Of a DNA stretch of 64,000 bases, positions 1 to 64,000 are shown piece by piece; the stretch's first letter is position 1, and every line of letters starts with the position of its first letter. The notes below the pieces were generated by a model that ran no database searches, was not told the origin of the DNA, and worked only from the letters and a program-made list of their open reading frames with translations. The DNA is from Halomarina ordinaria (lineage in GTDB: Archaea; Halobacteriota; Halobacteria; Halobacteriales; Haloarculaceae): the NCBI RefSeq assembly GCF_030553305.1, contig NZ_JARRAH010000001.1, positions 1,240,001 to 1,304,000 on the forward strand. The letters run 5' to 3'. A program made the translations under genes and the position numbers.

Positions 1-478
1 GCGGGAACGCCATGTCGTCGGCCCCGATGAGCAGCGGAATGAGGTAGTTCGCGAAGGCGGCGATGATGGGTGTCCCGAAGAGGAACAGCATCGTGATGCC
101 GTGGGTGGTGAGCAGCCCGTTGTAGAGGTTCTCACCCTGGCCCGCGCCGATGGCCTCCGCGATCGGCGTCAGCACGTCCATCGCCGGCGTCAGCAGTTCG
201 GTTCGCATGAGGATGACGGCGAGACCCCCCCAGACGAACGCGATGACGGCGTACGCGCCGTAGAGCATCCCGATGTCCTTGTGGTCGACCGTCGTCAACC
301 AGCGGATGAGCCCCGCCGGTTTCTCCTCCGAGACGTACCCCGACTCCTCGCCGTACCCGCCGCCACCGGCCAGCGGCGTGTACGAGCGCCAGTCCTCCAC
401 GCGAGTGAGCGTCACCGCGACCGCGGCGAGGAACACCCCCATGAGAACTGTCAGCGCAAGCTGTGCTGAAACGTCCAT
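1..478 (-). CDS. coxA: Cytochrome c oxidase subunit I, N-terminal part (cut by window edge)
   Basis: The reverse strand reads from an ATG at 478 without a stop to the window edge, about 159 residues. After one N-terminal hydrophobic segment comes a short Gly-rich linker, then WLTTVDHKDIGMLY, the family hallmark before helix I. It is followed by GLLTTHGITMLFLFGTP, which holds the low-spin haem histidine, and by LIPLLIGADDMAFP. This is the catalytic haem-copper subunit of a proton-pumping terminal oxidase. The active-site part lies outside the window. The extra hydrophobic segment before the linker is longer than in a minimal subunit I. Two small membrane-protein genes lie directly upstream on the same strand and probably belong to the same cluster. 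Confidence 0.93.
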   Translation of the reverse strand, partial: MDVSAQLALTVLMGVFLAAVAVTLTRVEDWRSYTPLAGGGGYGEESGYVSEEKPAGLIRWLTTVDHKDIGMLYGAYAVIAFVWGGLAVILMRTELLTPAMDVLTPIAEAIGAGQGENLYNGLLTTHGITMLFLFGTPIIAAFANYLIPLLIGADDMAFP

Positions 479-622
479 ACATTTCCTGAGTACCGGGGGA
501 TTAGAAAGGTTGTGTTCGCGTTCCGAGTCGGGGGACGGCGGCGGCGTCGACGCGCGTCTAGGCGAGGGTGAGTCGTATCCCATGGACCCCCCGATCGGAG
601 GGTCCAGCGCGGAGGCGAAGGG

Positions 623-970
623 TTACTCGGCGTGCTCCGAGTCGGTCGTCGCGGTGTCGGTGTCCGTGCTCGTGTCTGTGGTGTCGGGGTTACTCTCGCC
701 CTCGTCGGCGACGCGTTCGACGACGCCGGAGTCGCGAGCCTCCAGTTCAGCCTCCGACTCGGCGATGGCCTTCCCCGCGTAGTAGGTGAGGATGGCCAGC
801 GCGACGAACGGGAGGACCAGCAGCGCCATCTGGATGGTCGTGTCGACCGCGTTGTACCCGAAGGGGCTGACCGCGGCGAACACGACCACGAAGAACACGA
901 TGATGAATAACGGAATCACGTTCACCGAGAGGTCGAGCAGGGTCTCCCGGTCGAAGACGTCCGGTGCCAT
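623..970 (-). CDS. Small two-helix membrane protein of the cox cluster (DUF6684-like)
   Basis: 115 residues. An acidic or neutral N-terminus (MAPDVFDRETLLDLSVNV) is followed by two hydrophobic helices at about residues 15-36 and 46-68 and then a long cytosolic tail rich in Asp, Thr, Ser and Glu. From memory this resembles the haloarchaeal family DUF6684 found next to cytochrome oxidase genes; I could not check this. It lies 145 bases upstream of the oxidase subunit I start on the same strand, so a role as accessory subunit or assembly factor of the oxidase is an inference from position only. Confidence 0.75.
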   Translation of the reverse strand: MAPDVFDRETLLDLSVNVIPLFIIVFFVVVFAAVSPFGYNAVDTTIQMALLVLPFVALAILTYYAGKAIAESEAELEARDSGVVERVADEGESNPDTTDTSTDTDTATTDSEHAE

Positions 971-1021
971 GGTCGAACGTCGGTCGGGCGTCCTAAATAG
1001 TGTACTGATTCCCCGCCCGGG

Positions 1022-1444
1022 TCAGAGCGCGTCGACGTCCCGCTCCATGAACTGCGCCGCCTGGCTCCCGACCAGCGCGATGAGGCCCGCGAAGGCGACG
1101 GAGACGCCCCGCTGGATGACCCCGTTCTGGAGCAGTTCGGCGGTCAGCGTGTCGAGCGCCGCGCCGACACCCTCGAACGGGAGGAGCTGGGTGCCGACCA
1201 GCAGGAGGCCGAGCGCGACCAGCAGGCCGCCGATGAGCGCGAGCGTCCCCCACGGTCGCTCGGCGTAGCCCGACTCCTGGATGATGCCGGCGACGCTCCC
1301 CGAAAAGAGCAGGAGGCCGCCGACGGACAGCGGAATGATGTTGAGCAGAACGCCCAGTTCGGAGATGACGAACCCGAGCGCCACGAACAGTGGCCACGGA
1401 CTCGACATCCGGTACTGGTCGCTCAGTCCCGGTTGGTCGTCCAT
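1022..1444 (-). CDS. Cox-cluster membrane protein (four predicted helices)
   Basis: 140 residues from the ATG at 1444 (MDDQPGLSDQYRMSSPWPLF). An in-frame ATG nine codons upstream exists, but the shorter start gives the usual hydrophilic haloarchaeal N-terminus. Hydrophobic helices are visible at about 16-36, 40-60, 68-88 and 115-135, with a short acidic C-terminus. From memory the beginning SDQYR..SPWPLFVALG is typical of what haloarchaeal genomes call the cox cluster protein (DUF7541). It lies 51 bases upstream of the next small membrane gene, consistent with one transcript leading into the oxidase. Molecular role unknown. Confidence 0.78.
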   Translation of the reverse strand: MDDQPGLSDQYRMSSPWPLFVALGFVISELGVLLNIIPLSVGGLLLFSGSVAGIIQESGYAERPWGTLALIGGLLVALGLLLVGTQLLPFEGVGAALDTLTAELLQNGVIQRGVSVAFAGLIALVGSQAAQFMERDVDAL

Positions 1445-1540
1445 GGTGGAACGGACGGGACACGCGAACAAAGGAGCGTCGGAACGCGGGTCGAAGACGA
1501 AAGCCGAGAGAGGGAGAGCGAAGAGCGAACGTCTCGGGTC

Positions 1541-2676
1541 TCAGGCGAACGTCCGCGAGACCTCGTCGTTCTCGTCGCCGTCCTCCTGCTGGATCTTCTC
1601 CCAGGCGGCGGTGAAGTCCTCCATCTTCACCTCGGTGCGGTCGTCGCGGATGGCGAACATCCCCGCCTCCGTACAGACCGCCTTCACGTCGGCGCCGCTG
1701 GCGCCCTCGGTGGCCTCGGCGAGGGTGGCGAAGTCGACGTCGTCGGCGATGTTCATGCTCCGGGTGTGGATCTGGAAGATGATTTCGCGGCCCTCGGCGG
1801 CCGGCTTGGGCACCTCGATGAGGCGGTCGAAGCGGCCGGGGCGGAGGATGGCGCGGTCGAGCATGTCGAAGCGGTTCGTCGCCGCGATGATGGATATCTG
1901 CCCCCGGTCGTCGAAGCCGTCCATCTCGGCGAGCAGTTGCATCATGGTGCGCTGGACCTCGGCGTCGCCCGACGTCTTCGAGTCCGTCCGTTTCGAGGCG
2001 ATGGCGTCGATCTCGTCGATGAAGATGCGGAGCCGGCCATCTTGATGAACGTCGCGTCCGTCTGGTTGGCGACGGCCTTCGCGAGCATCGTCTTGCCCGT
2101 GCCCGGCGGGCCGTACAGGAGGACGCCCGCCGGCGGTTCGATGCCCACGTCGGAGAACATCTCCGGGCTGGTCAGCGGCATCTCGACGGTCTCCCTGACC
2201 TCCTCTATCTGCTCGTCGATACCGCCGATGTCGGCGTAGGAGACCTCTGGCTTGCGCTCGACCTGCATGACGCGCGCCCGCACGTCCGTCTCGTTCTCGA
2301 GGGTCTTGACGATGGACAGCGAGTTGTTCACCGCCACGCGGCTGTCGGGTTCGATCTGCGCGCGCATCTCGTCGGTGACCTCGGTAAGGGCCTCCTGGTT
2401 GTTTCCGTGCTGCTTGATGATGACGCCGGTATCGGTGAGTTCCTGGACGGTGGCGACGAACAGCGGCGACTGCTTGAGCTTCTTGTTCTCGTGGGTCAAC
2501 CGCTCCAGTTTCTGCTGGTACTTGTTGTTCTCGGCGTTGGCGTCGAGGAGCTTGTCGCGCATCTCCTCGTTCTGCCGTTCGAGAACCTCGAGACGCTCGC
2601 GGAGGACACCGATTTTCTCTTGCTGTGACGCGTCGTCGTCGTACGGGAGGTCGACGTCGTCAACAGTGTCAGTCAT
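1541..2676 (-). pseudogene. pan1: Proteasome-activating nucleotidase (PAN), disrupted by internal deletion and frameshift
   Basis: PAN is the AAA+ unfoldase that feeds substrates to the archaeal 20S proteasome. Reading from ATG 2676, the coiled coil (about residues 15-75), OB region and Walker A (GPPGTGKT) are intact up to KMAGS at residue 216. The frame then breaks at about 2027-2028, runs 28 aberrant residues and stops at 1942. The rest of the protein continues in another frame: IFIDEIDAI (Walker B), sensor region, [14 protein letters not shown] (arginine fingers) and the C-terminal helical domain, ending at 1541. Roughly 28 residues that normally join MAGSE to IFIDE are missing, including the aromatic pore loop. 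The gap corresponds to about 82 bases, not a multiple of three. It may be a real mutation or a sequencing or assembly error. Haloarchaea usually carry a second PAN gene. Confidence 0.9.
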
Positions 2677-2696
2677 TGGACCCGTGTAGTACGTGC

Positions 2697-2706
2697 GCTC
2701 ATAAGA
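2697..2706 (-). promoter_or_regulatory. Putative TATA box of the pan gene
   Basis: Read on the reverse strand, an A/T-rich element CTCTTATGAG lies about 26 bases upstream of the PAN start codon at 2676, the spacing expected for a leaderless or near-leaderless haloarchaeal transcript. Assigned by position and composition only. Confidence 0.4.
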
Positions 2707-2790
2707 GGCTTCGGGTCGGTACAACCCCCGTCAATCCGCCCGAAGACGCCCCGACGGCGACGGATTGAGATTACCCGGCGCCCACATGAT

Positions 2791-2807
2791 AATTAGCCAT
2801 GGTAATT
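2791..2807. promoter_or_regulatory. Imperfect palindrome, possible operator upstream of the MarR-like gene
   Basis: AATTA, one extra G, CCATGG, then TAATT form a near-perfect inverted repeat just upstream of the AT-rich promoter element of the MarR-like gene. An A/T-rich island is conspicuous in this GC-rich genome. MarR-type dimers bind such palindromes and often regulate themselves, so autoregulation is a reasonable inference. Confidence 0.4.
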
Positions 2808-2817
2808 TTGTTTTGCG

Positions 2818-2829
2818 AAATATTATTAG
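2818..2829 (+). promoter_or_regulatory. Putative TATA box of the MarR-like gene
   Basis: AAATATTATTAG lies about 27 bases upstream of the ATG at 2851. The spacing predicts a leaderless mRNA. The GGAGGT immediately before the ATG is too close to serve as a Shine-Dalgarno site. Confidence 0.5.
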
Positions 2830-2850
2830 TCAGCATCCAGAAACGGAGGT

Positions 2851-3114
2851 ATGAGCACGACGTGCGACGCGGAGGCCGCGGGGAGCGGATGGGAGCCGGT
2901 GCGCGACCTGCCGCCGAGCGCGAAGCTGGTGGCGAAGGTCCTCGAGTACGACGGTCCGCTCACCCAGCGGGAACTCGCCGAGGAGACGCTGCTGCCGACG
3001 CGCACGGTGCGCTACGCGCTGACCCGACTGGAGGAGGTGGAGGCTGTGGCCTCGCGCGTGTCGTTCACCGACGCCCGAAAGCGCATCTACACGCTCGACA
3101 TCCACGAGCCCTAG
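2851..3114 (+). CDS. MarR/winged-helix transcriptional regulator
   Basis: 87 residues. The segment LPPSAKLVAKVLEYDGPLTQ, then ELAEETLLPTRTVRYAL and TRLEEVEAVASRVSF is a compact winged helix-turn-helix: the recognition helix is TRTVRYALTRLEE and the wing lies around RVSFTDARKRIYTL. No ligand domain is present, so it is a minimal DNA-binding protein. An A/T-rich palindrome and a TATA element sit just upstream, suggesting autoregulation. It lies between the broken pan gene (divergent) and a deacetylase gene. Its targets cannot be told from sequence. Confidence 0.85.
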   Translation: MSTTCDAEAAGSGWEPVRDLPPSAKLVAKVLEYDGPLTQRELAEETLLPTRTVRYALTRLEEVEAVASRVSFTDARKRIYTLDIHEP

Positions 3115-3269
3115 ACCGTTTCTCGTCGTCCACCGAGGGGTCACTCGACGCGAATCGTCTCGACGAGCGGAGAGCGAGGTGGTAGAGACTGTCTACCGAT
3201 AGCCATCAACAGACCAACAGGAAAATACAAGTTTCATAACTATCCTCTTCGATACCCCCAACCGAACTA

Positions 3270-4196
3270 ATGGCCAGCGCTGTCATCTCCATCGACGCGG
3301 AACTGGCGTGGGGGTTCCACGACCACGAGGACCCGCCCGCCCACGAGCGTCGGCGCATGGCCGCCGGACGGAGCGGGTGGGGTGAACTCGTGGGGTTGCT
3401 CGACGAGTTCGACCTCCCCGCGACGTGGGCGGTCGTGGGCCGACTCTTCCTCGACGAGGCCGAAGAACGCATCACTGCCGCCTACGCCTCTGACGGTGGC
3501 GTCCCCGTCGACCCCGCGTCGCTCCCCGGCGGGAGCGACCGCTGGTACGGCAGCGACCTCGTCGAACGGGTCCGCGACGCCGACGCGGACCACGAGATCG
3601 GCTGTCACTCCTTCACCCACCTCGACTTCACCGACCCCGAGACGACCGGCGCGGTCGCGCGCGCCGAACTGCGCGCCTGCCGCGAGGTCGCCGAGGACCA
3701 CGGTATCGACCTCGAGTCGTTCGTCTACCCGCGCAACCGCATCGCCCACCGCGACGCCCTCGCCGAGAACGGTTTCACCTGCTACCGGGGGCGCGAACCG
3801 GGGCGGTGGTACGACGGTACGCCCCTGCGCGCGGTCGGGAAGTTCGCCTCCTACGCCGGCGGCCTGACCGCCCCGCCGGTCGTCTCGCCGACCGTCGACG
3901 AGTACGGTCTCGTGAACGTCCCCGCCTCGCTCCACCTGTTCGGCTTCGAGCGCCACGCGCGACGACTCGTCCGGCCGTTCACCCGCCAGCCGGTCGTCCA
4001 GCAGGCGAAACTCGGCCTGGAGCGCGCCGTCGAGGAGGACGGCGTCTTCCACGTCTGGTTCCACCCGAACGACCTGATGGGGCCGGAGGAGATCGGCCGC
4101 GTCCGGGCGGTGCTCGCCACCATCGAGGTCATGCGCGAGCGCGGCGACATCACCGTCGAGACGATGGGCGAGGTCGCGGACCGGACGCTCGCATGA
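3270..4196 (+). CDS. Polysaccharide deacetylase family protein (CE4/NodB-like)
   Basis: 308 residues. The N-terminus AVISIDAELAWGF carries the Asp expected for motif 1 of CE4 enzymes, and HEIGCHSFTHLDF gives the H-x3-H metal site of motif 2. FVYPRN near residue 150 resembles motif 3, and VFHVWFHPNDL near the end contributes the late His motif. Such enzymes remove N-acetyl or related groups from amino sugars. No signal peptide is visible, so it is probably cytosolic and could act on a lipid- or nucleotide-linked sugar. The next gene, a GNAT acyltransferase, overlaps its stop codon by ATGA, so the two are probably co-translated and may act on the same glycan. Confidence 0.85.
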   Translation: MASAVISIDAELAWGFHDHEDPPAHERRRMAAGRSGWGELVGLLDEFDLPATWAVVGRLFLDEAEERITAAYASDGGVPVDPASLPGGSDRWYGSDLVERVRDADADHEIGCHSFTHLDFTDPETTGAVARAELRACREVAEDHGIDLESFVYPRNRIAHRDALAENGFTCYRGREPGRWYDGTPLRAVGKFASYAGGLTAPPVVSPTVDEYGLVNVPASLHLFGFERHARRLVRPFTRQPVVQQAKLGLERAVEEDGVFHVWFHPNDLMGPEEIGRVRAVLATIEVMRERGDITVETMGEVADRTLA

Positions 4197-5284
4197 GCCA
4201 CGGGGACGACTACACCGTCCGCCCGTACGACGGCGACCGTGAGGGGTACCTCGACCTCTACGAGACGGTCTTCGGCGCGCGCAAGAGCCGCGAGTGGTTC
4301 GCCTGGAAGTACGAGGACAACCCGTACGCCGACCACGTCCCGATATACGTCGCCCAGCGCGACGGCGAGGTCGTCGGCGCGCGCTCGTTCTTCGGCCTCG
4401 AACTCCGGGCGGGCGAGCGCACCTACACGACGCTCGAACCGTGCGACACGATGGTTCACCCCGACCACCGTCGACGCGGCCTGTTCACCCGGATGACCGA
4501 GCGCGCCATCGAGCGCTACGCCGACGACGGCCTCGACCTCTTCTTCGACTTCCCCAACGAGCAGTCGCTCCCGGGGAACCTCAAACTCGGCTGGCGGGTC
4601 GTCGAGACGGTGACGACGCACTACCGCGTCCAGCACCCCGGCGCCCTCGCGCCGGTCGGCGAGGAGAGCCTCGTCGGGCGCGCCCTCGACGCCGCGGGGG
4701 CGACGGCGATGGACGCCTACTTCGGCCTCCGGGGACGGCGCGTGCGTCGCCTCGGTCGCGACGTGACCGTCTCGCACTACGACGGGGTGCCGGCGGACCA
4801 CCTGTGCCCGCTGTACGAGTCGCACGTCCCCAAGCGGTTCCACGCCAACCGCGACGAGACGTTCTACGGCTGGCGCTACGACAACCCGGAGTACGACTAC
4901 ACCACCTACCTCGCGCGCCGGGACGGCGAGGTGGTCGGCGCGGCGGTGGTCGGTGAGAGCGCGGCGAAGGGCGTCGCGAACGTCCTCGACGTCCATCCCC
5001 TGACCGACCGGGCGGCCAACGCACCCGTCTACGCCGCCCTCCTGCGCTCGCTCCTGCAAGACGTCTCGGCGATTCCGCTGGTCGCGCTCCGCGACGGCGT
5101 CGTCCCCCCGCGAGTGCTCTCCGGGTTCGGCTTCCACCCCGACACCGCCCTCCCGCTCTCGAAGCTCACGGAACCGGCGACGCTCGTCGCCCGTCCGCTC
5201 GAGGACGAGTGGACGCTCGACGGCCGCTCGCTGACGGACCCCCGCGACTGGCAGGTCTCCATCTGCGAGAAGGACACGGCCTGA
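4193..5284 (+). CDS. GNAT-family N-acetyltransferase, two GNAT-like halves
   Basis: 363 residues. The start at 4193 overlaps the deacetylase stop (ATGA). The N-terminal half shows a clear GNAT core: VAQRDGEVVGARSFFGLEL (strand pair), then DTMVHPDHRRRGLFTRMTER, the acetyl-CoA binding RRRG loop. A second half (about residues 225-345) repeats a weaker pattern (FYGWRYDNPEYDYTTYLARR, DGEVVGAAVV), suggesting a tandem GNAT similar to FemX-type or glycan acyltransferases. Coupling to the CE4 deacetylase suggests replacement of an acetyl by another acyl group on a sugar amine, which is an inference. Confidence 0.82.
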   Translation: MSHGDDYTVRPYDGDREGYLDLYETVFGARKSREWFAWKYEDNPYADHVPIYVAQRDGEVVGARSFFGLELRAGERTYTTLEPCDTMVHPDHRRRGLFTRMTERAIERYADDGLDLFFDFPNEQSLPGNLKLGWRVVETVTTHYRVQHPGALAPVGEESLVGRALDAAGATAMDAYFGLRGRRVRRLGRDVTVSHYDGVPADHLCPLYESHVPKRFHANRDETFYGWRYDNPEYDYTTYLARRDGEVVGAAVVGESAAKGVANVLDVHPLTDRAANAPVYAALLRSLLQDVSAIPLVALRDGVVPPRVLSGFGFHPDTALPLSKLTEPATLVARPLEDEWTLDGRSLTDPRDWQVSICEKDTA

Positions 5285-5304
5285 GCCCCCCGACGGGACG
5301 AACC

Positions 5305-5312
5305 TTCTTATA
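5305..5312 (+). promoter_or_regulatory. Putative TATA box ahead of the mre11-rad50 operon
   Basis: TTCTTATA lies about 27 bases before the ATG at 5335, matching the haloarchaeal TATA position for a leaderless transcript. It would drive the small charged protein, mre11 and rad50, which overlap one another. Confidence 0.5.
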
Positions 5313-5334
5313 CGACGACGGACCCACCGACGGT

Positions 5335-5712
5335 ATGGCAGACCCGACGGCCGTCAAGCGCGCGCTCGCCCGACTGGCCGCGCCCCACGAGGCGGACCGG
5401 ACGGTGGTCGAGCGGGCCGACGCGGCCCGACGGGACCTCGAGCGCGCCGCGACGTTCGTCGAGCGCGTCGGCCTCCCCCGCCTCCGCCGGGCGGTCGACC
5501 GTCTCGACGGCGCGGAGCGAGGAATCGCGCGGGGACGAGACGACGAGCGGGGACGGGACGCCGAGGTGGGACGGGCGGCGCTCGCCGCGTTCGAGCGCTA
5601 TCGGGCCGTCGCCCGCGGCGAGCGTGGGCGTGAGCGTGAGCGTGAGCGTGACCACTTTCGCTCCGCTCGCGCAACCGATTTAGGACCGGACAGTAAACGG
5701 GTGAACAGATGA
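5335..5712 (+). CDS. Small charged protein upstream of mre11 (unknown function)
   Basis: 125 residues, rich in Arg, Ala, Asp and Glu, with a predicted helical core (AVKRALARLAAP ... RRAVDRLDGAERGIARG). No enzymatic motif or membrane segment. The C-terminal part is encoded by a hexanucleotide GCGTGA repeat giving alternating Arg/Glu. Its stop overlaps the mre11 start (ATGA), so it is translationally coupled to Mre11-Rad50. From memory haloarchaea keep a small protein at this position, so a partner or regulator of the complex is possible, but nothing in the sequence shows this. Confidence 0.65.
   Translation: MADPTAVKRALARLAAPHEADRTVVERADAARRDLERAATFVERVGLPRLRRAVDRLDGAERGIARGRDDERGRDAEVGRAALAAFERYRAVARGERGRERERERDHFRSARATDLGPDSKRVNR
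5622..5651 (+). repeat. GCGTGA hexanucleotide repeat (five units)
   Basis: One GCGTGG followed by four GCGTGA units in tandem inside the 3' end of the 125-residue gene, encoding a run of alternating Arg and Glu. In-frame hexamer slippage would change the length of this tail without breaking the frame. Confidence 0.8.
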
Positions 5713-7064
5713 CGCGCGTGATACACACCGGGGACACGCACATCGGCTACCAGCAGTACCACCGTCCCGAACGCCGGGCGGACTTCCTCGCCGCGTTCGA
5801 GCGGGTCGTCGACGACGCCGTCGCGGACGGTGTCGACGCCGTGGTCCACGCCGGCGACCTCTTTCACGACCGCCGGCCGGACCTGACGGACCTCCTCGGG
5901 ACGCTCTCCGCGCTGCGACGCCTCGACGACGCCGACGTCCCCTTCCTCGCCGTCGTCGGGAACCACGAGGGGAAACGCGACGCCCAGTGGCTCGACCTCT
6001 TCGCCTCGCTCGGCCTCGCGACCCGCCTCGACCGCCGCCCCCGGGTGGTCGGACGGACCGCGTTCTACGGCCTCGACTTCGTCCCCCGCTCCCAGCGCGA
6101 CGCCCTCGACTACGAGTTCGCCGACCACGACGCCGACCACGCCGTCCTCGTGAGCCACGGGTTGTTCACCCCCTTCGACTTCGGCGAGTGGGACTCGGCC
6201 GAACTGCTCGCCGCGTCGACCGTCGACTTCGACGCGCTGTTGCTCGGCGACAACCACGCCGCCGAGCGCGCACAGGTCGAGGGCGCGTGGGTCACCTACT
6301 GCGGGTCGACCGAGCGCGCGAGCGCCGCGGAGCGCGACGACCGGGGGTACAACATCGTCGAGTTCGACGACGCGGGACTCTCCATCACCCGTCGGGGGCT
6401 CGACACCCGCGAGTTCGTCTTCGTCGACGTCGACCTCGCGCCCGGCGAGGGCGTCGAGCGCGTCCGCGAGCGCGTGAGCCAGCACGACGTCGAGGACGCC
6501 GTCGTCATCGTCACCATCGAGGGCGACGGCGAGCGGGTCACGCCCGCCGAGGTGGAAGCCCACATCGACGAGCGTGGGGCACTCGTCGCCCGGGTGAACG
6601 ACCGCCGGGAGTTCGAGGAGGTGACCGAGGTGTCGGTGAGCTTCGCCGACCCGGACGAGGCCGTCGCGGAACGGGTCCGTGACCTCGGCCTCAGCGCGGC
6701 CGCCCGCGACATCGACGAGGTGGTCCGCGCGAGCAAGACGCCGGACTCGAAGGTCGCGGACGAGGTCCGGTCGGCCGTCGAGGCGGCGCTCGAAGCCGGC
6801 GAGACGGACCGCTTCGAGCGCGCGGCGGTGGACGACTCCGAGGACGAGCGCGAGGGGTCGGGCGCTCCGTCGACGACCGACGACGCCGAACCGGTCGACG
6901 AGACCCCGCCCACCGAGGACGCCGGGGCCGAGGCGACCGACGACGGGAGCGAGGACGCCGAGGCCGCGCCCGCGACGAGCGAGGGAGGCACCGAGACCGT
7001 CGCGACGGGCGACGGCGGCACCGACGACACGACCGACCAGCAGTCCTCGATGGGTGACTTCTGA
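5709..7064 (+). CDS. mre11: DNA double-strand break repair nuclease Mre11
   Basis: 451 residues. Phosphoesterase motifs are in order: [11 protein letters not shown] (I), [12 protein letters not shown] (II), [10 protein letters not shown] (III, catalytic His), VLVSHGLF (IV), and [10 protein letters not shown], where other Mre11 proteins have GHxH. With Rad50 it processes DNA ends in homologous recombination. After the capping domain (to about 340) comes a long acidic low-complexity tail (about 380-445) that ends in QSSMGDF, which fits a PCNA-binding box. The start overlaps the upstream gene (ATGA), and the stop shares one base with the rad50 start (TGATG), so it is the middle gene of an operon. 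Confidence 0.95.
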
Positions 7065-9760
7065 TGCGCTTCGAGCGCGTCCGGCTGTCGAACTTCAAGT
7101 GTTACGACGACGCCGACCTCGGCCTCGACCGGGGGGTGACGGTCATCCACGGGCTGAACGGCAGCGGGAAGTCCTCGCTCCTGGAGGCGTGTTTCTTCGC
7201 GCTCTACGGCGCGACGGCCCTCGACACGACGCTCGACGAGGTGGTCACCATCGGCGCTGACGACGCGACGGTCGAACTCTGGTTCGTCCACGGGGGCGAG
7301 CGCTTCCACCTCGAACGCCGGGTCCGCGTGAGCGGCGAGCGCGCCCAGACCGCCACCTGCGTCCTCGAGACCCCCGAGGGGACGGTCGAGGGCGCCCGCG
7401 ACGTCCGCGCACACGTCACCGACCTCCTCCGGATGGACGCCGAGGCGTTCGTCAACTGCGCGTACGTCCGCCAGGGCGAGGTGAACAAGCTCATCAACGC
7501 CTCGCCGGGCGAGCGCCAGGACATGATAGACGACCTCCTGCAACTCGGCCGACTGGAGGAGTACCGCGAGCGCGCCAGCGAGGCGCGCCTCGGCGTCAAG
7601 CGCGTGCGAAACGAGAAACGCGCCGTCCTCGAGGACGTCGAGACGCGCGTCGCGGAGAGGGAGGAGGAGGACCTCCACGCCCGGCTGAACGACCTCGAAT
7701 CGCGGCTGAAGGAACGTCGGGCGAAACTGGAGCGGTACGAGGAGCAACGCGAGAAGGCGGCGTCGACGCGCGAGGAGGCGGAGCGGGTGCTCGAGCGCCA
7801 CGAGGAGACGCGACAGCAGTTAGCGGCGCTCCGCGAGGACGTCGACGACCTGCAGTCCGACATCGCCGAGGCCGAGCGCGAACGCGACGCCCGCCGCGAG
7901 GCCATCGCCGAGCGACGCGAACGAATCGCCGACCTCGAATCGGCCGCCGAGGAGGCCATCGAGCCGACGGCCGTCGAGGCGGTGGACGAGGATGCCATCG
8001 CGGCGCGACGCGAGGCGCTCGACGAGCGACGCGAGGAACTCGCGGAGGAGGTGAGCGAGCGCCGCATGCAGGCCCAGGCGTTCGGCAACCAGGCGGACCG
8101 TCTCGCCGACCGGGCGGCGGAACACGAGTCGCAGGCGAGCGAGCACCGCGAGCGCGCCGACACGCTCGAGAGCGAGGCCGACGACGCGGCGGCCGCACTC
8201 GAGACGCGCCGGGAGACGCTGGCCGAACTCGAGGAGGAGGCGACGGCACTCCGCGAGCGGTTCGCGGACGCTCCAGTCGACGTGGGGGAGGCGAGCGCCG
8301 AACGCGACGCGCTGCGCGAGGAGCGCGAGGACCTCCGGGGGGACATCGCGGACCTGGAGGCGACGCGCGACGCGACCGAGGAGCGCCTCGCGGAAGGGAG
8401 GCGGCTGCTCGAAGAGGGGAAGTGCCCGGAGTGTGGTCAACCCGTCGAGGACTCGCCGCACGTCGAGTCGCTCTCCGAGTTCGAGGCGCAGGTCGAAGAC
8501 ATCGAGGCGGGCCTGGCGGCGAAGCGCGAGTCGCTCTCGGAGCTCGAGGCGCGTCTCGAGGAACTGGGCGACCTCGCCGACGCCGAGGACCGCCTCGACG
8601 AACTCGGGACGAAGCGGTCGCTGCTCGAAGAGCGCGTCGAGGAGCGCCAAACGGAGGTAGAGGAGAAACGCGAGCGTGCCGAGGCGAAGCGCGAGGAGGC
8701 GGCGACCCTCGACGAGCAGGCGAGCGAGAAGCGCGAGGTGGCCGAGGCGAAGCGCGAGGAGGCCGCCGCCGAGCGCGAGGAGAGCGAGGCGCTGACCGAG
8801 GAGCGCGACGACCTGACGGCCGAGCGCGAGGGGCTCGACGCGGCGCTCGACCGCCTCTCGGACGTCGCCGACGAGGAGGCGGCGATAGAGAACCTGCGCG
8901 CGGAGCGCGAGCACCTCGCGGAACTGAACGACCAGCGCCGCGACCGCCTCGCGGAGAAGCGCGACCGTCGCTCGGAACTCGAGGCCGAGTTCGACGAGTC
9001 GAGCGTCGAGGCGGCACGCGAGCGAAAGCGCGACGCGGAGGCGTACCTGGAGCAGGTCGAGCCGGCCATGGACGAGTTGCGCGAGGAACGCGACCACCTC
9101 GTCGGCCGCATCGAGCGCACCAGAGGCGAACTCTCGGACCTCGAGGACCTGCGCGCGACGCGCGACGACCTCGCGGCGACCGTCGACCGCCTCGACTCGC
9201 TGTACGAGGAGACCGAGTCGCTCCAGGCGATGTACGCGGACCTGCGCGCGGACCTCCGCCAGCGGAACGTGACGAAGCTCGAGGGGCTGCTCAACGAGAC
9301 GTTCGACCTCGTCTACCAGAACGACTCCTACGCCCGCATCGAACTCGACGGCGAGTACGAACTCACCGTCTACCAGAAGGACGGCGAGCCGCTCGACCCC
9401 GAACAGCTCTCGGGCGGCGAGCGCGCGCTGTTCAACCTCTCGTTGCGCTGTGCCATCTACCGGCTCCTCGCCGAGGGTATCGAGGGGACTGCGCCGTTGC
9501 CGCCGCTCATCCTCGACGAGCCGACGGTGTTCCTCGACGCGGGACACGTCTCCAAGCTGGTCGAACTCGTCGAGTCGATGCGGCGCGTCGGCGTCGAGCA
9601 GATTGCCGTCGTGAGCCACGACGAGGAACTCGTCGGTGCGGCCGACGACCTCGTCCGCGTCGAGAAGGACCCCACGACGAACCGCTCGACGGTCACCCGC
9701 GACGAGGCGGCGCTGGCGTCGGCCGTGCGGTCGGCCGCCGACGCCTCCTCGGGCGACTGA
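7064..9760 (+). CDS. rad50: DNA double-strand break repair ATPase Rad50
   Basis: 898 residues. Walker [10 protein letters not shown] is near residue 30 and the Q-loop region is YVRQGEV. Two very long Glu/Arg/Ala coiled coils (about 175-440 and 470-720) flank the zinc hook CPECGQPV (Cys454 and Cys457). The ABC signature LSGGERALF is at about 782, Walker B and D-loop [11 protein letters not shown] at about 815, and the H-loop VVSHDEEL follows. It tethers and unwinds DNA ends as a dimer with two Mre11. Length fits archaeal Rad50. The reading frame starts on the last base of the mre11 stop codon. Confidence 0.97.
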
Positions 9761-9769
9761 GCGAACGGC

Positions 9770-10210
9770 TCAGGCCGAGTCGTCGGTCCGTTCGCGGAGC
9801 GCGACCAGCGCCCGGCGCGCGTCGTCGGTCGTGTCGTAGCCCGGTTCGCCGACCACGTCGGCGCGTTCGACCAGTCCCGCGGCGCGGAACTCCGTGAGGA
9901 GTCCGAGGGTGTCGCTCTCGCAGAGGTCGTAGGCGGCCATCAGGTCGCGAACGGCGAGCGGGCCGCGACGGTCGACTTCGAGCAGGAGTCCGAGCGCGCG
10001 GTCGTCGCGGACGGCGGCGAGCAGTCGGCGGAGGGCCGGCGGCACCTCGCGGGCGGCGGTTTCGAGCGGCGACTCGCCGTCGACGTCCGTGAGGCGGTCG
10101 TTCCTGACGTAGCGCTCCTCGCCGGTCTCGGGGTCGCGCACGAGCGAACTCTCGCCCGAGCGCTTGAGCAAGAGGTAGCGGGTGCCGTCGTCGTCGCGGA
10201 GGGTGCGCAT
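9770..10210 (-). CDS. Haloarchaeal helix-turn-helix-like protein (DUF7346-like)
   Basis: 146 residues, convergent with rad50 and nearly abutting it. The N-terminus reads like a small beta domain (TRYLLLKRSGESSLVRDPE, then TGEERYV). The C-terminal half LGLLLEVDRRGPLAVRDLM ... SDTLGLLTEFRAAGLVER looks like a winged helix. From memory the haloarchaeal family at this place is DUF7346; unverified. A DNA-binding or regulatory role is likely from the fold, but the target is unknown. Confidence 0.75.
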   Translation of the reverse strand: MRTLRDDDGTRYLLLKRSGESSLVRDPETGEERYVRNDRLTDVDGESPLETAAREVPPALRRLLAAVRDDRALGLLLEVDRRGPLAVRDLMAAYDLCESDTLGLLTEFRAAGLVERADVVGEPGYDTTDDARRALVALRERTDDSA

Positions 10211-10236
10211 GGGAGGGAGGTAGGACGTGCGGGGAG

Positions 10237-10608
10237 TTAGTCGCGTCCCTCGGCGGGTGCGTCGTCGGGAGGGTCGGTCGGTGGGTCCGTCGCCCGTCCC
10301 CGGTGGCGGCGGTAGCGACGGTAGCCGAACCCGAGCGCGAGGAGGCCGACGAGGAGCAGGGGCGCCCCGAGGTCGACGTCACCGTCGAACGCGAGGAGCA
10401 TGGCGCCGACGGCGCCCGCGTACAGGCCGACCTTCGCGAGGGCGACCACGGCCCAGAAGGCGTTGAACGTCTCGCGGTCGAGGTCGATGTCCGAGAGGTC
10501 GTCCGGAGTGGTGTACTCCACGCGCGGGCCGAGGCTGTCGGGGTCGAACTCGTCGGGTTCGTCCGGCCAGGGGTCGCGGTCCCCTTCGTCCTCCTCCAGT
10601 GGGTCCAC
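10237..10608 (-). CDS. Small membrane protein with acidic N-terminus (DUF7322-like)
   Basis: 123 residues from a GTG at 10608 (VDPLEEDEGDRDPWPDEPDE). Upstream in-frame sequence is Arg/Pro-rich and reads as antisense noise, so I chose this GTG. A very acidic N-terminal third is followed by two hydrophobic helices at about 50-72 and 75-95, an Arg-rich cytosolic stretch (YRRYRRHRGR) and an Asp/Pro tail. Probably co-transcribed with the small gene upstream on the same strand. Function unknown; the family number is from memory. Confidence 0.65.
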   Translation of the reverse strand: MDPLEEDEGDRDPWPDEPDEFDPDSLGPRVEYTTPDDLSDIDLDRETFNAFWAVVALAKVGLYAGAVGAMLLAFDGDVDLGAPLLLVGLLALGFGYRRYRRHRGRATDPPTDPPDDAPAEGRD

Positions 10609-10645
10609 GCGCCGAGTAGGGCCGGCCGGCAAAAAGACTCCCCGG

Positions 10646-10834
10646 TTACAGCGCGTCGTCGAGTCGCACCGTGTCGCGCGCGAGTATCCACGCGAGGGGG
10701 TTCTGGGCGTCGTAGAACACCAGCCCTTCGTCCGTCTCGTAGGTCTCGGTCGTCTCGACGGCCTCCGAGACCCCGGGGTCGGGGCGGTCCGCGGCAACCG
10801 ACTCTGCTTCCGACGGGACATCGTGGTCGGCCAT
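10646..10834 (-). CDS. Small acidic haloarchaeal protein (DUF7331-like)
   Basis: 62 residues from the ATG at 10832-10834. A disordered acidic N-terminus precedes a compact conserved-looking block: TETYETDEGLVFYDAQNPLA, then WILARDTVRLDDAL. From memory this block is shared by many short haloarchaeal proteins (DUF7331). The same frame stays open far upstream as antisense of polB, but only this last part has protein-like character and a sensible start. It is divergent from polB. Function unknown. Confidence 0.7.
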   Translation of the reverse strand: MADHDVPSEAESVAADRPDPGVSEAVETTETYETDEGLVFYDAQNPLAWILARDTVRLDDAL

Positions 10835-10920
10835 GGTCGTAGACGGGTGGTATGCCATATCATAGTAAATGCTTTGCGGCAGCGGAGGTTTCGGGGGGGA
10901 GAGCGACGACACCGGGGGGA

Positions 10921-10928
10921 TTTTTACC
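10921..10928 (+). promoter_or_regulatory. Putative TATA box of polB
   Basis: TTTTTACC sits about 28 bases before the polB ATG at 10952 and is preceded by a purine-rich BRE-like stretch. The spacing implies a leaderless transcript. Confidence 0.55.
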
Positions 10929-10951
10929 GGCCAGAGCAAACGCCCGCTATC

Positions 10952-13687
10952 ATGAGACAGAGCGGGTTGGTCGACTTCGCCGCCGGGGACGACGGCGAGG
11001 CGGCGGGGCGCGAGGCGCCCGCGACCGTCACGGCCGAGGCGGAGGCGGTCGCCGGCGACGCGGGCCTCGCACCCGACGTCGTCGACACGTCGTCGTATCG
11101 CTACCCCGACCCACAGGGGAGCGTCGAACTGTTCGTCACGCAGGTCGACTACACCGTCGAGGGGTCCGGCCGCGACGAGTACCCCGTCGTCCACGTCTTC
11201 GGGCGGACGCCCGACGGCGAGGTCGAACACGTCCGCGTCCGGGAGTTCGAGCCGTACTTCTACGTGCCGACCGACTCGCTCGAGGGACGGCCCGAAGAGC
11301 AGTTCGACCGCCTGCTCGACTCCCGCGAGACGGACCCCGAGGGGAACCCGTTCGTGAGCATCCGTGGCGAGCGCCTGACGAAGATAACCGGCCAGACGCC
11401 CCGCGACGTCGGGCAGTTGCGCGACCGCTTCGACCACTACGAGGCGGACATCCTCTTCCCCAACCGCCTGCTCATCGACAAGGACGTCACCAGCGGCGTC
11501 CGCGTCCCCGACCGGCGCAACGACGACGGTGCCATCGACGTCCCCCACCAGGAGGTCGCCGCCGCCGACGTGGACGCCGAACTGCGGGTGAACACCTTCG
11601 ACATCGAGGTGGACGACCGCTCGGGGTTCCCCGAGGAGGGCGAAGAGCCCATCATCTGTCTCACCAGCCACGACAGCTACCGCGACGAGTACGTCGTCTG
11701 GCTCTACGAGGCGCCCGAGGGGGCGAGCGGACCGGACGCCCTGCCCGGCTACGAGGTGCTCCGGGAGGGCCCCGACGTCGACGTGCGACGGTTCGAGCGC
11801 GAGGAGGCGATGCTCGCGTCGTTCGTCGACTACATCGACGAGACGGACCCCGACGTGCTGACGGGGTGGAACTTCGCCGACTTCGACGCGCCGTACCTCC
11901 TCGACCGGCTCGAGGTGCTCGGCGGGGAGGGCGACCTCGACCCGAACCGGCTCTCGCGCGTGGACGAGGTGTGGCGCTCGGACTGGCAGGGGCCGAACGT
12001 GAAGGGCCGGGTCGTCTTCGACCTGCTGTACGCCTACAAGCGCATCAAGATCTCCGAACTGGACTCCTACCGCCTCGACGCCGTCGGCGAGGCGGAACTC
12101 GGCGTCGGCAAGGAGCGCTACCCCGGCAGCATCGGCGACCTCTGGGAGGAGGACCCCGGGCGACTGCTGGAGTACAACCTGCGCGACGTCGAACTCTGCG
12201 TCGAACTCGACCGCAAGCAGAACATCGTCCCGTTCTGGAAGGAGGTGGCGTCGTTCGTCGGCTGTAAACTCGAGGACGCCACCACGCCCGGCGACGCGGT
12301 GGACCTCTACATCCTCCACAAGGTCCACGGCGACTTCGCGCTCCCCTCGAAGGGGAGCGTCGACAGCGAGGAGTACGAGGGCGGCGCCGTCTTCGACCCC
12401 ATCACGGGCGTCCGCGAGAACGTGTCCGTGCTCGACCTGAAGAGCCTCTACCCGATGTGCATGGTGACCATCAACGCGTCGGTGGAGACGAAGGTCGACC
12501 CCGAGACGTACGACGGCGACACCTACGTCGCACCCAACGGGACGCACTTCCGCCAGGAACCCGCCGGCATCATCCGGGAGATGGTGGACGAACTGCTCGA
12601 GGAACGCGAGCGCAAGAAAGCCAGCCGAAACGAACACGCGCCCGGTTCGGACGCCTACGAGACGTTCGACCGTCAGCAAGGGGCGGTGAAGGTCATCATG
12701 AACTCGCTCTACGGCGTCCTCGGCTGGGACCGCTTCCGCCTCTACGACAAGGAGATGGGCGCCGCCGTCACCGCGACGGGCCGGCGGGTCATCGAGTTCA
12801 CCGAGCAGGTGGCCAACGAGATGGGCCAGGAGGTGGCCTACGGGGACACCGACTCCGTGATGCTCGAACTCGGGAACGTTTCGAAGGACGAGGCGATAGA
12901 CGAGTCGTTCACCATCGAGGAGACCATCAACGCCTCCTACGACGAGTTCGCCCGCGACGAACTCAACGCCGAGGAACACCGCTTCCAGATCGAGTTCGAG
13001 AAGCTCTATCGACGGTTCTTCCAGGCGGGCAAGAAGAAGCGCTACGCCGGCCACATCGTCTGGAAGGAGGGCCAGGACGTCGACGACATCGACATCACGG
13101 GCTTCGAGTACAAGCGCTCGGACATCGCGCCGGTAACGAAGGAGGTCCAGAAGCGGGTCATCGAACTCATCGTCACGAGCGAGGGCGAGGGGTACCGCGA
13201 GGAGGTCAAGGAGTACGTCCACGACGTCATCCAGGACTTCAAGCGCGGCGAGGAGGGGAACCTCAGCGTCGAGGACGTCGGCATCCCCGGCGGCATCGGC
13301 AAGCGCCTCGACAACTACGACACCGACACCGCCCACGTCCGCGGGGCGAAGTACGCGAACCTCCTGCTCGGGACGAACTTCGCGCGGGGGTCGAAGCCCA
13401 AGCGCCTCTACCTCGAGAGCGTCCACAACGACTTCTACGACCGCGTCGAGCGCGAACTGGGTATCGATGCCCGGAGCGACGCGCTCTACCGGGAGTTCAG
13501 ACGGAAAGAGGACGTCATCTGCGTCGAGTACGCCGACCAGGTCCCCGAGGAGTTCGAGGTGGACTGGGACGTGATGCTGGAGAAGACGCTCCGGGGGCCC
13601 ATCGAGCGCATCCTCGACGCCATCGGTGTCTCGTGGGACGAGGTCGAGAGCGGCCAGACCCAGACCGGGCTGGGACAGTTCTCCTGA
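10952..13687 (+). CDS. polB: Family-B replicative DNA polymerase
   Basis: 911 residues, no intein. The exonuclease domain shows FDIEV (Exo I, about 217), NFADFDAPYL (Exo II) and YNLRDVELC (Exo III). The polymerase domain shows LDLKSLYPM (motif A, about 495), KVIMNSLYG (motif B, about 580), YGDTDSVML (motif C, about 630) and KKKRYAG (thumb). It replicates DNA with proofreading. Both ends carry PCNA-box-like sequences: QSGLVDF at residues 3-9 and QTGLGQF at 904-910, the second being the usual place. The start at 10952 lies 28 bases after a TATA element. Confidence 0.97.
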   Translation: MRQSGLVDFAAGDDGEAAGREAPATVTAEAEAVAGDAGLAPDVVDTSSYRYPDPQGSVELFVTQVDYTVEGSGRDEYPVVHVFGRTPDGEVEHVRVREFEPYFYVPTDSLEGRPEEQFDRLLDSRETDPEGNPFVSIRGERLTKITGQTPRDVGQLRDRFDHYEADILFPNRLLIDKDVTSGVRVPDRRNDDGAIDVPHQEVAAADVDAELRVNTFDIEVDDRSGFPEEGEEPIICLTSHDSYRDEYVVWLYEAPEGASGPDALPGYEVLREGPDVDVRRFEREEAMLASFVDYIDETDPDVLTGWNFADFDAPYLLDRLEVLGGEGDLDPNRLSRVDEVWRSDWQGPNVKGRVVFDLLYAYKRIKISELDSYRLDAVGEAELGVGKERYPGSIGDLWEEDPGRLLEYNLRDVELCVELDRKQNIVPFWKEVASFVGCKLEDATTPGDAVDLYILHKVHGDFALPSKGSVDSEEYEGGAVFDPITGVRENVSVLDLKSLYPMCMVTINASVETKVDPETYDGDTYVAPNGTHFRQEPAGIIREMVDELLEERERKKASRNEHAPGSDAYETFDRQQGAVKVIMNSLYGVLGWDRFRLYDKEMGAAVTATGRRVIEFTEQVANEMGQEVAYGDTDSVMLELGNVSKDEAIDESFTIEETINASYDEFARDELNAEEHRFQIEFEKLYRRFFQAGKKKRYAGHIVWKEGQDVDDIDITGFEYKRSDIAPVTKEVQKRVIELIVTSEGEGYREEVKEYVHDVIQDFKRGEEGNLSVEDVGIPGGIGKRLDNYDTDTAHVRGAKYANLLLGTNFARGSKPKRLYLESVHNDFYDRVERELGIDARSDALYREFRRKEDVICVEYADQVPEEFEVDWDVMLEKTLRGPIERILDAIGVSWDEVESGQTQTGLGQFS

Positions 13688-13870
13688 CCGACGGTTCGTA
13701 TCGGCCGCTCCCCCAGCGCCACGTATCAGTCGACTGGCGGTTCGGCGGCCCTCCCGGCCGATTCCGGGCGTCTCGCGCTGGACGTGACGAACCGTCCTCC
13801 CGTGCCCGGCTTTGCCATACGAAAACATCGTTTTTCGGAGCCGGAAGTCGACTTAGTGGTGAGACGAAAA

Positions 13871-13878
13871 CATTATAC
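13871..13878 (+). promoter_or_regulatory. Putative TATA box of the sufCBD operon
   Basis: CATTATAC, about 50 bases before the sufC ATG at 13925, within a 237-base intergenic region that also holds A-rich stretches (GAAAACATCG). This implies a 5' leader of about 20-25 bases. No recognisable iron-box palindrome was found by eye. Confidence 0.45.
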
Positions 13879-13924
13879 CCGGCACGGACCCATCCTCTAG
13901 CGATAAGCGCAAGGTGCTCTCGTT

Positions 13925-14836
13925 ATGGCACGACTAGAAATAAAGAACCTCTACGCGGAGGTCAACGAGGAAGACGGTGAGCAGATTCTGAAGGGCGTCG
14001 ATCTCGAGGTCGAGTCGGGCGAGATCCACGCGCTCATGGGACCGAACGGCTCCGGGAAGTCGACGACGGCGAAGGTCATCGCCGGCCACCCGGCCTACAA
14101 GGTGACGGAGGGGGAGGTCCTCATCCACCTGAACGAGGACGAGTTCGGCGAGGACGTCGACATCCCCGAGGACAAGCGGACGTGGAACCTCCTCGACCTG
14201 GAACCGAACGAGCGCGCCGCCCTCGGCGTGTTCCTCGGCTTCCAGTACCCCGCCGAGATAGAGGGGGTCACGATGGTGAACTTCCTCCGGACGGCGCTCA
14301 ACGCCAAACTCGAGGAGCGCGAGGAGCTCTTCGAGGAGGGCGAGAGCGAGGACGAAGCGGAGGAGGAGAGCGGCTACGACACCTCCCCGATGGAGGGACC
14401 GGCCGACGAGGGCGACGTCGGCGTCGCCGAGTTCCAGCAGCTCCTCCGCGAGAAGATGGAGCTGCTCGACATGGACGAGAAGTTCGCCACGCGCTACCTC
14501 AACGCCGGCTTCTCCGGCGGTGAGAAGAAACAGAACGAGGTGCTGCAGGCCGCCATCCTGGAGCCCTCGGTCGCCGTGCTCGACGAGATCGACTCCGGGC
14601 TCGACATCGACCGCCTGCAGGACGTCTCTGCCGGCATCAACGCGCTGCGCGACGAACAGGGCACGGGCGTCCTCCAGATCACCCACTACCAGCGCATCCT
14701 CGACTACGTCGAGCCGGACCACGTCCACATCATGCTCGACGGGAAGGTCGTCAAGAGCGGCGGGGCGGAACTGGCCGAGCAACTCGAGGACAAGGGGTAC
14801 GACTGGGTGCGAGAAGAAGTGTACGAGACAGCCTAA
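13925..14836 (+). CDS. sufC: Fe-S cluster assembly ATPase SufC
   Basis: 303 residues. ABC ATPase with Walker A MGPNGSGKST, signature FSGGEKKQNE (the SufC form) and Walker B AVLDEIDSGLDID. It drives Fe-S scaffold SufBD. Compared with bacterial SufC (about 250 residues) it has an acidic insertion at about 135-165 (EEGESEDEAEEESGY), which I regard as a halophilic elaboration. First gene of sufCBD; the sufB gene follows after 30 bases. Confidence 0.96.
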   Translation: MARLEIKNLYAEVNEEDGEQILKGVDLEVESGEIHALMGPNGSGKSTTAKVIAGHPAYKVTEGEVLIHLNEDEFGEDVDIPEDKRTWNLLDLEPNERAALGVFLGFQYPAEIEGVTMVNFLRTALNAKLEEREELFEEGESEDEAEEESGYDTSPMEGPADEGDVGVAEFQQLLREKMELLDMDEKFATRYLNAGFSGGEKKQNEVLQAAILEPSVAVLDEIDSGLDIDRLQDVSAGINALRDEQGTGVLQITHYQRILDYVEPDHVHIMLDGKVVKSGGAELAEQLEDKGYDWVREEVYETA

Positions 14837-14866
14837 TACGCGTCGAGAACCAACACCACACACATC

Positions 14867-16297
14867 ATGAGTTCCGAACAAGACCACCTCAAAGAGACCG
14901 ACACCGAAGCGCGCTTCGAGTTCAAGAAAGAGGAGCGCTCGGCGTTCAAGTCCGAGAAGGGGCTGACGGAGGAGACCATCCGCGTCATCTCCGAGGACAA
15001 GGACGAACCCGAGTGGATGCTCGAGCGCCGCCTGCGCGCGCTCCGGCAGTTCCAGGAGATGCCGATGCCGACCGACTGGCCGGGCCAGCCCGACCTCTCG
15101 GAGGTCGACATCGACGAGATCGTCCCCTACATCCGTCCCGACATCGAGACGCGCGGCGGCGCCGAGAGCTGGGAGGACCTCCCGGACGACATCAAGGACA
15201 CGTTCGACAAGCTGGGCATCCCGGAGGCGGAGAAGAACGCCCTCTCCGGCGTCGGCGCCCAGTACGAGTCCGAGATCGTCTACCAGAACATGCAGGAGCA
15301 GTGGGAGGAGAAGGGCGTCATCTTCATGGACATGGACCGGGCCGTCCGCGAGCACCCGGACATCGTCGAGGAGTACTTCATGACGAAGTGCGTCCCCCCG
15401 AGCGACAACAAGTTCGCGGCGCTCCACGGCGCCGTCTGGTCGGGCGGGAGCTTCGTCTACGTCCCCGAGGACGTCACCGTCGAGATGCCGGTCCAGGCGT
15501 ACTTCCGGATGAACTCCGAGGGGATGGGCCAGTTCGAGCACACCCTCATCATCGCCGAGGCCAACTCCGAGGTCCACTACATCGAGGGCTGTTCGGCCCC
15601 GAAGTACTCGGCGTTCAACCTCCACAGCGGGGGCGTCGAGGTGTTCGTCAAGGAGGGTGCCCACGTCCAGTACTCCACGGTGCAGAACTGGTCGAAGAAC
15701 ACCTACAACCTGAACACCAAGCGCGCCATCGTCGAGAAGGACGGGACGATGGAGTGGGTCTCCGGGTCGATGGGGTCGAAGGCCACGATGCTCTACCCCT
15801 GTTCCATCCTGAAGGGGCCGGGCGCGACGGACAACCACATCACCATCGCGTTCGCGGGCAAGGGCCAGAACATCGACACCGGCGCGAAGGTCTACCACAA
15901 CGCGCCGAACACGAAGTCGACCATCGAGTCGAAGTCCATCAGCAAGGACGGCGGGCGCACCAACTACCGCGGCCTCGTCCACATCGCGGACGGTGCCGAG
16001 AACTCCTCGACGAGCGTCGAGTGTGACGCGCTCATGTTCGACAACGAGTCCACCTCGGACACGATGCCGTACATGGAGATCGAGGAGTCGAAGGTCGACG
16101 TCGCCCACGAGGCGACGGTGGGCAAGATCGGCGACGAGGACGTCTTCTACCTCCAGTCGCGCGGGCTGGACGACGACGACGCCAAGCAGATGATCGTCGC
16201 CGGGTTCATCGAGCCCATCACGGAGGAACTGCCCATCGAGTACGCGGTCGAGCTCAACCGCCTCATCGAACTGGAGATGGAGGGGAGCCTCGGGTAA
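14867..16297 (+). CDS. sufB: Fe-S cluster assembly protein SufB
   Basis: 476 residues. It shows the SufB beta-helix core with VHYIEGCSAPKYSAFNLH and the C-terminal region (EHIT-like RGLVHIADGAENSS, then FYLQSRGLDDDDAKQMIVAG). As the scaffold subunit it binds SufC and builds the nascent Fe-S cluster with SufD. Length matches the family and there is no intein, although SufB is a known intein site in archaea. It lies between sufC and sufD in one operon with short gaps. Confidence 0.96.
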   Translation: MSSEQDHLKETDTEARFEFKKEERSAFKSEKGLTEETIRVISEDKDEPEWMLERRLRALRQFQEMPMPTDWPGQPDLSEVDIDEIVPYIRPDIETRGGAESWEDLPDDIKDTFDKLGIPEAEKNALSGVGAQYESEIVYQNMQEQWEEKGVIFMDMDRAVREHPDIVEEYFMTKCVPPSDNKFAALHGAVWSGGSFVYVPEDVTVEMPVQAYFRMNSEGMGQFEHTLIIAEANSEVHYIEGCSAPKYSAFNLHSGGVEVFVKEGAHVQYSTVQNWSKNTYNLNTKRAIVEKDGTMEWVSGSMGSKATMLYPCSILKGPGATDNHITIAFAGKGQNIDTGAKVYHNAPNTKSTIESKSISKDGGRTNYRGLVHIADGAENSSTSVECDALMFDNESTSDTMPYMEIEESKVDVAHEATVGKIGDEDVFYLQSRGLDDDDAKQMIVAGFIEPITEELPIEYAVELNRLIELEMEGSLG

Positions 16298-16315
16298 CCC
16301 CCGGATTCGATTCTC

Positions 16316-17536
16316 ATGAGTACGCAGGTACACGCAAACCTCACGGAAGAACAGGTACGGGAGATATCCGGGCGCCTCGACGAGCCCGACTGGCTGCTGG
16401 AGACGCGTCTCGACGCGCTCTCCGCGCTGTCGGACCTCGACTTCCCGGACGTCATCCAGACGCCGGGGCGAAAGTGGACGGACCTCGCGGACCTCGACTT
16501 CGAGTCGTTCGTCGACCCGCTGAACGCGGCCGAGGAGAAGGAACTCGTCGCGCCCGACGAGGCCGTCGTCCTCCCGTTCGCGGAGGCGCTCGACGAGCAC
16601 GAAGAGCTCGTCCGCGAGCACTTCGGGAGCGTCGTCGACCCGCAGACGAACTACCTGACGGCGCTCTCGACGGCGCTGTTCAGCACCGGTACCGTCGTCT
16701 ACGTCCCCGAGGGGGTCGCCGCCGAGGACGTGAAGATCCGGACGACGATGAACGCCCGGTCGCTGTTCAACTACACGCTCGTCGTCACCGAGGAGTCGGC
16801 CTCGGTCACCATTCTGGAGCGCCAGGAGACGGGCGACGACGTCGACGGCGCGCGCTACTACAGCGGCGTCGTCGAGATCGACGCGGGCGAGAACAGCTAC
16901 GTCCAGTACGGGGGCCTCCAAGACCTCTCGGAGGAGACGTACAACTACCAGCTCAAGCACGCGACGGCCGGCACCTACGCGACGGCCAACGTCATCGACT
17001 GTAACATCGGTTCGCGCCTGACGAAGACGTCCGTCGAGACGTCGCTCGACGGCGACTCCTCGGAGACGAAGATTGTCGGCGCGTTCTACGGCCACGATGA
17101 GCAGCACTTCGACGTGGACTCGCGGGTCTGGCACAACGCCGAGCACACCACCGCCGACCTCGTCACCCGCGGCGTCATCGACGACGTCGCCCGGTCGGTG
17201 TACGAGGGCGTCCAGAACGTCGGTCGCGACGCCTGGAACACGTCGTCGTACCAGCGCGAGAACACGCTGATGCTGAGCGACGAGAGCGAGGCCGACGCCT
17301 CCCCGAAGCTCATCATCAACAACCACGACACGGAGGCGAGTCACTCCGCGACGGTCGGACAGGTCGACAAGGAGGACCTGTTCTACATGACCTCGCGGGC
17401 CGTCCCCGAGCGGCTGGCGAAGAACATGCTCGTGGAGGGCTTCTTCGTGCCCGTCCTCGACGAGATAGCGGTCGAGGAACTGCGCGAGGACATGGAGTCG
17501 CGCATCCGCGACCGCCTGGCGTCGCGCACCTACTGA
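16316..17536 (+). CDS. sufD: Fe-S cluster assembly protein SufD
   Basis: 406 residues, paralogous to SufB. Landmarks are VYVPEGVAAEDVKIRTTMNA, FYGHDEQHFDVDSRVWHNAE and the C-terminal FYMTSRAVPERLAKNMLVEG with FFVPVLDEI. It forms the SufBC2D complex that assembles Fe-S clusters, needed here for the Rieske protein and endonuclease III of this window among others. It begins 18 bases after sufB. The following T-run (CGCTTTTTCG around 17555) may end the transcript. Confidence 0.95.
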   Translation: MSTQVHANLTEEQVREISGRLDEPDWLLETRLDALSALSDLDFPDVIQTPGRKWTDLADLDFESFVDPLNAAEEKELVAPDEAVVLPFAEALDEHEELVREHFGSVVDPQTNYLTALSTALFSTGTVVYVPEGVAAEDVKIRTTMNARSLFNYTLVVTEESASVTILERQETGDDVDGARYYSGVVEIDAGENSYVQYGGLQDLSEETYNYQLKHATAGTYATANVIDCNIGSRLTKTSVETSLDGDSSETKIVGAFYGHDEQHFDVDSRVWHNAEHTTADLVTRGVIDDVARSVYEGVQNVGRDAWNTSSYQRENTLMLSDESEADASPKLIINNHDTEASHSATVGQVDKEDLFYMTSRAVPERLAKNMLVEGFFVPVLDEIAVEELREDMESRIRDRLASRTY

Positions 17537-17672
17537 GCGCGACACCGCACGACCGCTTTTTCGACCGCTGCTCCCGAGGCGAGAGCGTTCGCGCCGTCGC
17601 CCGAAACCGGTAACCGACGCGGCGTTGGCGAACGGTCAAGGGCGTCTCACCCGAACCTCGATAGCGATTAGC

Positions 17673-18572
17673 ATGGGAAACATAGACGTCGCCATCGGCA
17701 TCGACGTGGACTGCGTCGCGGGCTGGCTCGGCTCCTACGGCGGGGCGGACTCGCCGGCCGACCTCTCGCGGGGCCTGCTCGCGGGCGAGGAGGGCATCCC
17801 CCGCCTGCTGCAGGTGTTCGAGAACGCGGACATCGACACGACGTGGTTCGTCCCCGGTCACTCGCTGGAGACGTTCCGCGAGAACGTCCAGGCCGTCGCG
17901 GACGCGGGCCACGAACTCGGCGTCCACGGCTACACCCACGAGAACCCGACGGACCTCTCGCGGGAGCAGGAGGACGCCATCCTCCAGACGTCCATCGAAC
18001 TCATCGAGGACGTCACCGGGTCGAAACCGGTGGGCCACCGCGCTAGCTGGTGGGAGTTCAGCGAGAACACGCCGGAACTCGTCGAGAAGCACGGCTTTCG
18101 CTACGACAGCAGCCTGATGGAACGCGACTTCGAGCCGCTACGGATGCGCAAGGGCGACCAGTGGTACCGCATCGACTACGACAGCGACCCGGAGACGTGG
18201 ATGAAGCCCTACGAGTACGGCGAGGAGACGGACGTCGTCGAGATACCCATCAGCTGGTACCGCGACGACATCCCGCCGATGATGTTCATCAAACAGCCGA
18301 ACTACAACTACGGCTACACCAGCCCGCGGATGGTGTACGAGGAGCTGTACAAGGCGCACTTCGACTACCTCCACCGCCGGCGCGGGGCGGGCGTCTACAC
18401 GCTCACCATCCACCCGGACGTCCACGGTCGCCCGCAGATGATTCCCCTGCTCGAGGAGTTCATCCAGTACATGGGGAGCCACGACGGCGTGGAGTTCCGC
18501 ACGCTCGCCGACGTCGCCGAGAAGTACGACGAGGACGAGTCCGTCTACGAGAGCGAAGGGGAGTTCGTCTGA
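17673..18572 (+). CDS. Polysaccharide deacetylase of the H. pylori PgdA type
   Basis: 299 residues from ATG 17673. The beginning IGIDVDCVAGWLGSYGG and later blocks (GIPRLLQVFE, TTWFVPGHSLETF, HELGVHGYTHENP, PPMMFIKQPN, LTIHPDVHGRPQM) closely match my memory of Helicobacter PgdA, a cytosolic-fold CE4 variant without a signal peptide. Motif Asp and H-x3-H metal ligands are present. Haloarchaea lack murein, so the true substrate must be different; relatives include amidohydrolases acting on cyclic imides or allantoin-like compounds. It is followed after three bases by an asparaginase gene, which supports an amide or imide substrate rather than a glycan. Confidence 0.82.
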   Translation: MGNIDVAIGIDVDCVAGWLGSYGGADSPADLSRGLLAGEEGIPRLLQVFENADIDTTWFVPGHSLETFRENVQAVADAGHELGVHGYTHENPTDLSREQEDAILQTSIELIEDVTGSKPVGHRASWWEFSENTPELVEKHGFRYDSSLMERDFEPLRMRKGDQWYRIDYDSDPETWMKPYEYGEETDVVEIPISWYRDDIPPMMFIKQPNYNYGYTSPRMVYEELYKAHFDYLHRRRGAGVYTLTIHPDVHGRPQMIPLLEEFIQYMGSHDGVEFRTLADVAEKYDEDESVYESEGEFV

Positions 18573-18575
18573 GCG

Positions 18576-19577
18576 ATGGCGAACCCCACCGTCGCCGTCC
18601 TCGGGACGGGCGGCACCATCGCCAGTTCCGACACGGAGCGCGGCGCGGAGGCGAAGCGCGACGCCGCCGACCTGCTCGACGCGGTCCCGGACCTGGCCGA
18701 CCACGCCGACCTCCGCGTCGAGGAGGTGGCCAAGCGCCTGAGCTTCGAGATGGACTTCGAGACGGTGCTCGCGCTCGCCGAGCGGGTCGAGGGGGTGAGC
18801 GAGCGCGTCGACGGTATCGTCGTCACCCACGGGACGGACACGATGGCCGAGTGCGCGTTCGCGCTCGACCACCTCCGCGAAGGGAGCGTGCCCGTGGTCT
18901 TCACCGGCGCGCAGCGCCACCCGGACCTCGTGAGCGCCGACGGGCCGGCGAACCTGCTCGCGGCGGTACGGAGCGCCGCGGACGACCGCCTCCGGGAGGC
19001 GGGCGGGACCTACGTCGCCTTCGACGAGGAGCTCCACGCCGCCTCGACGGTCGAGAAACTCCACACGAGCGCGCTCGGGGGGTTCGAGTCGCCGACGGTC
19101 GGTCCCGTCGCCTCGCTCCTGCGCCACGGCGTGGAGTTCCACCGACCCGCCGGGAGCGACACCCCGCGGCTGGCGGTCGACACCGTGACGGCGCACGTCC
19201 CCGTCGTCAGCTCCGGTCTCGGCGTCGACGACGCCACCTTCCGGCGCGAACTGGACGCCGGTGCCGACGGCATCGTCCTGGAGGCGACGGGCATCGGTAA
19301 CACCAGCCCCTCGCTCGGGCGGGCGGTCGACGACGCGGTGAGCGCGGGGGTACCGGTGGTCGTCGCCTCGCGCTCGCCCGCGGGGCGGGTCCAGCCGGTG
19401 TACGGGTCGCCCGGCGGCAGTCGCTCGCTGTCGGAGTACGGCGCGCTCTGCGGGGGGCGGCTCTCGGCGGCGAAGGCGCGGGTCAGACTGCTGCTCGCGC
19501 TGAGTCGAACCGACAGGAAACCGCCGGTGGCGGCGCTGTTCCCGCCGTGGCACGCCGACGGGGAGGAAACGACTTAA
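18576..19577 (+). CDS. L-asparaginase, type II-like
   Basis: 333 residues. The two catalytic threonine motifs are present: LGTGGTIASS (residues 8-17) and VVTHGTDTMAE (about 86-96), followed by VVFTGAQRHPD. It hydrolyses asparagine (or a related amide) to aspartate and ammonia. No signal peptide, so cytosolic. It starts three bases after the PgdA-like deacetylase stop, an operon-type arrangement. The usual product is asparaginase, but coupling to a PgdA-like amidohydrolase leaves room for another amide substrate. Confidence 0.92.
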   Translation: MANPTVAVLGTGGTIASSDTERGAEAKRDAADLLDAVPDLADHADLRVEEVAKRLSFEMDFETVLALAERVEGVSERVDGIVVTHGTDTMAECAFALDHLREGSVPVVFTGAQRHPDLVSADGPANLLAAVRSAADDRLREAGGTYVAFDEELHAASTVEKLHTSALGGFESPTVGPVASLLRHGVEFHRPAGSDTPRLAVDTVTAHVPVVSSGLGVDDATFRRELDAGADGIVLEATGIGNTSPSLGRAVDDAVSAGVPVVVASRSPAGRVQPVYGSPGGSRSLSEYGALCGGRLSAAKARVRLLLALSRTDRKPPVAALFPPWHADGEETT

Positions 19578-19649
19578 CTGTCCACGCGCGACAGAACCAC
19601 GTATGACAGTATCGCAGGAGGACCGCCGCGCGACCGGGCGGCCGCGGCC

Positions 19650-20141
19650 ATGAGCGTCGCCCACCCGGTCGCGTCCGACCACCAGCTCGCCCGGCTCCTG
19701 CAGATCGGGATGGTGCTGGAGGAGGTCGTCGAGGCCCGTTCGGCGAAGCACGCCCAGACCCTCGGCGAGGACGAACTCGACGACGAGCTGTACGCGCTGC
19801 TCGAACACGCCGCCGAGGAGTCCGCCGACCACCGCGCGCGCCTGGAGGCGCTCGTCGACGAACTCGACGCCGACCCCGTCCCGTTCGACCAGATCGAGAC
19901 GCTCGTCGAGGCGCAGTACGGCCAGACCAAACCCGAGGACTTCGACGGCGTGCTCTACGACCAGCTGTGCAACGAGGAGACCGCCTACAAGTTCTACGAC
20001 GACGTCATCGCCGCCATCGAGACGTCGGACGCGTCGTTCGGCATCGAGCGCGACCGTCTCGTCACCGTCCTCTCGGCCATCCGCGAGGAGGAGGCGGAGG
20101 GCGTCGAGGAGGTAACGAAGCTGATGGAGACCCGCGCATGA
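19650..20141 (+). CDS. Ferritin-like (rubrerythrin-type) four-helix protein
   Basis: 163 residues, almost entirely helical. Glu/His patterns expected for a di-iron four-helix bundle are seen in MVLEEVVEARSAKHAQ, EHAAEESADHRARLEALVDE and CNEETAYKFYDDVIAAIE. No C-terminal rubredoxin domain. It probably binds or senses iron, consistent with the suf operon upstream and the DtxR regulator downstream. The start overlaps the stop of a 16-codon leader ORF (19603-19653), and its stop overlaps the start of a 21-codon microORF by ATGA, so translation is coupled through to the regulator. Confidence 0.78.
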   Translation: MSVAHPVASDHQLARLLQIGMVLEEVVEARSAKHAQTLGEDELDDELYALLEHAAEESADHRARLEALVDELDADPVPFDQIETLVEAQYGQTKPEDFDGVLYDQLCNEETAYKFYDDVIAAIETSDASFGIERDRLVTVLSAIREEEAEGVEEVTKLMETRA

Positions 20142-20203
20142 GTCCCGAGTCGCTGCTCGCTGTCCACGACGTGCGCACGCTCGCCCCGGAGGAACTCGCA
20201 TGA
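20138..20203 (+). CDS. 21-codon microORF between ferritin-like and SirR genes
   Basis: It starts with an ATG at 20138 that overlaps the ferritin-like stop (ATGA) and ends at a TGA (20201-20203) that overlaps the SirR ATG. It reads from MSPESLLAV through HDVRTLAPEELA. No known motif. The perfect four-base overlaps at both ends suggest it is translated and couples the ferritin-like gene to the regulator, but whether the peptide itself has a function is unknown. Too short for homology to be judged by eye. Confidence 0.45.
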   Translation: MSPESLLAVHDVRTLAPEELA

Positions 20204-20634
20204 ACACCGCAGACCAATATCTCAAAGCTATCTACCTGGTCCAGGAGATCGAGAACGGCCCCGCGGCCACGGGTCGTGTCGCCGAACTGCTCGACGTCAG
20301 CCCGGCCAGCGCCAACGAGATGATCGGCAAACTCGAAGGGCGCGGCCTCGCCGACCACGAGAAGTACAAGGGCGTCTCGCTGACCGACGACGGCATCGTC
20401 CGCGCCCGGGACGCGCTCCAGAACTACTGCATCATCGAGCGCTTCCTCGTGGAGGTCCTCGACGTCGAGGAGTTCCGGACCGAGGCGAAGGCCCTGGAGA
20501 GCGTCATCGACGAGACGGTCGCCGACCGCCTCGACACCATCATCAACCGCGAGCCGAAGTGCCCGGACTGCTTCGACCCCGAGGAGGACGTCTGCGCCCT
20601 CCTCGAACTGGAGTGTCCCGAGACGGCCGACTGA
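20200..20634 (+). CDS. sirR: DtxR/SirR-family metal-dependent transcriptional regulator
   Basis: 144 residues. The N-terminal winged helix MNTADQYLKAIYLVQEIENG and ATGRVAELLDVSPASANEMI is the DtxR DNA-binding domain. The dimerisation domain follows, with YCIIERFLVEVLDVEEF. The C-terminus carries a Cys cluster (CPDCFDPEEDVCALLELEC) and lacks the SH3-like third domain. Such proteins sense Fe2+ or Mn2+ and repress metal uptake genes. Its coupling to a ferritin-like gene and closeness to sufCBD point to iron. Start overlaps the microORF stop. Confidence 0.92.
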   Translation: MNTADQYLKAIYLVQEIENGPAATGRVAELLDVSPASANEMIGKLEGRGLADHEKYKGVSLTDDGIVRARDALQNYCIIERFLVEVLDVEEFRTEAKALESVIDETVADRLDTIINREPKCPDCFDPEEDVCALLELECPETAD

Positions 20635-20694
20635 GCGAGGGGGCGGACGGGAAGGTAACGCTATTGTAGCGGGCGGCGCAACCGTGACTCGCGC

Positions 20695-20796
20695 AGTCCC
20701 GTGGTGTAGTGGCCAATCATAACGGCCTTTGGACGCGTCTGGGACACCCAGCGCGGAGGATAGCCGTTGACGGCGGTTCGAATCCGCCCGGGACTA
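20695..20796 (+). tRNA. tRNA-Gln (anticodon UUG) with 29-base intron
   Basis: Acceptor strands AGTCCCG and CGGGACT pair perfectly. The T arm is GGCGG TTCGAAT CCGCC, and the anticodon stem ACGGC/GCCGT closes a loop CTTTGGA with anticodon TTG. An intron at 20733-20761 interrupts positions 37/38, the canonical archaeal site, and folds on its own (CGCG-CTGGG with CCCAG-CGCG), so exons and intron can form a bulge-helix-bulge. Haloferax tRNA-Gln also has an intron at this place, from memory. Base 20796 (A) is the discriminator; CCA is not encoded. Confidence 0.9.
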
Positions 20797-20982
20797 TTCT
20801 GCGAGCGTCAGCGGGCAGTGATGGTCGGTACGAGGATTCGAAGCAGGGAGCGAGGCGACACCGAGCGACCGTGGTCAGAATCCGCCCTACACCTCTGGAG
20901 CGAGTCGAACGGCGAGTCACGCACCCGCAACGGGAGAGAAGCCTAAAAACGAGGTGCCGAGCGGGCGTCTGGTCCGCCCGTC

Positions 20983-21714
20983 CTACATGTACGCCGCGTC
21001 CCAGCGCGTCGCCTTGCTCTGGTTGCCACAGTCGTTGCACTCGACGCGGCCCATCGAGTCGACGGCCGTGTCGAGGCTCTCACAGTTCGTACAGAAGTTG
21101 CCCCACCGCCGTTCGCGGTCGGGGTCGGAGTACACCGCGAGGAAGGGCGCGAGGCTGGCGCGGAAGGCGTCGTCGGGGTCGACGAACACCTCCTTGCCCT
21201 CCGCCGTCGTCGCCCGCGTCAGGTCGCTCGGTTCGTCCTCGACGTAGACGTGCTCGGTGTAGTCGGTGCCGTCGATGTCGACGTGGTCCTCGCCGACCTT
21301 CGAGAACCCGAGGTGTTCGTAGAACTCGATGCCGTCGGTGTTGTCCCGGAGGACGCGCCCGCGAAGGCGCGTCACGCCCGTCTCCGTCAGTCGTTCGCGG
21401 GTCTCGACGAAGAGCGCGCGGGCGATGCCGTCCCCGCGGTAGTCGGGGTCGACGTGGAGCCAGTTGAGGTCGGCGTCGCCGTCGCTCTCGAGGACGACGC
21501 TCTCGCTGAACGCCAGGATCTCGCCGTCGCGTTCGGCGACGAGGACGAGCTGGTCGTCGTCGTCGAGTCGCTCCCGGAACGAGTCGTCGTCGTACCACTG
21601 CATGACCGCCCCCTCGATGGTCTGCGGGCTGAGCGTGTAGGACGCCTCCATCGACCGCCGGGCGATCTCCCGAACCCTCGCTACGTCGTCGACTTCCGCA
21701 GAGCGTACCTCCAT
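20983..21714 (-). CDS. GNAT acetyltransferase with C-terminal zinc ribbon
   Basis: 243 residues from ATG 21714. The GNAT domain (about 1-165) shows WLHVDPDYRGDGIARALFVE (acetyl-CoA loop Y-R-G-D-G-I) and FYEHLGFSKVGED. The C-terminal 75 residues form a separate module ending in NFCTNCESLD ... VECNDCGNQSK, a four-Cys zinc ribbon. Such ribbons usually bind nucleic acid or protein, suggesting the acetylated target is recognised through it, for example a ribosomal or DNA-bound protein. Monocistronic, 186 bases from the tRNA-Gln gene. Confidence 0.87.
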   Translation of the reverse strand: MEVRSAEVDDVARVREIARRSMEASYTLSPQTIEGAVMQWYDDDSFRERLDDDDQLVLVAERDGEILAFSESVVLESDGDADLNWLHVDPDYRGDGIARALFVETRERLTETGVTRLRGRVLRDNTDGIEFYEHLGFSKVGEDHVDIDGTDYTEHVYVEDEPSDLTRATTAEGKEVFVDPDDAFRASLAPFLAVYSDPDRERRWGNFCTNCESLDTAVDSMGRVECNDCGNQSKATRWDAAYM

Positions 21715-21800
21715 AGCCCATGGCACACGGTCGGGGAAAATAAAGCTACCCCGCCGGCGGTGTGACGCTCCGGATTTCCTACGCCTCGGGCTGTCTGTGG

Positions 21801-22508
21801 CTACTCCAGGGTGAACGAGAGACGTTCGGCCTCGGCGCCCTGCGTCGTCCGCCCGGTCACCCGGACGCGGCCGACGTCGGCGGTGTTCTCGACGTGCGTG
21901 CCGGCGCAGGCCGTCCGGTCGTACCCCTCGACCTCGACGATACGGAGCGTCTCGATACTCTCGGGGAGGAGGTCGATGCGGGTCCGTTCGGAGTCGAGCG
22001 TCCGCTCGGCCGTCTCGCGGTCCATCGAGGACCACGTCACCGGGCGGGCGTCGTCGACCAGGTCGTTCATGCGGTTCTCGATGTACGCGAGGTCGTCCTC
22101 GGAGAAGCGGTCGTAGGCGGCGTCGAGGCGGGCGCGGTCGGTGCGTATCTGATTGCCGATAGTCCGGGCGTCGAACTCCTCGAGCAGGAGCGCCGACAGG
22201 AGGTGCTGGGCGGTGTGATAGCGCATGTGTGCCTCGCGACGCGGCCAGTCGAGGCGGCCGGTGACGGTCGTCCCGACCGGCGGGAGGTTCCCCCCGTCCA
22301 GCGTGTGGTACACCGTATCCTTCTTGCGGACGTCGGTGACGTTCCACGTCCGGCCGTCCGCCTCGATGGTGCCGCGGTCCGCCGGCTGACCGCCGCCCTC
22401 GGGGTAGAAGTGCGTCGCGTCGAGGACGAGTCGGTCGTCGAGGGTCCGGTCGACCGTCGCCTCGAAGGTGTCGACCGAGGAGTCGTCGAGGTAGCGCAGG
22501 TCTGTCAC
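21801..22508 (-). CDS. alaX: Alanyl-tRNA editing protein AlaX
   Basis: 235 residues from a GTG at 22508. The editing-domain zinc ligands are visible as HTAQH (about residue 100) and CAGTH (about 205), and FYPEGGGQPADRG matches the glycine-rich motif of AlaRS editing domains. It hydrolyses Ser-tRNA(Ala) or Gly-tRNA(Ala) in trans. The size fits the medium AlaX-M type, which lacks the C-Ala domain. Stand-alone transcript, divergent from the HD-domain gene. Confidence 0.92.
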   Translation of the reverse strand: MTDLRYLDDSSVDTFEATVDRTLDDRLVLDATHFYPEGGGQPADRGTIEADGRTWNVTDVRKKDTVYHTLDGGNLPPVGTTVTGRLDWPRREAHMRYHTAQHLLSALLLEEFDARTIGNQIRTDRARLDAAYDRFSEDDLAYIENRMNDLVDDARPVTWSSMDRETAERTLDSERTRIDLLPESIETLRIVEVEGYDRTACAGTHVENTADVGRVRVTGRTTQGAEAERLSFTLE

Positions 22509-22614
22509 GCGAGAGGGGTCGGGCGCTCCCCTATTCTACCTGTCGTAAACCTCAAGAGCGGAACAGCAGTAATTACGGTCAATATGAACGACGGGACCCA
22601 GCGGAGGTGGTATC

Positions 22615-23373
22615 GTGGGGGTCGAGATTAGGGAATCACCGGTCGCCGACGAGGAGTTCGAGGCGATGAAGCAGTTCGTTCACGACTACCTCGCGGCGAG
22701 CGTCGAGAGCGAGGAGACCGGCGGACGGATGCGCTGGTATCCGTGGCACTCCGCGGAGTACCGGTTCAACCACATCCTGAACGTGGTCGACCTCGCGACG
22801 ACCATCGCGGAGCGCGAGGGGGCGAACCCGGACGTCGTGCGCGTCGCCGCCCTGTTCCACGACATCTCGAAACTGGAGGCGGACCAGGACGTCCACGCCG
22901 AGGAGGGCGCCCGGGTCGCCCGCGAGTACCTGACGGCCCGTGGCGACTTCCCGGAGTCGTTCGTCGAGGAGGTGTGCGCGGCCATCCGCGACCACTCCTA
23001 TCAGGGGCCGCTCACGGACCTCCCGCTCGAGACGCGCTGTCTGGTCGAGGCCGACCTGCTCGACAAGGTCGGCGCCAACGGGACGGCGCTGATGCTCCTG
23101 CGGATGGGCTACGAGGCCCGCACGCACATGGACGCCTCGGGGATGGTCGCGCGCGTCCTCGAGCGCGGCGAGGACGCCGTCCTACGCATCGAGAGCGACA
23201 CCGCGGAGAGCATCGCCCACGAGCGCCTCAAGCGCGTGCGCTGGTTCCGCGAGTGGCTCGAGGGCGAGGTGAGCGAGATGTCCTCGCCGTCCGACGGGGC
23301 CGAGACGCGAGGGCGTGACGCCGGCCTCGACACGGGGGCGGACACGACCAGGAACGCCGACACGGACGACTGA
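22615..23373 (+). CDS. HD-domain phosphohydrolase
   Basis: 252 residues from a GTG at 22615; no closer in-frame ATG lies upstream. HSAEYRFNHILNVVDLA, VAALFHDISKLEAD and IRDHSYQG supply the H...HD...H/D ligands of an HD metal-dependent phosphohydrolase, with a later Asp in VEADLLDKVGANG. Related proteins hydrolyse nucleotides or phosphorylated metabolites; the substrate cannot be told. The last 35 residues are a disordered Asp/Thr/Arg tail with no domain. Divergent from alaX. Confidence 0.85.
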   Translation: MGVEIRESPVADEEFEAMKQFVHDYLAASVESEETGGRMRWYPWHSAEYRFNHILNVVDLATTIAEREGANPDVVRVAALFHDISKLEADQDVHAEEGARVAREYLTARGDFPESFVEEVCAAIRDHSYQGPLTDLPLETRCLVEADLLDKVGANGTALMLLRMGYEARTHMDASGMVARVLERGEDAVLRIESDTAESIAHERLKRVRWFREWLEGEVSEMSSPSDGAETRGRDAGLDTGADTTRNADTDD

Positions 23374-23393
23374 GACCGGAGCGGGACGGGGAC

Positions 23394-24083
23394 TCAGCCC
23401 CAACCCACGGGCGTCGACACCGCCGTGACGAGCGTGCTCCCCGCGTCGAGCAGGAAGTAACAGCCGAACGCCGCGAGCGCGAGCGCGCTGAGGCCGGCGA
23501 CGACCGGCGTGAGTGACTCGATGCGGCGCTCGGCGACCGTCAGCGCGGCCGGGAACCCCGTTATCCAGACGACGATGCCGCCGAACAGCCCGACGAGCAG
23601 CGCCGGACTTCCCGTCCTGACGACGAGCAGACCGGCGAGCGCCGTCGAGAGCGGTTCGAGGACGTCCTGCGTCCCCGGGTCGAGCAGCGCCACGCCGGCG
23701 GTGAGCCAGAAGAGTATCTGGTAGGGGTTCGTCAGCGCGAGGACGAACGCCTTCTGGAACCCCTTTCCCGCCCCGTCGGCGGCGCGGAACCGACCGCGCA
23801 CCTCCCGGGCCGCCCCGTAGGCGAAGTAGAGCATCAACACGCCGCCGACGGCGACCATCGCCGCCCGGAGGAGGGGGTACCGCTCGACGAACGCGACGAG
23901 GCCGAACAGCGCCGCGACGAGAAAGCAGAGGTCGGCGACCATCGCCCCGAGGCCCGCACGGAAGCCCGCGCCCCACCCGCGGACGACGCTCTCTTCGGCG
24001 ATGATGGCGTTCATCGGTCCCGGCGGCGCGGCCAGAGCCAACCCGAACACTACCCCCGCGAGGAACGTGACGACGACACCCAT
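23394..24083 (-). CDS. LysE-family amino-acid exporter
   Basis: 229 residues from ATG 24083. Six hydrophobic helices. The first reads TFLAGVVFGLALAAPPGPMN, the family's PGP motif region, followed by AIIAEESVVRGWGAGFRAGLGAMVADL. FVLALTNPYQILFW carries the conserved NP in helix IV. LysE/RhtB proteins export amino acids or small amines by proton antiport. Convergent with the HD gene, 20 bases apart. A TATA-like CCTAAACC (24109-24116, read on the minus strand as GGTTTAGG) precedes it by about 28 bases. Confidence 0.88.
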   Translation of the reverse strand: MGVVVTFLAGVVFGLALAAPPGPMNAIIAEESVVRGWGAGFRAGLGAMVADLCFLVAALFGLVAFVERYPLLRAAMVAVGGVLMLYFAYGAAREVRGRFRAADGAGKGFQKAFVLALTNPYQILFWLTAGVALLDPGTQDVLEPLSTALAGLLVVRTGSPALLVGLFGGIVVWITGFPAALTVAERRIESLTPVVAGLSALALAAFGCYFLLDAGSTLVTAVSTPVGWG

Positions 24084-24108
24084 CTCCCCGTGTGTTCGCG
24101 GTCCGTGA

Positions 24109-24116
24109 CCTAAACC
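24109..24116 (-). promoter_or_regulatory. Putative TATA box of the LysE-family gene
   Basis: Reverse-strand GGTTTAGG centred about 28 bases upstream of the ATG at 24083. The remaining stretch to the next gene at 24286 holds no ORF with coding character. Confidence 0.4.
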
Positions 24117-24285
24117 TGTGGTTCGGTGGTGAGCTTCAAGTACGATGACGGAACCATCGTCGCCGTGCGCTGAACAGCGTCGCGGGCCGACTCGCGGGTG
24201 TGCGACACACCGGCCCGCCCGTCGCGACGTGTCGCCTGTTCGCCCTCTCACGACGCACCAGCGGCGTGTCCGTCCGCCGAGCCCG

Positions 24286-25455
24286 TCAGAACCCCTGGCC
24301 CATCAGGTGGCTGCGCAGGAGGTCGGCGTCCTTCGTCCCCGTCGAGGTGTTGAGGAGCACCACCGTGTCGTCGTCGTCGAACTCGTCGGCCATCGCCCAC
24401 GCCGCGCTCGCGGCGGCCCCGGCGGCGACGCTCAGCCCGACGCCCTCGCGGCTGGCGACGGCGACGGCGCTCTCGAGGACGTCGTCGTCGTCGGTCGCCA
24501 CCGCCCCGCCGTCGCTCTCGCGCAGCGCCGTCTGGACGAGGGCGCCGCCCGCCGGGTCGGGACGCTCCAGACCGCCACAGACCGTGTCCGGCGTCTCCCA
24601 CGGCTCGTGAGTGTCGGCACCCGCCTCGAACGCCTCGACGACCGGCGCACAGCCCGTCGACTGGGCCGCGTACAGCGGCGGCACCGACTCGACGAGGCCG
24701 AGGTCACGGAACTCCCGCGCTCCCTTGTGGAGACCGACGAGCCCGTCCCCTCCCTCGAAGGGGTAGAAGACGGCGTCGGGCACCTCCAGGTCGAGCTGTT
24801 CGAGTAGTTCGTACATCACGGTCTTCGCCCCCTCGTGGCGGTACGGCGTCTCGAACGCCCCCAGCGAGTACCACGACTCCTCCTCGCTCGACTCGCGGAA
24901 CGCCTCCTCGGCGTCCGGCAGGCGACCCTCGACGACGCGCATGTCGCCGCCGTGAACGTTCACCATCGCCTTGTTGACGAACGTCGAGCGCGTCGGGACC
25001 ACCGGGTGGCTCGTCAGTCCCGCGCGGGCGGCGTAGGCCGCCGCGGAGTGCGCCGAGTCGCCGGGGCTCGCGAGCGCCACGTCCTCGGCGCCGTGGGCGC
25101 GCGCGGCGGTGAGCGCGAGCGCCATCCCGCGGTCGACGAACGTCCCGGTCGGGTTGGTCCCCTCGTCCTTCACGAGGACGCGCCCGACGCCGAGTTCCTC
25201 CGCGAGCACCGGGCAGTCGACCAGCGGCGTCGCCCCCTCGCCGAGCGTGACGAGCGACGCGGCCGGGAACGGCAGGAGTTCCGCGTACGCCCCGAGACCG
25301 GGGACGTCACCCACCAGCGCGTCGTGCGCGTCGAGCGCGCCGTAGTCGTACCGCGCGTCGAGGACGCCGCCGTCGGGGTGGTGGCTCGTCGTCGCGTCGA
25401 AGCGTTCGCCCGTCTCCGTGCAGACGAGGCCGTCGAACGCCGGGGTCGTGTCCAT
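24286..25455 (-). CDS. Threonine-synthase-like PLP-fold protein lacking the PLP lysine
   Basis: 389 residues with the fold-type II layout of archaeal threonine synthase: LVTLGEGATPLVDCP, then VKDEGTNPTGTFVDRGMAL, EGGDGLVGLHKGAREF and LNTSTGTKDADLL. In active threonine synthases the third block reads PTGSFKDRG and its Lys binds pyridoxal phosphate; here that residue is Val107 (codon GTC at 25135-25137). The following SPGDSAHSA also replaces the usual S-T-G-N-T-S/A. A cysteine near the N-terminus (LVCTETG) recalls the family's zinc finger but the partner Cys residues are missing. It is probably a non-enzymatic or altered-chemistry paralogue. Monocistronic. Confidence 0.82.
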   Translation of the reverse strand: MDTTPAFDGLVCTETGERFDATTSHHPDGGVLDARYDYGALDAHDALVGDVPGLGAYAELLPFPAASLVTLGEGATPLVDCPVLAEELGVGRVLVKDEGTNPTGTFVDRGMALALTAARAHGAEDVALASPGDSAHSAAAYAARAGLTSHPVVPTRSTFVNKAMVNVHGGDMRVVEGRLPDAEEAFRESSEEESWYSLGAFETPYRHEGAKTVMYELLEQLDLEVPDAVFYPFEGGDGLVGLHKGAREFRDLGLVESVPPLYAAQSTGCAPVVEAFEAGADTHEPWETPDTVCGGLERPDPAGGALVQTALRESDGGAVATDDDDVLESAVAVASREGVGLSVAAGAAASAAWAMADEFDDDDTVVLLNTSTGTKDADLLRSHLMGQGF

Positions 25456-25512
25456 ACCGGCACTACCGACGCCGACGACTAATCGCTGTCCTTCGCTCGT
25501 CGACGCGCGGTG

Positions 25513-25520
25513 TTTTTATC
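25513..25520 (+). promoter_or_regulatory. Putative TATA box of the FAD oxidoreductase gene
   Basis: TTTTTATC about 27 bases before the ATG at 25543, indicating a leaderless transcript and supporting that start over one 33 bases upstream. Confidence 0.55.
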
Positions 25521-25542
25521 GCCGCCGCGAGTCGCCGGTGGT

Positions 25543-26820
25543 ATGACACGCATCGCGGTCGTCGGTGGCGGTCTCGCCGGCCTCGTCGCCGCCCGCCACC
25601 TCGCCGAGGCGGGACTGGACGTCGAACTGTTCGAGGAGGAACCCGCGGTCGGCGGGCGCGTCCGGAGCGTCCACGAGGACGGCTTCACCTTCGACCGCGG
25701 GTTCCAGGTGCTGTTCACCGGGTACCCCGCGGCCCAGCGCGAGCTCGACTACGACGCCCTCGACCTGCGGGCGTTCACCCCCGGCGCGACCATCGCCCGC
25801 CCCGGCGAGCGCTCCGTCCTCTCGGACCCGCTTCGCGACCCCGGGTCGTTCACCGAGACGGTTTTCAACCGCGAGATACGCCTCGGCGACAAGCTCCGGA
25901 CGTTCACCCTCCAGCGCGAACTCCGACGCAAGGACGAGGACGCCGTCCTCGACGGCCCCGACACGGACATCACGAGCTACCTCGCCGACCGGGGGTTCTC
26001 GCGGGACTACGTCGAGCACTTCGCGGCCCCCTTCTACGGCGGCATCACCCTCGACCGCTCGCTCTCCTCGTCGAGCGTCGTCTTCGAGTACACGTTCAAG
26101 ATGCTCGCGACCGGCGAGACGGTCGTCCCCGCCGCCGGGATGGGCGCCATCTCGGCGCAACTGGCCGACCGCGCGCGCGACGCCGGTGCGTCGCTCACCC
26201 TCGACGCGACCGTCTCGGCCGTCGAGAGCGACGACGACGGCGACGGCGTGACACTCACAGTGGACGGACGGGAGGCCTCGTTCGACGGGGCCGTCGTCGC
26301 GACCGACCCGAAGACGGCCGGGGAGTTGACCGGCGTCGACACCCCGACCGAGGCGCGGGGCTGCGTCACGCAGTACTTCTCGTTGCCCGAGCACGTCGAC
26401 CTCGCGACTGACAAGCGAATCGTCCTCAACGCGGCCGACGACCGCCCCAACCAGGTTGCACCCCTCACGGACGTCGCCCCGGAGTACGCGCCGGACGGCG
26501 AGCAACTGCTCAGCGCGACGTTCCTCGGCGACCCCGACGAGAGCGACGACGAACTGGCCGCGGCGGTCCACGACGCGCTGGCGTCGTGGTACCCCGCCCG
26601 GCGCTTCGCCGACCTCGACCTCCTCCGGACCGAGCGCGTGCCGTTCTCGCAGTTCGCCCAGCCGCCGGGGTTCAGGCGCGACCTCCCGGCCGTCGACGCG
26701 CCGGCCGGCCCGGTGTACCTCGCGGGCGACTACACCGAGTGGTCGTCCATCAACGGCGCGCTCGACAGCGGGAAGCAGGCCGCGGACGCCATTCTCACGG
26801 AAATCGACCGGTCAGCGTAG
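25543..26820 (+). CDS. FAD-dependent amine oxidase / phytoene-desaturase-like oxidoreductase
   Basis: 425 residues. The FAD Rossmann motif IAVVGGGLAGLVAARHLAE opens the protein and is followed by the GG doublet FEEEPAVGGRV. The C-terminus YLAGDYTEWSSINGALDSG is the second FAD motif of the protoporphyrinogen oxidase / amine oxidase / carotenoid desaturase superfamily. Substrate unknown; carotenoid or isoprenoid oxidation is common in this family. A TATA element 27 bases upstream supports the start. The 3' end overlaps the convergent phosphoesterase by nine bases. Confidence 0.88.
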   Translation: MTRIAVVGGGLAGLVAARHLAEAGLDVELFEEEPAVGGRVRSVHEDGFTFDRGFQVLFTGYPAAQRELDYDALDLRAFTPGATIARPGERSVLSDPLRDPGSFTETVFNREIRLGDKLRTFTLQRELRRKDEDAVLDGPDTDITSYLADRGFSRDYVEHFAAPFYGGITLDRSLSSSSVVFEYTFKMLATGETVVPAAGMGAISAQLADRARDAGASLTLDATVSAVESDDDGDGVTLTVDGREASFDGAVVATDPKTAGELTGVDTPTEARGCVTQYFSLPEHVDLATDKRIVLNAADDRPNQVAPLTDVAPEYAPDGEQLLSATFLGDPDESDDELAAAVHDALASWYPARRFADLDLLRTERVPFSQFAQPPGFRRDLPAVDAPAGPVYLAGDYTEWSSINGALDSGKQAADAILTEIDRSA

Positions 26821-27504
26821 CCGTCGGAGGCGCCCCAGCGGCGGGAAGGTCCGCTGTTCGTCGGCCGCCGAGTCGTAGACGACGGGTCGGAACCGGTCGA
26901 CGTCGGTCACGAGGGGGGAGCGTTCGAGGGACGCTCGCCCCGGACGACCGTTCACCGAGACGCCGCTCGCGAGGCGGGTGAACGCCGGCAGGACGAACAC
27001 GTCCGCGCCCTCGTAGACCCCCTCGCCGTAGAGGAGGCAGGGCCAGTCGCGCCCCTCGACGGTGAGTTTCGGGTGGTCGTGCCCGACGACGTAGCGCCCC
27101 GCCGCCCGCTCCGGCGGGTCGTGGCCGTGCAGGACGACCGTCCCGTCGGCGAGTTCGTACTCACGCTCGGTGGGACCGTCCCAGACCGCGTCGAGCATCG
27201 TGTCGTGGTTACCCGGCGTGACGACGAGGTCGGCGCCCGCCGTCTCGACGAGGCGGGCGAGCGCGGCGACGGTTCCGCGGGCTCCGTCGGGCACGCGGTC
27301 GAAGGCGTGGAGGACGTCGCCCGCGAGGACGACCGTCCCCGGCGACGTCGCCGCGAGGAGCGCGTCGAGACGCTCCTCCAGGTCGTCGCGCTCGCCCAGC
27401 GGGAACTCGACGGGGGAGGCGGCGGCCCGTCCGACGTGCAGGTCGGCGAGGACGAGCGCGTCCGCGACCGGGAGCGAGAGCGCCCGGTCGCGGAACGCGA
27501 CCAT
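26812..27504 (-). CDS. Metallophosphoesterase
   Basis: 230 residues from ATG 27504. ADALVLADLHVGRA gives the D-x-H motif, TVVLAGDVLHAFDRV the GD motif, VVTPGNHDTML the GNHD motif, and TVVLHGHDPP ... YVVGHDHPKLTVEG the two late His motifs. Length and layout match the archaeal single-domain phosphoesterase of the SbcD-like or YfcE-like type, often found beside helicases elsewhere. Substrate unknown. The J-domain gene upstream on the same strand ends two bases before this start, so they form an operon. Confidence 0.88.
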   Translation of the reverse strand: MVAFRDRALSLPVADALVLADLHVGRAAASPVEFPLGERDDLEERLDALLAATSPGTVVLAGDVLHAFDRVPDGARGTVAALARLVETAGADLVVTPGNHDTMLDAVWDGPTEREYELADGTVVLHGHDPPERAAGRYVVGHDHPKLTVEGRDWPCLLYGEGVYEGADVFVLPAFTRLASGVSVNGRPGRASLERSPLVTDVDRFRPVVYDSAADEQRTFPPLGRLRRLR

Positions 27505-27505
27505 C

Positions 27506-28117
27506 TCAGCTCGCGGCCCGTTCGCGGGCGGTCGCGTACGCCTCCTGGAGCTGCTTGAACGCCTCGGGGTCGCCACCCTGGTCGGGGTGAGTGGCCTTCG
27601 CCTTCTCGCGGTAGGCGGCCTTCACCTGTCGCTCGGAGGCGCTCGCCGGGAGGCCGAGGACGGCGAACGCCGCGCGGGTGCGGTCGAACGCCCCCCGCTC
27701 GCTCTCGTCCTCGCCGTCGCCGAAGTTCATCTCGGGTGTGTCGAACGGGAGGCGTCCCCCGATGTAGAACCCCGGCATCTCGTGTTCGACGAGGACCGCG
27801 TAGGTGGGTGAGGTGTCGATAGCGATGAACGCTCGCGCGTCGAAGGTGATGGCGACGTCGCGTTTGGGGAGGTAGAAGGCGACGGTGTGGCCCTCGACGA
27901 AGTGGTCCTCCGCGAAGGGTTCACCGATGGCGGTCAGGTACTGGCGAATCTCCGTCGTGCGGCGCGACTCCGTGCTCCCCGACCCGGTCGCGGGCGCCGG
28001 GTCGGGGTAGAGGTGCCGGCCGACGAGGAAGATACCGGCGGCGACGCCGCTCGAGGCGAGGCCCACGAGGACGCCGAGAACCAACCAGTTCGGGACGAAC
28101 ACCACCACCCGGTACAC
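27506..28117 (-). CDS. Membrane-anchored J-domain protein
   Basis: 203 residues. A hydrophobic helix at about 8-33 anchors the protein. A middle domain (about 55-130, TEIRQYLTAIGEPFAEDHFV ... VEHEMPGFYIGGRLPF) has no name I recognise. The C-terminal 65 residues form a J domain with AFAVLGLPASASERQVKAAY and the HPD motif in ATHPDQGGDPEAF. J domains stimulate Hsp70 ATPase, so it may recruit DnaK to the membrane. No zinc-finger or Gly/Phe region as in DnaJ. Lies in an operon ahead of the phosphoesterase. Confidence 0.87.
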   Translation of the reverse strand: MYRVVVFVPNWLVLGVLVGLASSGVAAGIFLVGRHLYPDPAPATGSGSTESRRTTEIRQYLTAIGEPFAEDHFVEGHTVAFYLPKRDVAITFDARAFIAIDTSPTYAVLVEHEMPGFYIGGRLPFDTPEMNFGDGEDESERGAFDRTRAAFAVLGLPASASERQVKAAYREKAKATHPDQGGDPEAFKQLQEAYATARERAAS

Positions 28118-28234
28118 GGGTGGTCTTGGGGCAGGGTGAACAAGAATCCCTCGTTAGCACGTCCGTCTTCCGAGGCGACCGGCCGGCGACGGCGAGCCGT
28201 CGCCCTCGCAGTGACCGCGGCGTCGGGGGCGACC

Positions 28235-28984
28235 TCAGCCGATGTAGCGCAGGTCCTCGTCGCTCGGCGCCTGCTGGGCCTGCTCCATCTCCCGAATCTT
28301 CTTCGCCACCTCCTCCATCTCCTCGGCGCGCTCCTCGAGCGAGTCGTAGCCCACGTCGAAGCCGACGATGTCCTGCAGGACTTCGAGGACCGCGCGGGCG
28401 CTCTTGGGGTCGACGAGGTAGCCGCTCGTCTCGCCCATCAGGCAGGCGACGGGGAGGTCGCGGCGCTCGCCGAGGCCGAGCAGGAGGCCGCTGACGCCGA
28501 CGATGCCGCCGGCGGGTTCGTCCTCGCGGAACTCGACGTGTGGGTCGAGGGTCTCGATGAGCGCGTCGTCGGAGGCGGCGGCGATGACGCCGTACTCGTC
28601 GACGAGTTCGCCGGTCGGGACGCCCCCGAGCGCGTAGGCCCGGTCGACGCCGAACTCCTCGGCGACGTCGAGGACGGCGTCGGTGATGAGGTAGTGCCCC
28701 TCGTTGCTCTGGGCCTGGTGGTCGCCCGTGAGGACCAGCAGGTCGGCGTCGCCGGTCTCGACGGCGTGGAACTCCACGCCGACGAGTTGCGACCGGCCGT
28801 CCTCGACGGTCACCTGCGGGGGGAAGTGACGGGAGTAGAGGCGGGCGACGAGCGTCGTGTCGAACTCCTCCAGCAGGTGCTCGGCGGCGAGTTTGCCGAC
28901 GTGACCGACCCCGGGGAGCCCCTCGATGAGTACGGGGTCCTCGAGGGCCGGCTCCGCGAGCACCTCGGTGTGGACTTCGTCCAT
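28235..28984 (-). CDS. PAC2-family proteasome assembly chaperone homologue
   Basis: 249 residues. IEGLPGVGHVGKLAAEHLLE is the PAC2 nucleoside-phosphorylase-like fold signature. LVLTGDHQAQSNEGHYLIT, LGGVPTGELVDEYGVIAAAS and GEERR-like LLGLGERRDLPVACLMGETS follow. The last 40 residues are a helical tail (LEERAEEMEEVAKKIREMEQ). Archaeal members (PbaA/PbaB group) are linked to proteasome assembly. It is the last gene of the L44e-S27e-aIF2a-Nop10 operon, seven bases after nop10, an order widely kept in archaea. Confidence 0.9.
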   Translation of the reverse strand: MDEVHTEVLAEPALEDPVLIEGLPGVGHVGKLAAEHLLEEFDTTLVARLYSRHFPPQVTVEDGRSQLVGVEFHAVETGDADLLVLTGDHQAQSNEGHYLITDAVLDVAEEFGVDRAYALGGVPTGELVDEYGVIAAASDDALIETLDPHVEFREDEPAGGIVGVSGLLLGLGERRDLPVACLMGETSGYLVDPKSARAVLEVLQDIVGFDVGYDSLEERAEEMEEVAKKIREMEQAQQAPSDEDLRYIG

Positions 28985-28990
28985 GTGCGG

Positions 28991-29173
28991 CTACTGGCGG
29001 GCGCGCCGCTTAAGTGCACGTCGGTACTCCCCGTAGCGGTCCGTCGGGTCGTACGGGGCGGGCGCGCTGTTGACGGCGTCGCCGCCGCACGCCGGGCAGG
29101 TGGCGGTGAGCGTGTACACCGGGCGGTCGTGGTGCTCGCGCCACGACGCGCACACCCGGATGTCGCTCTTCAT
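28991..29173 (-). CDS. nop10: H/ACA ribonucleoprotein component Nop10
   Basis: 60 residues from ATG 29173, starting on the last base of the aIF2-alpha stop (TAATG). The pattern VYTLTATCPACGGDAVNSAP followed by PYDPTDRYGEYRRALKR is typical Nop10: a small beta/zinc-binding N-part and a C-terminal helix. It supports the Cbf5 pseudouridine synthase in guide-RNA directed rRNA modification. One pair of Cys (CPAC) is clear; a further Cys (VCASW) near the N-terminus may help bind zinc. Confidence 0.93.
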   Translation of the reverse strand: MKSDIRVCASWREHHDRPVYTLTATCPACGGDAVNSAPAPYDPTDRYGEYRRALKRRARQ

Positions 29174-29973
29174 TACTCGTCGTCGGTCTGGCGCTCGCGG
29201 TGGAACTCGGCGCTCCCGCCGCGCCCCTCGATGGCCGTCCGCGCGCGCGCCGCGCTGGCCTCGAGTTCGCTCTCGGCGACCTTGTAGCTCGGCGCGCGCA
29301 CCTTGATGCGGTACTCGGGCGCGCCGACGTAGGTGACCGACAGCTCGATTTCGTCGGGAACCTCGCCGTTGCCCTGGGCGGCTTCGAGCGCCGCCTTCAC
29401 GTCGTCGACGCCGTCGGCGTTCGACGAGCGCAGGTGGACGTAGCCCGTGATGTTGACGTACGGGACGGAGACGTTCTCGCGGGCGGTGTCGACGACTGCG
29501 CGCACCTCCTCGTCGTCGAGGCCGGTCGGTTCGAGCGCCTCCTCGCCGTGGATGGCGGCCTGTTCGAAGCCGGCGTAGAGCGACCCGAACTCGCCGAGCA
29601 GTTCGTTGGCGACGGCGGTGTACTGCTCGTCGGCCATCGACTCGCCGAAGGCGAGGGTCATCCACTTGTCGGCCTTCTGCTCGTTCTTCCACTCCTGGAC
29701 CTTGTCCGAGCGCTGGTGGTCGTTGACGTCCTTGATGGAGAGGTCGATCTGCTGTGAGGACTCGTTGACGTCGAGCACCTTGCAGACGACGAGTTCGCCG
29801 GGCGTGACGTGGTCGCGGATGTTCTTTATCCACCCGCTCGCCACCTCGCTGACGTGGACGAGGCCGCGTCGGTCCTCGTACTCGTCGAGGTCGACGAAGA
29901 CGCCGAAGTCGGTGATTTCGTCGACTTTGCCGACGACGAGGTCACCGGGGTCTGGCCAGCCTGTGTATTTCAT
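29173..29973 (-). CDS. Translation initiation factor aIF2 alpha subunit
   Basis: 266 residues. The N-terminal S1 domain reads [20 protein letters not shown] and [21 protein letters not shown] helical domain (about 90-170) and the C-terminal alpha/beta domain ([14 protein letters not shown] ... [20 protein letters not shown]) follow. Part of the aIF2 trimer that brings initiator Met-tRNA to the small ribosomal subunit. Co-transcribed with L44e, S27e and nop10. Length matches the archaeal family. Confidence 0.97.
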
Positions 29974-30095
29974 ACCCCGACCTAGCCAGTTGGCGAGAAT
30001 AAAACCACCGTCACGGCGCGCGCGGTTCGACGGGGCGAGCGCGGTCGCTCGCGGGCCGAGAGACGAGAGAACGTGTTCGGTCGAGGCGCGTCGGT

Positions 30096-30272
30096 TCAGG
30101 CCCGTCGCTGGACCGTCTCGAGGACCTCGCCCTCGATGGCGGCGTTCCCGCCGGTCGGGCGGACGAGGAGGTGCCCGCAGACGGCGCAGGGGACCTCGCT
30201 CGCGGCCTTCCCGAAGACGACCTGTTCGTTCTCGCAGTCCGGGCAGCGGACCTGGTAGAAGTTCCCGGCCAT
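30096..30272 (-). CDS. rps27e: Ribosomal protein S27e
   Basis: 58 residues from ATG 30272. Four zinc-binding cysteines: [20 protein letters not shown] continuing to AVCGHLL. This small-subunit protein is archaeal/eukaryal. It starts four bases after the L44e stop and is part of the L44e-S27e-aIF2a-Nop10 operon. Confidence 0.96.
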
Positions 30273-30276
30273 GGTC

Positions 30277-30561
30277 TTACTCCTGGAACTCCAGTCGGCC
30301 GGCGCGCCAGCCCTCGCGGAGGTGGGCCTTGCCGCACTCGCTGCAGCGGTAGACGAGGTTCGTCTTCTTCGTCGGCTTGTCGCCACCGGGGACCTTCGAG
30401 AACTTCCCCTTGTTACCGATACCGCGGTTCTGTCGCGCGCGCTGGCGACCCTGGACCTTCGTCATCCCCGAGGCGCGGCCGCTTCGGACCTTCTCGACCT
30501 CGTGTTCGTGGTGCTCGTTGCAGTTCGGACAGTACGTGTTGAACCGGCGTGGCATCTGCAT
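30277..30561 (-). CDS. rpl44e: Ribosomal protein L44e
   Basis: 94 residues. [20 protein letters not shown] and later [20 protein letters not shown] give the two CxxC zinc pairs and the conserved C-terminus. Large-subunit protein near the E site. The Met-Gln-Met start at 30561 agrees with the haloarchaeal form known from Haloarcula, from memory. First gene of the operon; an A/T-rich GGTTTTAAG element on the minus strand around 30590-30599 is a likely promoter. Confidence 0.97.
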
Positions 30562-30589
30562 AGTTATTGGCGTGTGCTTTGCCGGCGCG

Positions 30590-30599
30590 GCTTAAAACC
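30590..30599 (-). promoter_or_regulatory. Putative promoter element of the L44e operon
   Basis: On the reverse strand GGGTTTTAAG lies about 33 bases upstream of the L44e start, slightly farther than the usual 27, which would give a short leader. Confidence 0.4.
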
Positions 30600-30668
30600 C
30601 GTTTGGTATGGGGCGAGCGCCATTTCACCGAACCGAACCGCGATAGCACCCCCCGTGGTGGTGCCGGT

Positions 30669-31862
30669 ATGCGCACCCGCCTCGCGCTCGCCCTGACCGC
30701 CCTCCTGGTGTGTGCGGCACTCGTACCGCCCGCCGCCGGTGCACCGCCGCCACGCCCCGTCTGCCCGGTCTGTGGGGCCCTCGACGGCGACGGCATCGGC
30801 CGGTCCGGCGCTCCCGACGCCCTCGGCCTGACGAACCACACTGCCACGGCGACCGTCCACGAGAACGGGACGATGACCTGGCGCGTGCGGGCCGTCCTCG
30901 ACGACGAGGCGACGCGGCGGTTCGAGGGGAACGCGAGCGGGCTCGCCGACCTCGTCGCGGGCGAGTTCGCGGCCCGCCGGAACCAGCCCCTCGACCACCC
31001 CGGACCCGCCTCGGAGCACGAACTGCTCGGGAGTACCCTCGACGGCCGGACGCTCACCGTCTCGCTCCGGACGACGAACGCCGCCAGGCAGGTGACGGGC
31101 GACCTCGTGCTGGTGGAGTACTTCGACACCGACGGGACCTACCAGAGTCACTACTACGCGTCGGTCGACCGGTTGACCCTCGTCGGCCCCGAGGGGACCG
31201 TCGTCACGAACGACCCCGCGATGGGCCGCGTCGAGGGTGACCGGCTCGTCGTGACCGGCGAGGTACACGCGACGCAGGTCGTCTTCGGGCAGCGCGGCCC
31301 CGCGAGCGCGCTCGCGACGCTGTTCGTCCAGCTACGGGGCGTCGGGGACACCCTCGCCGACAACGCCCTGGCCTACGGCGGCCCGCTGACTGCCGCACTG
31401 GGCGCGGCACTCGTCGGCCTCGCCTGGGGCGTGCGACGGCGCGGCACGCCTCGGTCCTCGACCGCCTGCCGTCGACGACCCGCCCGCTCGCGCGTCCTCG
31501 CCGGCGTCCTCGGGTGGGTCGCCGTCGGCGTCGGGGCGGCCCTCGTCGGACACGCCGTCGCGTTCGTCCTCGCCAGCGCGGCGCTCGTCACCCTCGTCGC
31601 GGGGGTGGTCTACGGGGCGGCGGCGGTTCGGGGCGAGCGCGGCCGCCTCGCGCTCGCCGGGGGTGCGCTCTGGGCGGCCGCGCTCGTCGCGCTGGGCGTC
31701 CTGTTCGACGCGGGGGGCGACCTCGGACAGTACGCGTGGGTCGGCCTCGGCGTCGCGGCCGTCGCGCTCGTCGCCGTCTGGGCGGCGCTGGCGCTCGTCG
31801 GTGGCGCGCTCGCCTGTGTGCCGCAAGACTCGAAGCGCTTAACCGGGCGTCAGTTCGAGTGA
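30669..31862 (+). CDS. Secreted/membrane protein with CxxC motif and C-terminal helices
   Basis: 397 residues. A signal peptide (MRTRLALALTALLVCAALV, cleavage near PAAGA) is followed by CPVCGALDGDGIG, a CxxC that could bind metal or form a disulfide outside the cell. An extracellular beta-rich domain (about 45-215; repeated NHTATATVHENGTMTWRVRA type strands) follows, then six or so hydrophobic helices from about 240 to 385. No family recognised. It could be an envelope sensor or exporter. Six bases before the next gene, so probably co-transcribed with it. Confidence 0.72.
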   Translation: MRTRLALALTALLVCAALVPPAAGAPPPRPVCPVCGALDGDGIGRSGAPDALGLTNHTATATVHENGTMTWRVRAVLDDEATRRFEGNASGLADLVAGEFAARRNQPLDHPGPASEHELLGSTLDGRTLTVSLRTTNAARQVTGDLVLVEYFDTDGTYQSHYYASVDRLTLVGPEGTVVTNDPAMGRVEGDRLVVTGEVHATQVVFGQRGPASALATLFVQLRGVGDTLADNALAYGGPLTAALGAALVGLAWGVRRRGTPRSSTACRRRPARSRVLAGVLGWVAVGVGAALVGHAVAFVLASAALVTLVAGVVYGAAAVRGERGRLALAGGALWAAALVALGVLFDAGGDLGQYAWVGLGVAAVALVAVWAALALVGGALACVPQDSKRLTGRQFE

Positions 31863-31867
31863 CGGGT

Positions 31868-32134
31868 ATGAAGAACCTCATCATCAACGGGGACCCCGGC
31901 ATCCGGAAGGACGCCGTCATCGAGTACGACGGTGAGGAGGTCGTCTGTTTCTCGGTGAAGCGCCAGGGCGACTGGCACGGCCCCGACCGCGTCCAGCTCT
32001 GGTGTACCATCGGCACCGAGGACGAGCGCGAGGCCTACGAGCGCCGCGAGTACATCCCGATGCACATCCCGACCGAGCACGTCGACGCCGAGGCCGTCAC
32101 CGTCGTGACGGGTAAGGGCGACCTCGCGGTCTAA
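31868..32134 (+). CDS. Conserved small haloarchaeal protein (HAH_0734-like)
   Basis: 88 residues beginning MKNLIINGDPGIRKDAVIEY. It is highly polar, without membrane segments. The centre (EEVVCFSVKRQGDWHGPDRV, then QLWCTIGTEDEREAYERREY) contains two Cys and paired Trp/His. From memory the start matches proteins called HAH_0734 family in haloarchaeal genomes. Function unknown. Start chosen at 31868, six bases after the upstream stop. Confidence 0.8.
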   Translation: MKNLIINGDPGIRKDAVIEYDGEEVVCFSVKRQGDWHGPDRVQLWCTIGTEDEREAYERREYIPMHIPTEHVDAEAVTVVTGKGDLAV

Positions 32135-32180
32135 CACCGCCTTTCGCCGGCCGCGAGCGCTTCACGCTCGACGGTCACCT

Positions 32181-32199
32181 GGAACCGCCTCGCGGTTCC
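32181..32199 (+). terminator. Perfect 8-bp hairpin with 3-base loop, possible terminator
   Basis: GGAACCGC, loop CTC, GCGGTTCC. It lies 47 bases after the 88-residue gene in a 396-base gap (32135-32530). No T-run follows, so it may only stabilise the transcript end. The rest of the gap holds no coding-like ORF; it contains GC-rich degenerate repeats around GAGCGCAGCGAAC (about 32388-32410). Confidence 0.35.
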
Positions 32200-32530
32200 G
32201 GCGGCGGTCGCCAGTGCACGACCGACTGGAGCGGTCCGAGAGGAGGACGTCTGCGATGGCGATTCTGCGTCGGCACGAGCGCCGTCCCTCGACGTGACGG
32301 CGCCCTCCCCCTCGCGGTTGGCATCGACGGACCGACGTCGTTCGCGACGAGCACACTGTCCGGTTCTCCAGCGTGTCGGACCGCGAGTGAGCGCAGCGAA
32401 CGAGCGAGTGGCTCTTTCTGCAGGGATTCCGGGGGAGTCGACGAGCGAGGCACGAAGCGCCGAGCGAGGAGGGCCCTGCCCGGGAGAGTGCTTTCGAAGG
32501 ATTCAGTTAGCCCCGTTTCGAACCTCCCGT

Positions 32531-33181
32531 ATGGACGAAGACACGGGAATGAACCGGCGCGACTTCCTCCGCGCGGCGGGCGCCGGTGCGGGCGTCGTCG
32601 CCGCGAGCGGGACCGCGGCCGCTCAGGAGAACGAGAGCGGCGGTAACGAGTCCTCTGGCGGTGGGGGTGGGGGCGGGAGTGGTCCCATCGACTACGGCGG
32701 GTTCCTCGACGACGCCGGCGGCTGGGAAGAAGGCGGGACGGTCGACGCGCGGGGAGAGTCGGAGGTCACGGTCGAAGTCGGTGCGGGCGAGGGGGGCCTC
32801 GAGTTCGCCCCGGTGGCGGTGCACGTCGACGAGGGCGCGACCATCATCTGGGAGTGGACCGGTGAGGGCGGCAGTCACAACGTGGTCGCCCAGGACGGTG
32901 CCGACTTCGAGAGCGGCAGCCCCCAGGCGTCGGGGACCTTCGAGTGGACCGCCGAGGGCGGCCCCATCGCGACCTACCAGTGCGACCCTCACGCCGGCCA
33001 GGGGATGCTCGGCGCCGTCGCCATCGGCGAGGACGTCCCCCGGTCCGCACCCGTGGCACCGGCCGAACCGGCGGTCAGCGACGGGGCGAAGACGCTCGGT
33101 ATCGCGTCGACCATCGCGATCGTCTCGACGCTCGGCCTCGCGTACTTCTTCATGCGCTACGGCGGCGACTACCAGCAGTAG
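32531..33181 (+). CDS. Halocyanin (blue copper protein) with TAT signal and C-terminal anchor
   Basis: 216 residues. MNRRDFLRAAGAGAG is a twin-arginine signal. A low-complexity Asn/Glu/Ser/Gly spacer leads to the cupredoxin domain with copper ligands His (GEGGSHNVVAQ), Cys (YQCDPHAGQGM), His and Met. A hydrophobic helix (about 188-208) anchors it at the membrane, outside face. It carries electrons in the respiratory chain. Its cupredoxin domain is nearly identical in DNA sequence (about 199 of 203 bases) to the halocyanin gene at 59148-59906, a sign of recent duplication or gene conversion. Start at 32531 or 32549. Confidence 0.92.
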   Translation: MDEDTGMNRRDFLRAAGAGAGVVAASGTAAAQENESGGNESSGGGGGGGSGPIDYGGFLDDAGGWEEGGTVDARGESEVTVEVGAGEGGLEFAPVAVHVDEGATIIWEWTGEGGSHNVVAQDGADFESGSPQASGTFEWTAEGGPIATYQCDPHAGQGMLGAVAIGEDVPRSAPVAPAEPAVSDGAKTLGIASTIAIVSTLGLAYFFMRYGGDYQQ

Positions 33182-33315
33182 GGCCGCGTCGGCGTGACGT
33201 TCGAGCCGTCGCGTCCCGTACTGCGCGCACGGGACGCTCGCGGGAATCGGTGTCGCAGGAATCGGAGCGCCGTCCGCCAGTTCGCCGTTCGTCGACCGCG
33301 GGGCCGAGTGCGCCG

Positions 33316-33846
33316 TCAGACCGCGTCGGGGCGGTCGTGGACGACGAGTTCGACCGGGCGTCGTTCTCCCTCCAGGTCGGCGACGATGCGCTCGACGACG
33401 CGCTCCGCTTCCTCGATTATCTTCGGCCTCACCTTCTCTATCACCCAGCCGAGCGAGACGAACGCCGGGAGGGAGATGGCGCTGGCGTCGGCCGACCCGG
33501 GGGCGAACTCGACGTAGAACCGGACGCGCGAGGCGTCCTCGACGCCCTCGGGTGCCTCCTCGGGGACGTGCTCGACCGCCCAGTGTCCCCGGGCGTCGAT
33601 GTCCTCCGTGAGCTTCCAGTCGATTCGCTCGGGTCGCTCGACGTCCGTCACCCGCGAGTTCGCGGTGTACGTGAGTTTCCACCAGGCGAAGGTGAGGTCG
33701 TACTCGGTCCCCGGCGTGCCGTCCCCTCGCATCCGGACCTCCTTCAGGTACTTCGAGTAGTCGGCGTACCGCGGGAAGTCGATGAGGAAGTCGTAGACCT
33801 CTTCGGGGGGCAGGTAGACGAGGGTACTGACTTCTACGGAGTCCAC
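33316..33846 (-). CDS. SRPBCC / polyketide-cyclase-like ligand-binding protein
   Basis: 176 residues. MDSVEVSTLVYLPPEEVYDF and LIDFPRYADYSKYLKEVRM is the typical start of the START-like helix-grip fold. TANSRVTDVERPERIDWKL lies in the beta sheet, and the long C-terminal helix ends EEAERVVERIVADLEG. Such proteins bind hydrophobic ligands such as quinones or lipids (Coq10-like members help quinone function), which would suit the respiratory genes, but no partner is adjacent. Confidence 0.82.
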   Translation of the reverse strand: MDSVEVSTLVYLPPEEVYDFLIDFPRYADYSKYLKEVRMRGDGTPGTEYDLTFAWWKLTYTANSRVTDVERPERIDWKLTEDIDARGHWAVEHVPEEAPEGVEDASRVRFYVEFAPGSADASAISLPAFVSLGWVIEKVRPKIIEEAERVVERIVADLEGERRPVELVVHDRPDAV

Positions 33847-33972
33847 GCCCCCGCTTCAGCCCCCGCCGGCCTAAGTGTTCTCCCCCGCGAGCGCCCGGGT
33901 GCGGCGGCCACGGGCACGAACCGGCGCGTCCCGAACCGTGGCGCTTGTAACCTCGACCCACCGAGCGCCCCC

Positions 33973-34710
33973 ATGGACGACACCGAGACACGCGACGTCT
34001 GTATCGTCGGCGGCGGTATCGCCGGGTTGACCGCGGCCATCTACACCGCGCGGGCGGGCCTCGACACCGTCGTCGTCAGTGCGGGCGAGTCCATCCTCCG
34101 GCGCAACGCCCACCTGGAGAACGTCCCCGGCTTCCCGCTCGGGGTCAATCCCCGGACGTTCCTCGACCAGACCGAACGTCAGGCCGAACGCGCCGGCGCC
34201 GACGTCCGCGAGGGCGAGGTGACGGACGTGGCCCGCGACGTCTCGGGGTTCGACGTGCAGGTCGACGGGGACGTCCTGCGCGCCGACTTCGTCCTCGTCG
34301 CCACGAAGAACGCCACCGACTTCCTCGCCGACCTCGACGTGGGTATCATCAAACGGGGGAGCAAGACCTACCTCGACGTCGACGAGTACGGCCGGACCGA
34401 CGTCGACGGCCTCTACGCGGCCGGCCGGGTGGCCGAGAAGCGCCACCAGGTGGTCGTCGCCGCCGGCCACGGCGCCGACGTGGCGATGACCGTCGTCGAG
34501 GACGCGGAGGTCCCCTTCTACCACGACTGGGTCGTCCCCGAGGGCTACTTCACCGACCGCGGACGGGAGGTCCCACCCGGCTGTGTGGAACTGAGCGACG
34601 ACGCGCGCGAGGAGCGCGAGCGCGCGTCGATGGCCGCGATACGCGAGGCGTTCGCCGACCCGCACCCCGACGACCCGACGCCCCACCCGAGCCTCGCGGA
34701 CGAGGAGTAG
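33973..34710 (+). CDS. Thioredoxin-reductase-like FAD protein without redox cysteines
   Basis: 245 residues. CIVGGGIAGLTAAIYTARAG is the FAD motif; VDGLYAAGRVAEKRHQVVVA matches the C-terminal FAD block of thioredoxin reductases. No CxxC active-site pair and no separate NADP domain are present; the protein is about 60-70 residues shorter than thioredoxin reductase. It is a single-domain flavoprotein; the electron partners are unknown. The C-terminal 45 residues are a charged helix and a disordered His/Pro/Asp tail. Confidence 0.83.
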   Translation: MDDTETRDVCIVGGGIAGLTAAIYTARAGLDTVVVSAGESILRRNAHLENVPGFPLGVNPRTFLDQTERQAERAGADVREGEVTDVARDVSGFDVQVDGDVLRADFVLVATKNATDFLADLDVGIIKRGSKTYLDVDEYGRTDVDGLYAAGRVAEKRHQVVVAAGHGADVAMTVVEDAEVPFYHDWVVPEGYFTDRGREVPPGCVELSDDAREERERASMAAIREAFADPHPDDPTPHPSLADEE

Positions 34711-34741
34711 TCGGTCGACGGCCGACGGTCCGTCACCGCTG

Positions 34742-34749
34742 TTTTTATC
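34742..34749 (+). promoter_or_regulatory. Putative TATA box of coaBC
   Basis: TTTTTATC about 26 bases before the ATG at 34771; leaderless arrangement. Confidence 0.55.
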
Positions 34750-34770
34750 GGGGGGTGCCGAACTCCGGGT

Positions 34771-35922
34771 ATGCTCGAAGGCGTCAACGTCGCACTGGGG
34801 GTCACGGGGTCCATCGCGGCGGTCAAGACCGTCGAACTGGCCCACGAACTCCGCCGCGAGGGGGCCGCGGTCCGGGCCGTGATGACCGACAGCGCGCGCG
34901 GCATCGTCCATCCCTGGTCGCTGGAGTACGCCACGGGGAACCCCGTCGTCACCGAGATAACCGGGAGAGTGGAACACGTCGAACTCTGCGGTCGGGAGGG
35001 GTGGGCGGACGTCCTCCTCGTGGCGCCCGCGACGGCCAACACCGTCGGGAAGGTGGCCGCGGCCGTCGACGACTCGACGGTGACGACGTGCGCGACGACC
35101 GCGCTCGGCGCCGGCGTGCCGGTCGTCGTCGCCCCCGCGATGCACGAACCGATGTACGACCACCCGGGCGTCCTCGACGCCATCGACCGCGTCCGCGAGT
35201 GGGACGTCGCCTTCGTCGACCCCCGCGTCGAGGAGGGGAAGGCGAAGATAGCGACCGAGGAGGCCATCTGTCTGGAGACGGCGCGCGCCGCGGGCGACCG
35301 CCCCCTCGACGGGCGACACGTCGTCGTCACCAGCGGCGCGACCAGCGAGCGCATCGACCCCGTCCGCACCCTCACCAACCGCTCGTCCGGGCGGATGGGG
35401 CGGGCCGTCGCCCGCGCCTGCTACGCCGCCGGGGCCGCGGTGACGGTCGTCCACGACGGCCCCGACCTCCCCTACGCGACCGTCGAGCGCGTCGAGAGCG
35501 CCGCCGAGATGACCGCCGCCTGCGTCGACGCCTGCGCGGACGCCGACGCGCTCGTCTCCGCCGCCGCCATCTCGGACTACACCGTCGCGCCCAGCGACGA
35601 GAAACTCCGTTCGGGCGAGGACCTCCACCTCGACCTCCAGCCGACCCCGAAGCTCATCGACACGGTCCGCGAGACCCACCCCGACCTCGCCATCGTCGGG
35701 TTCAAACTCGAGACGGCCGACGACGACGCGGCGCTCGTGGCGGCCGCCCGCGGCCCCCTCGAACGGACCGACCTCGCGTTCGTCGTCGCCAACGACGCGA
35801 ACGTGATGGGGGCCGACGACACCCGTGCGCTGCTCGTCAGGGCCGAACGCGCCGACGCGTTCGTCGGCACGAAAGCCGAACTCGGCCGCCGGGTCGCCGA
35901 GGAACTCGCCGGCGAGTTCTAG
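34771..35922 (+). CDS. coaBC: Bifunctional phosphopantothenoylcysteine decarboxylase / phosphopantothenate-cysteine ligase
   Basis: 383 residues. The CoaC half (about 1-180) begins VNVALGVTGSIAAVKTVELA and has the flavin/decarboxylase blocks LVAPATANTVGKVA and APAMHEPMYDH. The CoaB half begins HVVVTSGATSERIDPVRTLT with NRSSGRMG, and contains VGFKLET and FVVANDANVM. It makes phosphopantetheine in coenzyme A synthesis. Its TAG stop shares the CTAG with the stop of the convergent beta-helix gene, a four-base tail-to-tail overlap. Confidence 0.96.
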   Translation: MLEGVNVALGVTGSIAAVKTVELAHELRREGAAVRAVMTDSARGIVHPWSLEYATGNPVVTEITGRVEHVELCGREGWADVLLVAPATANTVGKVAAAVDDSTVTTCATTALGAGVPVVVAPAMHEPMYDHPGVLDAIDRVREWDVAFVDPRVEEGKAKIATEEAICLETARAAGDRPLDGRHVVVTSGATSERIDPVRTLTNRSSGRMGRAVARACYAAGAAVTVVHDGPDLPYATVERVESAAEMTAACVDACADADALVSAAAISDYTVAPSDEKLRSGEDLHLDLQPTPKLIDTVRETHPDLAIVGFKLETADDDAALVAAARGPLERTDLAFVVANDANVMGADDTRALLVRAERADAFVGTKAELGRRVAEELAGEF

Positions 35923-37142
35923 AACAGGTCCGCGAGCGCCCCCGCCAGCGACCCGACGAGCGAGGCGAGGCCGTCGAGGACACCCGAGAGCGACGCTGGC
36001 GCGTTCTCCTCCGTGTCGTCGGTCGTCGCGTCCGGGTCGGCGTCGTCGGACCCGTCCGTCGTTCCGGCACCGTCGTCGCTGTCACCGTCGTCGCTGTCAC
36101 CGTCGTCGCTGTCACCGTCCCCGAAGTCGGCGGGGACGTTCGACCCGGCCTCGCCGTCGGCGTTTCCGGTGACGGTCACGGCGTCGGCCGCCTCACCGCC
36201 GACGGGCATCCCTGCGTTCCCCGAGAGGACGCTGTCGCGGACGGTGACGTCCGTCGCGTCGACCAGCGTGGCGGGGAGCGCCCGGATACCGTCGCCGCCG
36301 TTGTCGGTGACGACCGCGTTCGAGACGGTGAGCGTCCCGGCGACGAGGATGCCGTCGCCGGTGTTGTTCGCCACCGTGGCTGCAGAGAGGCTCACGTCCG
36401 TGCTCTCGGCGACGGCGAGGCCGGTACCGTTGTTCCCGGAGACGGTGTCGTTCACGAGCGTCGCTGTGTTCACGCCGTCGAGGAAGACGCCGTCGCCGGC
36501 GTTGTCGCGGACCGCGCTGTCGCGCAGGGTGGCCGTCCCCGAGGTGAACAGCGCCCCGCCGTCGCCGTTGCCGTCGATGGCGGTCCGGACGACGGTGGTC
36601 GCCTCGCCGGGGGCGGTCGAGAGACCGTAGCCGCCGTTGTCGGCGAGTCGTGAGTCGACGACGGCGACCGACCCGAGCGTCACGCCCACGCCGTCGCCGG
36701 TGTTGTTCGTCACCGTGGCGTTCGAGAGCGTCGCGTTCCGCGCGTCGGTGGTGGCGACCCCGACGCGGTTGTCGCTGAAGGTGCTCGCGTCGACCGACCC
36801 GTTCCGGCCCGAGAGGTCCACGCCGACGTCGAAGCCGTCGACGGTGAGGTTGCTCACCGCGAGGTCGTCGCCGCTCGTGAGCAGGCCCGTCCCGTTCCCG
36901 TCGCCGGCCAGCGTGTAGCCCGCCCCGTCGAGGGTCACGCCGTCGGCCTCGACGGCGAGACAGTCGCCGCTCGCGGAGAGGTTCCCGGAGAGGACGTACG
37001 TCCCGGGGGCGTCGATGGTCGTACACGAGTCGATGGACTGCGGTGCCGCCTGCGCCGCGACGGGTGCCGTCGTCGCCGCCTGCGCCGCGACGAGGACGAC
37101 GACGAGGAACACGACGCGTCGCTGCCACTTCGGACGTGCCAT
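35919..37142 (-). CDS. Secreted right-handed beta-helix repeat protein
   Basis: 407 residues. Signal peptide (VVFLVVVLVAAQAATTAPVA). About residues 50-330 are repeated beta-helix coils of the NosD/PbH1 type, recurring as N-N-T-G-D-G and D-N-x-G-D-G units (TNNTGDGVGVTLG, DNAGDGVFLDG, NNTGDGILVAG). An acidic linker with three DSDDG repeats follows, then a hydrophobic/amphipathic C-terminal helix (SGVLDGLASLVGSLAGALAD), probably a membrane association segment. Such proteins bind or modify surface carbohydrate, or stabilise metal centres as NosD does. It is convergent with coaBC. Confidence 0.83.
   Translation of the reverse strand: MARPKWQRRVVFLVVVLVAAQAATTAPVAAQAAPQSIDSCTTIDAPGTYVLSGNLSASGDCLAVEADGVTLDGAGYTLAGDGNGTGLLTSGDDLAVSNLTVDGFDVGVDLSGRNGSVDASTFSDNRVGVATTDARNATLSNATVTNNTGDGVGVTLGSVAVVDSRLADNGGYGLSTAPGEATTVVRTAIDGNGDGGALFTSGTATLRDSAVRDNAGDGVFLDGVNTATLVNDTVSGNNGTGLAVAESTDVSLSAATVANNTGDGILVAGTLTVSNAVVTDNGGDGIRALPATLVDATDVTVRDSVLSGNAGMPVGGEAADAVTVTGNADGEAGSNVPADFGDGDSDDGDSDDGDSDDGAGTTDGSDDADPDATTDDTEENAPASLSGVLDGLASLVGSLAGALADLF
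36072..36116 (-). repeat. Three perfect 15-base repeats (Asp/Ser-rich linker)
   Basis: Plus-strand unit GTCGTCGCTGTCACC occurs three times without mismatch, encoding DGDSD-type repeats in the acidic linker of the beta-helix protein. In-frame, so copy number could vary freely. Confidence 0.85.
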
Positions 37143-37303
37143 GGCGTGGGGTGCGCCGGTGCAGGGCTTGGTTACTCGTCACCAAAGGAGAGGTATTGTC
37201 GACTTAACACGCACACGGGAGACAGTCACCCCACCGTGGTATGAGGCGGCGTGCCGACGGACATAAGAATAGTTTTGGGGCGACAGCTACTGCTTTACGG
37301 GTG

Positions 37304-37390
37304 ATGAGTATGACAGAGGGTTCTCGAACAGGTGAGTGGCCGGCAGTGGTGGTGACGGCCCCCGGCGAGTGGAGCGACGATGGGGGGTGA
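37304..37390 (+). CDS. 28-codon leader ORF overlapping the Mrp operon start
   Basis: It starts at ATG 37304 (MSMTEGSRTGEWPAVVV) and stops at 37388-37390, eleven bases inside the mrpE-like gene that starts at 37380. It could couple translation of the operon to a leader. No motif. The A/T-rich ATAAGAATAG (37262-37271) upstream is a candidate promoter. Whether the peptide is made is unknown. Confidence 0.35.
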   Translation: MSMTEGSRTGEWPAVVVTAPGEWSDDGG

Positions 37391-38429
37391 CGACCACACC
37401 AGGATACTGGTTCCGGTCGGCGAATCGTCCACGCTCCGGAACGCCGTCGCCTACGCGGTCCGAGTCGCGCAGGACGACGCCACGGAACGCGGCGTCAGCG
37501 CGACGGTACACTTCGTCTACCCCGCCGCCTGGCGGGCCGTCGAACCGACGCGCGCGGCCAAGTTCGAACAGGCCCAGGAGGTCCTCGAACGCGTCGAGGT
37601 CTGGGCCGACGAGGACGCCGAGTCGGACGGGGCGCCCGTCGAGGTCGAGACGGCCGTCGTCGGCGCCGACGAGTACCTGTTCAGCCCCGGCGACTTCGCG
37701 CGGGTCCTCGAGTCGTACGCCCGCGACCACGGGCTCGACCGCGTCGTCGTCGACCCGGAGTACCAGCCGGGGGGCAACGCCCCGATGCTCCGGCCGCTCG
37801 AGTTCGAACTCAGACAGCGCGGCCTCGACGTCGAGGAGGCGCCCGTCGAGCGCCCGACGCGGCGCTCGCGGCTCGTCGGGCGCGAGAGCCTCTCGCAGTA
37901 CGTCACCGTCTTCGGCGTCTCCTTCCTGTTCTACCTGACGCTCGGCGGCTGGAGCATCGAGCTGTTCGAACTGGTCACCGGCGCCATCAGCGCCGGCATC
38001 GTCACCGCCGTCCTCTCGAAGATAGCCCTGAAGGGTCCCCCGCAGTTCACGCGCATCCCCGGTCAGCTCGGCCGGTTCGCGATATACGTCGTCTACCTGC
38101 TCTGGGAGATCGCGAAGGCGAACGTCGCCATCGCCTACGTCGTGTTGCACCCGAAACTCCCCATCAACCCGTCGCTCGAACGCTTCGAGGCGGCCGTCTG
38201 GGGCGACCTCCCCGCGACGACCCTCGCCAACAGCATCACGCTGACGCCGGGGACGCTGACCGTCGACGTGAGCGACCGCGAGTTCGTCATCCACGCGCTG
38301 ACCGACGACTCGCGCTCGGACCTCTTCGACGGCGGCCTCGAACGCGCGGTCCGGTTCGTCTTCTACGGGCGTCAGGCGGCGCGCATCCCGTCCCCACGGG
38401 AGCGAAACGAGGAGGTGAGCGAGACGTGA
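37380..38429 (+). CDS. mrpE: Mrp antiporter subunit E fused to an N-terminal UspA-like domain
   Basis: 349 residues. Residues 1-165 resemble a universal stress protein: TRILVPVGESSTLRNAVAYA, VHFVYPAAWR and a Usp-like LESYARDHGLDRVVVDPEY. Residues 178-340 are MrpE: two hydrophobic helices (YVTVFGVSFLFYLTLGGWS, IVTAVLSKIAL) then a cytosolic ferredoxin-like domain with ITLTPGTLTVDVSDREFVIH. First subunit gene of a nine-gene antiporter operon. The Usp half could bind a nucleotide and regulate the antiporter; that is inference. Confidence 0.88.
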   Translation: MGGDDHTRILVPVGESSTLRNAVAYAVRVAQDDATERGVSATVHFVYPAAWRAVEPTRAAKFEQAQEVLERVEVWADEDAESDGAPVEVETAVVGADEYLFSPGDFARVLESYARDHGLDRVVVDPEYQPGGNAPMLRPLEFELRQRGLDVEEAPVERPTRRSRLVGRESLSQYVTVFGVSFLFYLTLGGWSIELFELVTGAISAGIVTAVLSKIALKGPPQFTRIPGQLGRFAIYVVYLLWEIAKANVAIAYVVLHPKLPINPSLERFEAAVWGDLPATTLANSITLTPGTLTVDVSDREFVIHALTDDSRSDLFDGGLERAVRFVFYGRQAARIPSPRERNEEVSET

Positions 38430-38713
38430 GCCCCGCCTCGCCGCTCGTGAGCAACGTCCTGCTCGGGAGCGCCACCTGTTTCGGCCTGTTCGCCGTCGCC
38501 GTCCTCTACCGGGTGTTCGCCGGGCCGACGATGCAGGACCGCGTCATCGCGGTCAACGTCATCGGGTCGAACATCGTCATCGTGCTGGCGCTCGTCTCGG
38601 CCGCCCTCGAGGAGCCGATGTTCCTCGACGTGGCGCTCGTCTACGCGCTGCTCAACTTCCTGATGAGCATCGCCATCTCGAAGTTCACCGTCGAGCGGGG
38701 TGGCGTCGTATGA
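38426..38713 (+). CDS. mrpF: Mrp antiporter subunit F
   Basis: 95 residues from a GTG at 38426 that overlaps the mrpE stop. Three hydrophobic helices. FAGPTMQDRVIAVNVIGSNI is the conserved MrpF motif (GPT..DR...D/N), and MFLDVALVYALLNFL matches the third helix. Part of the membrane domain of the Na+/H+ antiporter. Confidence 0.93.
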   Translation: MSPASPLVSNVLLGSATCFGLFAVAVLYRVFAGPTMQDRVIAVNVIGSNIVIVLALVSAALEEPMFLDVALVYALLNFLMSIAISKFTVERGGVV

Positions 38714-39033
38714 CGCCGCTCGAAGTCCTCACGGTGGCGCTCGTCGTCGCCGGGACGTTCTTCGGCGCCGTCGCGGCTATCGGCGTCCTCCGGCTCCCGG
38801 ACCTCTACACCCGGACGCACGCCGCCTCGAAGAGTGACACCCTCGGCGCGGTGCTGACGCTCGCCGGGGTCGCCGCCGTCCTCGCGAGCGACGTCGCCAC
38901 CGTGAAGACCGTCTTCCTGCTCCTGTTCATGTTCGTGACGAACCCGACGGCGGCCCACGCCATCTCGCGGGCCGCCTACGACCAGGGTATCGAACCGTGG
39001 AGCGCGGGCGACACGGAGGGGGAGCGCGAATGA
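38710..39033 (+). CDS. mrpG: Mrp antiporter subunit G
   Basis: 107 residues, ATGA overlap with mrpF. VAGTFFGAVAAIGVLRLPDL and YTRTHAASKSDTLGAVLTLA is the typical MrpG signature (LPDxYTRxHAxxKxxTLG). The helix FLLLFMFVTNPTAAHAISRA with the conserved NP follows. A small membrane subunit of the antiporter. Confidence 0.95.
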   Translation: MTPLEVLTVALVVAGTFFGAVAAIGVLRLPDLYTRTHAASKSDTLGAVLTLAGVAAVLASDVATVKTVFLLLFMFVTNPTAAHAISRAAYDQGIEPWSAGDTEGERE

Positions 39034-39581
39034 CACCGCTCCAGATGAGCGCCATCACGCCGCTCGAGGCGGTCGTCCTCATCTTCGTCCTCGGATGCGC
39101 GCTCATCACGGCGGTCCTCCGGGACGTCCTCGGGGTCATCATCGCCTCGGCGGCCTACAGCCTCGGCGTCGCCGTCATCTGGGTCATCCTGCAGGCGCCC
39201 GACGTGGCGCTGACGGAGGCGGCGGTGGGCGCGGGCGTCACCACGCTGCTGTTCCTGCTGACCATCGTCAAGACGGTGCGCCCGTCCGACGAGCGGCGAC
39301 TCGAACTGCCGAGTCCCCGCTCGGCGCTCGTGACGGTCGCGTTCGTGGCCGTCCTCGCGCTGACGGTGCCGGCGATGCCGGCCATCGGCGGCGGCCCCGT
39401 CGTCGACTCGGCGGTCACCGAGTACTACCTCGACAACGCCTACGAGGAGACGGAGGTCAACAACGTCGTCACGGCCGTCCTCGCCGCCTACCGCGGGTTC
39501 GACACCCTCGGGGAGGCGGTGGTGGTGTTCTCCGCCGGCGTCGCCGTCCTGCTCGTCCTGCGCCAGGAGGTGTTCGCGTGA
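39030..39581 (+). CDS. DUF4040 membrane subunit (MrpA C-terminal / MrpB N-terminal-like)
   Basis: 183 residues, ATGA overlap with mrpG. Five hydrophobic helices. RDVLGVIIASAAYSLGVAVI and LQAPDVALTEAAVGAGVTTL is the DUF4040 signature (D-V-A-x-T-E-A), which corresponds to NuoJ-like parts of MrpA. The later helices (SALVTVAFVAVLALTVPAM ... LVLRQEVFA) match the MrpB N-terminal region. Bacterial MrpA includes this part; here it is a separate gene, so MrpA is split. Confidence 0.9.
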   Translation: MTPLQMSAITPLEAVVLIFVLGCALITAVLRDVLGVIIASAAYSLGVAVIWVILQAPDVALTEAAVGAGVTTLLFLLTIVKTVRPSDERRLELPSPRSALVTVAFVAVLALTVPAMPAIGGGPVVDSAVTEYYLDNAYEETEVNNVVTAVLAAYRGFDTLGEAVVVFSAGVAVLLVLRQEVFA

Positions 39582-40090
39582 GCGACGCGTCGCGGGACCG
39601 CGAGCCGGAGGGCGACGGCGTCGAACGCCAGCGGGGCCTGTACGTCGAGAGCACCATCATCATGACCACCGTCCGGGTCGTGACGCCGTTCATCCTCACT
39701 CTCGGCCTGTTCGTGATGTTCCACGGGGCCGACTCCGCCGGCGGGGGCTTCCAGGGCGGCGCCATCTCGGCGACGGTCCTGTTGATGCTCGCGTTCGCCT
39801 TCGGCATCGACGCCGTCCGTGACTGGCTCGACCCGAGCGTCGTGCTCGGACTCATCCTCGTCGGCGTCGCCAACTTCGTCGGCGTCGGCCTGCTGACGCT
39901 CGCCCTCGGCGGAGCGTTCCTCCAGTACGACGTCGTCCCCATCTACCACGCCAGCAAGTACAGCATCGAACTCATCGAACTGGGCATCGGCGCCATCGTC
40001 GCCGGGGTCATCACCGGGCTGTTCTTCGTCATCGCGTCCGGGTTCCAGGGCCCCGAACCGCTCGAGAACACTGCGGAGGAGGAGTCATGA
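39578..40090 (+). CDS. mrpB: Mrp antiporter subunit B (MnhB domain)
   Basis: 170 residues from a GTG at 39578 overlapping the previous stop. After a hydrophilic N-terminus, STIIMTTVRVVTPFILTLGL, LFVMFHGADSAGGGFQGGAI (the MnhB signature H-G-x-x-x-P/A-G-G-G-F-Q-x-G) and IELIELGIGAIVAGVITGLF follow. Four hydrophobic helices. The GGGFQGG block contributes to the ion pathway in the family. Confidence 0.94.
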   Translation: MSDASRDREPEGDGVERQRGLYVESTIIMTTVRVVTPFILTLGLFVMFHGADSAGGGFQGGAISATVLLMLAFAFGIDAVRDWLDPSVVLGLILVGVANFVGVGLLTLALGGAFLQYDVVPIYHASKYSIELIELGIGAIVAGVITGLFFVIASGFQGPEPLENTAEEES

Positions 40091-40452
40091 CGGAACTACT
40101 CGACCTGCTACTGACGCGCTACAACTACGTCGCCGCCGTGTTGTTGCTCGGTATCGGCGTCTACATGATCATCGAGAGCACGAACCTGGTGAAGAAGGTC
40201 GTCGGTCTGAACGTCTTCCAGACGGGCATCTTCCTGTTCTTCATCACGTCCGCCTACCGCGAGGGCGGCGGCCCGCCCGTGCTCACGAACCCGGGACCGT
40301 ACGTCAGCCCGCTGCCGCACGTCCTCATCCTGACGGCCATCGTCGTCGGGGTGAGCCTCGTCGCGGTGGCGCTCGCGCTCATCGTCCGCATCTACAGCGA
40401 GTACGGGACGCTCGACGAGGACGTCCTCCGGGAGGTGCAGACCGGTGAGTGA
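40087..40452 (+). CDS. mrpC: Mrp antiporter subunit C (NuoK-like)
   Basis: 121 residues, ATGA overlap. Three helices; VLLLGIGVYMIIESTNLVKK with VVGLNVFQTGIFLFFI and LPHVLILTAIVVGVSLVAVA match the MrpC/NuoK family. A conserved Glu lies in the middle of helix I-II (IIEST). It forms part of the membrane ion channel with subunits A and D. Confidence 0.94.
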   Translation: MTELLDLLLTRYNYVAAVLLLGIGVYMIIESTNLVKKVVGLNVFQTGIFLFFITSAYREGGGPPVLTNPGPYVSPLPHVLILTAIVVGVSLVAVALALIVRIYSEYGTLDEDVLREVQTGE

Positions 40453-41950
40453 CCTCGTCCCCCTGCTGGTCGCAGTCCCCATCCTCGCCGCGGTGCTGAC
40501 GCTCGGCGTCGGCCACCTCGTCCGGCGGGCGGCCTGGCCGCTCGCCGCCCTCGCGGCGGTCGTCCAGGTGGGCCTCGCGGCGAGCGTCGCCGCGACGGTG
40601 TACGCGAGCGGCGAGGCCATCAGCTACGAACTCGGCGGGTTCGAACCGCCCTACGGCATCGAACTCGTCGTCGACGGCCTCTCGGCGGCTGTCGTCGTCC
40701 TCGTCGCCGTCGTCGCGCTGGGCGTCCTCGTCTACGCGCGCCGGGCCGGCCCGCGCTCCCCGGCGTTCCTCACCGAGTACCTGCTGCTGGTCGCCGGCCT
40801 CTCCGGCATGAGCGTCACGGGGGACATGTTCAACCTCTACGTGTTCCTCGAGATAACGGGACTGGCCGCCTACGCCCTCGTGGCGACCGGCGACTCGGGC
40901 CGGGCGGCCGTCGGCGCGCTCAAGTACCTCGTCATCGGGACGGTCGGCGCCTCGCTGTTCCTGCTCGGCGTCGGCTACGCCTTCCTCGCGACGGGGACGC
41001 TCAACATGGCCGACCTGTCGGTGCGCCTCGCTGAGGTGGGGTACGACGCCACGCTCGTGCGCGCGTCGTTCGCCCTCGTCGTCGTCGGCCTGGCGGTGAA
41101 GACGGCGCTCTACCCGCTGCACACCTGGCAGCCGGAGGCGTACGCGAGCGCCCCCGACAGCGTCAGCGCGTTCATCGCGGCGCTCGTCTCGACGGTGTCC
41201 GCCTACGCGCTCGCGCGGTGCGTCTTCAGCATCTACACCGTCGACTTCCTCGCGCAGGTGCCGCTGGCGCGGACCGGCCTGCTGACGCTCGCGGGCGTCA
41301 GTATCGTCGCCGGGAGCGTCCTCGCGGTGCTCCAGACGGAGATAAAGCGGATGCTCGCGTACTCCTCGGTGTCGCAGTTCGGCCTCGTCGTCGCGGGCTT
41401 CACGCTCGCGGACCCGGCGTCCGTCACCGGCGCGACCATCCACCTGCTCGGCCACGCGGTGATGAAGGGCGGCCTGTTCCTGGCCGCCGGTGCCATCGCC
41501 GTCATCGCCGGCGCGCGGACCGTCGACGAGTACGACGGCCTCGGCGCGCGCGCGCCCGTCCTCAGCGGGTCGTTCGCCGTGCTCGCGCTGGCGATGGTGG
41601 GCGTCCCGCCGGCCGTCGGCTTCGTCGGCAAGTGGTACATCGCCCTCGGCGCCGTCCAGTCCGAGGCGTGGCCCATCGCCGTCGTCATCCTGGTGAGCAC
41701 GCTCCTGACGCTCGCGTACTTCGCGCGCCTGCTCGAACGGATGTTCTTCCGGGCGGCGCCCGCGACCGAGCGGGTCACCGCGCCGGGGGCCGCCGTCGCG
41801 GACGGCGGCTACACGCGCCCCGACAGCGTCTCGCCGGGGATGGTCGCGGTCGTCGTGCTCGCCGCCGCGCTGGCGCTCGTGCTCGGCCCCGCGACCTCGC
41901 AGTTCGAACAGCTCCTCCGACCGACCCTCGAAACCCTACTCCAGCTATGA
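40445..41950 (+). CDS. mrpD: Mrp antiporter subunit D (NuoN/NuoM-like)
   Basis: 501 residues from a GTG at 40445, overlapping mrpC by eight bases. About 14 helices of the proton-conducting antiporter fold. MSVTGDMFNLYVFLEITGLA carries the conserved helix V Glu, YPLHTWQPEAYASAPDSVSA is the helix VII Lys region and loop (P-L-H-x-W-x-P-x-A), LQTEIKRMLAYSSVSQFGLV is the helix VIII signature, and HAVMKGGLFLAAGA follows. It translocates protons or Na+. Confidence 0.95.
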   Translation: MSDLVPLLVAVPILAAVLTLGVGHLVRRAAWPLAALAAVVQVGLAASVAATVYASGEAISYELGGFEPPYGIELVVDGLSAAVVVLVAVVALGVLVYARRAGPRSPAFLTEYLLLVAGLSGMSVTGDMFNLYVFLEITGLAAYALVATGDSGRAAVGALKYLVIGTVGASLFLLGVGYAFLATGTLNMADLSVRLAEVGYDATLVRASFALVVVGLAVKTALYPLHTWQPEAYASAPDSVSAFIAALVSTVSAYALARCVFSIYTVDFLAQVPLARTGLLTLAGVSIVAGSVLAVLQTEIKRMLAYSSVSQFGLVVAGFTLADPASVTGATIHLLGHAVMKGGLFLAAGAIAVIAGARTVDEYDGLGARAPVLSGSFAVLALAMVGVPPAVGFVGKWYIALGAVQSEAWPIAVVILVSTLLTLAYFARLLERMFFRAAPATERVTAPGAAVADGGYTRPDSVSPGMVAVVVLAAALALVLGPATSQFEQLLRPTLETLLQL

Positions 41951-43761
41951 CCGATATCATCTCACTCCGACCGCTCGCCGCGGTGGCGCTCCCCGCCGTC
42001 GCGGTCCTCGCCATCGGGGCGACGGGCAGTCGGCCGAACGTCCGCGAGGCCGTCACCGGCCTCACCGCGGTGAGTACCTTCCTCGTCGTGGCGAGCATGC
42101 TGCCGGGGGCGCTCGCCGGCGACGCGTACGTGAGCGACCTCGGGGCGTTCGTCCCGGGCATCGAGTTCGCGCTACGCGCCGACCCCCTCGGCATGCTGTT
42201 CGGCTTCCTCGCGAGCTTCCTCTGGGTCATCACCAGCGCCTACAGCGTCGGCTACATGCGCGGCCTCGACGAGCACGCCCAGACGCGCTACTTCGCCTCG
42301 TTCGCGGCGAGCATCAGCACGGCCCTCGGCGTCGCCTTCGCCCAGAACCTGCTCGTGCTGTTCGTCTTCTACGAACTGCTGACGGTCGCCACCTACCCGC
42401 TGGTCACGCACGACGAGACCGCGGAGGCGCGCGCGGCCGGCCGGAAGTACCTCACCTACACGTTCGCGGGCGGGGTGGCCGTCCTCGCCGGCACCGTCCT
42501 CGTCTACGTGCTGACGGGGACGGTGGCGTTCGCCCCCGGCGGCATCGAGGCGCTCTCGGGTGCGGACCCCGTGCTCGCCCGGGCGGCCTTCGCGCTGCTC
42601 GCGGCCGGCTTCGGCGTCAAGGCGGCGCTCATGCCGGCCCACTCGTGGCTGCCGGACGCGATGGTCGCGCCGACGCCCGTCTCCGGGCTCCTGCACGCCG
42701 TCGCCGTCGTCAAGAGCGGGGTGTTCGGCATCGCCCGCCTCGTCCTCGACGTCTTCGGGCCGGAGACGGTCTCCGACCTCGGGATGGGGCTGCCACTCGG
42801 CGCCGTCGCGGCCTTCACGCTGCTCGCGGCGAGCGTCATCGCGCTCAGACAGGACAACCTGAAGCGCCGGCTGGCCTACTCGACGGTGAGTCAGCTGTCG
42901 TACATCGTCCTCGGCCTCGCCGTGCTGACGCCGAGCGCGCTGGTCGGGGGGCTGTTGCACATCCCCGCCCACGCGTTCATGAAGCTCACGCTGTTCTTCT
43001 GCGCGGGCATCATCCACGTCGAGACCCACACCGACGACATCAGCGACATGGCGGGTATCGGCAGGCGCATGCCCGTCACCATGTCGGCGTTCGCCCTCGC
43101 CGCCGCCGGGATGGCCGGCATCCCGCTTATCGCCGGCTTCGTCAGCAAGTTCTACCTCCTCGTCGGCACCGTCGACGCGGGCAACCTCGTCTTCACGGGC
43201 GCGCTGCTCGTCTCCGGGGTGCTCAACATCGCGTACTTCTGGCCCATCGTCTACCAGGCGTTCTTCGAGGGCGAGTCCGCGGACGCCCACGACCGCAAAC
43301 CGCTCCTCGAGAACGCCTACGGGGGGCGTGCGGGTGAGAGCGACCGGGTCGCCGCCGACGGCGGCCGCGAGAACGATGAGGACCCCGGCCCCGAACGCGA
43401 GACGCGCGCGACGGCGAGGACGACCGGCGAGGCCGAACCCGAGTACGCCGTCGACCGCTACCCGAGCGACCACACGGTCGACGAGGCGTCGGAGGAGGTC
43501 GACCGCGACGGGCACGCGACCGACGACGCAGACCACGCGGCCGAGGTCGTGGACCACGCGGACCACGACCACCACGGCGGTCCGCCGGCCGGCGGCTGGG
43601 AGCGCCGCGGGTGGCTCGGCCAGGAGAGCACCTGGTTCATGCTGGGGCCCATCCTGGTCGCCGCCGGCGGCTCCGTCGTCCTCGGAGTCGTCCCGTACAC
43701 GGCGGTGTTCCTGCGGCTCGTCCAGGGCATCGTGACGGCCGTGACGGGGGTGAGCGTCTGA
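41947..43761 (+). CDS. Antiporter-like subunit with long His/Asp-rich insert
   Basis: 604 residues, ATGA overlap with mrpD. NuoL/MrpA-like core: NLLVLFVFYELLTVATYPLV (helix V Glu), MPAHSWLPDAMVAPTPVSGL, LRQDNLKRRLAYSTVSQLSY, and IPAHAFMKLTLFFCAG. After residue 439 comes a hydrophilic insert of about 120 residues, rich in Asp, Glu, Arg and His (it ends VVDHADHDHHGGPPAGGWER). A final helix (FMLGPILVAAGGSVVLG) follows. The insert is a distinctive feature; it may bind metal ions or a cytosolic partner. The core is a proton/Na+-translocating subunit. Confidence 0.93.
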   Translation: MTDIISLRPLAAVALPAVAVLAIGATGSRPNVREAVTGLTAVSTFLVVASMLPGALAGDAYVSDLGAFVPGIEFALRADPLGMLFGFLASFLWVITSAYSVGYMRGLDEHAQTRYFASFAASISTALGVAFAQNLLVLFVFYELLTVATYPLVTHDETAEARAAGRKYLTYTFAGGVAVLAGTVLVYVLTGTVAFAPGGIEALSGADPVLARAAFALLAAGFGVKAALMPAHSWLPDAMVAPTPVSGLLHAVAVVKSGVFGIARLVLDVFGPETVSDLGMGLPLGAVAAFTLLAASVIALRQDNLKRRLAYSTVSQLSYIVLGLAVLTPSALVGGLLHIPAHAFMKLTLFFCAGIIHVETHTDDISDMAGIGRRMPVTMSAFALAAAGMAGIPLIAGFVSKFYLLVGTVDAGNLVFTGALLVSGVLNIAYFWPIVYQAFFEGESADAHDRKPLLENAYGGRAGESDRVAADGGRENDEDPGPERETRATARTTGEAEPEYAVDRYPSDHTVDEASEEVDRDGHATDDADHAAEVVDHADHDHHGGPPAGGWERRGWLGQESTWFMLGPILVAAGGSVVLGVVPYTAVFLRLVQGIVTAVTGVSV

Positions 43762-45509
43762 TGGCTATCGAGGCGCTCGCGGCCGTCCCGCCGTTCGTCT
43801 ACGTACTGGTGGCGGCGCTGCTCGCGCCGCTCCTGCCGCGGCTGGCGGCGCACGCGCTCGGCATCGTCGCGACGCTCGCCGTCGTCGTCGTCTCGCTGCA
43901 GACGCCCGAGGGCGCACACGTCGCCGTGCAGTTCCTCGGGTTCGACGCCGTGCTGTTCAACGTCGACCCGTTCTCCCGGCTGATGGGCCTCATCTTCGGG
44001 TTCATCGGCGCGGCGGCGGTGCTCTACTCCTACGCCAGCAGCGCCGACGCCGTCCAGACCGGCTTCGCGCTGTCGTACGTCGGGACGAGCGTCGGTGCCG
44101 TCTTCGCCGGCGACTGGCTCACGCTGGTCTTCTTCTGGGAGCTGATGGCCGTGACGAGCACCGCGCTCGTCTGGCACTACGGCGGGGCGGCCGTCCGGGC
44201 GGGCTACCGCTACGCGCTCCTGCACGGCGTCGGCGGCAGCCTCGTCCTCGGAGCCATCGTCTGGCAGTACGTCGAGGTCGGGTCGTTCCTCTTCACCGCG
44301 AACGAGGGCATCGTCGCCGGCCTGCCGGCCGTCCTCGCGGCGGTCGGCATCGGCGTCAACGTCGGCTTCATCGGCCTGCACGCCTGGCTGCCCGACACCT
44401 ACCCGCGCCCGCACGTCGCCGCCAGCGTCTTCCTCTGCGTCTACACGACGAAAACCGGCGTCTACGCCATGTACCGCGCGTTCCCGGAGGGCCACCTCTG
44501 GCTCGCGTACATGGGCGGGGCGATGGCCGTCTTCGGCGCGAGCATGGCGCTGCTCCAGAACGACATGCGCCGCCTGCTCTCCTATCACATCCAGTCGCAG
44601 GTGGGGTACATGATAGCCGGCGTCGGCATCGGGTCGGCGCTGGCGACCGCCGGCGCGTTCGGCCACGTGTTCAACCACATCCTCTACAAGAGCCTGCTGT
44701 TCATGACCGTCGGCGTGGTCATCTACCGGACGGGCGAGGAGAGCCTGAAGTACGTCGGCGGCCTCGCCCGCGAGATGCCCGTCACCGCGGGGGCGTTCAC
44801 CGTCGCCGCCCTCTCCATCGCCGGCTTCCCCGGGTTCAACGGGTTCGTCAGCAAGGGGATGGTGCTCGGCGCCGCCCACTACGAGCACCTCGACGCGCTC
44901 TGGTACCTGCTGTTGCTCGGGGGCGTCGGGACGTTCCTCTCGTTCATCAAGCTGGGCTACTACGTCTTCTTCCACGGCGAGCACGACGGGCAGGTGCGCG
45001 ACGCCAACCGCGGCCAGCAGGTCGCGATGGTGACCGTCGCCGTCCTCTGTCTCGTCTACGGGCTGGTGCCGGACACGCTGTTCACCATCCTCCCCGTCGG
45101 CGGCTACGACTACACCACGTTCACCGTCGACCACCTCATCGAAGGGTTCGGGTTGGCCGCCGCCGGCCTCGTCGGGTTCGCCCTGCTGAAGAAGCCGCTC
45201 TCGAAGGTCGGGCGCGTCCCCGACGTCGACGCCGTCTACAACCCGCTCGCGTTCTACGGGACGCGCGCGCTCGTCCGCGGCGTCACCGACGGCTACGCGG
45301 CCGTCGACCGCCAGGCGGTGAGTCTGAGCACCGCGACGATGTGGGCCGCCCGGAACCCGGGAGCGGCCCTCGAACGGGCGGGCGCGAGCGTGGACGCGCA
45401 GGACGCCGGCGGCGTCGGTCCCTCCCGACTGGGCGCCGGCATCGGGACGAGCGTCCTCGTCCTCGTCCTCGTCGTCACGCTCGGCGTCGCCCTGCTGATG
45501 CTCGGCTGA
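43761..45509 (+). CDS. Third antiporter-like subunit (Na+/H+ antiporter subunit D / NuoL-like)
   Basis: 582 residues, TGATG overlap with the previous gene. About 15 helices. GDWLTLVFFWELMAVTSTAL (helix V Glu), GLHAWLPDTYPRPHVAASVF (helix VII Lys region), LQNDMRRLLSYHIQSQVGYM (helix VIII) and HILYKSLLFMTVGVV are family motifs. It is long in the C-terminus (ARNPGAALERAGAS then a last helix). With the two preceding subunits this operon encodes three antiporter-like cores instead of the usual two. Confidence 0.93.
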   Translation: MAIEALAAVPPFVYVLVAALLAPLLPRLAAHALGIVATLAVVVVSLQTPEGAHVAVQFLGFDAVLFNVDPFSRLMGLIFGFIGAAAVLYSYASSADAVQTGFALSYVGTSVGAVFAGDWLTLVFFWELMAVTSTALVWHYGGAAVRAGYRYALLHGVGGSLVLGAIVWQYVEVGSFLFTANEGIVAGLPAVLAAVGIGVNVGFIGLHAWLPDTYPRPHVAASVFLCVYTTKTGVYAMYRAFPEGHLWLAYMGGAMAVFGASMALLQNDMRRLLSYHIQSQVGYMIAGVGIGSALATAGAFGHVFNHILYKSLLFMTVGVVIYRTGEESLKYVGGLAREMPVTAGAFTVAALSIAGFPGFNGFVSKGMVLGAAHYEHLDALWYLLLLGGVGTFLSFIKLGYYVFFHGEHDGQVRDANRGQQVAMVTVAVLCLVYGLVPDTLFTILPVGGYDYTTFTVDHLIEGFGLAAAGLVGFALLKKPLSKVGRVPDVDAVYNPLAFYGTRALVRGVTDGYAAVDRQAVSLSTATMWAARNPGAALERAGASVDAQDAGGVGPSRLGAGIGTSVLVLVLVVTLGVALLMLG

Positions 45510-45542
45510 GCGTCGACCGGCGACCAGTCCGGGCACAGAAAA

Positions 45543-45551
45543 TACTTATAT
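45543..45551 (+). promoter_or_regulatory. Putative TATA box of the 161-residue gene
   Basis: TACTTATAT lies 28 bases before the ATG at 45576 in the 66-base gap after the Mrp operon, an A/T-rich island. It implies a separate leaderless transcript for the following two genes. Confidence 0.55.
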
Positions 45552-45575
45552 CAATGTATTTCACAGAGAAAGACA

Positions 45576-46061
45576 ATGGACACCGGCCGGACCGCCGTCT
45601 CCGTCGCGGTCGTCGCGATAGTCGCGACGCTGGTTCTCACGGGCCCGTACGGGCCGGTCGACGCGACCACGGCCGCCGCCGACGGGTTCGGCTCCGACGG
45701 GGGGGAGGCCAGCGTCGCGGCCGTCTCGCTCCCTGACGACGCGACGCTGACGGCCGGCCGCTACGGTGCCGAGGCGTACACGCTCCGCGTCCCGCCCGCG
45801 ACGGCCGACGTCGAGCGCGTGACCGGGCGACCGATGCTCGTCTACGAGGTGCGCGTGCCGGCGCTCGGCTACTCGCGCGTCTCGCTCGCGTCGCTCGACG
45901 AGGGGGGGGAGGACGTCAGGCTCACCCTGGCGAGCGACACCTTCGCCCCCGAGCGAATCGACCGCGAGACGTACGACGGCGAGGTACTCGTGACGGTGCG
46001 CTCGGGCGAGGAGTCACGGGTCGTCGAACGCGCGCCGCTCACCGTCAGGGTGGTCGAGTGA
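45576..46061 (+). CDS. Exported beta-domain protein of unknown function
   Basis: 161 residues. An N-terminal hydrophobic segment (TAVSVAVVAIVATLVLTGPY) is a signal or anchor. The remainder is a beta-rich extracellular domain (AEAYTLRVPPATADVERVTG, VYEVRVPALGYSRVSLASLD, RLTLASDTFAPERID, YDGEVLVTVRSGEESRVVER) of an immunoglobulin-like kind. No Cys, no enzymatic motif. The stop overlaps the next gene's GTG, so the two are co-translated, suggesting it is an accessory of that membrane protein. Confidence 0.7.
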   Translation: MDTGRTAVSVAVVAIVATLVLTGPYGPVDATTAAADGFGSDGGEASVAAVSLPDDATLTAGRYGAEAYTLRVPPATADVERVTGRPMLVYEVRVPALGYSRVSLASLDEGGEDVRLTLASDTFAPERIDRETYDGEVLVTVRSGEESRVVERAPLTVRVVE

Positions 46062-48010
46062 GCGTCGTCGAGCGACTCGGGGGGGACCGTCCGACGATTG
46101 CGGGACTACGGGCGCTCCGACCCCGCCTCGCCCGCGCCGTCTTCGGGGACGCCCTCGGCGTCGTCGTCTTCCTCTCGACCGTCCTCGTCGCGTTCGCCTG
46201 TCTCCGCGTCGGCTTCTTCATCACCGACAGCTACACAGTCGCCAACACGCTCGTCGGCGTCTCGCGCGGCCACCTCTGGGTCCCCCCGGAGGTGGTCTAC
46301 GGCGACTCGCCCGACACCCCGGGGATGCACCTCGTCGACGGCCGCCTCTACGGGCGCAACTACGGGCAGGTGTTCCTCGCGCTCCCCGTCCTCGGCGCCG
46401 TCGAGACCGTCGCCGTCGTCGCCGACGTGCGGGTCGCCCTCGCGGCCGCGTTCAGTCTCCTCCTGCTCGCGCTCTCGGTCCGTATCGGCCGTCTCGTCGG
46501 CCGTCAAGACCGGTTCGCCCTCGGTGGGAGCGTCCTCGCGCTGGCGACGTTCGCCGGCAACCTCGCCGTCGCGACGCCGCTCGACCCGCGCTGGTACCCC
46601 ATGCTCGCGCTCCAGGTGAGCACCGTCCTCGCCGCCGGCATGGTCGCGGTGCTCCTCTATCGACTCCTGACGCGCGTCCACGACCGCCGGGTCGGCCTGT
46701 TCGCCGGCCTCGCCGGGACGCTCGCCACGCCCGTCGGCCTCTGGGCGTCCATCCCGAAGCGTCACGTCCTCGTGACCGCGCTCCTCCTCGCCGTCCTCTA
46801 CGCGCTGTACCGGAGCCGCGAGGGGTCCCCTCGGGAGGAAACGCGGTTCCGGGCGCTCGCGTACGCGCTGGTCGCGTTCCTCGCGTGGGTCCACGCGCCC
46901 GAGGCGTTCGTCGCGCTGCTCGTCCTCGCGGCGGTCGACCTCCCGACCGCCCGGACGAACGACCCGCGAACGCTCGCGCTCGTCGGCGGGTGTTTCTGCC
47001 TCGCGCTCGTCCCCTTCCTGCTTACGAACGCGCTCGTCGTCGGCAACCCTGTCGAACCCCCACGGCTCTGGCCGAACTACGATGGGCAACCGCTGGGACC
47101 GGTCGAGGGCGGCGGGGGGAGTGGGGGCAGTAGCGACGGAAGCGGGGGTGGTAGCGGCGGAAGTACAGGTGGTAGCGGCGGAAGCACGAACGGTTCCGGG
47201 GGCGGCGGGTCCGCCGGACCGTCCGGCACCCCCGACCCGAACGGGGGCGGCGGCGTCCTCGGGAAGGTGAGCGTGCTGACGGGTCTCTTCGCGAGTGGGT
47301 TCGAGGCGGTCGCCGACCGGCCCGACCGCCTCTACTACACGTTCGTCCGGGGGGGTTACCTCCCCGGCGTCGCCGCGAAGGACCTCGGCCAGGCGGTGAA
47401 CCTGACGGTCCTCGAATCCGCACCCCTGCTCGGCGCGCTCTGTGCGCTGCCGGTCGCGCTTGTCGCGCGCCTGCGCGACGGCGTCGACGTGGACCGGCGC
47501 GACCCGGTCGTCGTCGCGGACGCGTTCGTGCTCCTGCTCGCGGGCGCCCTCACGCTCGTCTACATCGAGCGCCTCCCGCTGCACGCGCAGGTGACGGTGC
47601 GCTACCTCCTCCCGCTGTTCGCCCTCGGCACCTACGGGGTGGCCCGCCAGCCGAGCGTCCGCCGGGCGCTCGCAGTACACCCCCGACTCGTCCGCTGGAC
47701 GGCGCTCTGCGGCGTCCTCGTCGGCGGACAGGTGGTCTTCGCGTGGCTGGTGCTCGCGGACGCGTCGCTCGGGGAGGCGCTCCAGTTCCACGCCTGGGTC
47801 GGCCTCGCGACCGGGGGCGCCCTCGGCGCGTCGCTGCTCGTCGCGTCCACCGGTCGGCGGGCCTCGCGCGCGACGGCTGTCTGCCTCGGTGCGTCGCTCG
47901 CCGCCGGCGCCGTCCTCGTCCTCCTCGGCGCGTTCGTCCACTTCGCGGGGTCCGGCGTCCACGCCGTCCCGCTCGCCCGGTGGCTGGCGGCGGTGCTGGC
48001 GCTCGGGTAG
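46058..48010 (+). CDS. Large polytopic membrane protein with Gly/Ser loop
   Basis: 650 residues from a GTG at 46058 overlapping the preceding stop. About 12 helices, with an early loop GRNYGQVFLALPVLGAVE after a hydrophobic first helix, a loop with Asp and His residues typical of GT-C glycosyltransferase-like proteins (DPRWYPM, HAPEAFVALLVLA). An exceptional Gly/Ser linker occupies about residues 350-398. I recognise no family; a GT-C type glycosyltransferase or lipid-linked sugar transferase is a guess from topology. It could glycosylate the preceding secreted protein. Confidence 0.7.
   Translation: MSVVERLGGDRPTIAGLRALRPRLARAVFGDALGVVVFLSTVLVAFACLRVGFFITDSYTVANTLVGVSRGHLWVPPEVVYGDSPDTPGMHLVDGRLYGRNYGQVFLALPVLGAVETVAVVADVRVALAAAFSLLLLALSVRIGRLVGRQDRFALGGSVLALATFAGNLAVATPLDPRWYPMLALQVSTVLAAGMVAVLLYRLLTRVHDRRVGLFAGLAGTLATPVGLWASIPKRHVLVTALLLAVLYALYRSREGSPREETRFRALAYALVAFLAWVHAPEAFVALLVLAAVDLPTARTNDPRTLALVGGCFCLALVPFLLTNALVVGNPVEPPRLWPNYDGQPLGPVEGGGGSGGSSDGSGGGSGGSTGGSGGSTNGSGGGGSAGPSGTPDPNGGGGVLGKVSVLTGLFASGFEAVADRPDRLYYTFVRGGYLPGVAAKDLGQAVNLTVLESAPLLGALCALPVALVARLRDGVDVDRRDPVVVADAFVLLLAGALTLVYIERLPLHAQVTVRYLLPLFALGTYGVARQPSVRRALAVHPRLVRWTALCGVLVGGQVVFAWLVLADASLGEALQFHAWVGLATGGALGASLLVASTGRRASRATAVCLGASLAAGAVLVLLGAFVHFAGSGVHAVPLARWLAAVLALG
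47103..47250 (+). repeat. Gly/Ser-rich low-complexity coding repeat
   Basis: Irregular GGTAGCGGCGGAAG-type repeats encode a loop of almost only Gly and Ser (residues about 350-398) in the 650-residue membrane protein. Degenerate rather than perfect tandem, in frame. Confidence 0.75.
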
Positions 48011-48060
48011 GGAGAGCGCGCCGTGTGAGCCCGGGACAGCCGGCCGGCGTATCATCGCCA

Positions 48061-48068
48061 TTTTTACC
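48061..48068 (+). promoter_or_regulatory. Putative TATA box of hpt
   Basis: TTTTTACC about 26 bases before the ATG at 48089; leaderless spacing. Confidence 0.55.
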
Positions 48069-48088
48069 ACCCACCCTATAGGGGCGGC

Positions 48089-48652
48089 ATGGACAAACTC
48101 GCCCAGTCGCTGCGCGAAGCCCCCATCATCCGAAAGGGTGACTACGAGTACTTCGTCCACCCCATCAGCGACGGCGTCCCGATGCTGGAACCCCAGTTGC
48201 TGCGGGAGATCGTCATCAAGATCATCCGGAAGGCGGACCTGGAGAACGTCGACAAGATCGTGACGCCCGCCGCGATGGGCATCCACATCTCGACGGCCGT
48301 CTCGCTGATGACGGACATCCCGCTGGTCGTCATCCGCAAGCGCCAGTACGGCCTGGAAGGGGAGGTGTCGCTCGCGCAGGTGACGGGCTACTCCGAGAAC
48401 GAGATGTACATGAACGACGTCACGGAGGGCGACCGCGTCCTCGTCATCGACGACGTGCTCTCGACGGGCGGCACGCTGCGCGGCATCACGCAGGCGCTCG
48501 AGGAGGTCGGCGCCGACATCTCCGACATCGTCGCCGTCATCAAGAAGGTCGGCGGCGACAACGCGATGGAGGAGTACGAACCCAAGACGCTCATCAACGT
48601 GGACGTCGTCGACGGGTCGGTCGTCATCGTCGACGAGCAGGGCGACGGGTAG
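48089..48652 (+). CDS. hpt: Hypoxanthine/adenine-type purine phosphoribosyltransferase
   Basis: 187 residues. The PRPP-binding loop [16 protein letters not shown] is canonical, and the N-terminal [16 protein letters not shown] with [16 protein letters not shown] forms the base/PPi region. The sequence begins [20 protein letters not shown] with [11 protein letters not shown], as in archaeal Hpt and its close haloarchaeal paralogues (HGPRTase-like). It salvages purine bases with PRPP. Single gene with its own promoter. Confidence 0.93.
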
Positions 48653-48739
48653 AACGAGGCCCCCGAGACTGGCGAAACCGGCGACCACGGGGGGTTCGAC
48701 CAGACTTTTCACCGCAGCGCGCGTAGCCGCGAGTCACAC

Positions 48740-49438
48740 ATGCCATCCGCACTGTTCGTCGTGAGCGAGGAGGGGTACTGGGCCGAGGAGTGTATCGAGC
48801 CGCTGACGACGCTGCACGAGGCGGGCGTCGACATCACCGTCGCGACGCCGACCGGCGGCACGCCCGTCGTCGACGAGCGGTCGGTCGACCCCGACGCCGT
48901 CGGCGAGGAGACCGCAGAGCGGATGCGCGAGGTACACGAGAACGAGGACCACCTGAACAACCCCGTCGCGCTCGCCACCGTCGACGCGGACGACTTCGAC
49001 GCCGTCGTCTTCCCCGGCGGCCACGGCACCGAGTGGGACGTCAACCAGGACCGCCACGCGCGGACGCTCCTGCGCGACGCCCTCGAACGCGAGGAGAGCG
49101 TCGCGCTCGTCGTCTGCCACGCCGTCGGCATCCTCGGGTTCGCCCGCGGGAGTGACGGGTCGTTCCTCGTCGAGGGGAAGGACGTCACCGGCTTCCCCAA
49201 CGAGTGGGAGGAGGACATCGTCGACGAGAACGACCTGATGCCCGACGGCCGCAAGCTTCCCTACTGGGTCGAAGACGAGGTGAAGGCCGCCGGTGGGAAC
49301 TGGGACGCGGAACTCGACGAGGACGTGAGCGTCACCGTCGACGGCGAACTCATCACCGCTCGCGGCCCCGAGTCCTCGGTCGCCGCCGCCAACGAACTCC
49401 AGCAGGCGCTCGCCCGCGACGCCGAAATCGAACCGTAG
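48740..49438 (+). CDS. DJ-1/PfpI family protein
   Basis: 232 residues. SALFVVSEEGYWAEECIEPL opens the fold. VVFPGGHGTEWDVN and ALVVCHAVGILGFARG (nucleophile elbow Cys followed by His) give the Cys-His pair of type-1 glutamine-amidotransferase-like hydrolases; Glu18 (or 17) may complete the site. Members act as glyoxalase III, deglycase or chaperones (Hsp31 group); the size fits Hsp31-like proteins. A T-run (CGTTTTTCAC at 49459-49468) follows the gene. Confidence 0.9.
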   Translation: MPSALFVVSEEGYWAEECIEPLTTLHEAGVDITVATPTGGTPVVDERSVDPDAVGEETAERMREVHENEDHLNNPVALATVDADDFDAVVFPGGHGTEWDVNQDRHARTLLRDALEREESVALVVCHAVGILGFARGSDGSFLVEGKDVTGFPNEWEEDIVDENDLMPDGRKLPYWVEDEVKAAGGNWDAELDEDVSVTVDGELITARGPESSVAAANELQQALARDAEIEP

Positions 49439-49458
49439 ACGCCTCCGGCCGTCTCTCC

Positions 49459-49468
49459 CGTTTTTCAC
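49459..49468 (+). terminator. Possible T-rich transcription terminator
   Basis: CGTTTTTCAC, 21 bases after the DJ-1/PfpI stop. Archaeal RNA polymerase can terminate at oligo-T runs without a hairpin. Short, so weak. Confidence 0.3.
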
Positions 49469-49551
49469 GTCGTCGAGAGCCGCGGCACCCGGTCGAACCC
49501 GTTCGGAGCGTACTCGCGACTCGCGTCGTTCGCGGTGTGCGCCACAGAACA

Positions 49552-49576
49552 TAGCGGGAGGGAGATTCGAACTACG
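49552..49576 (-). other. Decayed 3' fragment of the initiator tRNA gene (copy 1)
   Basis: Read on the minus strand, this 25-base stretch ends in CCTCCCGCTA and contains GTAGTTCGAATC. It matches the T arm and acceptor 3' strand of the initiator tRNA at 49807-49881 at 22 of 25 positions. The 5' two thirds of a tRNA are absent. Partial 3' tRNA copies are the classical footprint of integrative elements that use a tRNA gene as attachment site. Confidence 0.6.
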
Positions 49577-49628
49577 TCTGCTCGCTTCGCCCGCAGTCTC
49601 GTTCAAATCTCCTCCGTGAGATTCCGAC

Positions 49629-49677
49629 GGATTCACGCTCGCGGCGCGATGAAACGCGCCGCTCGGCATGTGAATCC
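49629..49677. repeat. Two-part inverted repeat between the tRNA fragments
   Basis: GGATTCAC (49629-49636) pairs with GTGAATCC (49670-49677), and inside it GCGGCGCG (49641-49648) pairs with CGCGCCGC (49655-49662). The unpaired part is four bases on one side and seven on the other. A strong RNA or DNA hairpin, or a remnant of a mobile element end. Confidence 0.7.
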
Positions 49678-49684
49678 ACGAGAA

Positions 49685-49709
49685 TAGCGGGAGGGAGATT
49701 CGAACCCCG
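49685..49709 (-). other. Decayed 3' fragment of the initiator tRNA gene (copy 2)
   Basis: Minus strand reads GGTTCGAATCTCCCTCCCG then CTA. The last 20 bases match the 3' end of the initiator tRNA at 18 positions; the part farther 5' diverges. Together with copy 1 it forms a ladder of three similar tRNA 3' ends within 330 bases. The gap 49439-49806 (368 bases) otherwise contains no gene. Confidence 0.55.
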
Positions 49710-49806
49710 GTCGCTCGCTGCGCTCGCTCCCTCGTTCGAACTACCTGTCGCAGTCCACCGCGCACGGGACTCGTCGCTCCGCCCCTCGTCGTTGTTCGCT
49801 GAGAAG

Positions 49807-49881
49807 TAGCGGGAGGTAGATTTGAACTACCGATCTCCGGGTTATGAGCCCGGCGGAATCTCCTGGCTATCCCATCCCGCT
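49807..49881 (-). tRNA. Initiator tRNA-Met (anticodon CAU)
   Basis: Minus strand. Acceptor AGCGGGA/TCCCGCT starts with the A1-U72 pair of archaeal initiators. The anticodon stem has the three consecutive G-C pairs (CGGG-CTCATAA-CCCG) that define initiators, and the T loop is TTCAAAT. The discriminator is A and CCA is not encoded. No intron, unlike haloarchaeal elongator Met tRNA. Two partial copies of its 3' end lie on the 3' side. Confidence 0.96.
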
Positions 49882-50024
49882 ACCTCTTCGTACCGGACTC
49901 GGGTAGGTAAGGGTTGTGGTTCGGTCGCCGTCTGCGAGTCAGGAACACGGCGACGGCACGGCGACGGTCGGGACCGACGCAGTGTCAGTGAGGAGATACG
50001 AGTGCCGTGCAAGCGACCTCGCGC

Positions 50025-51080
50025 CTACAGGGTGTAGTCGTGCTCGCCCGTCTCGCTCTCCAGGAAGGCCGTCAGCAGGTCGACGGTCGCGGCGATGTCC
50101 TCGTGGTGAGCGCTCTCGGTGACGGTGTGGAGGTAGCGCGTCGGTATCGAGAGGGCGCCGACGGGCGTGGCGCCGTTGGCCCGCTGGAAACTCGCCGTGT
50201 CCGTCCCGCCGCTGGGGAGGATTTCGAGCTGGTGGGGAATCTCGGCGGACGCCGCGACGTCGCGCAGGCGCCGGTTGACCTTCGGGTTCGTGATGACCGA
50301 GGAGTCCTTGAGTTTGATGGCGGCTCCCTCCCCGAGGCGGGTGACCTGCTTGCTCTCGTCGACGCCGGGCGTGTCGCTCGCGACGGTGACGTCGAGGGCG
50401 ATGGCGAGGTCCGGCGAGAGGTCGACGCCGAGGGTCTCGGCCCCGCGGAGGCCGACCTCCTCCTGGACCGTCGCGGCGACGTGGACGGTCACCGGAGGGT
50501 CCTCGATGCGGCGGGCGGCCTCGAGGACGGCGAACAGGCAGACGCGGTCGTCGAGGGACTTGCCGGTCACGAGGTCGCCGACGGTCGTGGTGGTCTGGTC
50601 CATCGTGACGAGGTCGCCCGGCGAGACGCGCTCGGCAAGCGCGTCGCCGTCCATGCCCATGTCGACGTAGACGTCCTCGACCTCGGGTTCGGTCGCGCCC
50701 TCGTCGCCCTTCTGGGTGTGGGGCGGGGGCGAGCCGATGATGCCGGTCAGGTCGCCGTCCTCGGTGTGGACGGTGACGCGCTGGGCGCGCAGGACGCGGG
50801 CGTCCCAGCCGCCGAGCGCGTCGAGCTGGAGGAAGCCGTCGTCGTCCACGTGCCGGACCATGAACCCGATCTCGTCCATGTGCGCACCGACGACGACGCT
50901 GTAGTCGCTCTCGCCGCGTATCGTCCCGACGACGTTGCCCATCGCGTCGGAGGTGACCTCGTCGGTCGTCTCCGAGAGCTCCCGCCGGACGATGTCGCGG
51001 ACGCGGTCCTCGTACCCGGGGACGCCCCGCTCTTCGGTCAGTTCCTTCAGGAGGTCGTAGTCGAAGTCGAACTCCGCCAT
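50025..51080 (-). CDS. M42 family glutamyl aminopeptidase / endoglucanase-type metallopeptidase
   Basis: 351 residues from ATG 51080. Metal ligands in order: His in VVVGAHMDEIGFMVR, Asp in GKSLDDRVCLFAVLE, the catalytic Glu pair in VQEEVGLRGAETLG, Asp in AIALDVTVASDTPG, and His in TESAHHEDIAAT. It forms large tetrahedral TET-like particles in archaea that trim peptides, complementing the proteasome. Downstream of the polyprenyl synthase on the same strand, 38 bases apart. Confidence 0.94.
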   Translation of the reverse strand: MAEFDFDYDLLKELTEERGVPGYEDRVRDIVRRELSETTDEVTSDAMGNVVGTIRGESDYSVVVGAHMDEIGFMVRHVDDDGFLQLDALGGWDARVLRAQRVTVHTEDGDLTGIIGSPPPHTQKGDEGATEPEVEDVYVDMGMDGDALAERVSPGDLVTMDQTTTTVGDLVTGKSLDDRVCLFAVLEAARRIEDPPVTVHVAATVQEEVGLRGAETLGVDLSPDLAIALDVTVASDTPGVDESKQVTRLGEGAAIKLKDSSVITNPKVNRRLRDVAASAEIPHQLEILPSGGTDTASFQRANGATPVGALSIPTRYLHTVTESAHHEDIAATVDLLTAFLESETGEHDYTL

Positions 51081-51118
51081 GTCCGCGAGTTGCGGCGCCG
51101 TGCAATAGACGTGACGAC

Positions 51119-52183
51119 TCAGACGTCGCGGTCGACGACGAACCGGGCGAACGCGGCGAGTCGCTCGGCCGGTTCGGGTTCGAGCGCGAGCGCGTCGAGG
51201 TGGTCGAGCGCGCCCTCCGAGAGCGCCTCGGCGCGCTCGCGGGCGTACGTGACGCTCCCGGCGGCGTCGAGGAGGTCGACCACCTCGCGGACCTCGTCGT
51301 CGGTGTTCTCCTCGGCCCAGAGCAGTTCCTCCAGACGGGCGACGTCCTCGGCCGGGGCGTGTTCGGCGGCGTGGATGACCATCAGGGTCTTCTTGCCCTC
51401 GCGGACGTCGTTGCCGACGCCCTTGCCGAAGTCGCCGCCGGCCTCCATGCTCGTCTCGACGTCGAGGACGTCGTCGGCCACCTGGAAGGCGACGCTCATG
51501 CGTTCCGCGTACCGGGCGGCCCCGAGTTCCGTCTCGCGGTCCTGGCCGGTGACGATGGCGGCGAGACGGGCGACGATGCGCCCGAGACAGCCCGTCTTGC
51601 ACGCGCACATCTCCAGGTACTCGTCCTCGTCGAGGTCGATGGCGCGCTCGTTGTGCCAGCAGATGTCCATCCCCTGGCCGAGGTGCGTCCGGTTCAGTTC
51701 GTCCATGAGCATCTCGTAGGCGGCCAGTCGCGTCTCCGCGTCGAGGTCGCCGGGGTTCCGGGTGATTATCTTCAGCGGGAGGAAGTACATCGCGTTGCCG
51801 GCGTTGAGCGCCACGTCCACACCGTACTCGTGGTGGAGCGCGGGGGCGCCCCGGCGCATCGTCGCGCCGTCCTCCACGTCGTCGACGATGATGGTCCCGT
51901 TGTGGAGTATCTCGGGGATGCAGGCGTAGGGGAGGTACGCCTCGGGGTCCTCGCCGAAGGCCTCACAGAAGGTGAGAAAGAGGACGGCGCGCCAGCGCTT
52001 GCCGCCGCGGTCGAGGAGCGCCCAGACGGGGTCGGAGAGCGCGCGCTGGATGGTCTCGGCGGAGTAGGCGTAGGACGCGGGCCCGAAGAAGTCGGCGAGG
52101 TACGCCTCGTCGACCGTCCGGGGGAGCAGTCGCTCGATTTCCGCGTCGATGACCGGTCGCCACTGTTCGAGGACGTCCCGCAT
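51119..52183 (-). CDS. Polyprenyl (isoprenyl) diphosphate synthase
   Basis: 354 residues from ATG 52183; an alternative start five codons earlier exists. RGGKRWRAVLFL near the N-terminus binds the homoallylic substrate. The first Asp-rich motif is IIVDDVEDGATMRRG and the second is FQVADDVLDVE; LVxKT is replaced by GKKTLM. It condenses isopentenyl diphosphate to geranylgeranyl or longer chains for archaeal lipids or menaquinone side chains. The residues before the first Asp motif are small (NGTII), so the chain length is not obvious. Co-directional with the M42 gene. Confidence 0.93.
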   Translation of the reverse strand: MRDVLEQWRPVIDAEIERLLPRTVDEAYLADFFGPASYAYSAETIQRALSDPVWALLDRGGKRWRAVLFLTFCEAFGEDPEAYLPYACIPEILHNGTIIVDDVEDGATMRRGAPALHHEYGVDVALNAGNAMYFLPLKIITRNPGDLDAETRLAAYEMLMDELNRTHLGQGMDICWHNERAIDLDEDEYLEMCACKTGCLGRIVARLAAIVTGQDRETELGAARYAERMSVAFQVADDVLDVETSMEAGGDFGKGVGNDVREGKKTLMVIHAAEHAPAEDVARLEELLWAEENTDDEVREVVDLLDAAGSVTYARERAEALSEGALDHLDALALEPEPAERLAAFARFVVDRDV

Positions 52184-52284
52184 ACACTGCCCGGTCACGG
52201 CGACGGGTCAAAAGCCTCGCCATTCGGCGGACGTGAACCGTGTTACGACACAACGCTTAGGCACCCGTCGACCCGACTCCAGCC

Positions 52285-53604
52285 ATGACCGACTGGATCG
52301 GCGCGACGTTCACGGACCGCGCCGGCTGGGACCACCTCGAGACGCTCGTCGACCTCGGCGACCGGATGGCCGGCAGCGCGGGCGAACGCGAGGCGGCGGA
52401 ACTGACCCGCGACGCCCTCTCGGCTGCCGGCGCGCGCGACGCCCACCTCGACGAGTTCGACGTGACGGGGTGGACGCGGGGGACGAGTACGGTCCGCGTC
52501 GACGGCCGCGACCTCGCCTGCATCGCTCTCCCGCGGAGCCCCGCCAGCGACGCGACCGGCGCGTTCGCCGACCTCGGCTACGGCCTGCCGACCGACTTCG
52601 ACCGCGAGTTGGAGGGAAAGGTGGTGCTGGTCTCCTCGGCCGTCCCCGACTACTACGAGCGGTTCATCCACCGCCGCGAGAAGTACTACCGTGCCGTTCA
52701 GGCCGGCGCCGCGGCCTTCGTCTTCGAGAACCACGTTGAGGGCTGTCTCGCCCCCACCGGGAGCGTCGGGACCGGCGACGACCCCATCGGCGACATCCCC
52801 GCCGTCGGCGTCTCGAAGGAGGTCGGCGCGCGCCTCTCGCGCTGGTGTTCCGGCGACGACGCGCACCCGGTGACCGTCGAGGTCGACTGCGAGTACGGCC
52901 CCGCGACCAGCCGGAACGTCCACGCCGTCGTCGGTCCCGACACCGACGAGGAGGTGCTGGTGACGAGCCACGTCGACGCCCACGACATCGCCGAGGGCGC
53001 GATGGACAACGGCGCCGGCACGGCGATGGTCGTCCAGGTGGCGCGCGCGCTCGCCCGGCGCGAGTCCGACCTCGAACGGAGCGTACGCTTCGTCTGTTAC
53101 GGGAGCGAGGAGGTGGGCCTCTGCGGGTCGACGCACGACGCCGAGCGGCGCGACCTCGACCGCGTGAAGGCCATCGTCAACTGCGACGGCGTCCTGCAGG
53201 GGCGGACGCTCTCGGCGTATACGCACGGCTTCGACGACCTCGAACGCGTCCTCCGCGAGGTGGCCGAGCACTTCGACCACCCCCTCGGGATGAACCCCCA
53301 GCAGGGCCCCCACAGCGACCACTGGCCGTACGTCCTCGCCGGCGGCGTCCCCGCCTACCACGTCACGAGCGAGACGGACGGGAGAGGCCGCGGATGGGGG
53401 CACACCCGCGCGGACACCCTCGACAAACTGGAGTCCCGGGACCTGCGCGAGGGGGCCATCCTCCTGACGGAACTCGTCGTCCGCCTGGCGCGCGCGGACA
53501 CCGAGGTGGCCCGCCGCCCCCCGGAGGACATCGTCGCGGCACTCGAACGCGAGGGCCACGCCGAGGGGCTGCGCATCACGGGCGACCTCGACTCGCTCGA
53601 CTGA
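52285..53604 (+). CDS. M28-family metallopeptidase with PA-type insert
   Basis: 439 residues. The zinc site is complete: His-Asp in VLVTSHVDAHDIAEGAMDNG, Asp in DNGAGTAMV, Glu pair in CYGSEEVGLCGST, Asp in IVNCDGVL and His in HSDHWPYVLAGGVPAYHV. A PA-like domain lies before it (about 110-180, with YYERFIHRREKYYRAVQAGA). No signal peptide, so it seems cytosolic. It cleaves amino acids from peptides. A short gap of 100 bases separates it from the divergent polyprenyl synthase. Confidence 0.92.
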   Translation: MTDWIGATFTDRAGWDHLETLVDLGDRMAGSAGEREAAELTRDALSAAGARDAHLDEFDVTGWTRGTSTVRVDGRDLACIALPRSPASDATGAFADLGYGLPTDFDRELEGKVVLVSSAVPDYYERFIHRREKYYRAVQAGAAAFVFENHVEGCLAPTGSVGTGDDPIGDIPAVGVSKEVGARLSRWCSGDDAHPVTVEVDCEYGPATSRNVHAVVGPDTDEEVLVTSHVDAHDIAEGAMDNGAGTAMVVQVARALARRESDLERSVRFVCYGSEEVGLCGSTHDAERRDLDRVKAIVNCDGVLQGRTLSAYTHGFDDLERVLREVAEHFDHPLGMNPQQGPHSDHWPYVLAGGVPAYHVTSETDGRGRGWGHTRADTLDKLESRDLREGAILLTELVVRLARADTEVARRPPEDIVAALEREGHAEGLRITGDLDSLD

Positions 53605-53709
53605 GCGGATGGAGGGACGCCCCGCCCCGGTCGGAGACCGTTCGCGCGCGCCGCCCGCCCCCGACGACGTGAGTCACGCTTTTGCACGGGCGACGCGAGG
53701 TATCGCCCA

Positions 53710-54489
53710 ATGAGCGAGGAGGCCGCGGCCGACGAACCGAGCGGGGAAGCGACGGAGGGACGGCCGCGCGTCGGCGTCGTCGGGTCCGACGACGCGGCGC
53801 TCGTCGCGAGCGTGGAGGCGGCCGGCGGGGAGGCGATTCGCGCGGCGTCGGTCGACGAGCGGGGGTTCGGAGCGGACCTCGACGCCGTCGTCGCCGTCGG
53901 CGAGCGGGCGCTGCTCTCGCTCGCCCCCACGCCGCCCGCCCCGATACTGCCGGTCGCCGTCGACGCGCCGCTCGGCGTCGCCCCGGGGTCGGCGGGCGCG
54001 GCCGTCGAGCGCGTCGTCGCGGGGACGGCCCGCACCGTCGACGCCCCGGTCGTCGGCGTGGCGCACGCCGGCGGCGAGACGCACGCGCTCCTCGATGTGA
54101 CGCTGGTGACCGCCTCGCCGGCGCGCATCTCCGAGTACTCCGTCGAGAGCGAGGGGCGGACGATAGCCCGGTTCCGCGCCGACGGCGTGGTGGTCGCGAC
54201 GCCCCTCGGGAGTCGCGGCTACGCGCGGGCGGCCGGCGCCCCGGAACTCGCCCCCGGCAGCGGCGTCGCCGCCGTCGCCCCCATCTCGCCGTTCGCCATC
54301 GACCCCGACCGGTGGGTGCTCCCGCTGGGGACCCTCACGCTCCGCGTCGAACGCGACGAGGCGGCCGTCGACCTGCTCGCCGACGACCGCCGCGAGGGCC
54401 CGGTCGCACCGAACGACCCGGTCCGCATCCGGCCGACCGGCACCCTCCAGGTGTTCGTCACGGAGGGGCGAGGATTGGAAAGGCACTAA
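53710..54489 (+). CDS. NAD kinase-like protein lacking the GGDG motif
   Basis: 259 residues. The C-terminal half is clearly of the NAD kinase fold: LVTASPARISEYSVESEGRT, IARFRADGVVVATPLGSRGY (counterpart of the T-G-S-T-A-Y substrate loop), and ISPFAIDPDRWVLP. The N-terminal half has no GGDGT phosphate-binding motif; the aligned position reads VVAVGERALLSLA. It should therefore lack ordinary NAD kinase activity and may bind nucleotides or sense NAD(P). From memory haloarchaea keep such ATP-NAD kinase-like proteins near the quinol oxidase genes. Divergence is an inference from motif loss. Confidence 0.75.
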   Translation: MSEEAAADEPSGEATEGRPRVGVVGSDDAALVASVEAAGGEAIRAASVDERGFGADLDAVVAVGERALLSLAPTPPAPILPVAVDAPLGVAPGSAGAAVERVVAGTARTVDAPVVGVAHAGGETHALLDVTLVTASPARISEYSVESEGRTIARFRADGVVVATPLGSRGYARAAGAPELAPGSGVAAVAPISPFAIDPDRWVLPLGTLTLRVERDEAAVDLLADDRREGPVAPNDPVRIRPTGTLQVFVTEGRGLERH

Positions 54490-54513
54490 TGGGTGCACGA
54501 CACCGGTTTAGGT

Positions 54514-54954
54514 ATGCAGTCTTCGGTCTCGCTGTTCGGCCCCGTCGACACCATCCTCGGGCCGTACATCGAATACGTCCTGCTCGTCCTGGTGTTGGTG
54601 AACATGGTCGCCCGGGCGGCCGAGTATCGTTCCCACGTCAAACAGGCGCGCGACGGCGGCGTCGACGCCATCGGCCGGAACCCGGTCCGCGTGGCGACGA
54701 ACTTCCTCCTGCTCGTCGGGGGGTTCTACTTCCTGACCGTCGAGTACCACGCCGGGTTCGTCTTCTCGGTTCTGGTCGTCGGGATGGTCATCACCGACGT
54801 CTTCGAGTTCGAGTCGCGCCTGGTCGAGGCGCGCCGCGACATCGGCATCGAGCGCCCGAAGGGGTCCATCGCCGCCTCCGTGCTCGTGCTCCTCTACGCG
54901 GCGTACACGAGCCTGTTCTTCCTCATCGCCGACTACTGGGGCGCCGTCATCTGA
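54514..54954 (+). CDS. Four-helix membrane protein of the quinol oxidase cluster (DUF7313-like)
   Basis: 146 residues from ATG 54514. Four hydrophobic helices at about 10-36, 61-80, 84-104 and 115-142. A short cytosolic loop contains paired charged residues (MVARAAEYRSHVKQARDG). There is no His pair with haem-binding spacing. Unique orientation (plus) at the edge of the minus-strand cytochrome b cluster. From memory the haloarchaeal family at this place is DUF7313. Function unknown, probably accessory to the complex. Confidence 0.72.
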   Translation: MQSSVSLFGPVDTILGPYIEYVLLVLVLVNMVARAAEYRSHVKQARDGGVDAIGRNPVRVATNFLLLVGGFYFLTVEYHAGFVFSVLVVGMVITDVFEFESRLVEARRDIGIERPKGSIAASVLVLLYAAYTSLFFLIADYWGAVI

Positions 54955-55133
54955 ACTGACCCCCGCCGTTCGTCTCGTGACGCCACCGGCCACCACACCC
55001 GACCAGCCGTCTTCTACACGCGCGTCGTCGCCGTCCAGCGGGACCACCGCACCGTAGCCACGACCAGTCATCGACGGAAGGGAGCAGTCGCCACTGCCGC
55101 GACGCCCCTGCACGCGAGACCGCGGTGACGAGC

Positions 55134-55199
55134 GGGGCGAGGTGGGTGACACGAGGGGGGCGAGGTGGGTGACACGAGGGGGGCGAGGTGGGTGACACG
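55134..55199. repeat. 23-base tandem repeat, about three copies
   Basis: Units of 23 bases (core GGGGCGAGGTGGGTGACACG) begin at 55134, 55157 and 55180. They occupy part of the 346-base gap 54955-55300, which holds no supported gene. A partial further copy is seen at about 55215. No match to known origin or att motifs. Confidence 0.85.
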
Positions 55200-55300
55200 G
55201 TGAAGACGAGACGAGCGGGGCGACGTGCGGACGTCGACGCCGCTGGACGGTCGTCGTGAGAACGGAGAGAGAGAGGTGTCGGTCGGGGGGCGAGCCGGTT

Positions 55301-55558
55301 CTAGCCCGAGCGTGCCAGGCGAATCTGACGGATCGCCGGGATGATGACCCAGAAGGTGAGCGCACCGAGGATGGCGAAATAGAACATAGCGTCCATGAGG
55401 ACGAGGCCGATCTGGTCGTAGACGTTGGGGTCCTCGGGGAGCGGTCCGACGAGCTGTGCGCCGGAGAACGACGGCGTCCGGTACCAGCCAGCGAACGTGA
55501 GCCAGCCGAACAGCCCCACGATGAGCGCCGTGAGCCCCTTGATGAATTCGTCAGCCAT
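55301..55558 (-). CDS. Two-helix membrane protein of the quinol oxidase cluster (DUF7314-like)
   Basis: 85 residues. Helices at about 5-25 and 55-77. Between them lies an extracytoplasmic loop with WYRTPSFSGAQLVGPLPEDP. Ends in a positively charged IRQIRLARSG. Nine bases downstream of the 174-residue gene in the same operon. No haem or metal motif. Probably a small structural subunit, from position only; the family number is from memory. Confidence 0.75.
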   Translation of the reverse strand: MADEFIKGLTALIVGLFGWLTFAGWYRTPSFSGAQLVGPLPEDPNVYDQIGLVLMDAMFYFAILGALTFWVIIPAIRQIRLARSG

Positions 55559-55567
55559 TATCGGGAG

Positions 55568-56092
55568 TTAGTCACCGTCGTCTTTAGGGTTTCCCATTCC
55601 CGCGGTCCGAAAGCGCGTCCCGAGGATGTACGTCCCCGCGCCGGCCCCGATGAGCGCGATACCGATGAGCGCGAAGGTCACCTGGAGGACGCCGTCGGGG
55701 ACGGGCGCGGCGGCGATGGCGTCGCGGACGACGAACGGGACCGGCGGGAGCACCGTGGGGGCACCGAGCAGCGTCCCGAGGAAGCCGGGGAGGCCGGCGA
55801 GCGAGACGTAGAACAGGGCGACGGCCACTCCGATGCGCTCGCCGAGGCCCCCACCCGACCGGACCGCCCGGTAGCCGAGGTAGAGGACGGCCGGGAGCAC
55901 GACGCCGACGAGCAGGCCGAGCAGCAGGAACCGCTGGACGACGTTCGTCGCCGCGTCGAGGAACAGGAACCCGAGGATGATGAGGGCCACGGCGACGAGC
56001 GTCGAGGAGACGATGACGGTCTTGTAGAGGTCGAGCGAGACGACCACGTCGCCGTCCGTCCCGCGCCGTGGCTGGTCGGAGGCGTCGGACAT
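55568..56092 (-). CDS. Multi-helix membrane protein of the quinol oxidase cluster (DUF7315-like)
   Basis: 174 residues. A hydrophilic N-terminus is followed by helices at about 24-46, 52-75, 86-108 and 133-158. Lacks His pairs and Cys; not a cytochrome. It lies directly after the PetD-like gene (26 bases). Accessory subunit by position. Family number from memory. Confidence 0.75.
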   Translation of the reverse strand: MSDASDQPRRGTDGDVVVSLDLYKTVIVSSTLVAVALIILGFLFLDAATNVVQRFLLLGLLVGVVLPAVLYLGYRAVRSGGGLGERIGVAVALFYVSLAGLPGFLGTLLGAPTVLPPVPFVVRDAIAAAPVPDGVLQVTFALIGIALIGAGAGTYILGTRFRTAGMGNPKDDGD

Positions 56093-56118
56093 GAGAGAAG
56101 TGAGGGGCCGCGATTACT

Positions 56119-56883
56119 TCACTTCGGCGGACGCAGCCGGTAGTACCGCCGATTGAGTTCGAACATGTACCCCTCGCGCATCGACTTGAGCACGCCGTAG
56201 GCGATGAAGCCCGCGACGAACGGCAGCAGGAACGTCAGGTCGAACAGGAGGTTCGGCTCGATGGGGACCAGGTTCTTCACCGACAGCACGCTGATGGTGA
56301 ACGCGAAGACGATGCCGAAGACGCCGACGGCCGCCCAGAACGGCTGCTCGACGGGCCGGCGGGCCGACCCCTTGTTCAGGAAGGGGACGATGGCGATGAA
56401 CCCGACGACGACCAGGTTCGCCAGCACGCCGTAGGTCCGGTCGGCCATCAGCTGCTGGCCGCCCAGCAGGCTGATCTCGGGGTTCAGCGGCCCCAACTTG
56501 AGCAGGCCGAACGACCAGTAGAGGTACCAGTCGGGCAGGATGACCGGGGGCGTCTGACTCGGGTTCGCGGGGGCGTCGATGTGCATCGGCAGCGCGGCCG
56601 AGAGGAACAGGATCATCCCCACGAAGAAACTCGTCAACGCGAGGTTGCGAATCATCTCGTGGGGCCAGGTCGGGAACCCGAGGACGTCTCGTTCGATGTA
56701 GCTCGACTCCGTGCGGAGGTCCTGGTCCTCACGCCGGGCGCGTTCGAAGTACTCGTACGTCAGACGAGGGAGCCCCTCCGAGCGAGCCTTTCGCTCGCTC
56801 CACGTCGGGGTCTCGTCGTCCGGGGCGACGATACCGGTACCGTCGGCCCGAACCTCCTCGCCGCTGTCGTCGCTCGGAGGCAT
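56119..56883 (-). CDS. petD: Cytochrome b C-terminal (PetD-like) subunit
   Basis: 254 residues from ATG 56883. After a hydrophilic N-terminus of about 70 residues come DVLGFPTWPHEMIRN and the quinol-oxidation site motif ILPDWYLYWSFGLLKL (PDWY in place of PEWY), followed by three or four helices (LANLVVVGFIAIVPFLN, FWAAVGVFGIVFAFTISVL). This is the second half of a split cytochrome b, as in b6f complexes. The long N-terminal extension is unusual for PetD. Directly after the b6-like gene, separated by 172 bases. Confidence 0.93.
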   Translation of the reverse strand: MPPSDDSGEEVRADGTGIVAPDDETPTWSERKARSEGLPRLTYEYFERARREDQDLRTESSYIERDVLGFPTWPHEMIRNLALTSFFVGMILFLSAALPMHIDAPANPSQTPPVILPDWYLYWSFGLLKLGPLNPEISLLGGQQLMADRTYGVLANLVVVGFIAIVPFLNKGSARRPVEQPFWAAVGVFGIVFAFTISVLSVKNLVPIEPNLLFDLTFLLPFVAGFIAYGVLKSMREGYMFELNRRYYRLRPPK

Positions 56884-57055
56884 GTCTAGGTGATACACTC
56901 TAGCGAGCGGGGAAGCTTCAACGTTGTGTTAGCCGTGCCGCCGCCGTCGAAAAATCGAACGACGGGACGGACGGTTCGAGTCGGAAACGGAGTCTCTGCG
57001 GCGCCGAAGCGAGGAGAGAAAACGAGCCGTCGAACGCGACAGCGAGCCGGCCCGG

Positions 57056-57850
57056 TCAGTGGGGCTCGGCGATGCCCTGCATCCAGACGATACCGATGTG
57101 GATGGCGATGAGCGCCGTCGTGATGAACGGCAACAGGAACACGTGGAGGATGTACATCCGCTGGAGCGTCGCCTGGCTCAGCGAGAAGCCGCCGAACAGG
57201 AGCTGGGCGACCCACTCGCCGGCGAGCGGAATCGAGAGCGACATCTCGACGCCGATCTGTCCGGCCCAGAACGCCAGCTGGTCCCACGGCAGGAGGTAGC
57301 CGGTGTACCCGAAGACCATCGTCAGCGAGATGAGGACGATGCCGAGGATCCAGTTGAGTTCGCGGGGCTCCTTGTACGCGCCGGTGAAGTACACCCGCAG
57401 CATGTGCAGGAACACCGCCGCGACCATCACCTGGGCCGACCACCGGTGGAGCGACCGGAGGAAGAACCCGAAGTTCAGCTCGGTCATGATGTAGGTGATG
57501 GAGGCGTACGCGGACGTCGGGTCGCCCGTCGTCGCTGGCGCGTAGTAGAAGCCGAGGAAGGCACCGCTGATGGCGGCGACGACGTAGGCGATGGTACTGA
57601 ACGACCCGAGTGCGTACAGCGGGTACCAGTACCAGAACTTGTTGTCGAGGTTGTACTGTTCGGTGTGACTCTTCGGCATCTGCATGTTGACCTTGTAGTA
57701 GAGGTTCTCGAGGACCTCGAGGTAGTCAACGAGGCGCAGACGCTTGTCGAGCCAGATGAGGACGGTGAGATAGCCGCGTTCGACCGGCGAGAGCTCCTTG
57801 CTCTTCATCCAGCCGCCGTGGTCCATCTCGTCTTTGCGTTCGAGGCTCAT
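57056..57850 (-). CDS. petB: Cytochrome b6-like subunit (N-terminal half of split cytochrome b)
   Basis: 264 residues. Four helices. The two haem b ligands are the pairs SLHRWSAQVMVAAVFLH (13 residues between His) and ILHVFLLPFITTALIAIH (14 between), the 13/14 spacing of cytochrome b6 rather than bc1. GYLLPWDQLAFW is the conserved Q-site region. N-terminus is charged (KDEMDHGGWMKSKELSPVER). Transfers electrons from quinol to Rieske protein. The 157 bases between it and PetD hold nothing recognisable. Confidence 0.95.
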   Translation of the reverse strand: MSLERKDEMDHGGWMKSKELSPVERGYLTVLIWLDKRLRLVDYLEVLENLYYKVNMQMPKSHTEQYNLDNKFWYWYPLYALGSFSTIAYVVAAISGAFLGFYYAPATTGDPTSAYASITYIMTELNFGFFLRSLHRWSAQVMVAAVFLHMLRVYFTGAYKEPRELNWILGIVLISLTMVFGYTGYLLPWDQLAFWAGQIGVEMSLSIPLAGEWVAQLLFGGFSLSQATLQRMYILHVFLLPFITTALIAIHIGIVWMQGIAEPH

Positions 57851-57887
57851 GTGTCGTGGTAGCTCAGTAGTGGTCTCCGCGGGTTAA

Positions 57888-58757
57888 TCATTCTCCTCCG
57901 TCCCCCTCGGGGCGCGGGAGCGCGACGAACGAGGACGCGATCCAGCTGTAGGGGTCGTAGACGGACTGGTGACACTGGCAGTAGACGTCGTTCGCGGCGC
58001 CGAAGCGTGTACTGTCGCTGTAGGCCTTGAACGCCGGCACGCAGCAGAAGTGCGTACACTTGTCGAGCCAGGCCATGAAGCCGTCTTCGGTGGTCGCCGC
58101 CTGGATGAACTCGCCGAGCGGACCGCCCTGCTGGCGCATCTCGATGACCTCCTGACTTCGGATGACCTGCACGGGGATGGTTTGCGAGCCCTCGACGTCC
58201 TGGGAGCGCCAGTTGGCCATCGCCGGCTTGCCGCCGGGGGTGCCGACGCCCGTCTCGAAGCCCTCGTAGTCCTCGAACTGCGAGACGTTCAGCGGGTCGC
58301 CCTCGGAGAGTTCCTCGTTCTGCCAGTCGTACGGGGAGTCGGCGGCGGAGAAGAACGTGTTCTCCTGGTCGGCGTCGGGCTGGATGCCCGCGTACGTCTG
58401 GATGCCGCAGTACTGGAACCACTCCGAGGAGTACGTCTGCCCGCCGAGTTGCGTCTCGGCGATCTGTATCTCCTGGCCCTGCTCCTCGACGGTCTGGACT
58501 TCCGGCCAGACGCCCCCGATGTCGCCGTTGTCGGCGATCTGTATGGGGATGACGGGCATCCCACGCGGGGCGGGACCTTCCGTGTTCTCGATGCCGACGA
58601 ACTCGGTGATACCACCGCCCGCACCGGTGGGGTCCGTGGCCGTCCCGATGGCCGCGGCCGCCCCGCTGCCGACGCCGGCGAGCACACCTGCCCCGACGAC
58701 GCCCTTCACGAAGCGCCGTCGGCCACTCTCGGTCGGATATTTGTCGTTGTCTGCCAT
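57888..58757 (-). CDS. Rieske iron-sulfur protein of the quinol oxidase
   Basis: 289 residues. TAT-like signal (SGRRRFVKGVVGAGVLAGVG). The [2Fe-2S] ligand boxes are DKCTHFCCVPAFK (box 1, C-x-H) and VYCQCHQSVYDPYSW (box 2, C-x-C-H). The first box has Cys in place of the usual Gly (CTHFCC). A long loop region (about 60-190) precedes the cluster. It passes electrons from quinol to halocyanin. One base after the stop of the upstream 129-residue gene. Confidence 0.95.
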   Translation of the reverse strand: MADNDKYPTESGRRRFVKGVVGAGVLAGVGSGAAAAIGTATDPTGAGGGITEFVGIENTEGPAPRGMPVIPIQIADNGDIGGVWPEVQTVEEQGQEIQIAETQLGGQTYSSEWFQYCGIQTYAGIQPDADQENTFFSAADSPYDWQNEELSEGDPLNVSQFEDYEGFETGVGTPGGKPAMANWRSQDVEGSQTIPVQVIRSQEVIEMRQQGGPLGEFIQAATTEDGFMAWLDKCTHFCCVPAFKAYSDSTRFGAANDVYCQCHQSVYDPYSWIASSFVALPRPEGDGGE

Positions 58758-58758
58758 G

Positions 58759-59148
58759 TTATCGCTTGTAGTAGGGGTAGACTGCGCGCTTTACGTTCTC
58801 CCAGGCACCCTCGCCGCCGAGTTCGGTGCCGTACATGTCCTCCTCGCGGATGTAGAGGTCCTCCCACTTGCGCCGGCGCTTCTTCACGATCATCACGTCC
58901 GGGAGGAACTCCTTGCGGTAGAGCAGGAGGATGAACGCGAGGTCGATGAAGACGAGCGACAGCAACCCGCCGAGGTACATGTTCCCGAACTCCTCGAGGC
59001 CCCACCCGGTGGCGAGGCCGTAGGAGAACATGCCGACGAGGACGATCTCGAGGACCGTGAGCAGGACGATGGCGATGGCGGCCGTCGTGCTCTCGCGGGC
59101 CGGTTCGTACCGGTGGATGTCGCCGTAGCTGTTGTTACCAGAACTCAT
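58759..59148 (-). CDS. Two-helix membrane protein of the quinol oxidase cluster (DUF7318-like)
   Basis: 129 residues. Helices at about 21-43 and 53-76, followed by a basic KKRRRKWEDLYIREED patch and an aromatic C-terminus (RAVYPYYKR). Its start overlaps the halocyanin stop (TGATG), and the Rieske start follows one base after its own stop. Probable accessory subunit joining halocyanin or Rieske to the complex; family number from memory. Confidence 0.75.
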   Translation of the reverse strand: MSSGNNSYGDIHRYEPARESTTAAIAIVLLTVLEIVLVGMFSYGLATGWGLEEFGNMYLGGLLSLVFIDLAFILLLYRKEFLPDVMIVKKRRRKWEDLYIREEDMYGTELGGEGAWENVKRAVYPYYKR

Positions 59149-59906
59149 CAGTTACCACCCTTGGTGTTGGGGCTCTCGCCGTACTTCAGGAGGTAGAACG
59201 TGAAGATGAGCGAGACGATCATCATCATGATGGTCGCGATGCCGACGAAGTGCGGCTGGATGGGGACGCCCATCTCCTTGGGGTCGGCGGGTTCCGCCGC
59301 CGCGGCCGCGGGCGACGTCCGCGGGACGTCCTCGCCGATGGCGACGGCGCCGAGCATGCCCTGGCCGGCGTGGGGGTCGCACTGGTAGGTCGCGATGGGG
59401 CCGCCCTCGGCGGTCCACTCGAAGGTCCCCGACGCCTGGGGGCTGCCGCTCTCGAAGTCGGCACCGTCCTGGGCGACGACGTTGTGACTGCCGCCCTCGC
59501 CGGTCCACTCCCAGATGATGGTCGCGCCCTCGTCGACGTGGACCGCCACCGGGTCGAACGCGAGGCCACCCTCGCCCGCACCGACTTCGACGGTCACTTC
59601 GGACTCCCCGCGCGCGTCGACCGTTCCGCCTTCTTCCCAGCCGGCAGCGTCGTCGAGGAACCCGCCGTAGTCGATGGGACCACTCCCGCCCCCACCCCCA
59701 CCGCCAGAGGACTCGTTACCGCCGCTCTCGTTACCGCCACCGGCGGACTCGTTGCCACCCGAGGATTCGTTCCCCCCAGCGGACTCGTTGCCGCCCGCGG
59801 ACCCGTTACCGCCGCTCTCGTTCTCCTGAGCGGCGGCGGAGCCAGCGGCAACCGTGACGGCACCGGCAGTCCCACCGGCCGTCATGAGAAATTGCCGTCT
59901 ATTCAT
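59148..59906 (-). CDS. Halocyanin, quinol oxidase operon copy
   Basis: 252 residues from ATG 59906 (MNRRQFLMTAGGTAG, twin-arginine signal). A long spacer of repeated NESxGGN units (about 28-66) is followed by the cupredoxin domain with ligands His (GEGGSHNVVAQ), Cys-His-Met (YQCDPHAGQGM) and a C-terminal membrane helix. It is the likely electron acceptor of the Rieske protein in the same operon, in place of cytochrome c. The domain is almost identical in DNA to the stand-alone halocyanin at 32531-33181. Confidence 0.94.
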   Translation of the reverse strand: MNRRQFLMTAGGTAGAVTVAAGSAAAQENESGGNGSAGGNESAGGNESSGGNESAGGGNESGGNESSGGGGGGGSGPIDYGGFLDDAAGWEEGGTVDARGESEVTVEVGAGEGGLAFDPVAVHVDEGATIIWEWTGEGGSHNVVAQDGADFESGSPQASGTFEWTAEGGPIATYQCDPHAGQGMLGAVAIGEDVPRTSPAAAAAEPADPKEMGVPIQPHFVGIATIMMMIVSLIFTFYLLKYGESPNTKGGN

Positions 59907-59974
59907 ACACAACCTCACGTCGGAACCCGGTTCGTATAAACCCACCGAACGTGCCGAGAGGGCTTCTACCGGGC

Positions 59975-60814
59975 TTACGCGGTGTTCTCGTTGGATTCAC
60001 TCTCGGCACCCTCCTCTTCGAGGTCCGGTAACTGCCCGCGCTCGATGTCGTCGAGGAACGCGGGGCGTTCGTCCGAGTCGATACCGACCGCCCGCAGTCG
60101 GTTCCGGTACTCCTCCGCACGGAACCGGTCGGAGAGGCGCGCGTTCGCCACCAACAGGAACAGCAGGAGGCCGATGACGAGGAAACCGGTGCCGACGACG
60201 ATGCCGAGGAGCGTGTCGAGGCCGAGCAGCGGAATCGCCGCGAACATCGACAGCCCCACGAGCACCTGGACGCCGGCGACGGCCTGGAGCATCCGGTTAC
60301 CGAGTTCGCCGCTCCCCTCGGGGACGTCGAGCGGGTCCGGGAGCGTCTCCTCCGCCGGCGGGTCGCTCACCTCGTAGTCGTCCATCGAGCAGAGCGCGAC
60401 CGTCGGCTTCACGTCACGGAGGACGGTCCCCATCCCCTCGACGGTCCCGTCGCCGTACACGACGGCGTACCCCTCGTCGGAGTAGGCGACCACCCGGTCG
60501 GGGTCCGCGAAGCGTTCGAGGCGCGCGAACACGTCGCGGTTGGCGACGCGGTTCTTCAGGTCCGCCTCGACGCGGTCGAGCAGTTCCGGGCCCGTAATCC
60601 ACGTGTCGGGGTCGAACGCCGCCTCCCACTCCTCGGGCGTCATCCGGGCCATGTCCTCCGGGCGGAAGTCGTCGAAGTCGTACTTCTCGTCGACCTGCGC
60701 GCGGAGTTCCTCGAGCGAACGGTCCGGGGACCCGTCGCTGGTCGACTCGGGCGCGTCGTCCGCGCCCCCGTCCCCCTCGTCGGGTCCGTCGGCCGACGAC
60801 CGAGAATCCGCCAT
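59975..60814 (-). CDS. Membrane protein of the quinol oxidase cluster (DUF7319-like)
   Basis: 279 residues from ATG 60814. An acidic disordered N-terminus (about 1-40), a soluble domain (about 40-180: DFRPEDMARMTPEEWEAAFD ... VVAYSDEGYAVVYGDGTVEG) and two hydrophobic helices (about 190-235), then an acidic tail (EEEGAESESNENTA). First gene of the minus-strand operon. No redox motif. Accessory or assembly factor by position only; family number from memory. Confidence 0.75.
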   Translation of the reverse strand: MADSRSSADGPDEGDGGADDAPESTSDGSPDRSLEELRAQVDEKYDFDDFRPEDMARMTPEEWEAAFDPDTWITGPELLDRVEADLKNRVANRDVFARLERFADPDRVVAYSDEGYAVVYGDGTVEGMGTVLRDVKPTVALCSMDDYEVSDPPAEETLPDPLDVPEGSGELGNRMLQAVAGVQVLVGLSMFAAIPLLGLDTLLGIVVGTGFLVIGLLLFLLVANARLSDRFRAEEYRNRLRAVGIDSDERPAFLDDIERGQLPDLEEEGAESESNENTA

Positions 60815-60924
60815 GGTCCGTGGTTGGTCCGCTCGCCGTATAGACGTTCCGACGCAGTGACGAGCACGGGTGCGCAGCACGTCGGTTCCGTCACCCTCAA
60901 GCGCCCGCCCGTCGACGTTCGTGT

Positions 60925-61416
60925 ATGTTCGGACTCAGCGAGACGGGGACGGCAACCCTCGTCGCGCTCTCGGTGTCGCTGAGTTTCCCGCTGTTCCTCT
61001 ACGGCGCGTGGATAATGATCGACGCCGAGGAGGTGACGTGGGGCGTCCTCACGCACCACCTGAAGTTCATCGTCACCGGCCTCGCGCTCACCACCGTCCC
61101 GCTCGTGACGTGGATGGCCCCTCGCTTTTTCGACCAGCTGAACGGGTTCGCCGCGCTCCACGCCTTCCTCGGCCTCCAGGCGTACGCGATGCTCGCGTTC
61201 GGCGCGACGGGCATCGTCCGCATCTTCCGCGCGAAGTGGGAGCACAACCTCTACCACGACTACGACGCGGACGTCCTGCTGGACGAAATCGGCGACGAGA
61301 GCATGCGCTTCTGGCGCCGGCGTCTCCGGGTCGGCGTCTTCGGCTACGTGCTGTTCTGGCTGCTCGCGTACGTCGTCGGCATGGCGCGCTACGTCGTCAA
61401 GTACGGCCTGCTCTAA
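60925..61416 (+). CDS. Four-helix membrane protein of the quinol oxidase cluster (DUF7321-like)
   Basis: 163 residues. Helices at about 9-30, 44-63, 78-99 and 132-158. His residues in the loops (LTHHLKFIVTG, WEHNLYHDYD) do not show the spacing of a haem-binding pair but could bind a haem between helices. Divergent from the 279-residue gene. Its stop overlaps the endonuclease III stop region of the convergent gene. Role unknown, family number from memory. Confidence 0.72.
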   Translation: MFGLSETGTATLVALSVSLSFPLFLYGAWIMIDAEEVTWGVLTHHLKFIVTGLALTTVPLVTWMAPRFFDQLNGFAALHAFLGLQAYAMLAFGATGIVRIFRAKWEHNLYHDYDADVLLDEIGDESMRFWRRRLRVGVFGYVLFWLLAYVVGMARYVVKYGLL

Positions 61417-62099
61417 TCCCAGGACTCGCCGCTGGCGAGGTCGACATCGTGGTCGAGTTTCGAGGAGGGACAGACGTCCTCGAGGACGCAGTCCGAACAG
61501 TCGGGGTTCCGGGCAGTGCAGGTCGCACGCCCGTGGTCGATGAGCAGGTGGGTGAACACCTGCCACTTCGACTCGGGGACGACGGGGAGCAGGTCCGCCT
61601 CGATGCGCTCGGGGCGCTCCTCCTCGGTCAGTCCCAGTCGCCGCGAGAGTCGCCTGACGTGCGTGTCGACGACGATGCCCTCGACGATGTCGTGGCCGTG
61701 CTGGAGGACGACGTTCGCCGTCTTCCGGCCCACGCCGGGGAGGTCCGTGAGCGCGCTCATGGTGTCGGGCACCTCGCCGTCGTGTTCCTCGGCGACGATG
61801 CGCCCGATGCCCTTCAGGTAGCCCGCCTTGTTGTTGTGGAACGTGATGCCGTAGATGGCGTCCGCGAGTTCCGCCTCCGACGCCCGCGCGTAGTCCTCCG
61901 GCGTCCGGTAGGTCTCGAAGAGGTCCGCGGTCACGCCGTTGACGCGTTCGTCGGTACACTGCGCGGAGAGGACCACCGCGACGAGCAGTTCGAGGCGGTT
62001 CGAGTAGTCGAGCGAGATGGTCGAGTCGGGGTACGCCTCCTCCAGCCGGTCGATGACCTCCACGGCCTGTTCCTCGCGCGAATCGAGGGGGACTCCCAT
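61413..62099 (-). CDS. nth: Endonuclease III
   Basis: 228 residues from ATG 62099. SAQCTDERVN is the Nth N-terminal motif. The HhH is LPGVGRKTANVVLQ with the catalytic Asp in VVDTHVRRLS (Lys in the helix-hairpin region). The [4Fe-4S] loop is CTARNPDCSDCVLEDVC (C-x6-C-x2-C-x5-C). It removes oxidised pyrimidines. Convergent with the membrane protein, with a four-base overlap. Confidence 0.96.
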   Translation of the reverse strand: MGVPLDSREEQAVEVIDRLEEAYPDSTISLDYSNRLELLVAVVLSAQCTDERVNGVTADLFETYRTPEDYARASEAELADAIYGITFHNNKAGYLKGIGRIVAEEHDGEVPDTMSALTDLPGVGRKTANVVLQHGHDIVEGIVVDTHVRRLSRRLGLTEEERPERIEADLLPVVPESKWQVFTHLLIDHGRATCTARNPDCSDCVLEDVCPSSKLDHDVDLASGESWD

Positions 62100-62225
62100 G
62101 GCGAATCGGCGCGCGGAACCGACTTCGGTGTTGTCGTTCGTCGCGGCACGGTGGTCCGAGCGCGGTCCGACAGGTGGGGCTGTCGAATGGGACGAACTAC
62201 CCCCCTGCCGTCCCCGCTCCGACCC

Positions 62226-62756
62226 ATGCCCGGTCCCGTGTTCCGCTCGAACGACCGCGTCGCCCTCCGGACCGTCGAGGAGTCGGACCTCGACTTCCTC
62301 CGTGAGACGAGTAACCACCCCGACGTGCGCCGGAACGTCGGGAACTCCGCCCCGCACGACGCACTCGCCACGCGCGAGGAGTTCGAACGGAAGAGTACCG
62401 ACGACGACACCGCCGAGTTCCTCGTCTGCGTCGAGGACGAGCGCGTCGGGGTCGTCGGCCTCTACGACGTCCGCGACGGGTGGGGCCGCGCGGAGACGGG
62501 CTACTACCTCCACCCCGACCACTGGGGGAACGGCTACGCCACCGACGCGGTCCGACTCGTCTGCGAGTACGGCTTCCGCGAGCGACGACTGAACAAGGTT
62601 GCCGGACGCACCTTCGCGTTCAACGAGGCGTCGGGCCGCGTGCTGGAGAAGGTCGGCTTCGAGTGCGAGGGGCGACTCCGCCGGGAAGCGTTCGAGCGCG
62701 GGACGTACGTCGACCTGCTGTACTGGGGACTGCTCGCCGAGGAGTTCGAGGCGTGA
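62226..62756 (+). CDS. GNAT acetyltransferase, RimJ/RimL type
   Basis: 176 residues. VALRTVEESDLDFLRETSNH, then LHPDHWGNGYATDAVRLVCE (acetyl-CoA binding W-G-N-G-Y-A) and FAFNEASGRVLEKVGFECEG match the RimJ/RimL-like family, which acetylates protein N-termini or amines. Stand-alone. Seven bases separate its stop from the stop of the convergent acyl-CoA dehydrogenase. Confidence 0.9.
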   Translation: MPGPVFRSNDRVALRTVEESDLDFLRETSNHPDVRRNVGNSAPHDALATREEFERKSTDDDTAEFLVCVEDERVGVVGLYDVRDGWGRAETGYYLHPDHWGNGYATDAVRLVCEYGFRERRLNKVAGRTFAFNEASGRVLEKVGFECEGRLRREAFERGTYVDLLYWGLLAEEFEA

Positions 62757-62763
62757 GTCTACT

Positions 62764-63906
62764 TCACAGTCCGAGTTCGCGCCCGAGCACGAGGCGCTGT
62801 ATCTCGCTGGTCCCCTCGCCGATCTCCATCAGCTTCGCGTCACGGTAGAAACGCTGGGGGGCGAAGTCGGTCGTGTAACCGTAGCCGCCGAGGACCTGGA
62901 CGGCGTCCTCGGCCACCTCGCGGGCGGCCTCGCTCGCGTCGTACTTCGCCATGGCGGAGATGCGGGTGACGTCCTCGCTGGCGTCGTACTTCGTGGCGGC
63001 CTTGTGGGTGAGCAGGCGCGCGCGCTCGGCCTTGCGGTCCATCTCGACGAGCATGTCGCGGACGGCGTCGAACTTCCCGATGGGTTTGCCGAACTGCTCG
63101 CGCTGCTTGGCGTAGTGGAGCGCGGCGTCGAACGCGCCCTGCGCCAGCCCCGTCGAGAGCGCGGCGATGGAGATGCGCCCGCCGTTGAGCGTCTTCATCG
63201 TCTGCGTCCAGCCCTCGCCCTCCGCGCCGAGCAGGCGGTCCTCGGGGACGCGGCAGTTCGTGAACTTGATCTCGCAGGTGGGCGAGGCGTTGAGGCCCAT
63301 CTTCTCCCACTCGGTGACGACCTCGAACCCGTCGTCCTCGCGCGGGTCGACGATGAACGTCGAGATACCGTCGTAACCCGCGCCGGGGTCGGTGACGGCC
63401 TTCACGAGGATGCTCCCCGCGACGCTCGCGTTCGTGATGAACTGCTTCGTCCCGTCGATGACGTACTCGTCGCCCTCCTTCCTCGCCATGGTGTCCATGT
63501 CGCTCGCGTCGCTCCCGGAGCCGGGTTCGGTGAGCGCCCACGCGCCGAGGTACTCGCCGGTGGCGAGCGGCGGGAGCCAGCGCTCCTTCTGGGCGTCGGT
63601 GCCGAACAGCTCGATGGGCTTGGTGGCGAGGCTCGTGTGCGCGGCGTACGAGAGGCCGATGGAGCCCGAGACGCGACCGAGTTCCTCGGTGACCAGCGCG
63701 TACATCAACTGGTCGCCGTCGAGGCCGCCATACTCCTCGCTCACGGGCACGCCCATCATGTCGAGGTCGGCGAGCGCGTCGAACACCTCCTCGGGGAAGC
63801 GGTGTTCCTCCTCGATGTCCCACGCGATGGGTTCTATCTCCTCCTCGCAGAACTCCCGCACCGTGTCGCGAATCATCCGGTGCTCGGCGGGCAGGTCGAA
63901 ATCCAT
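62764..63906 (-). CDS. Acyl-CoA dehydrogenase
   Basis: 380 residues from ATG 63906 (an in-frame GTG lies four codons upstream). WALTEPGSGSDASDMDTMAR and FITNASVAGSILVKAV are family signatures. The catalytic Glu lies in VLGGYGYTTDFAPQRFYRDA or the nearby MEIGEGTSEIQRLVLG, the usual Glu being in the latter block. It oxidises acyl-CoA to enoyl-CoA with FAD, feeding the ETF and quinone pool. Monocistronic. A TATA-like element lies 25-30 bases upstream. Confidence 0.95.
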   Translation of the reverse strand: MDFDLPAEHRMIRDTVREFCEEEIEPIAWDIEEEHRFPEEVFDALADLDMMGVPVSEEYGGLDGDQLMYALVTEELGRVSGSIGLSYAAHTSLATKPIELFGTDAQKERWLPPLATGEYLGAWALTEPGSGSDASDMDTMARKEGDEYVIDGTKQFITNASVAGSILVKAVTDPGAGYDGISTFIVDPREDDGFEVVTEWEKMGLNASPTCEIKFTNCRVPEDRLLGAEGEGWTQTMKTLNGGRISIAALSTGLAQGAFDAALHYAKQREQFGKPIGKFDAVRDMLVEMDRKAERARLLTHKAATKYDASEDVTRISAMAKYDASEAAREVAEDAVQVLGGYGYTTDFAPQRFYRDAKLMEIGEGTSEIQRLVLGRELGL

Positions 63907-63930
63907 GGTTCGACTCACGAGGGAGCGCTG

Positions 63931-63936
63931 ATAAAC
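63931..63936 (-). promoter_or_regulatory. Putative TATA box of the acyl-CoA dehydrogenase gene
   Basis: Plus-strand ATAAAC (GTTTAT on the coding strand) about 27 bases upstream of the ATG at 63906. This supports the ATG rather than the upstream GTG. The last 64 bases of the window beyond it hold nothing recognisable. Confidence 0.5.
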
Positions 63937-64000
63937 GCTCCGGCAAGTGTTGCGAGGGGCGCTCAGCGGCCCGTCTGGCCGGAGAGACGGTCGGACGCGT

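Follow-up and report, generated by a model that had tools for sequence, protein, structure and literature searches.

A threonine-synthase-like protein of haloarchaea has lost the lysine that forms the internal aldimine with pyridoxal phosphate (PLP) independently at least six times among its orthologues, and the genes without this lysine are under the same purifying selection as those with it. The case studied here lies in a window of 64,000 nucleotides from Halomarina ordinaria (the whole stretch of DNA that was analysed), where the gene occupies positions 24286 to 25455 on the minus strand. As the loss is found in dozens of genera and is accompanied by matching changes in the pocket, the protein has probably given up its enzymatic activity and been conserved for a different task. 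The best explanation, to which a probability of about 0.5 is given, is that a former PLP enzyme has become a pseudoenzyme free of PLP, in which a non-catalytic role inherited from the ancestor persists, perhaps exercised together with the FAD-dependent enzyme encoded next to it.

The gene starts with ATG and encodes 389 residues with no internal stop, as the first-pass annotation had said in calling the reading frame full length. That annotation had also placed a GTC-coded valine at the position of the PLP lysine in the motif NPTGTFVDRG (residues 101–110, 25126 to 25155; this and all other features of the protein are on the minus strand), and alignment to the solved threonine synthases 2d1f, 2zsj and 6cgq confirmed that Val107 (codon at 25137–25135) aligns with their lysine. 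The internal-aldimine lysine expected of the PLP fold-type II family (PF00291) is thus missing. The adjoining motif SPGDSAHSA (residues 130–138, 25042 to 25068) had rightly been described as altered; it has Asp133 in place of the SxGN-loop Asn and Pro131 in place of Ala. The strand had not been given, and the extent of the changes had been understated, because the phosphate-binding loop (residues 233–239, 24739 to 24759) is changed too, reading FEGGDGL where the Lys-bearing orthologues have TGGGVGL. The protein therefore has neither the loop Asn nor the Gly-rich phosphate loop of fold-type II enzymes. Three acidic residues, Asp133, Glu234 and Asp237, sit in its cofactor-binding motifs, pocket residues being assigned via alignment to the motifs of threonine synthases.

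The family sequence and fold are clearly those of PF00291 (198.8 bits against a cut-off of 35, E 1.7e-58). An AF2 model built from a 21-row alignment had a mean pLDDT of 90.6 and a pTM of 0.92, and its best structural matches in the PDB were threonine synthases (2c2b, Z 49.2; 6nmx and 1v7c, Z 45.1), such matches spanning Z 41–49. Together these results indicate an intact fold that lacks the cofactor lysine. The NCBIfam equivalog model PRK08197, ‘threonine synthase’, accepts the Lys-less protein by a margin of only 1.3 bits (304.3 against a cut-off of 303), which is why automatic annotation names it threonine synthase; with TIGR00260 (thrC) it falls short of the cut-off (127.6 bits against 167.1). 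The label derived from PRK08197 is likely to be a misannotation, and many other haloarchaeal ‘threonine synthase’ annotations are probably wrong as well. The N-terminal region (25369 to 25422) resembles a metal ribbon that is degenerate in the window protein (C15T, C26H); C15 and C26 are also missing from some of its relatives, and are present in all sampled Lys-bearing and most Lys-less orthologues.

All eight genomes of the genus carry the gene, with relatives 69–82% identical and intact frames, and a relative at E ≤ 1e-60 was found in 342 of the 345 good-quality haloarchaeal genomes of an order-level sample. About 200 distinct homologues were gathered, from which bacterial rows and divergent Lys-bearing paralogues were excluded to leave 159 haloarchaeal orthologues. 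The lysine is absent from 104 of these, belonging to dozens of genera, and present in 55; as the sample was picked by similarity to the window protein and leans towards its close relatives, this share is not an unbiased estimate. Twenty further loci from family f4 gave 19 orthologues, all Lys-less, and one divergent Lys-bearing paralogue (L232). Valine itself, whose conservation the first-pass annotation had proposed to check, is not conserved: residue 107 of the 104 Lys-less proteins is most commonly Ala (42), then Thr (24), Leu (16) and Val (12), followed by Arg, Gly, Glu, Asn, Phe, His, Gln and Ser. The window protein was assigned to this orthologue group by its NKAMxNVHGG block, P289-D290, E297, C-terminal RSHLM and a locus beside the FAD oxidoreductase. 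Lys-bearing paralogues (L035, L036, L160, L189, L191–L195, L197, L199–L201, L134 and L037) lie at other loci with no such neighbour, and some share a genome with the Lys-less gene.

No alignment column gains a lysine in the Lys-less rows, except position 110 in genus g3, so that the idea of another lysine taking the vacant place finds no counterpart in the lineage of the window protein. Its conserved lysines 96, 162, 211 and 375 predate the loss, for Lys-bearing orthologues have them too, and the conserved Lys210 is also lost in Lys-less rows. In genus g3 (L131, L136, L137, L147, L148, L150, L154 and L155) Lys107 is absent and a new lysine (DRK) is seen roughly one helical turn further on, at position 110, where the window protein has Gly.

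Trees built without the lysine column, or with a broad selection of pocket columns taken out, required 8–9 changes between the K and non-K states, and a single ancient loss was rejected on trees without the pocket columns (AU p 1.7e-41). Besides one big Lys-less clade (families f1 and f4), losses were placed at L167 (f12), L054 (f6), L061 (f5), L180 (f7) and the group L065/L066/L077 (f1, genus g16). L082 lies inside the big Lys-less clade and has the lysine and an intact pocket; its placement outside that clade was rejected (p 0.004). Three species in the genus of the window protein (L031, L033 and L034) carry Lys107 although the rest of the pocket (V106, T131, D133) matches that of Lys-less proteins, the lysine having been either kept or regained. 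The early-stage losses L054, L065 and L066 retain almost all other pocket residues, which shows that the lysine can go first.

The median Nei–Gojobori dN/dS was 0.173 for Lys-less genes (65 pairs) and 0.166 for Lys-bearing genes (220 pairs), figures that are descriptive only, because the pairs are non-independent. What changes on loss of the lysine is where the constraint lies. Mean pairwise identity in the phosphate loop falls from 0.88 in Lys-bearing to 0.45 in Lys-less proteins, and in segment 204–216 from 0.95 to 0.64; in segment 154–182 together with the C-terminal tail 378–388 it falls only from 0.81 to 0.75, leaving these the most conserved segments after the loss. The block of residues 154–178 (PTRSTFVNKAMVNVHGGDMRVVEGR; 24922 to 24996) is almost invariant with or without the lysine, as is the family-specific C-terminal tail (DADLLRSHLMG, 24292 to 24324). 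Between them lies a further family-specific segment, residues 286–305 (24541 to 24600), in which P289, D290, G294, E297 and P301 are invariant and the changes G302A, A303G and S304G are common to independent Lys-less lineages. Unchanged in all 104 Lys-less proteins are R156, K162, A163, M164, N166, G169, P289, D290, G294, E297, P301, D323, D378, R381, L384 and G388; single exceptions to the conserved motifs occur among the later f4 loci (NKSM in L213, HGS/HGT in L231/L220). Most of the 154–178 block and the RSHLM tail differ in paralogues and bacterial relatives, and they are therefore specific to the family and not required for holding PLP as such. Constraint thus moves from the PLP pocket to the family-specific regions 154–178 and 289–301 and the C-terminal RSHLM.

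The pocket itself has changed in a repeatable manner. Three independent losses (L180, L167 and L061) each altered positions 106, 131, 133, 210, 235, 302 and 303. For the 175 positions with at least 95% conservation among Lys-bearing rows, the chance expectation for shared changes is 0.17, and none of 100,000 random draws reached seven. The derived residues also agree: A131T, G235S and A303G occur in all three lineages, N133 becomes D, E and D, and K210 becomes A or Q. Relaxed constraint at positions that touch the cofactor explains the shared sites; the shared residues suggest a direction as well. Acidic pocket residues number 0 per protein in Lys-bearing and 0.94 in Lys-less proteins, and side-chain bulk is increased in the latter at positions 235, 238 and 371, which are glycine in most Lys-bearing rows. 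Independent-pairs tests on single positions had low power, with eight pairs. Judged from these substitutions, the remodelling would fit a pocket adapted to the absence of PLP or to another ligand.

Genes with and without the lysine are orthologous and are found in one chromosomal slot. Around it the genes for eIF2-alpha, PAC2, a phosphoesterase, LysE and an HD-domain protein recur. In the window the gene is flanked by a divergently transcribed FAD-dependent oxidoreductase of the Amino_oxidase family (25543 to 26820, plus strand), a conserved neighbour, and downstream by a LysE-type amino-acid exporter (23394 to 24251, minus strand, start codon uncertain); the HD-domain protein of the conserved neighbourhood is at 22615 to 23373 on the plus strand. 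The FAD oxidoreductase adjoins 82 of the 104 Lys-less loci, being absent from the other 22, as well as 30 of 54 Lys-bearing loci and none of 27 paralogue loci. This adjacency is only suggestive of a partnership, as divergent genes may simply be neighbours.

A mechanism can be proposed in which a second role, independent of catalysis, goes back to the ancestral protein, and it would be for this reason that the gene survives as a pseudoenzyme. The second role would rely on the surfaces common to Lys-bearing and Lys-less proteins, namely 154–178, 289–301 and the RSHLM tail. The lysine could be lost, repeatedly, wherever the PLP reaction was no longer needed, and the empty pocket would then be remodelled repeatably, with small residues of the glycine loop enlarged and acidic residues introduced. 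A Schiff base would no longer be formed, and PLP binding has probably gone; a new site for a ligand or a partner may exist in the PLP-free state. The protein is most likely a regulatory subunit that binds a partner, for which the divergently encoded FAD-dependent oxidoreductase would be the best candidate. For the Lys-bearing orthologue, too, this non-catalytic role is a supposed one. In evolutionary terms the chances are about even that a near-universal haloarchaeal protein has turned from a PLP enzyme into a PLP-free one by the same path of residues on at least six occasions, giving one orthologous gene with catalytic and non-catalytic states and a shared second function.

Several other explanations deserve weighing. 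The protein might be a new, PLP-independent enzyme, with another active site made of invariant charged residues and with the old PLP pocket now serving another substrate. The conserved charged residues R156, K162, H168, R206, D290, E297, D323 and R381 would fit a new active site: all of them and N166 are invariant in the sampled Lys-less rows, with the exception of H168, which is found in all but one, and the convergence on A131T, G235S and A303G, three times each, extends beyond the sites to the residues. The charged residues are, however, equally conserved in Lys-bearing orthologues and so did not arise with the loss of the lysine, and pocket residues differ between Lys-less lineages (H, T, G, E or S at position 235). 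We think such an enzyme unlikely, and the ‘new lyase with another cofactor’ of the first-pass annotation gained no direct support. About as unlikely is a metabolite sensor that would recognise an amino acid, phosphorylated or not, in its remodelled pocket and signal to a partner such as the neighbouring oxidoreductase or exporter. R206, the Arg of the PYR motif when aligned with threonine synthases, where it binds the substrate phosphate, is invariant, and a LysE-type exporter adjoins some loci, but it does so at just 33 of 100 Lys-less loci and the ligand is putative.

PLP could still be bound non-covalently, since 59 of the 104 Lys-less proteins still have Asn133, and the NPTG..DRG motif persists, and another base might then do the chemistry. 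There is a precedent in related enzymes, for crystals of Lys-to-Thr mutants with ligands are known, among them 2tys (beta-K87T tryptophan synthase), and the Lys-less L054, L065 and L066 retain both Asn133 and the Gly loop. Set against this are the acidic residues that the window protein carries in its cofactor-binding motifs and the bulky residues that replace the phosphate-loop glycines in many Lys-less rows, and we regard continued PLP chemistry as improbable. Decay of the gene or a sequencing error is very improbable indeed. The relaxed pocket residues might suggest decay, but the relatives have full-length reading frames, dN/dS is about 0.17 and motifs are invariant across many genera. For the family, a sequencing error or strain-specific dead gene is refuted by the intact relatives, the dN/dS values and the 104 of 159 orthologues that are Lys-less. 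The first-pass annotation had argued against a read error on its own grounds, and the intact frames within the genus and a dN/dS of 0.25–0.29 between the window protein and its nearest relatives L029 and L028 agree with it. Had all homologues kept the lysine, its proposal of a selected PLP-family member that is non-catalytic or differently catalytic would have fallen; the frequency of Lys-less orthologues, the 8–9 state changes and the purifying selection support it instead. The pseudoenzyme with an ancestral second role thus remains our preferred explanation.

With the losses and the pocket changes both recurring, nature has in effect run one experiment several times over on the way in which an enzyme gives up its chemistry. 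The question is testable in Haloferax volcanii, in which genetics is easy. Replacement of the canonical threonine synthase (ThrC) by the Lys-less protein is unsupported, as a canonical ThrC orthologue is present in 46 of the 46 good genomes of the taxonomic family of the window organism. In H. volcanii, insertion in thrC3 (HVO_2969) gives a mutant that requires Gly/Ser/Thr (PMC4300041). This phenotype and the presence of a canonical ThrC elsewhere make it unlikely that the Lys-less protein is needed for threonine synthesis.

Comparison with known systems places the window protein close to threonine synthases in structure. It shares the fold of ThrC (2d1f, 2zsj, 1v7c, 6nmx; VIA-align Z up to 49), is about 30% identical to prokaryotic ThrCs and retains the NPTG..DRG motif; it differs in lacking the Schiff-base lysine, in having Asp for the loop Asn and an altered phosphate loop, in scoring below the TIGR00260 cut-off and in being encoded in addition to a separate, Lys-bearing ThrC (L002, TIGR00260 288.4 bits) in the same genome. 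With the Lys-bearing haloarchaeal orthologues (PRK08197) it has in common the locus, the 154–178 block, 289–301 and the RSHLM tail, whereas they retain Lys107, SAGNAGQ and TGGGVGL. Literature searches on fold-type II pseudoenzymes, haloarchaeal threonine synthase paralogues and archaeal PLP pseudoenzymes yielded no report of this protein family. A moonlighting cyanobacterial ThrC (PMC12172450) is a PLP-dependent enzyme and just loosely related. The nearest described analogue is TSB-like of plants, a pseudoenzyme that descends from tryptophan synthase beta and allosterically activates TSA (PMC12727527): it too is a fold-type II member in which key residues have changed and catalysis has been lost while a non-catalytic task is retained. 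Membership of that group is not claimed, and the partner of the window protein is a candidate by adjacency. The origins also differ, for TSB-like originated as a paralogue with an active TSB alongside it, the usual route to a pseudoenzyme, whereas in haloarchaea it is the orthologue itself that has lost its catalytic lysine, at least six times.
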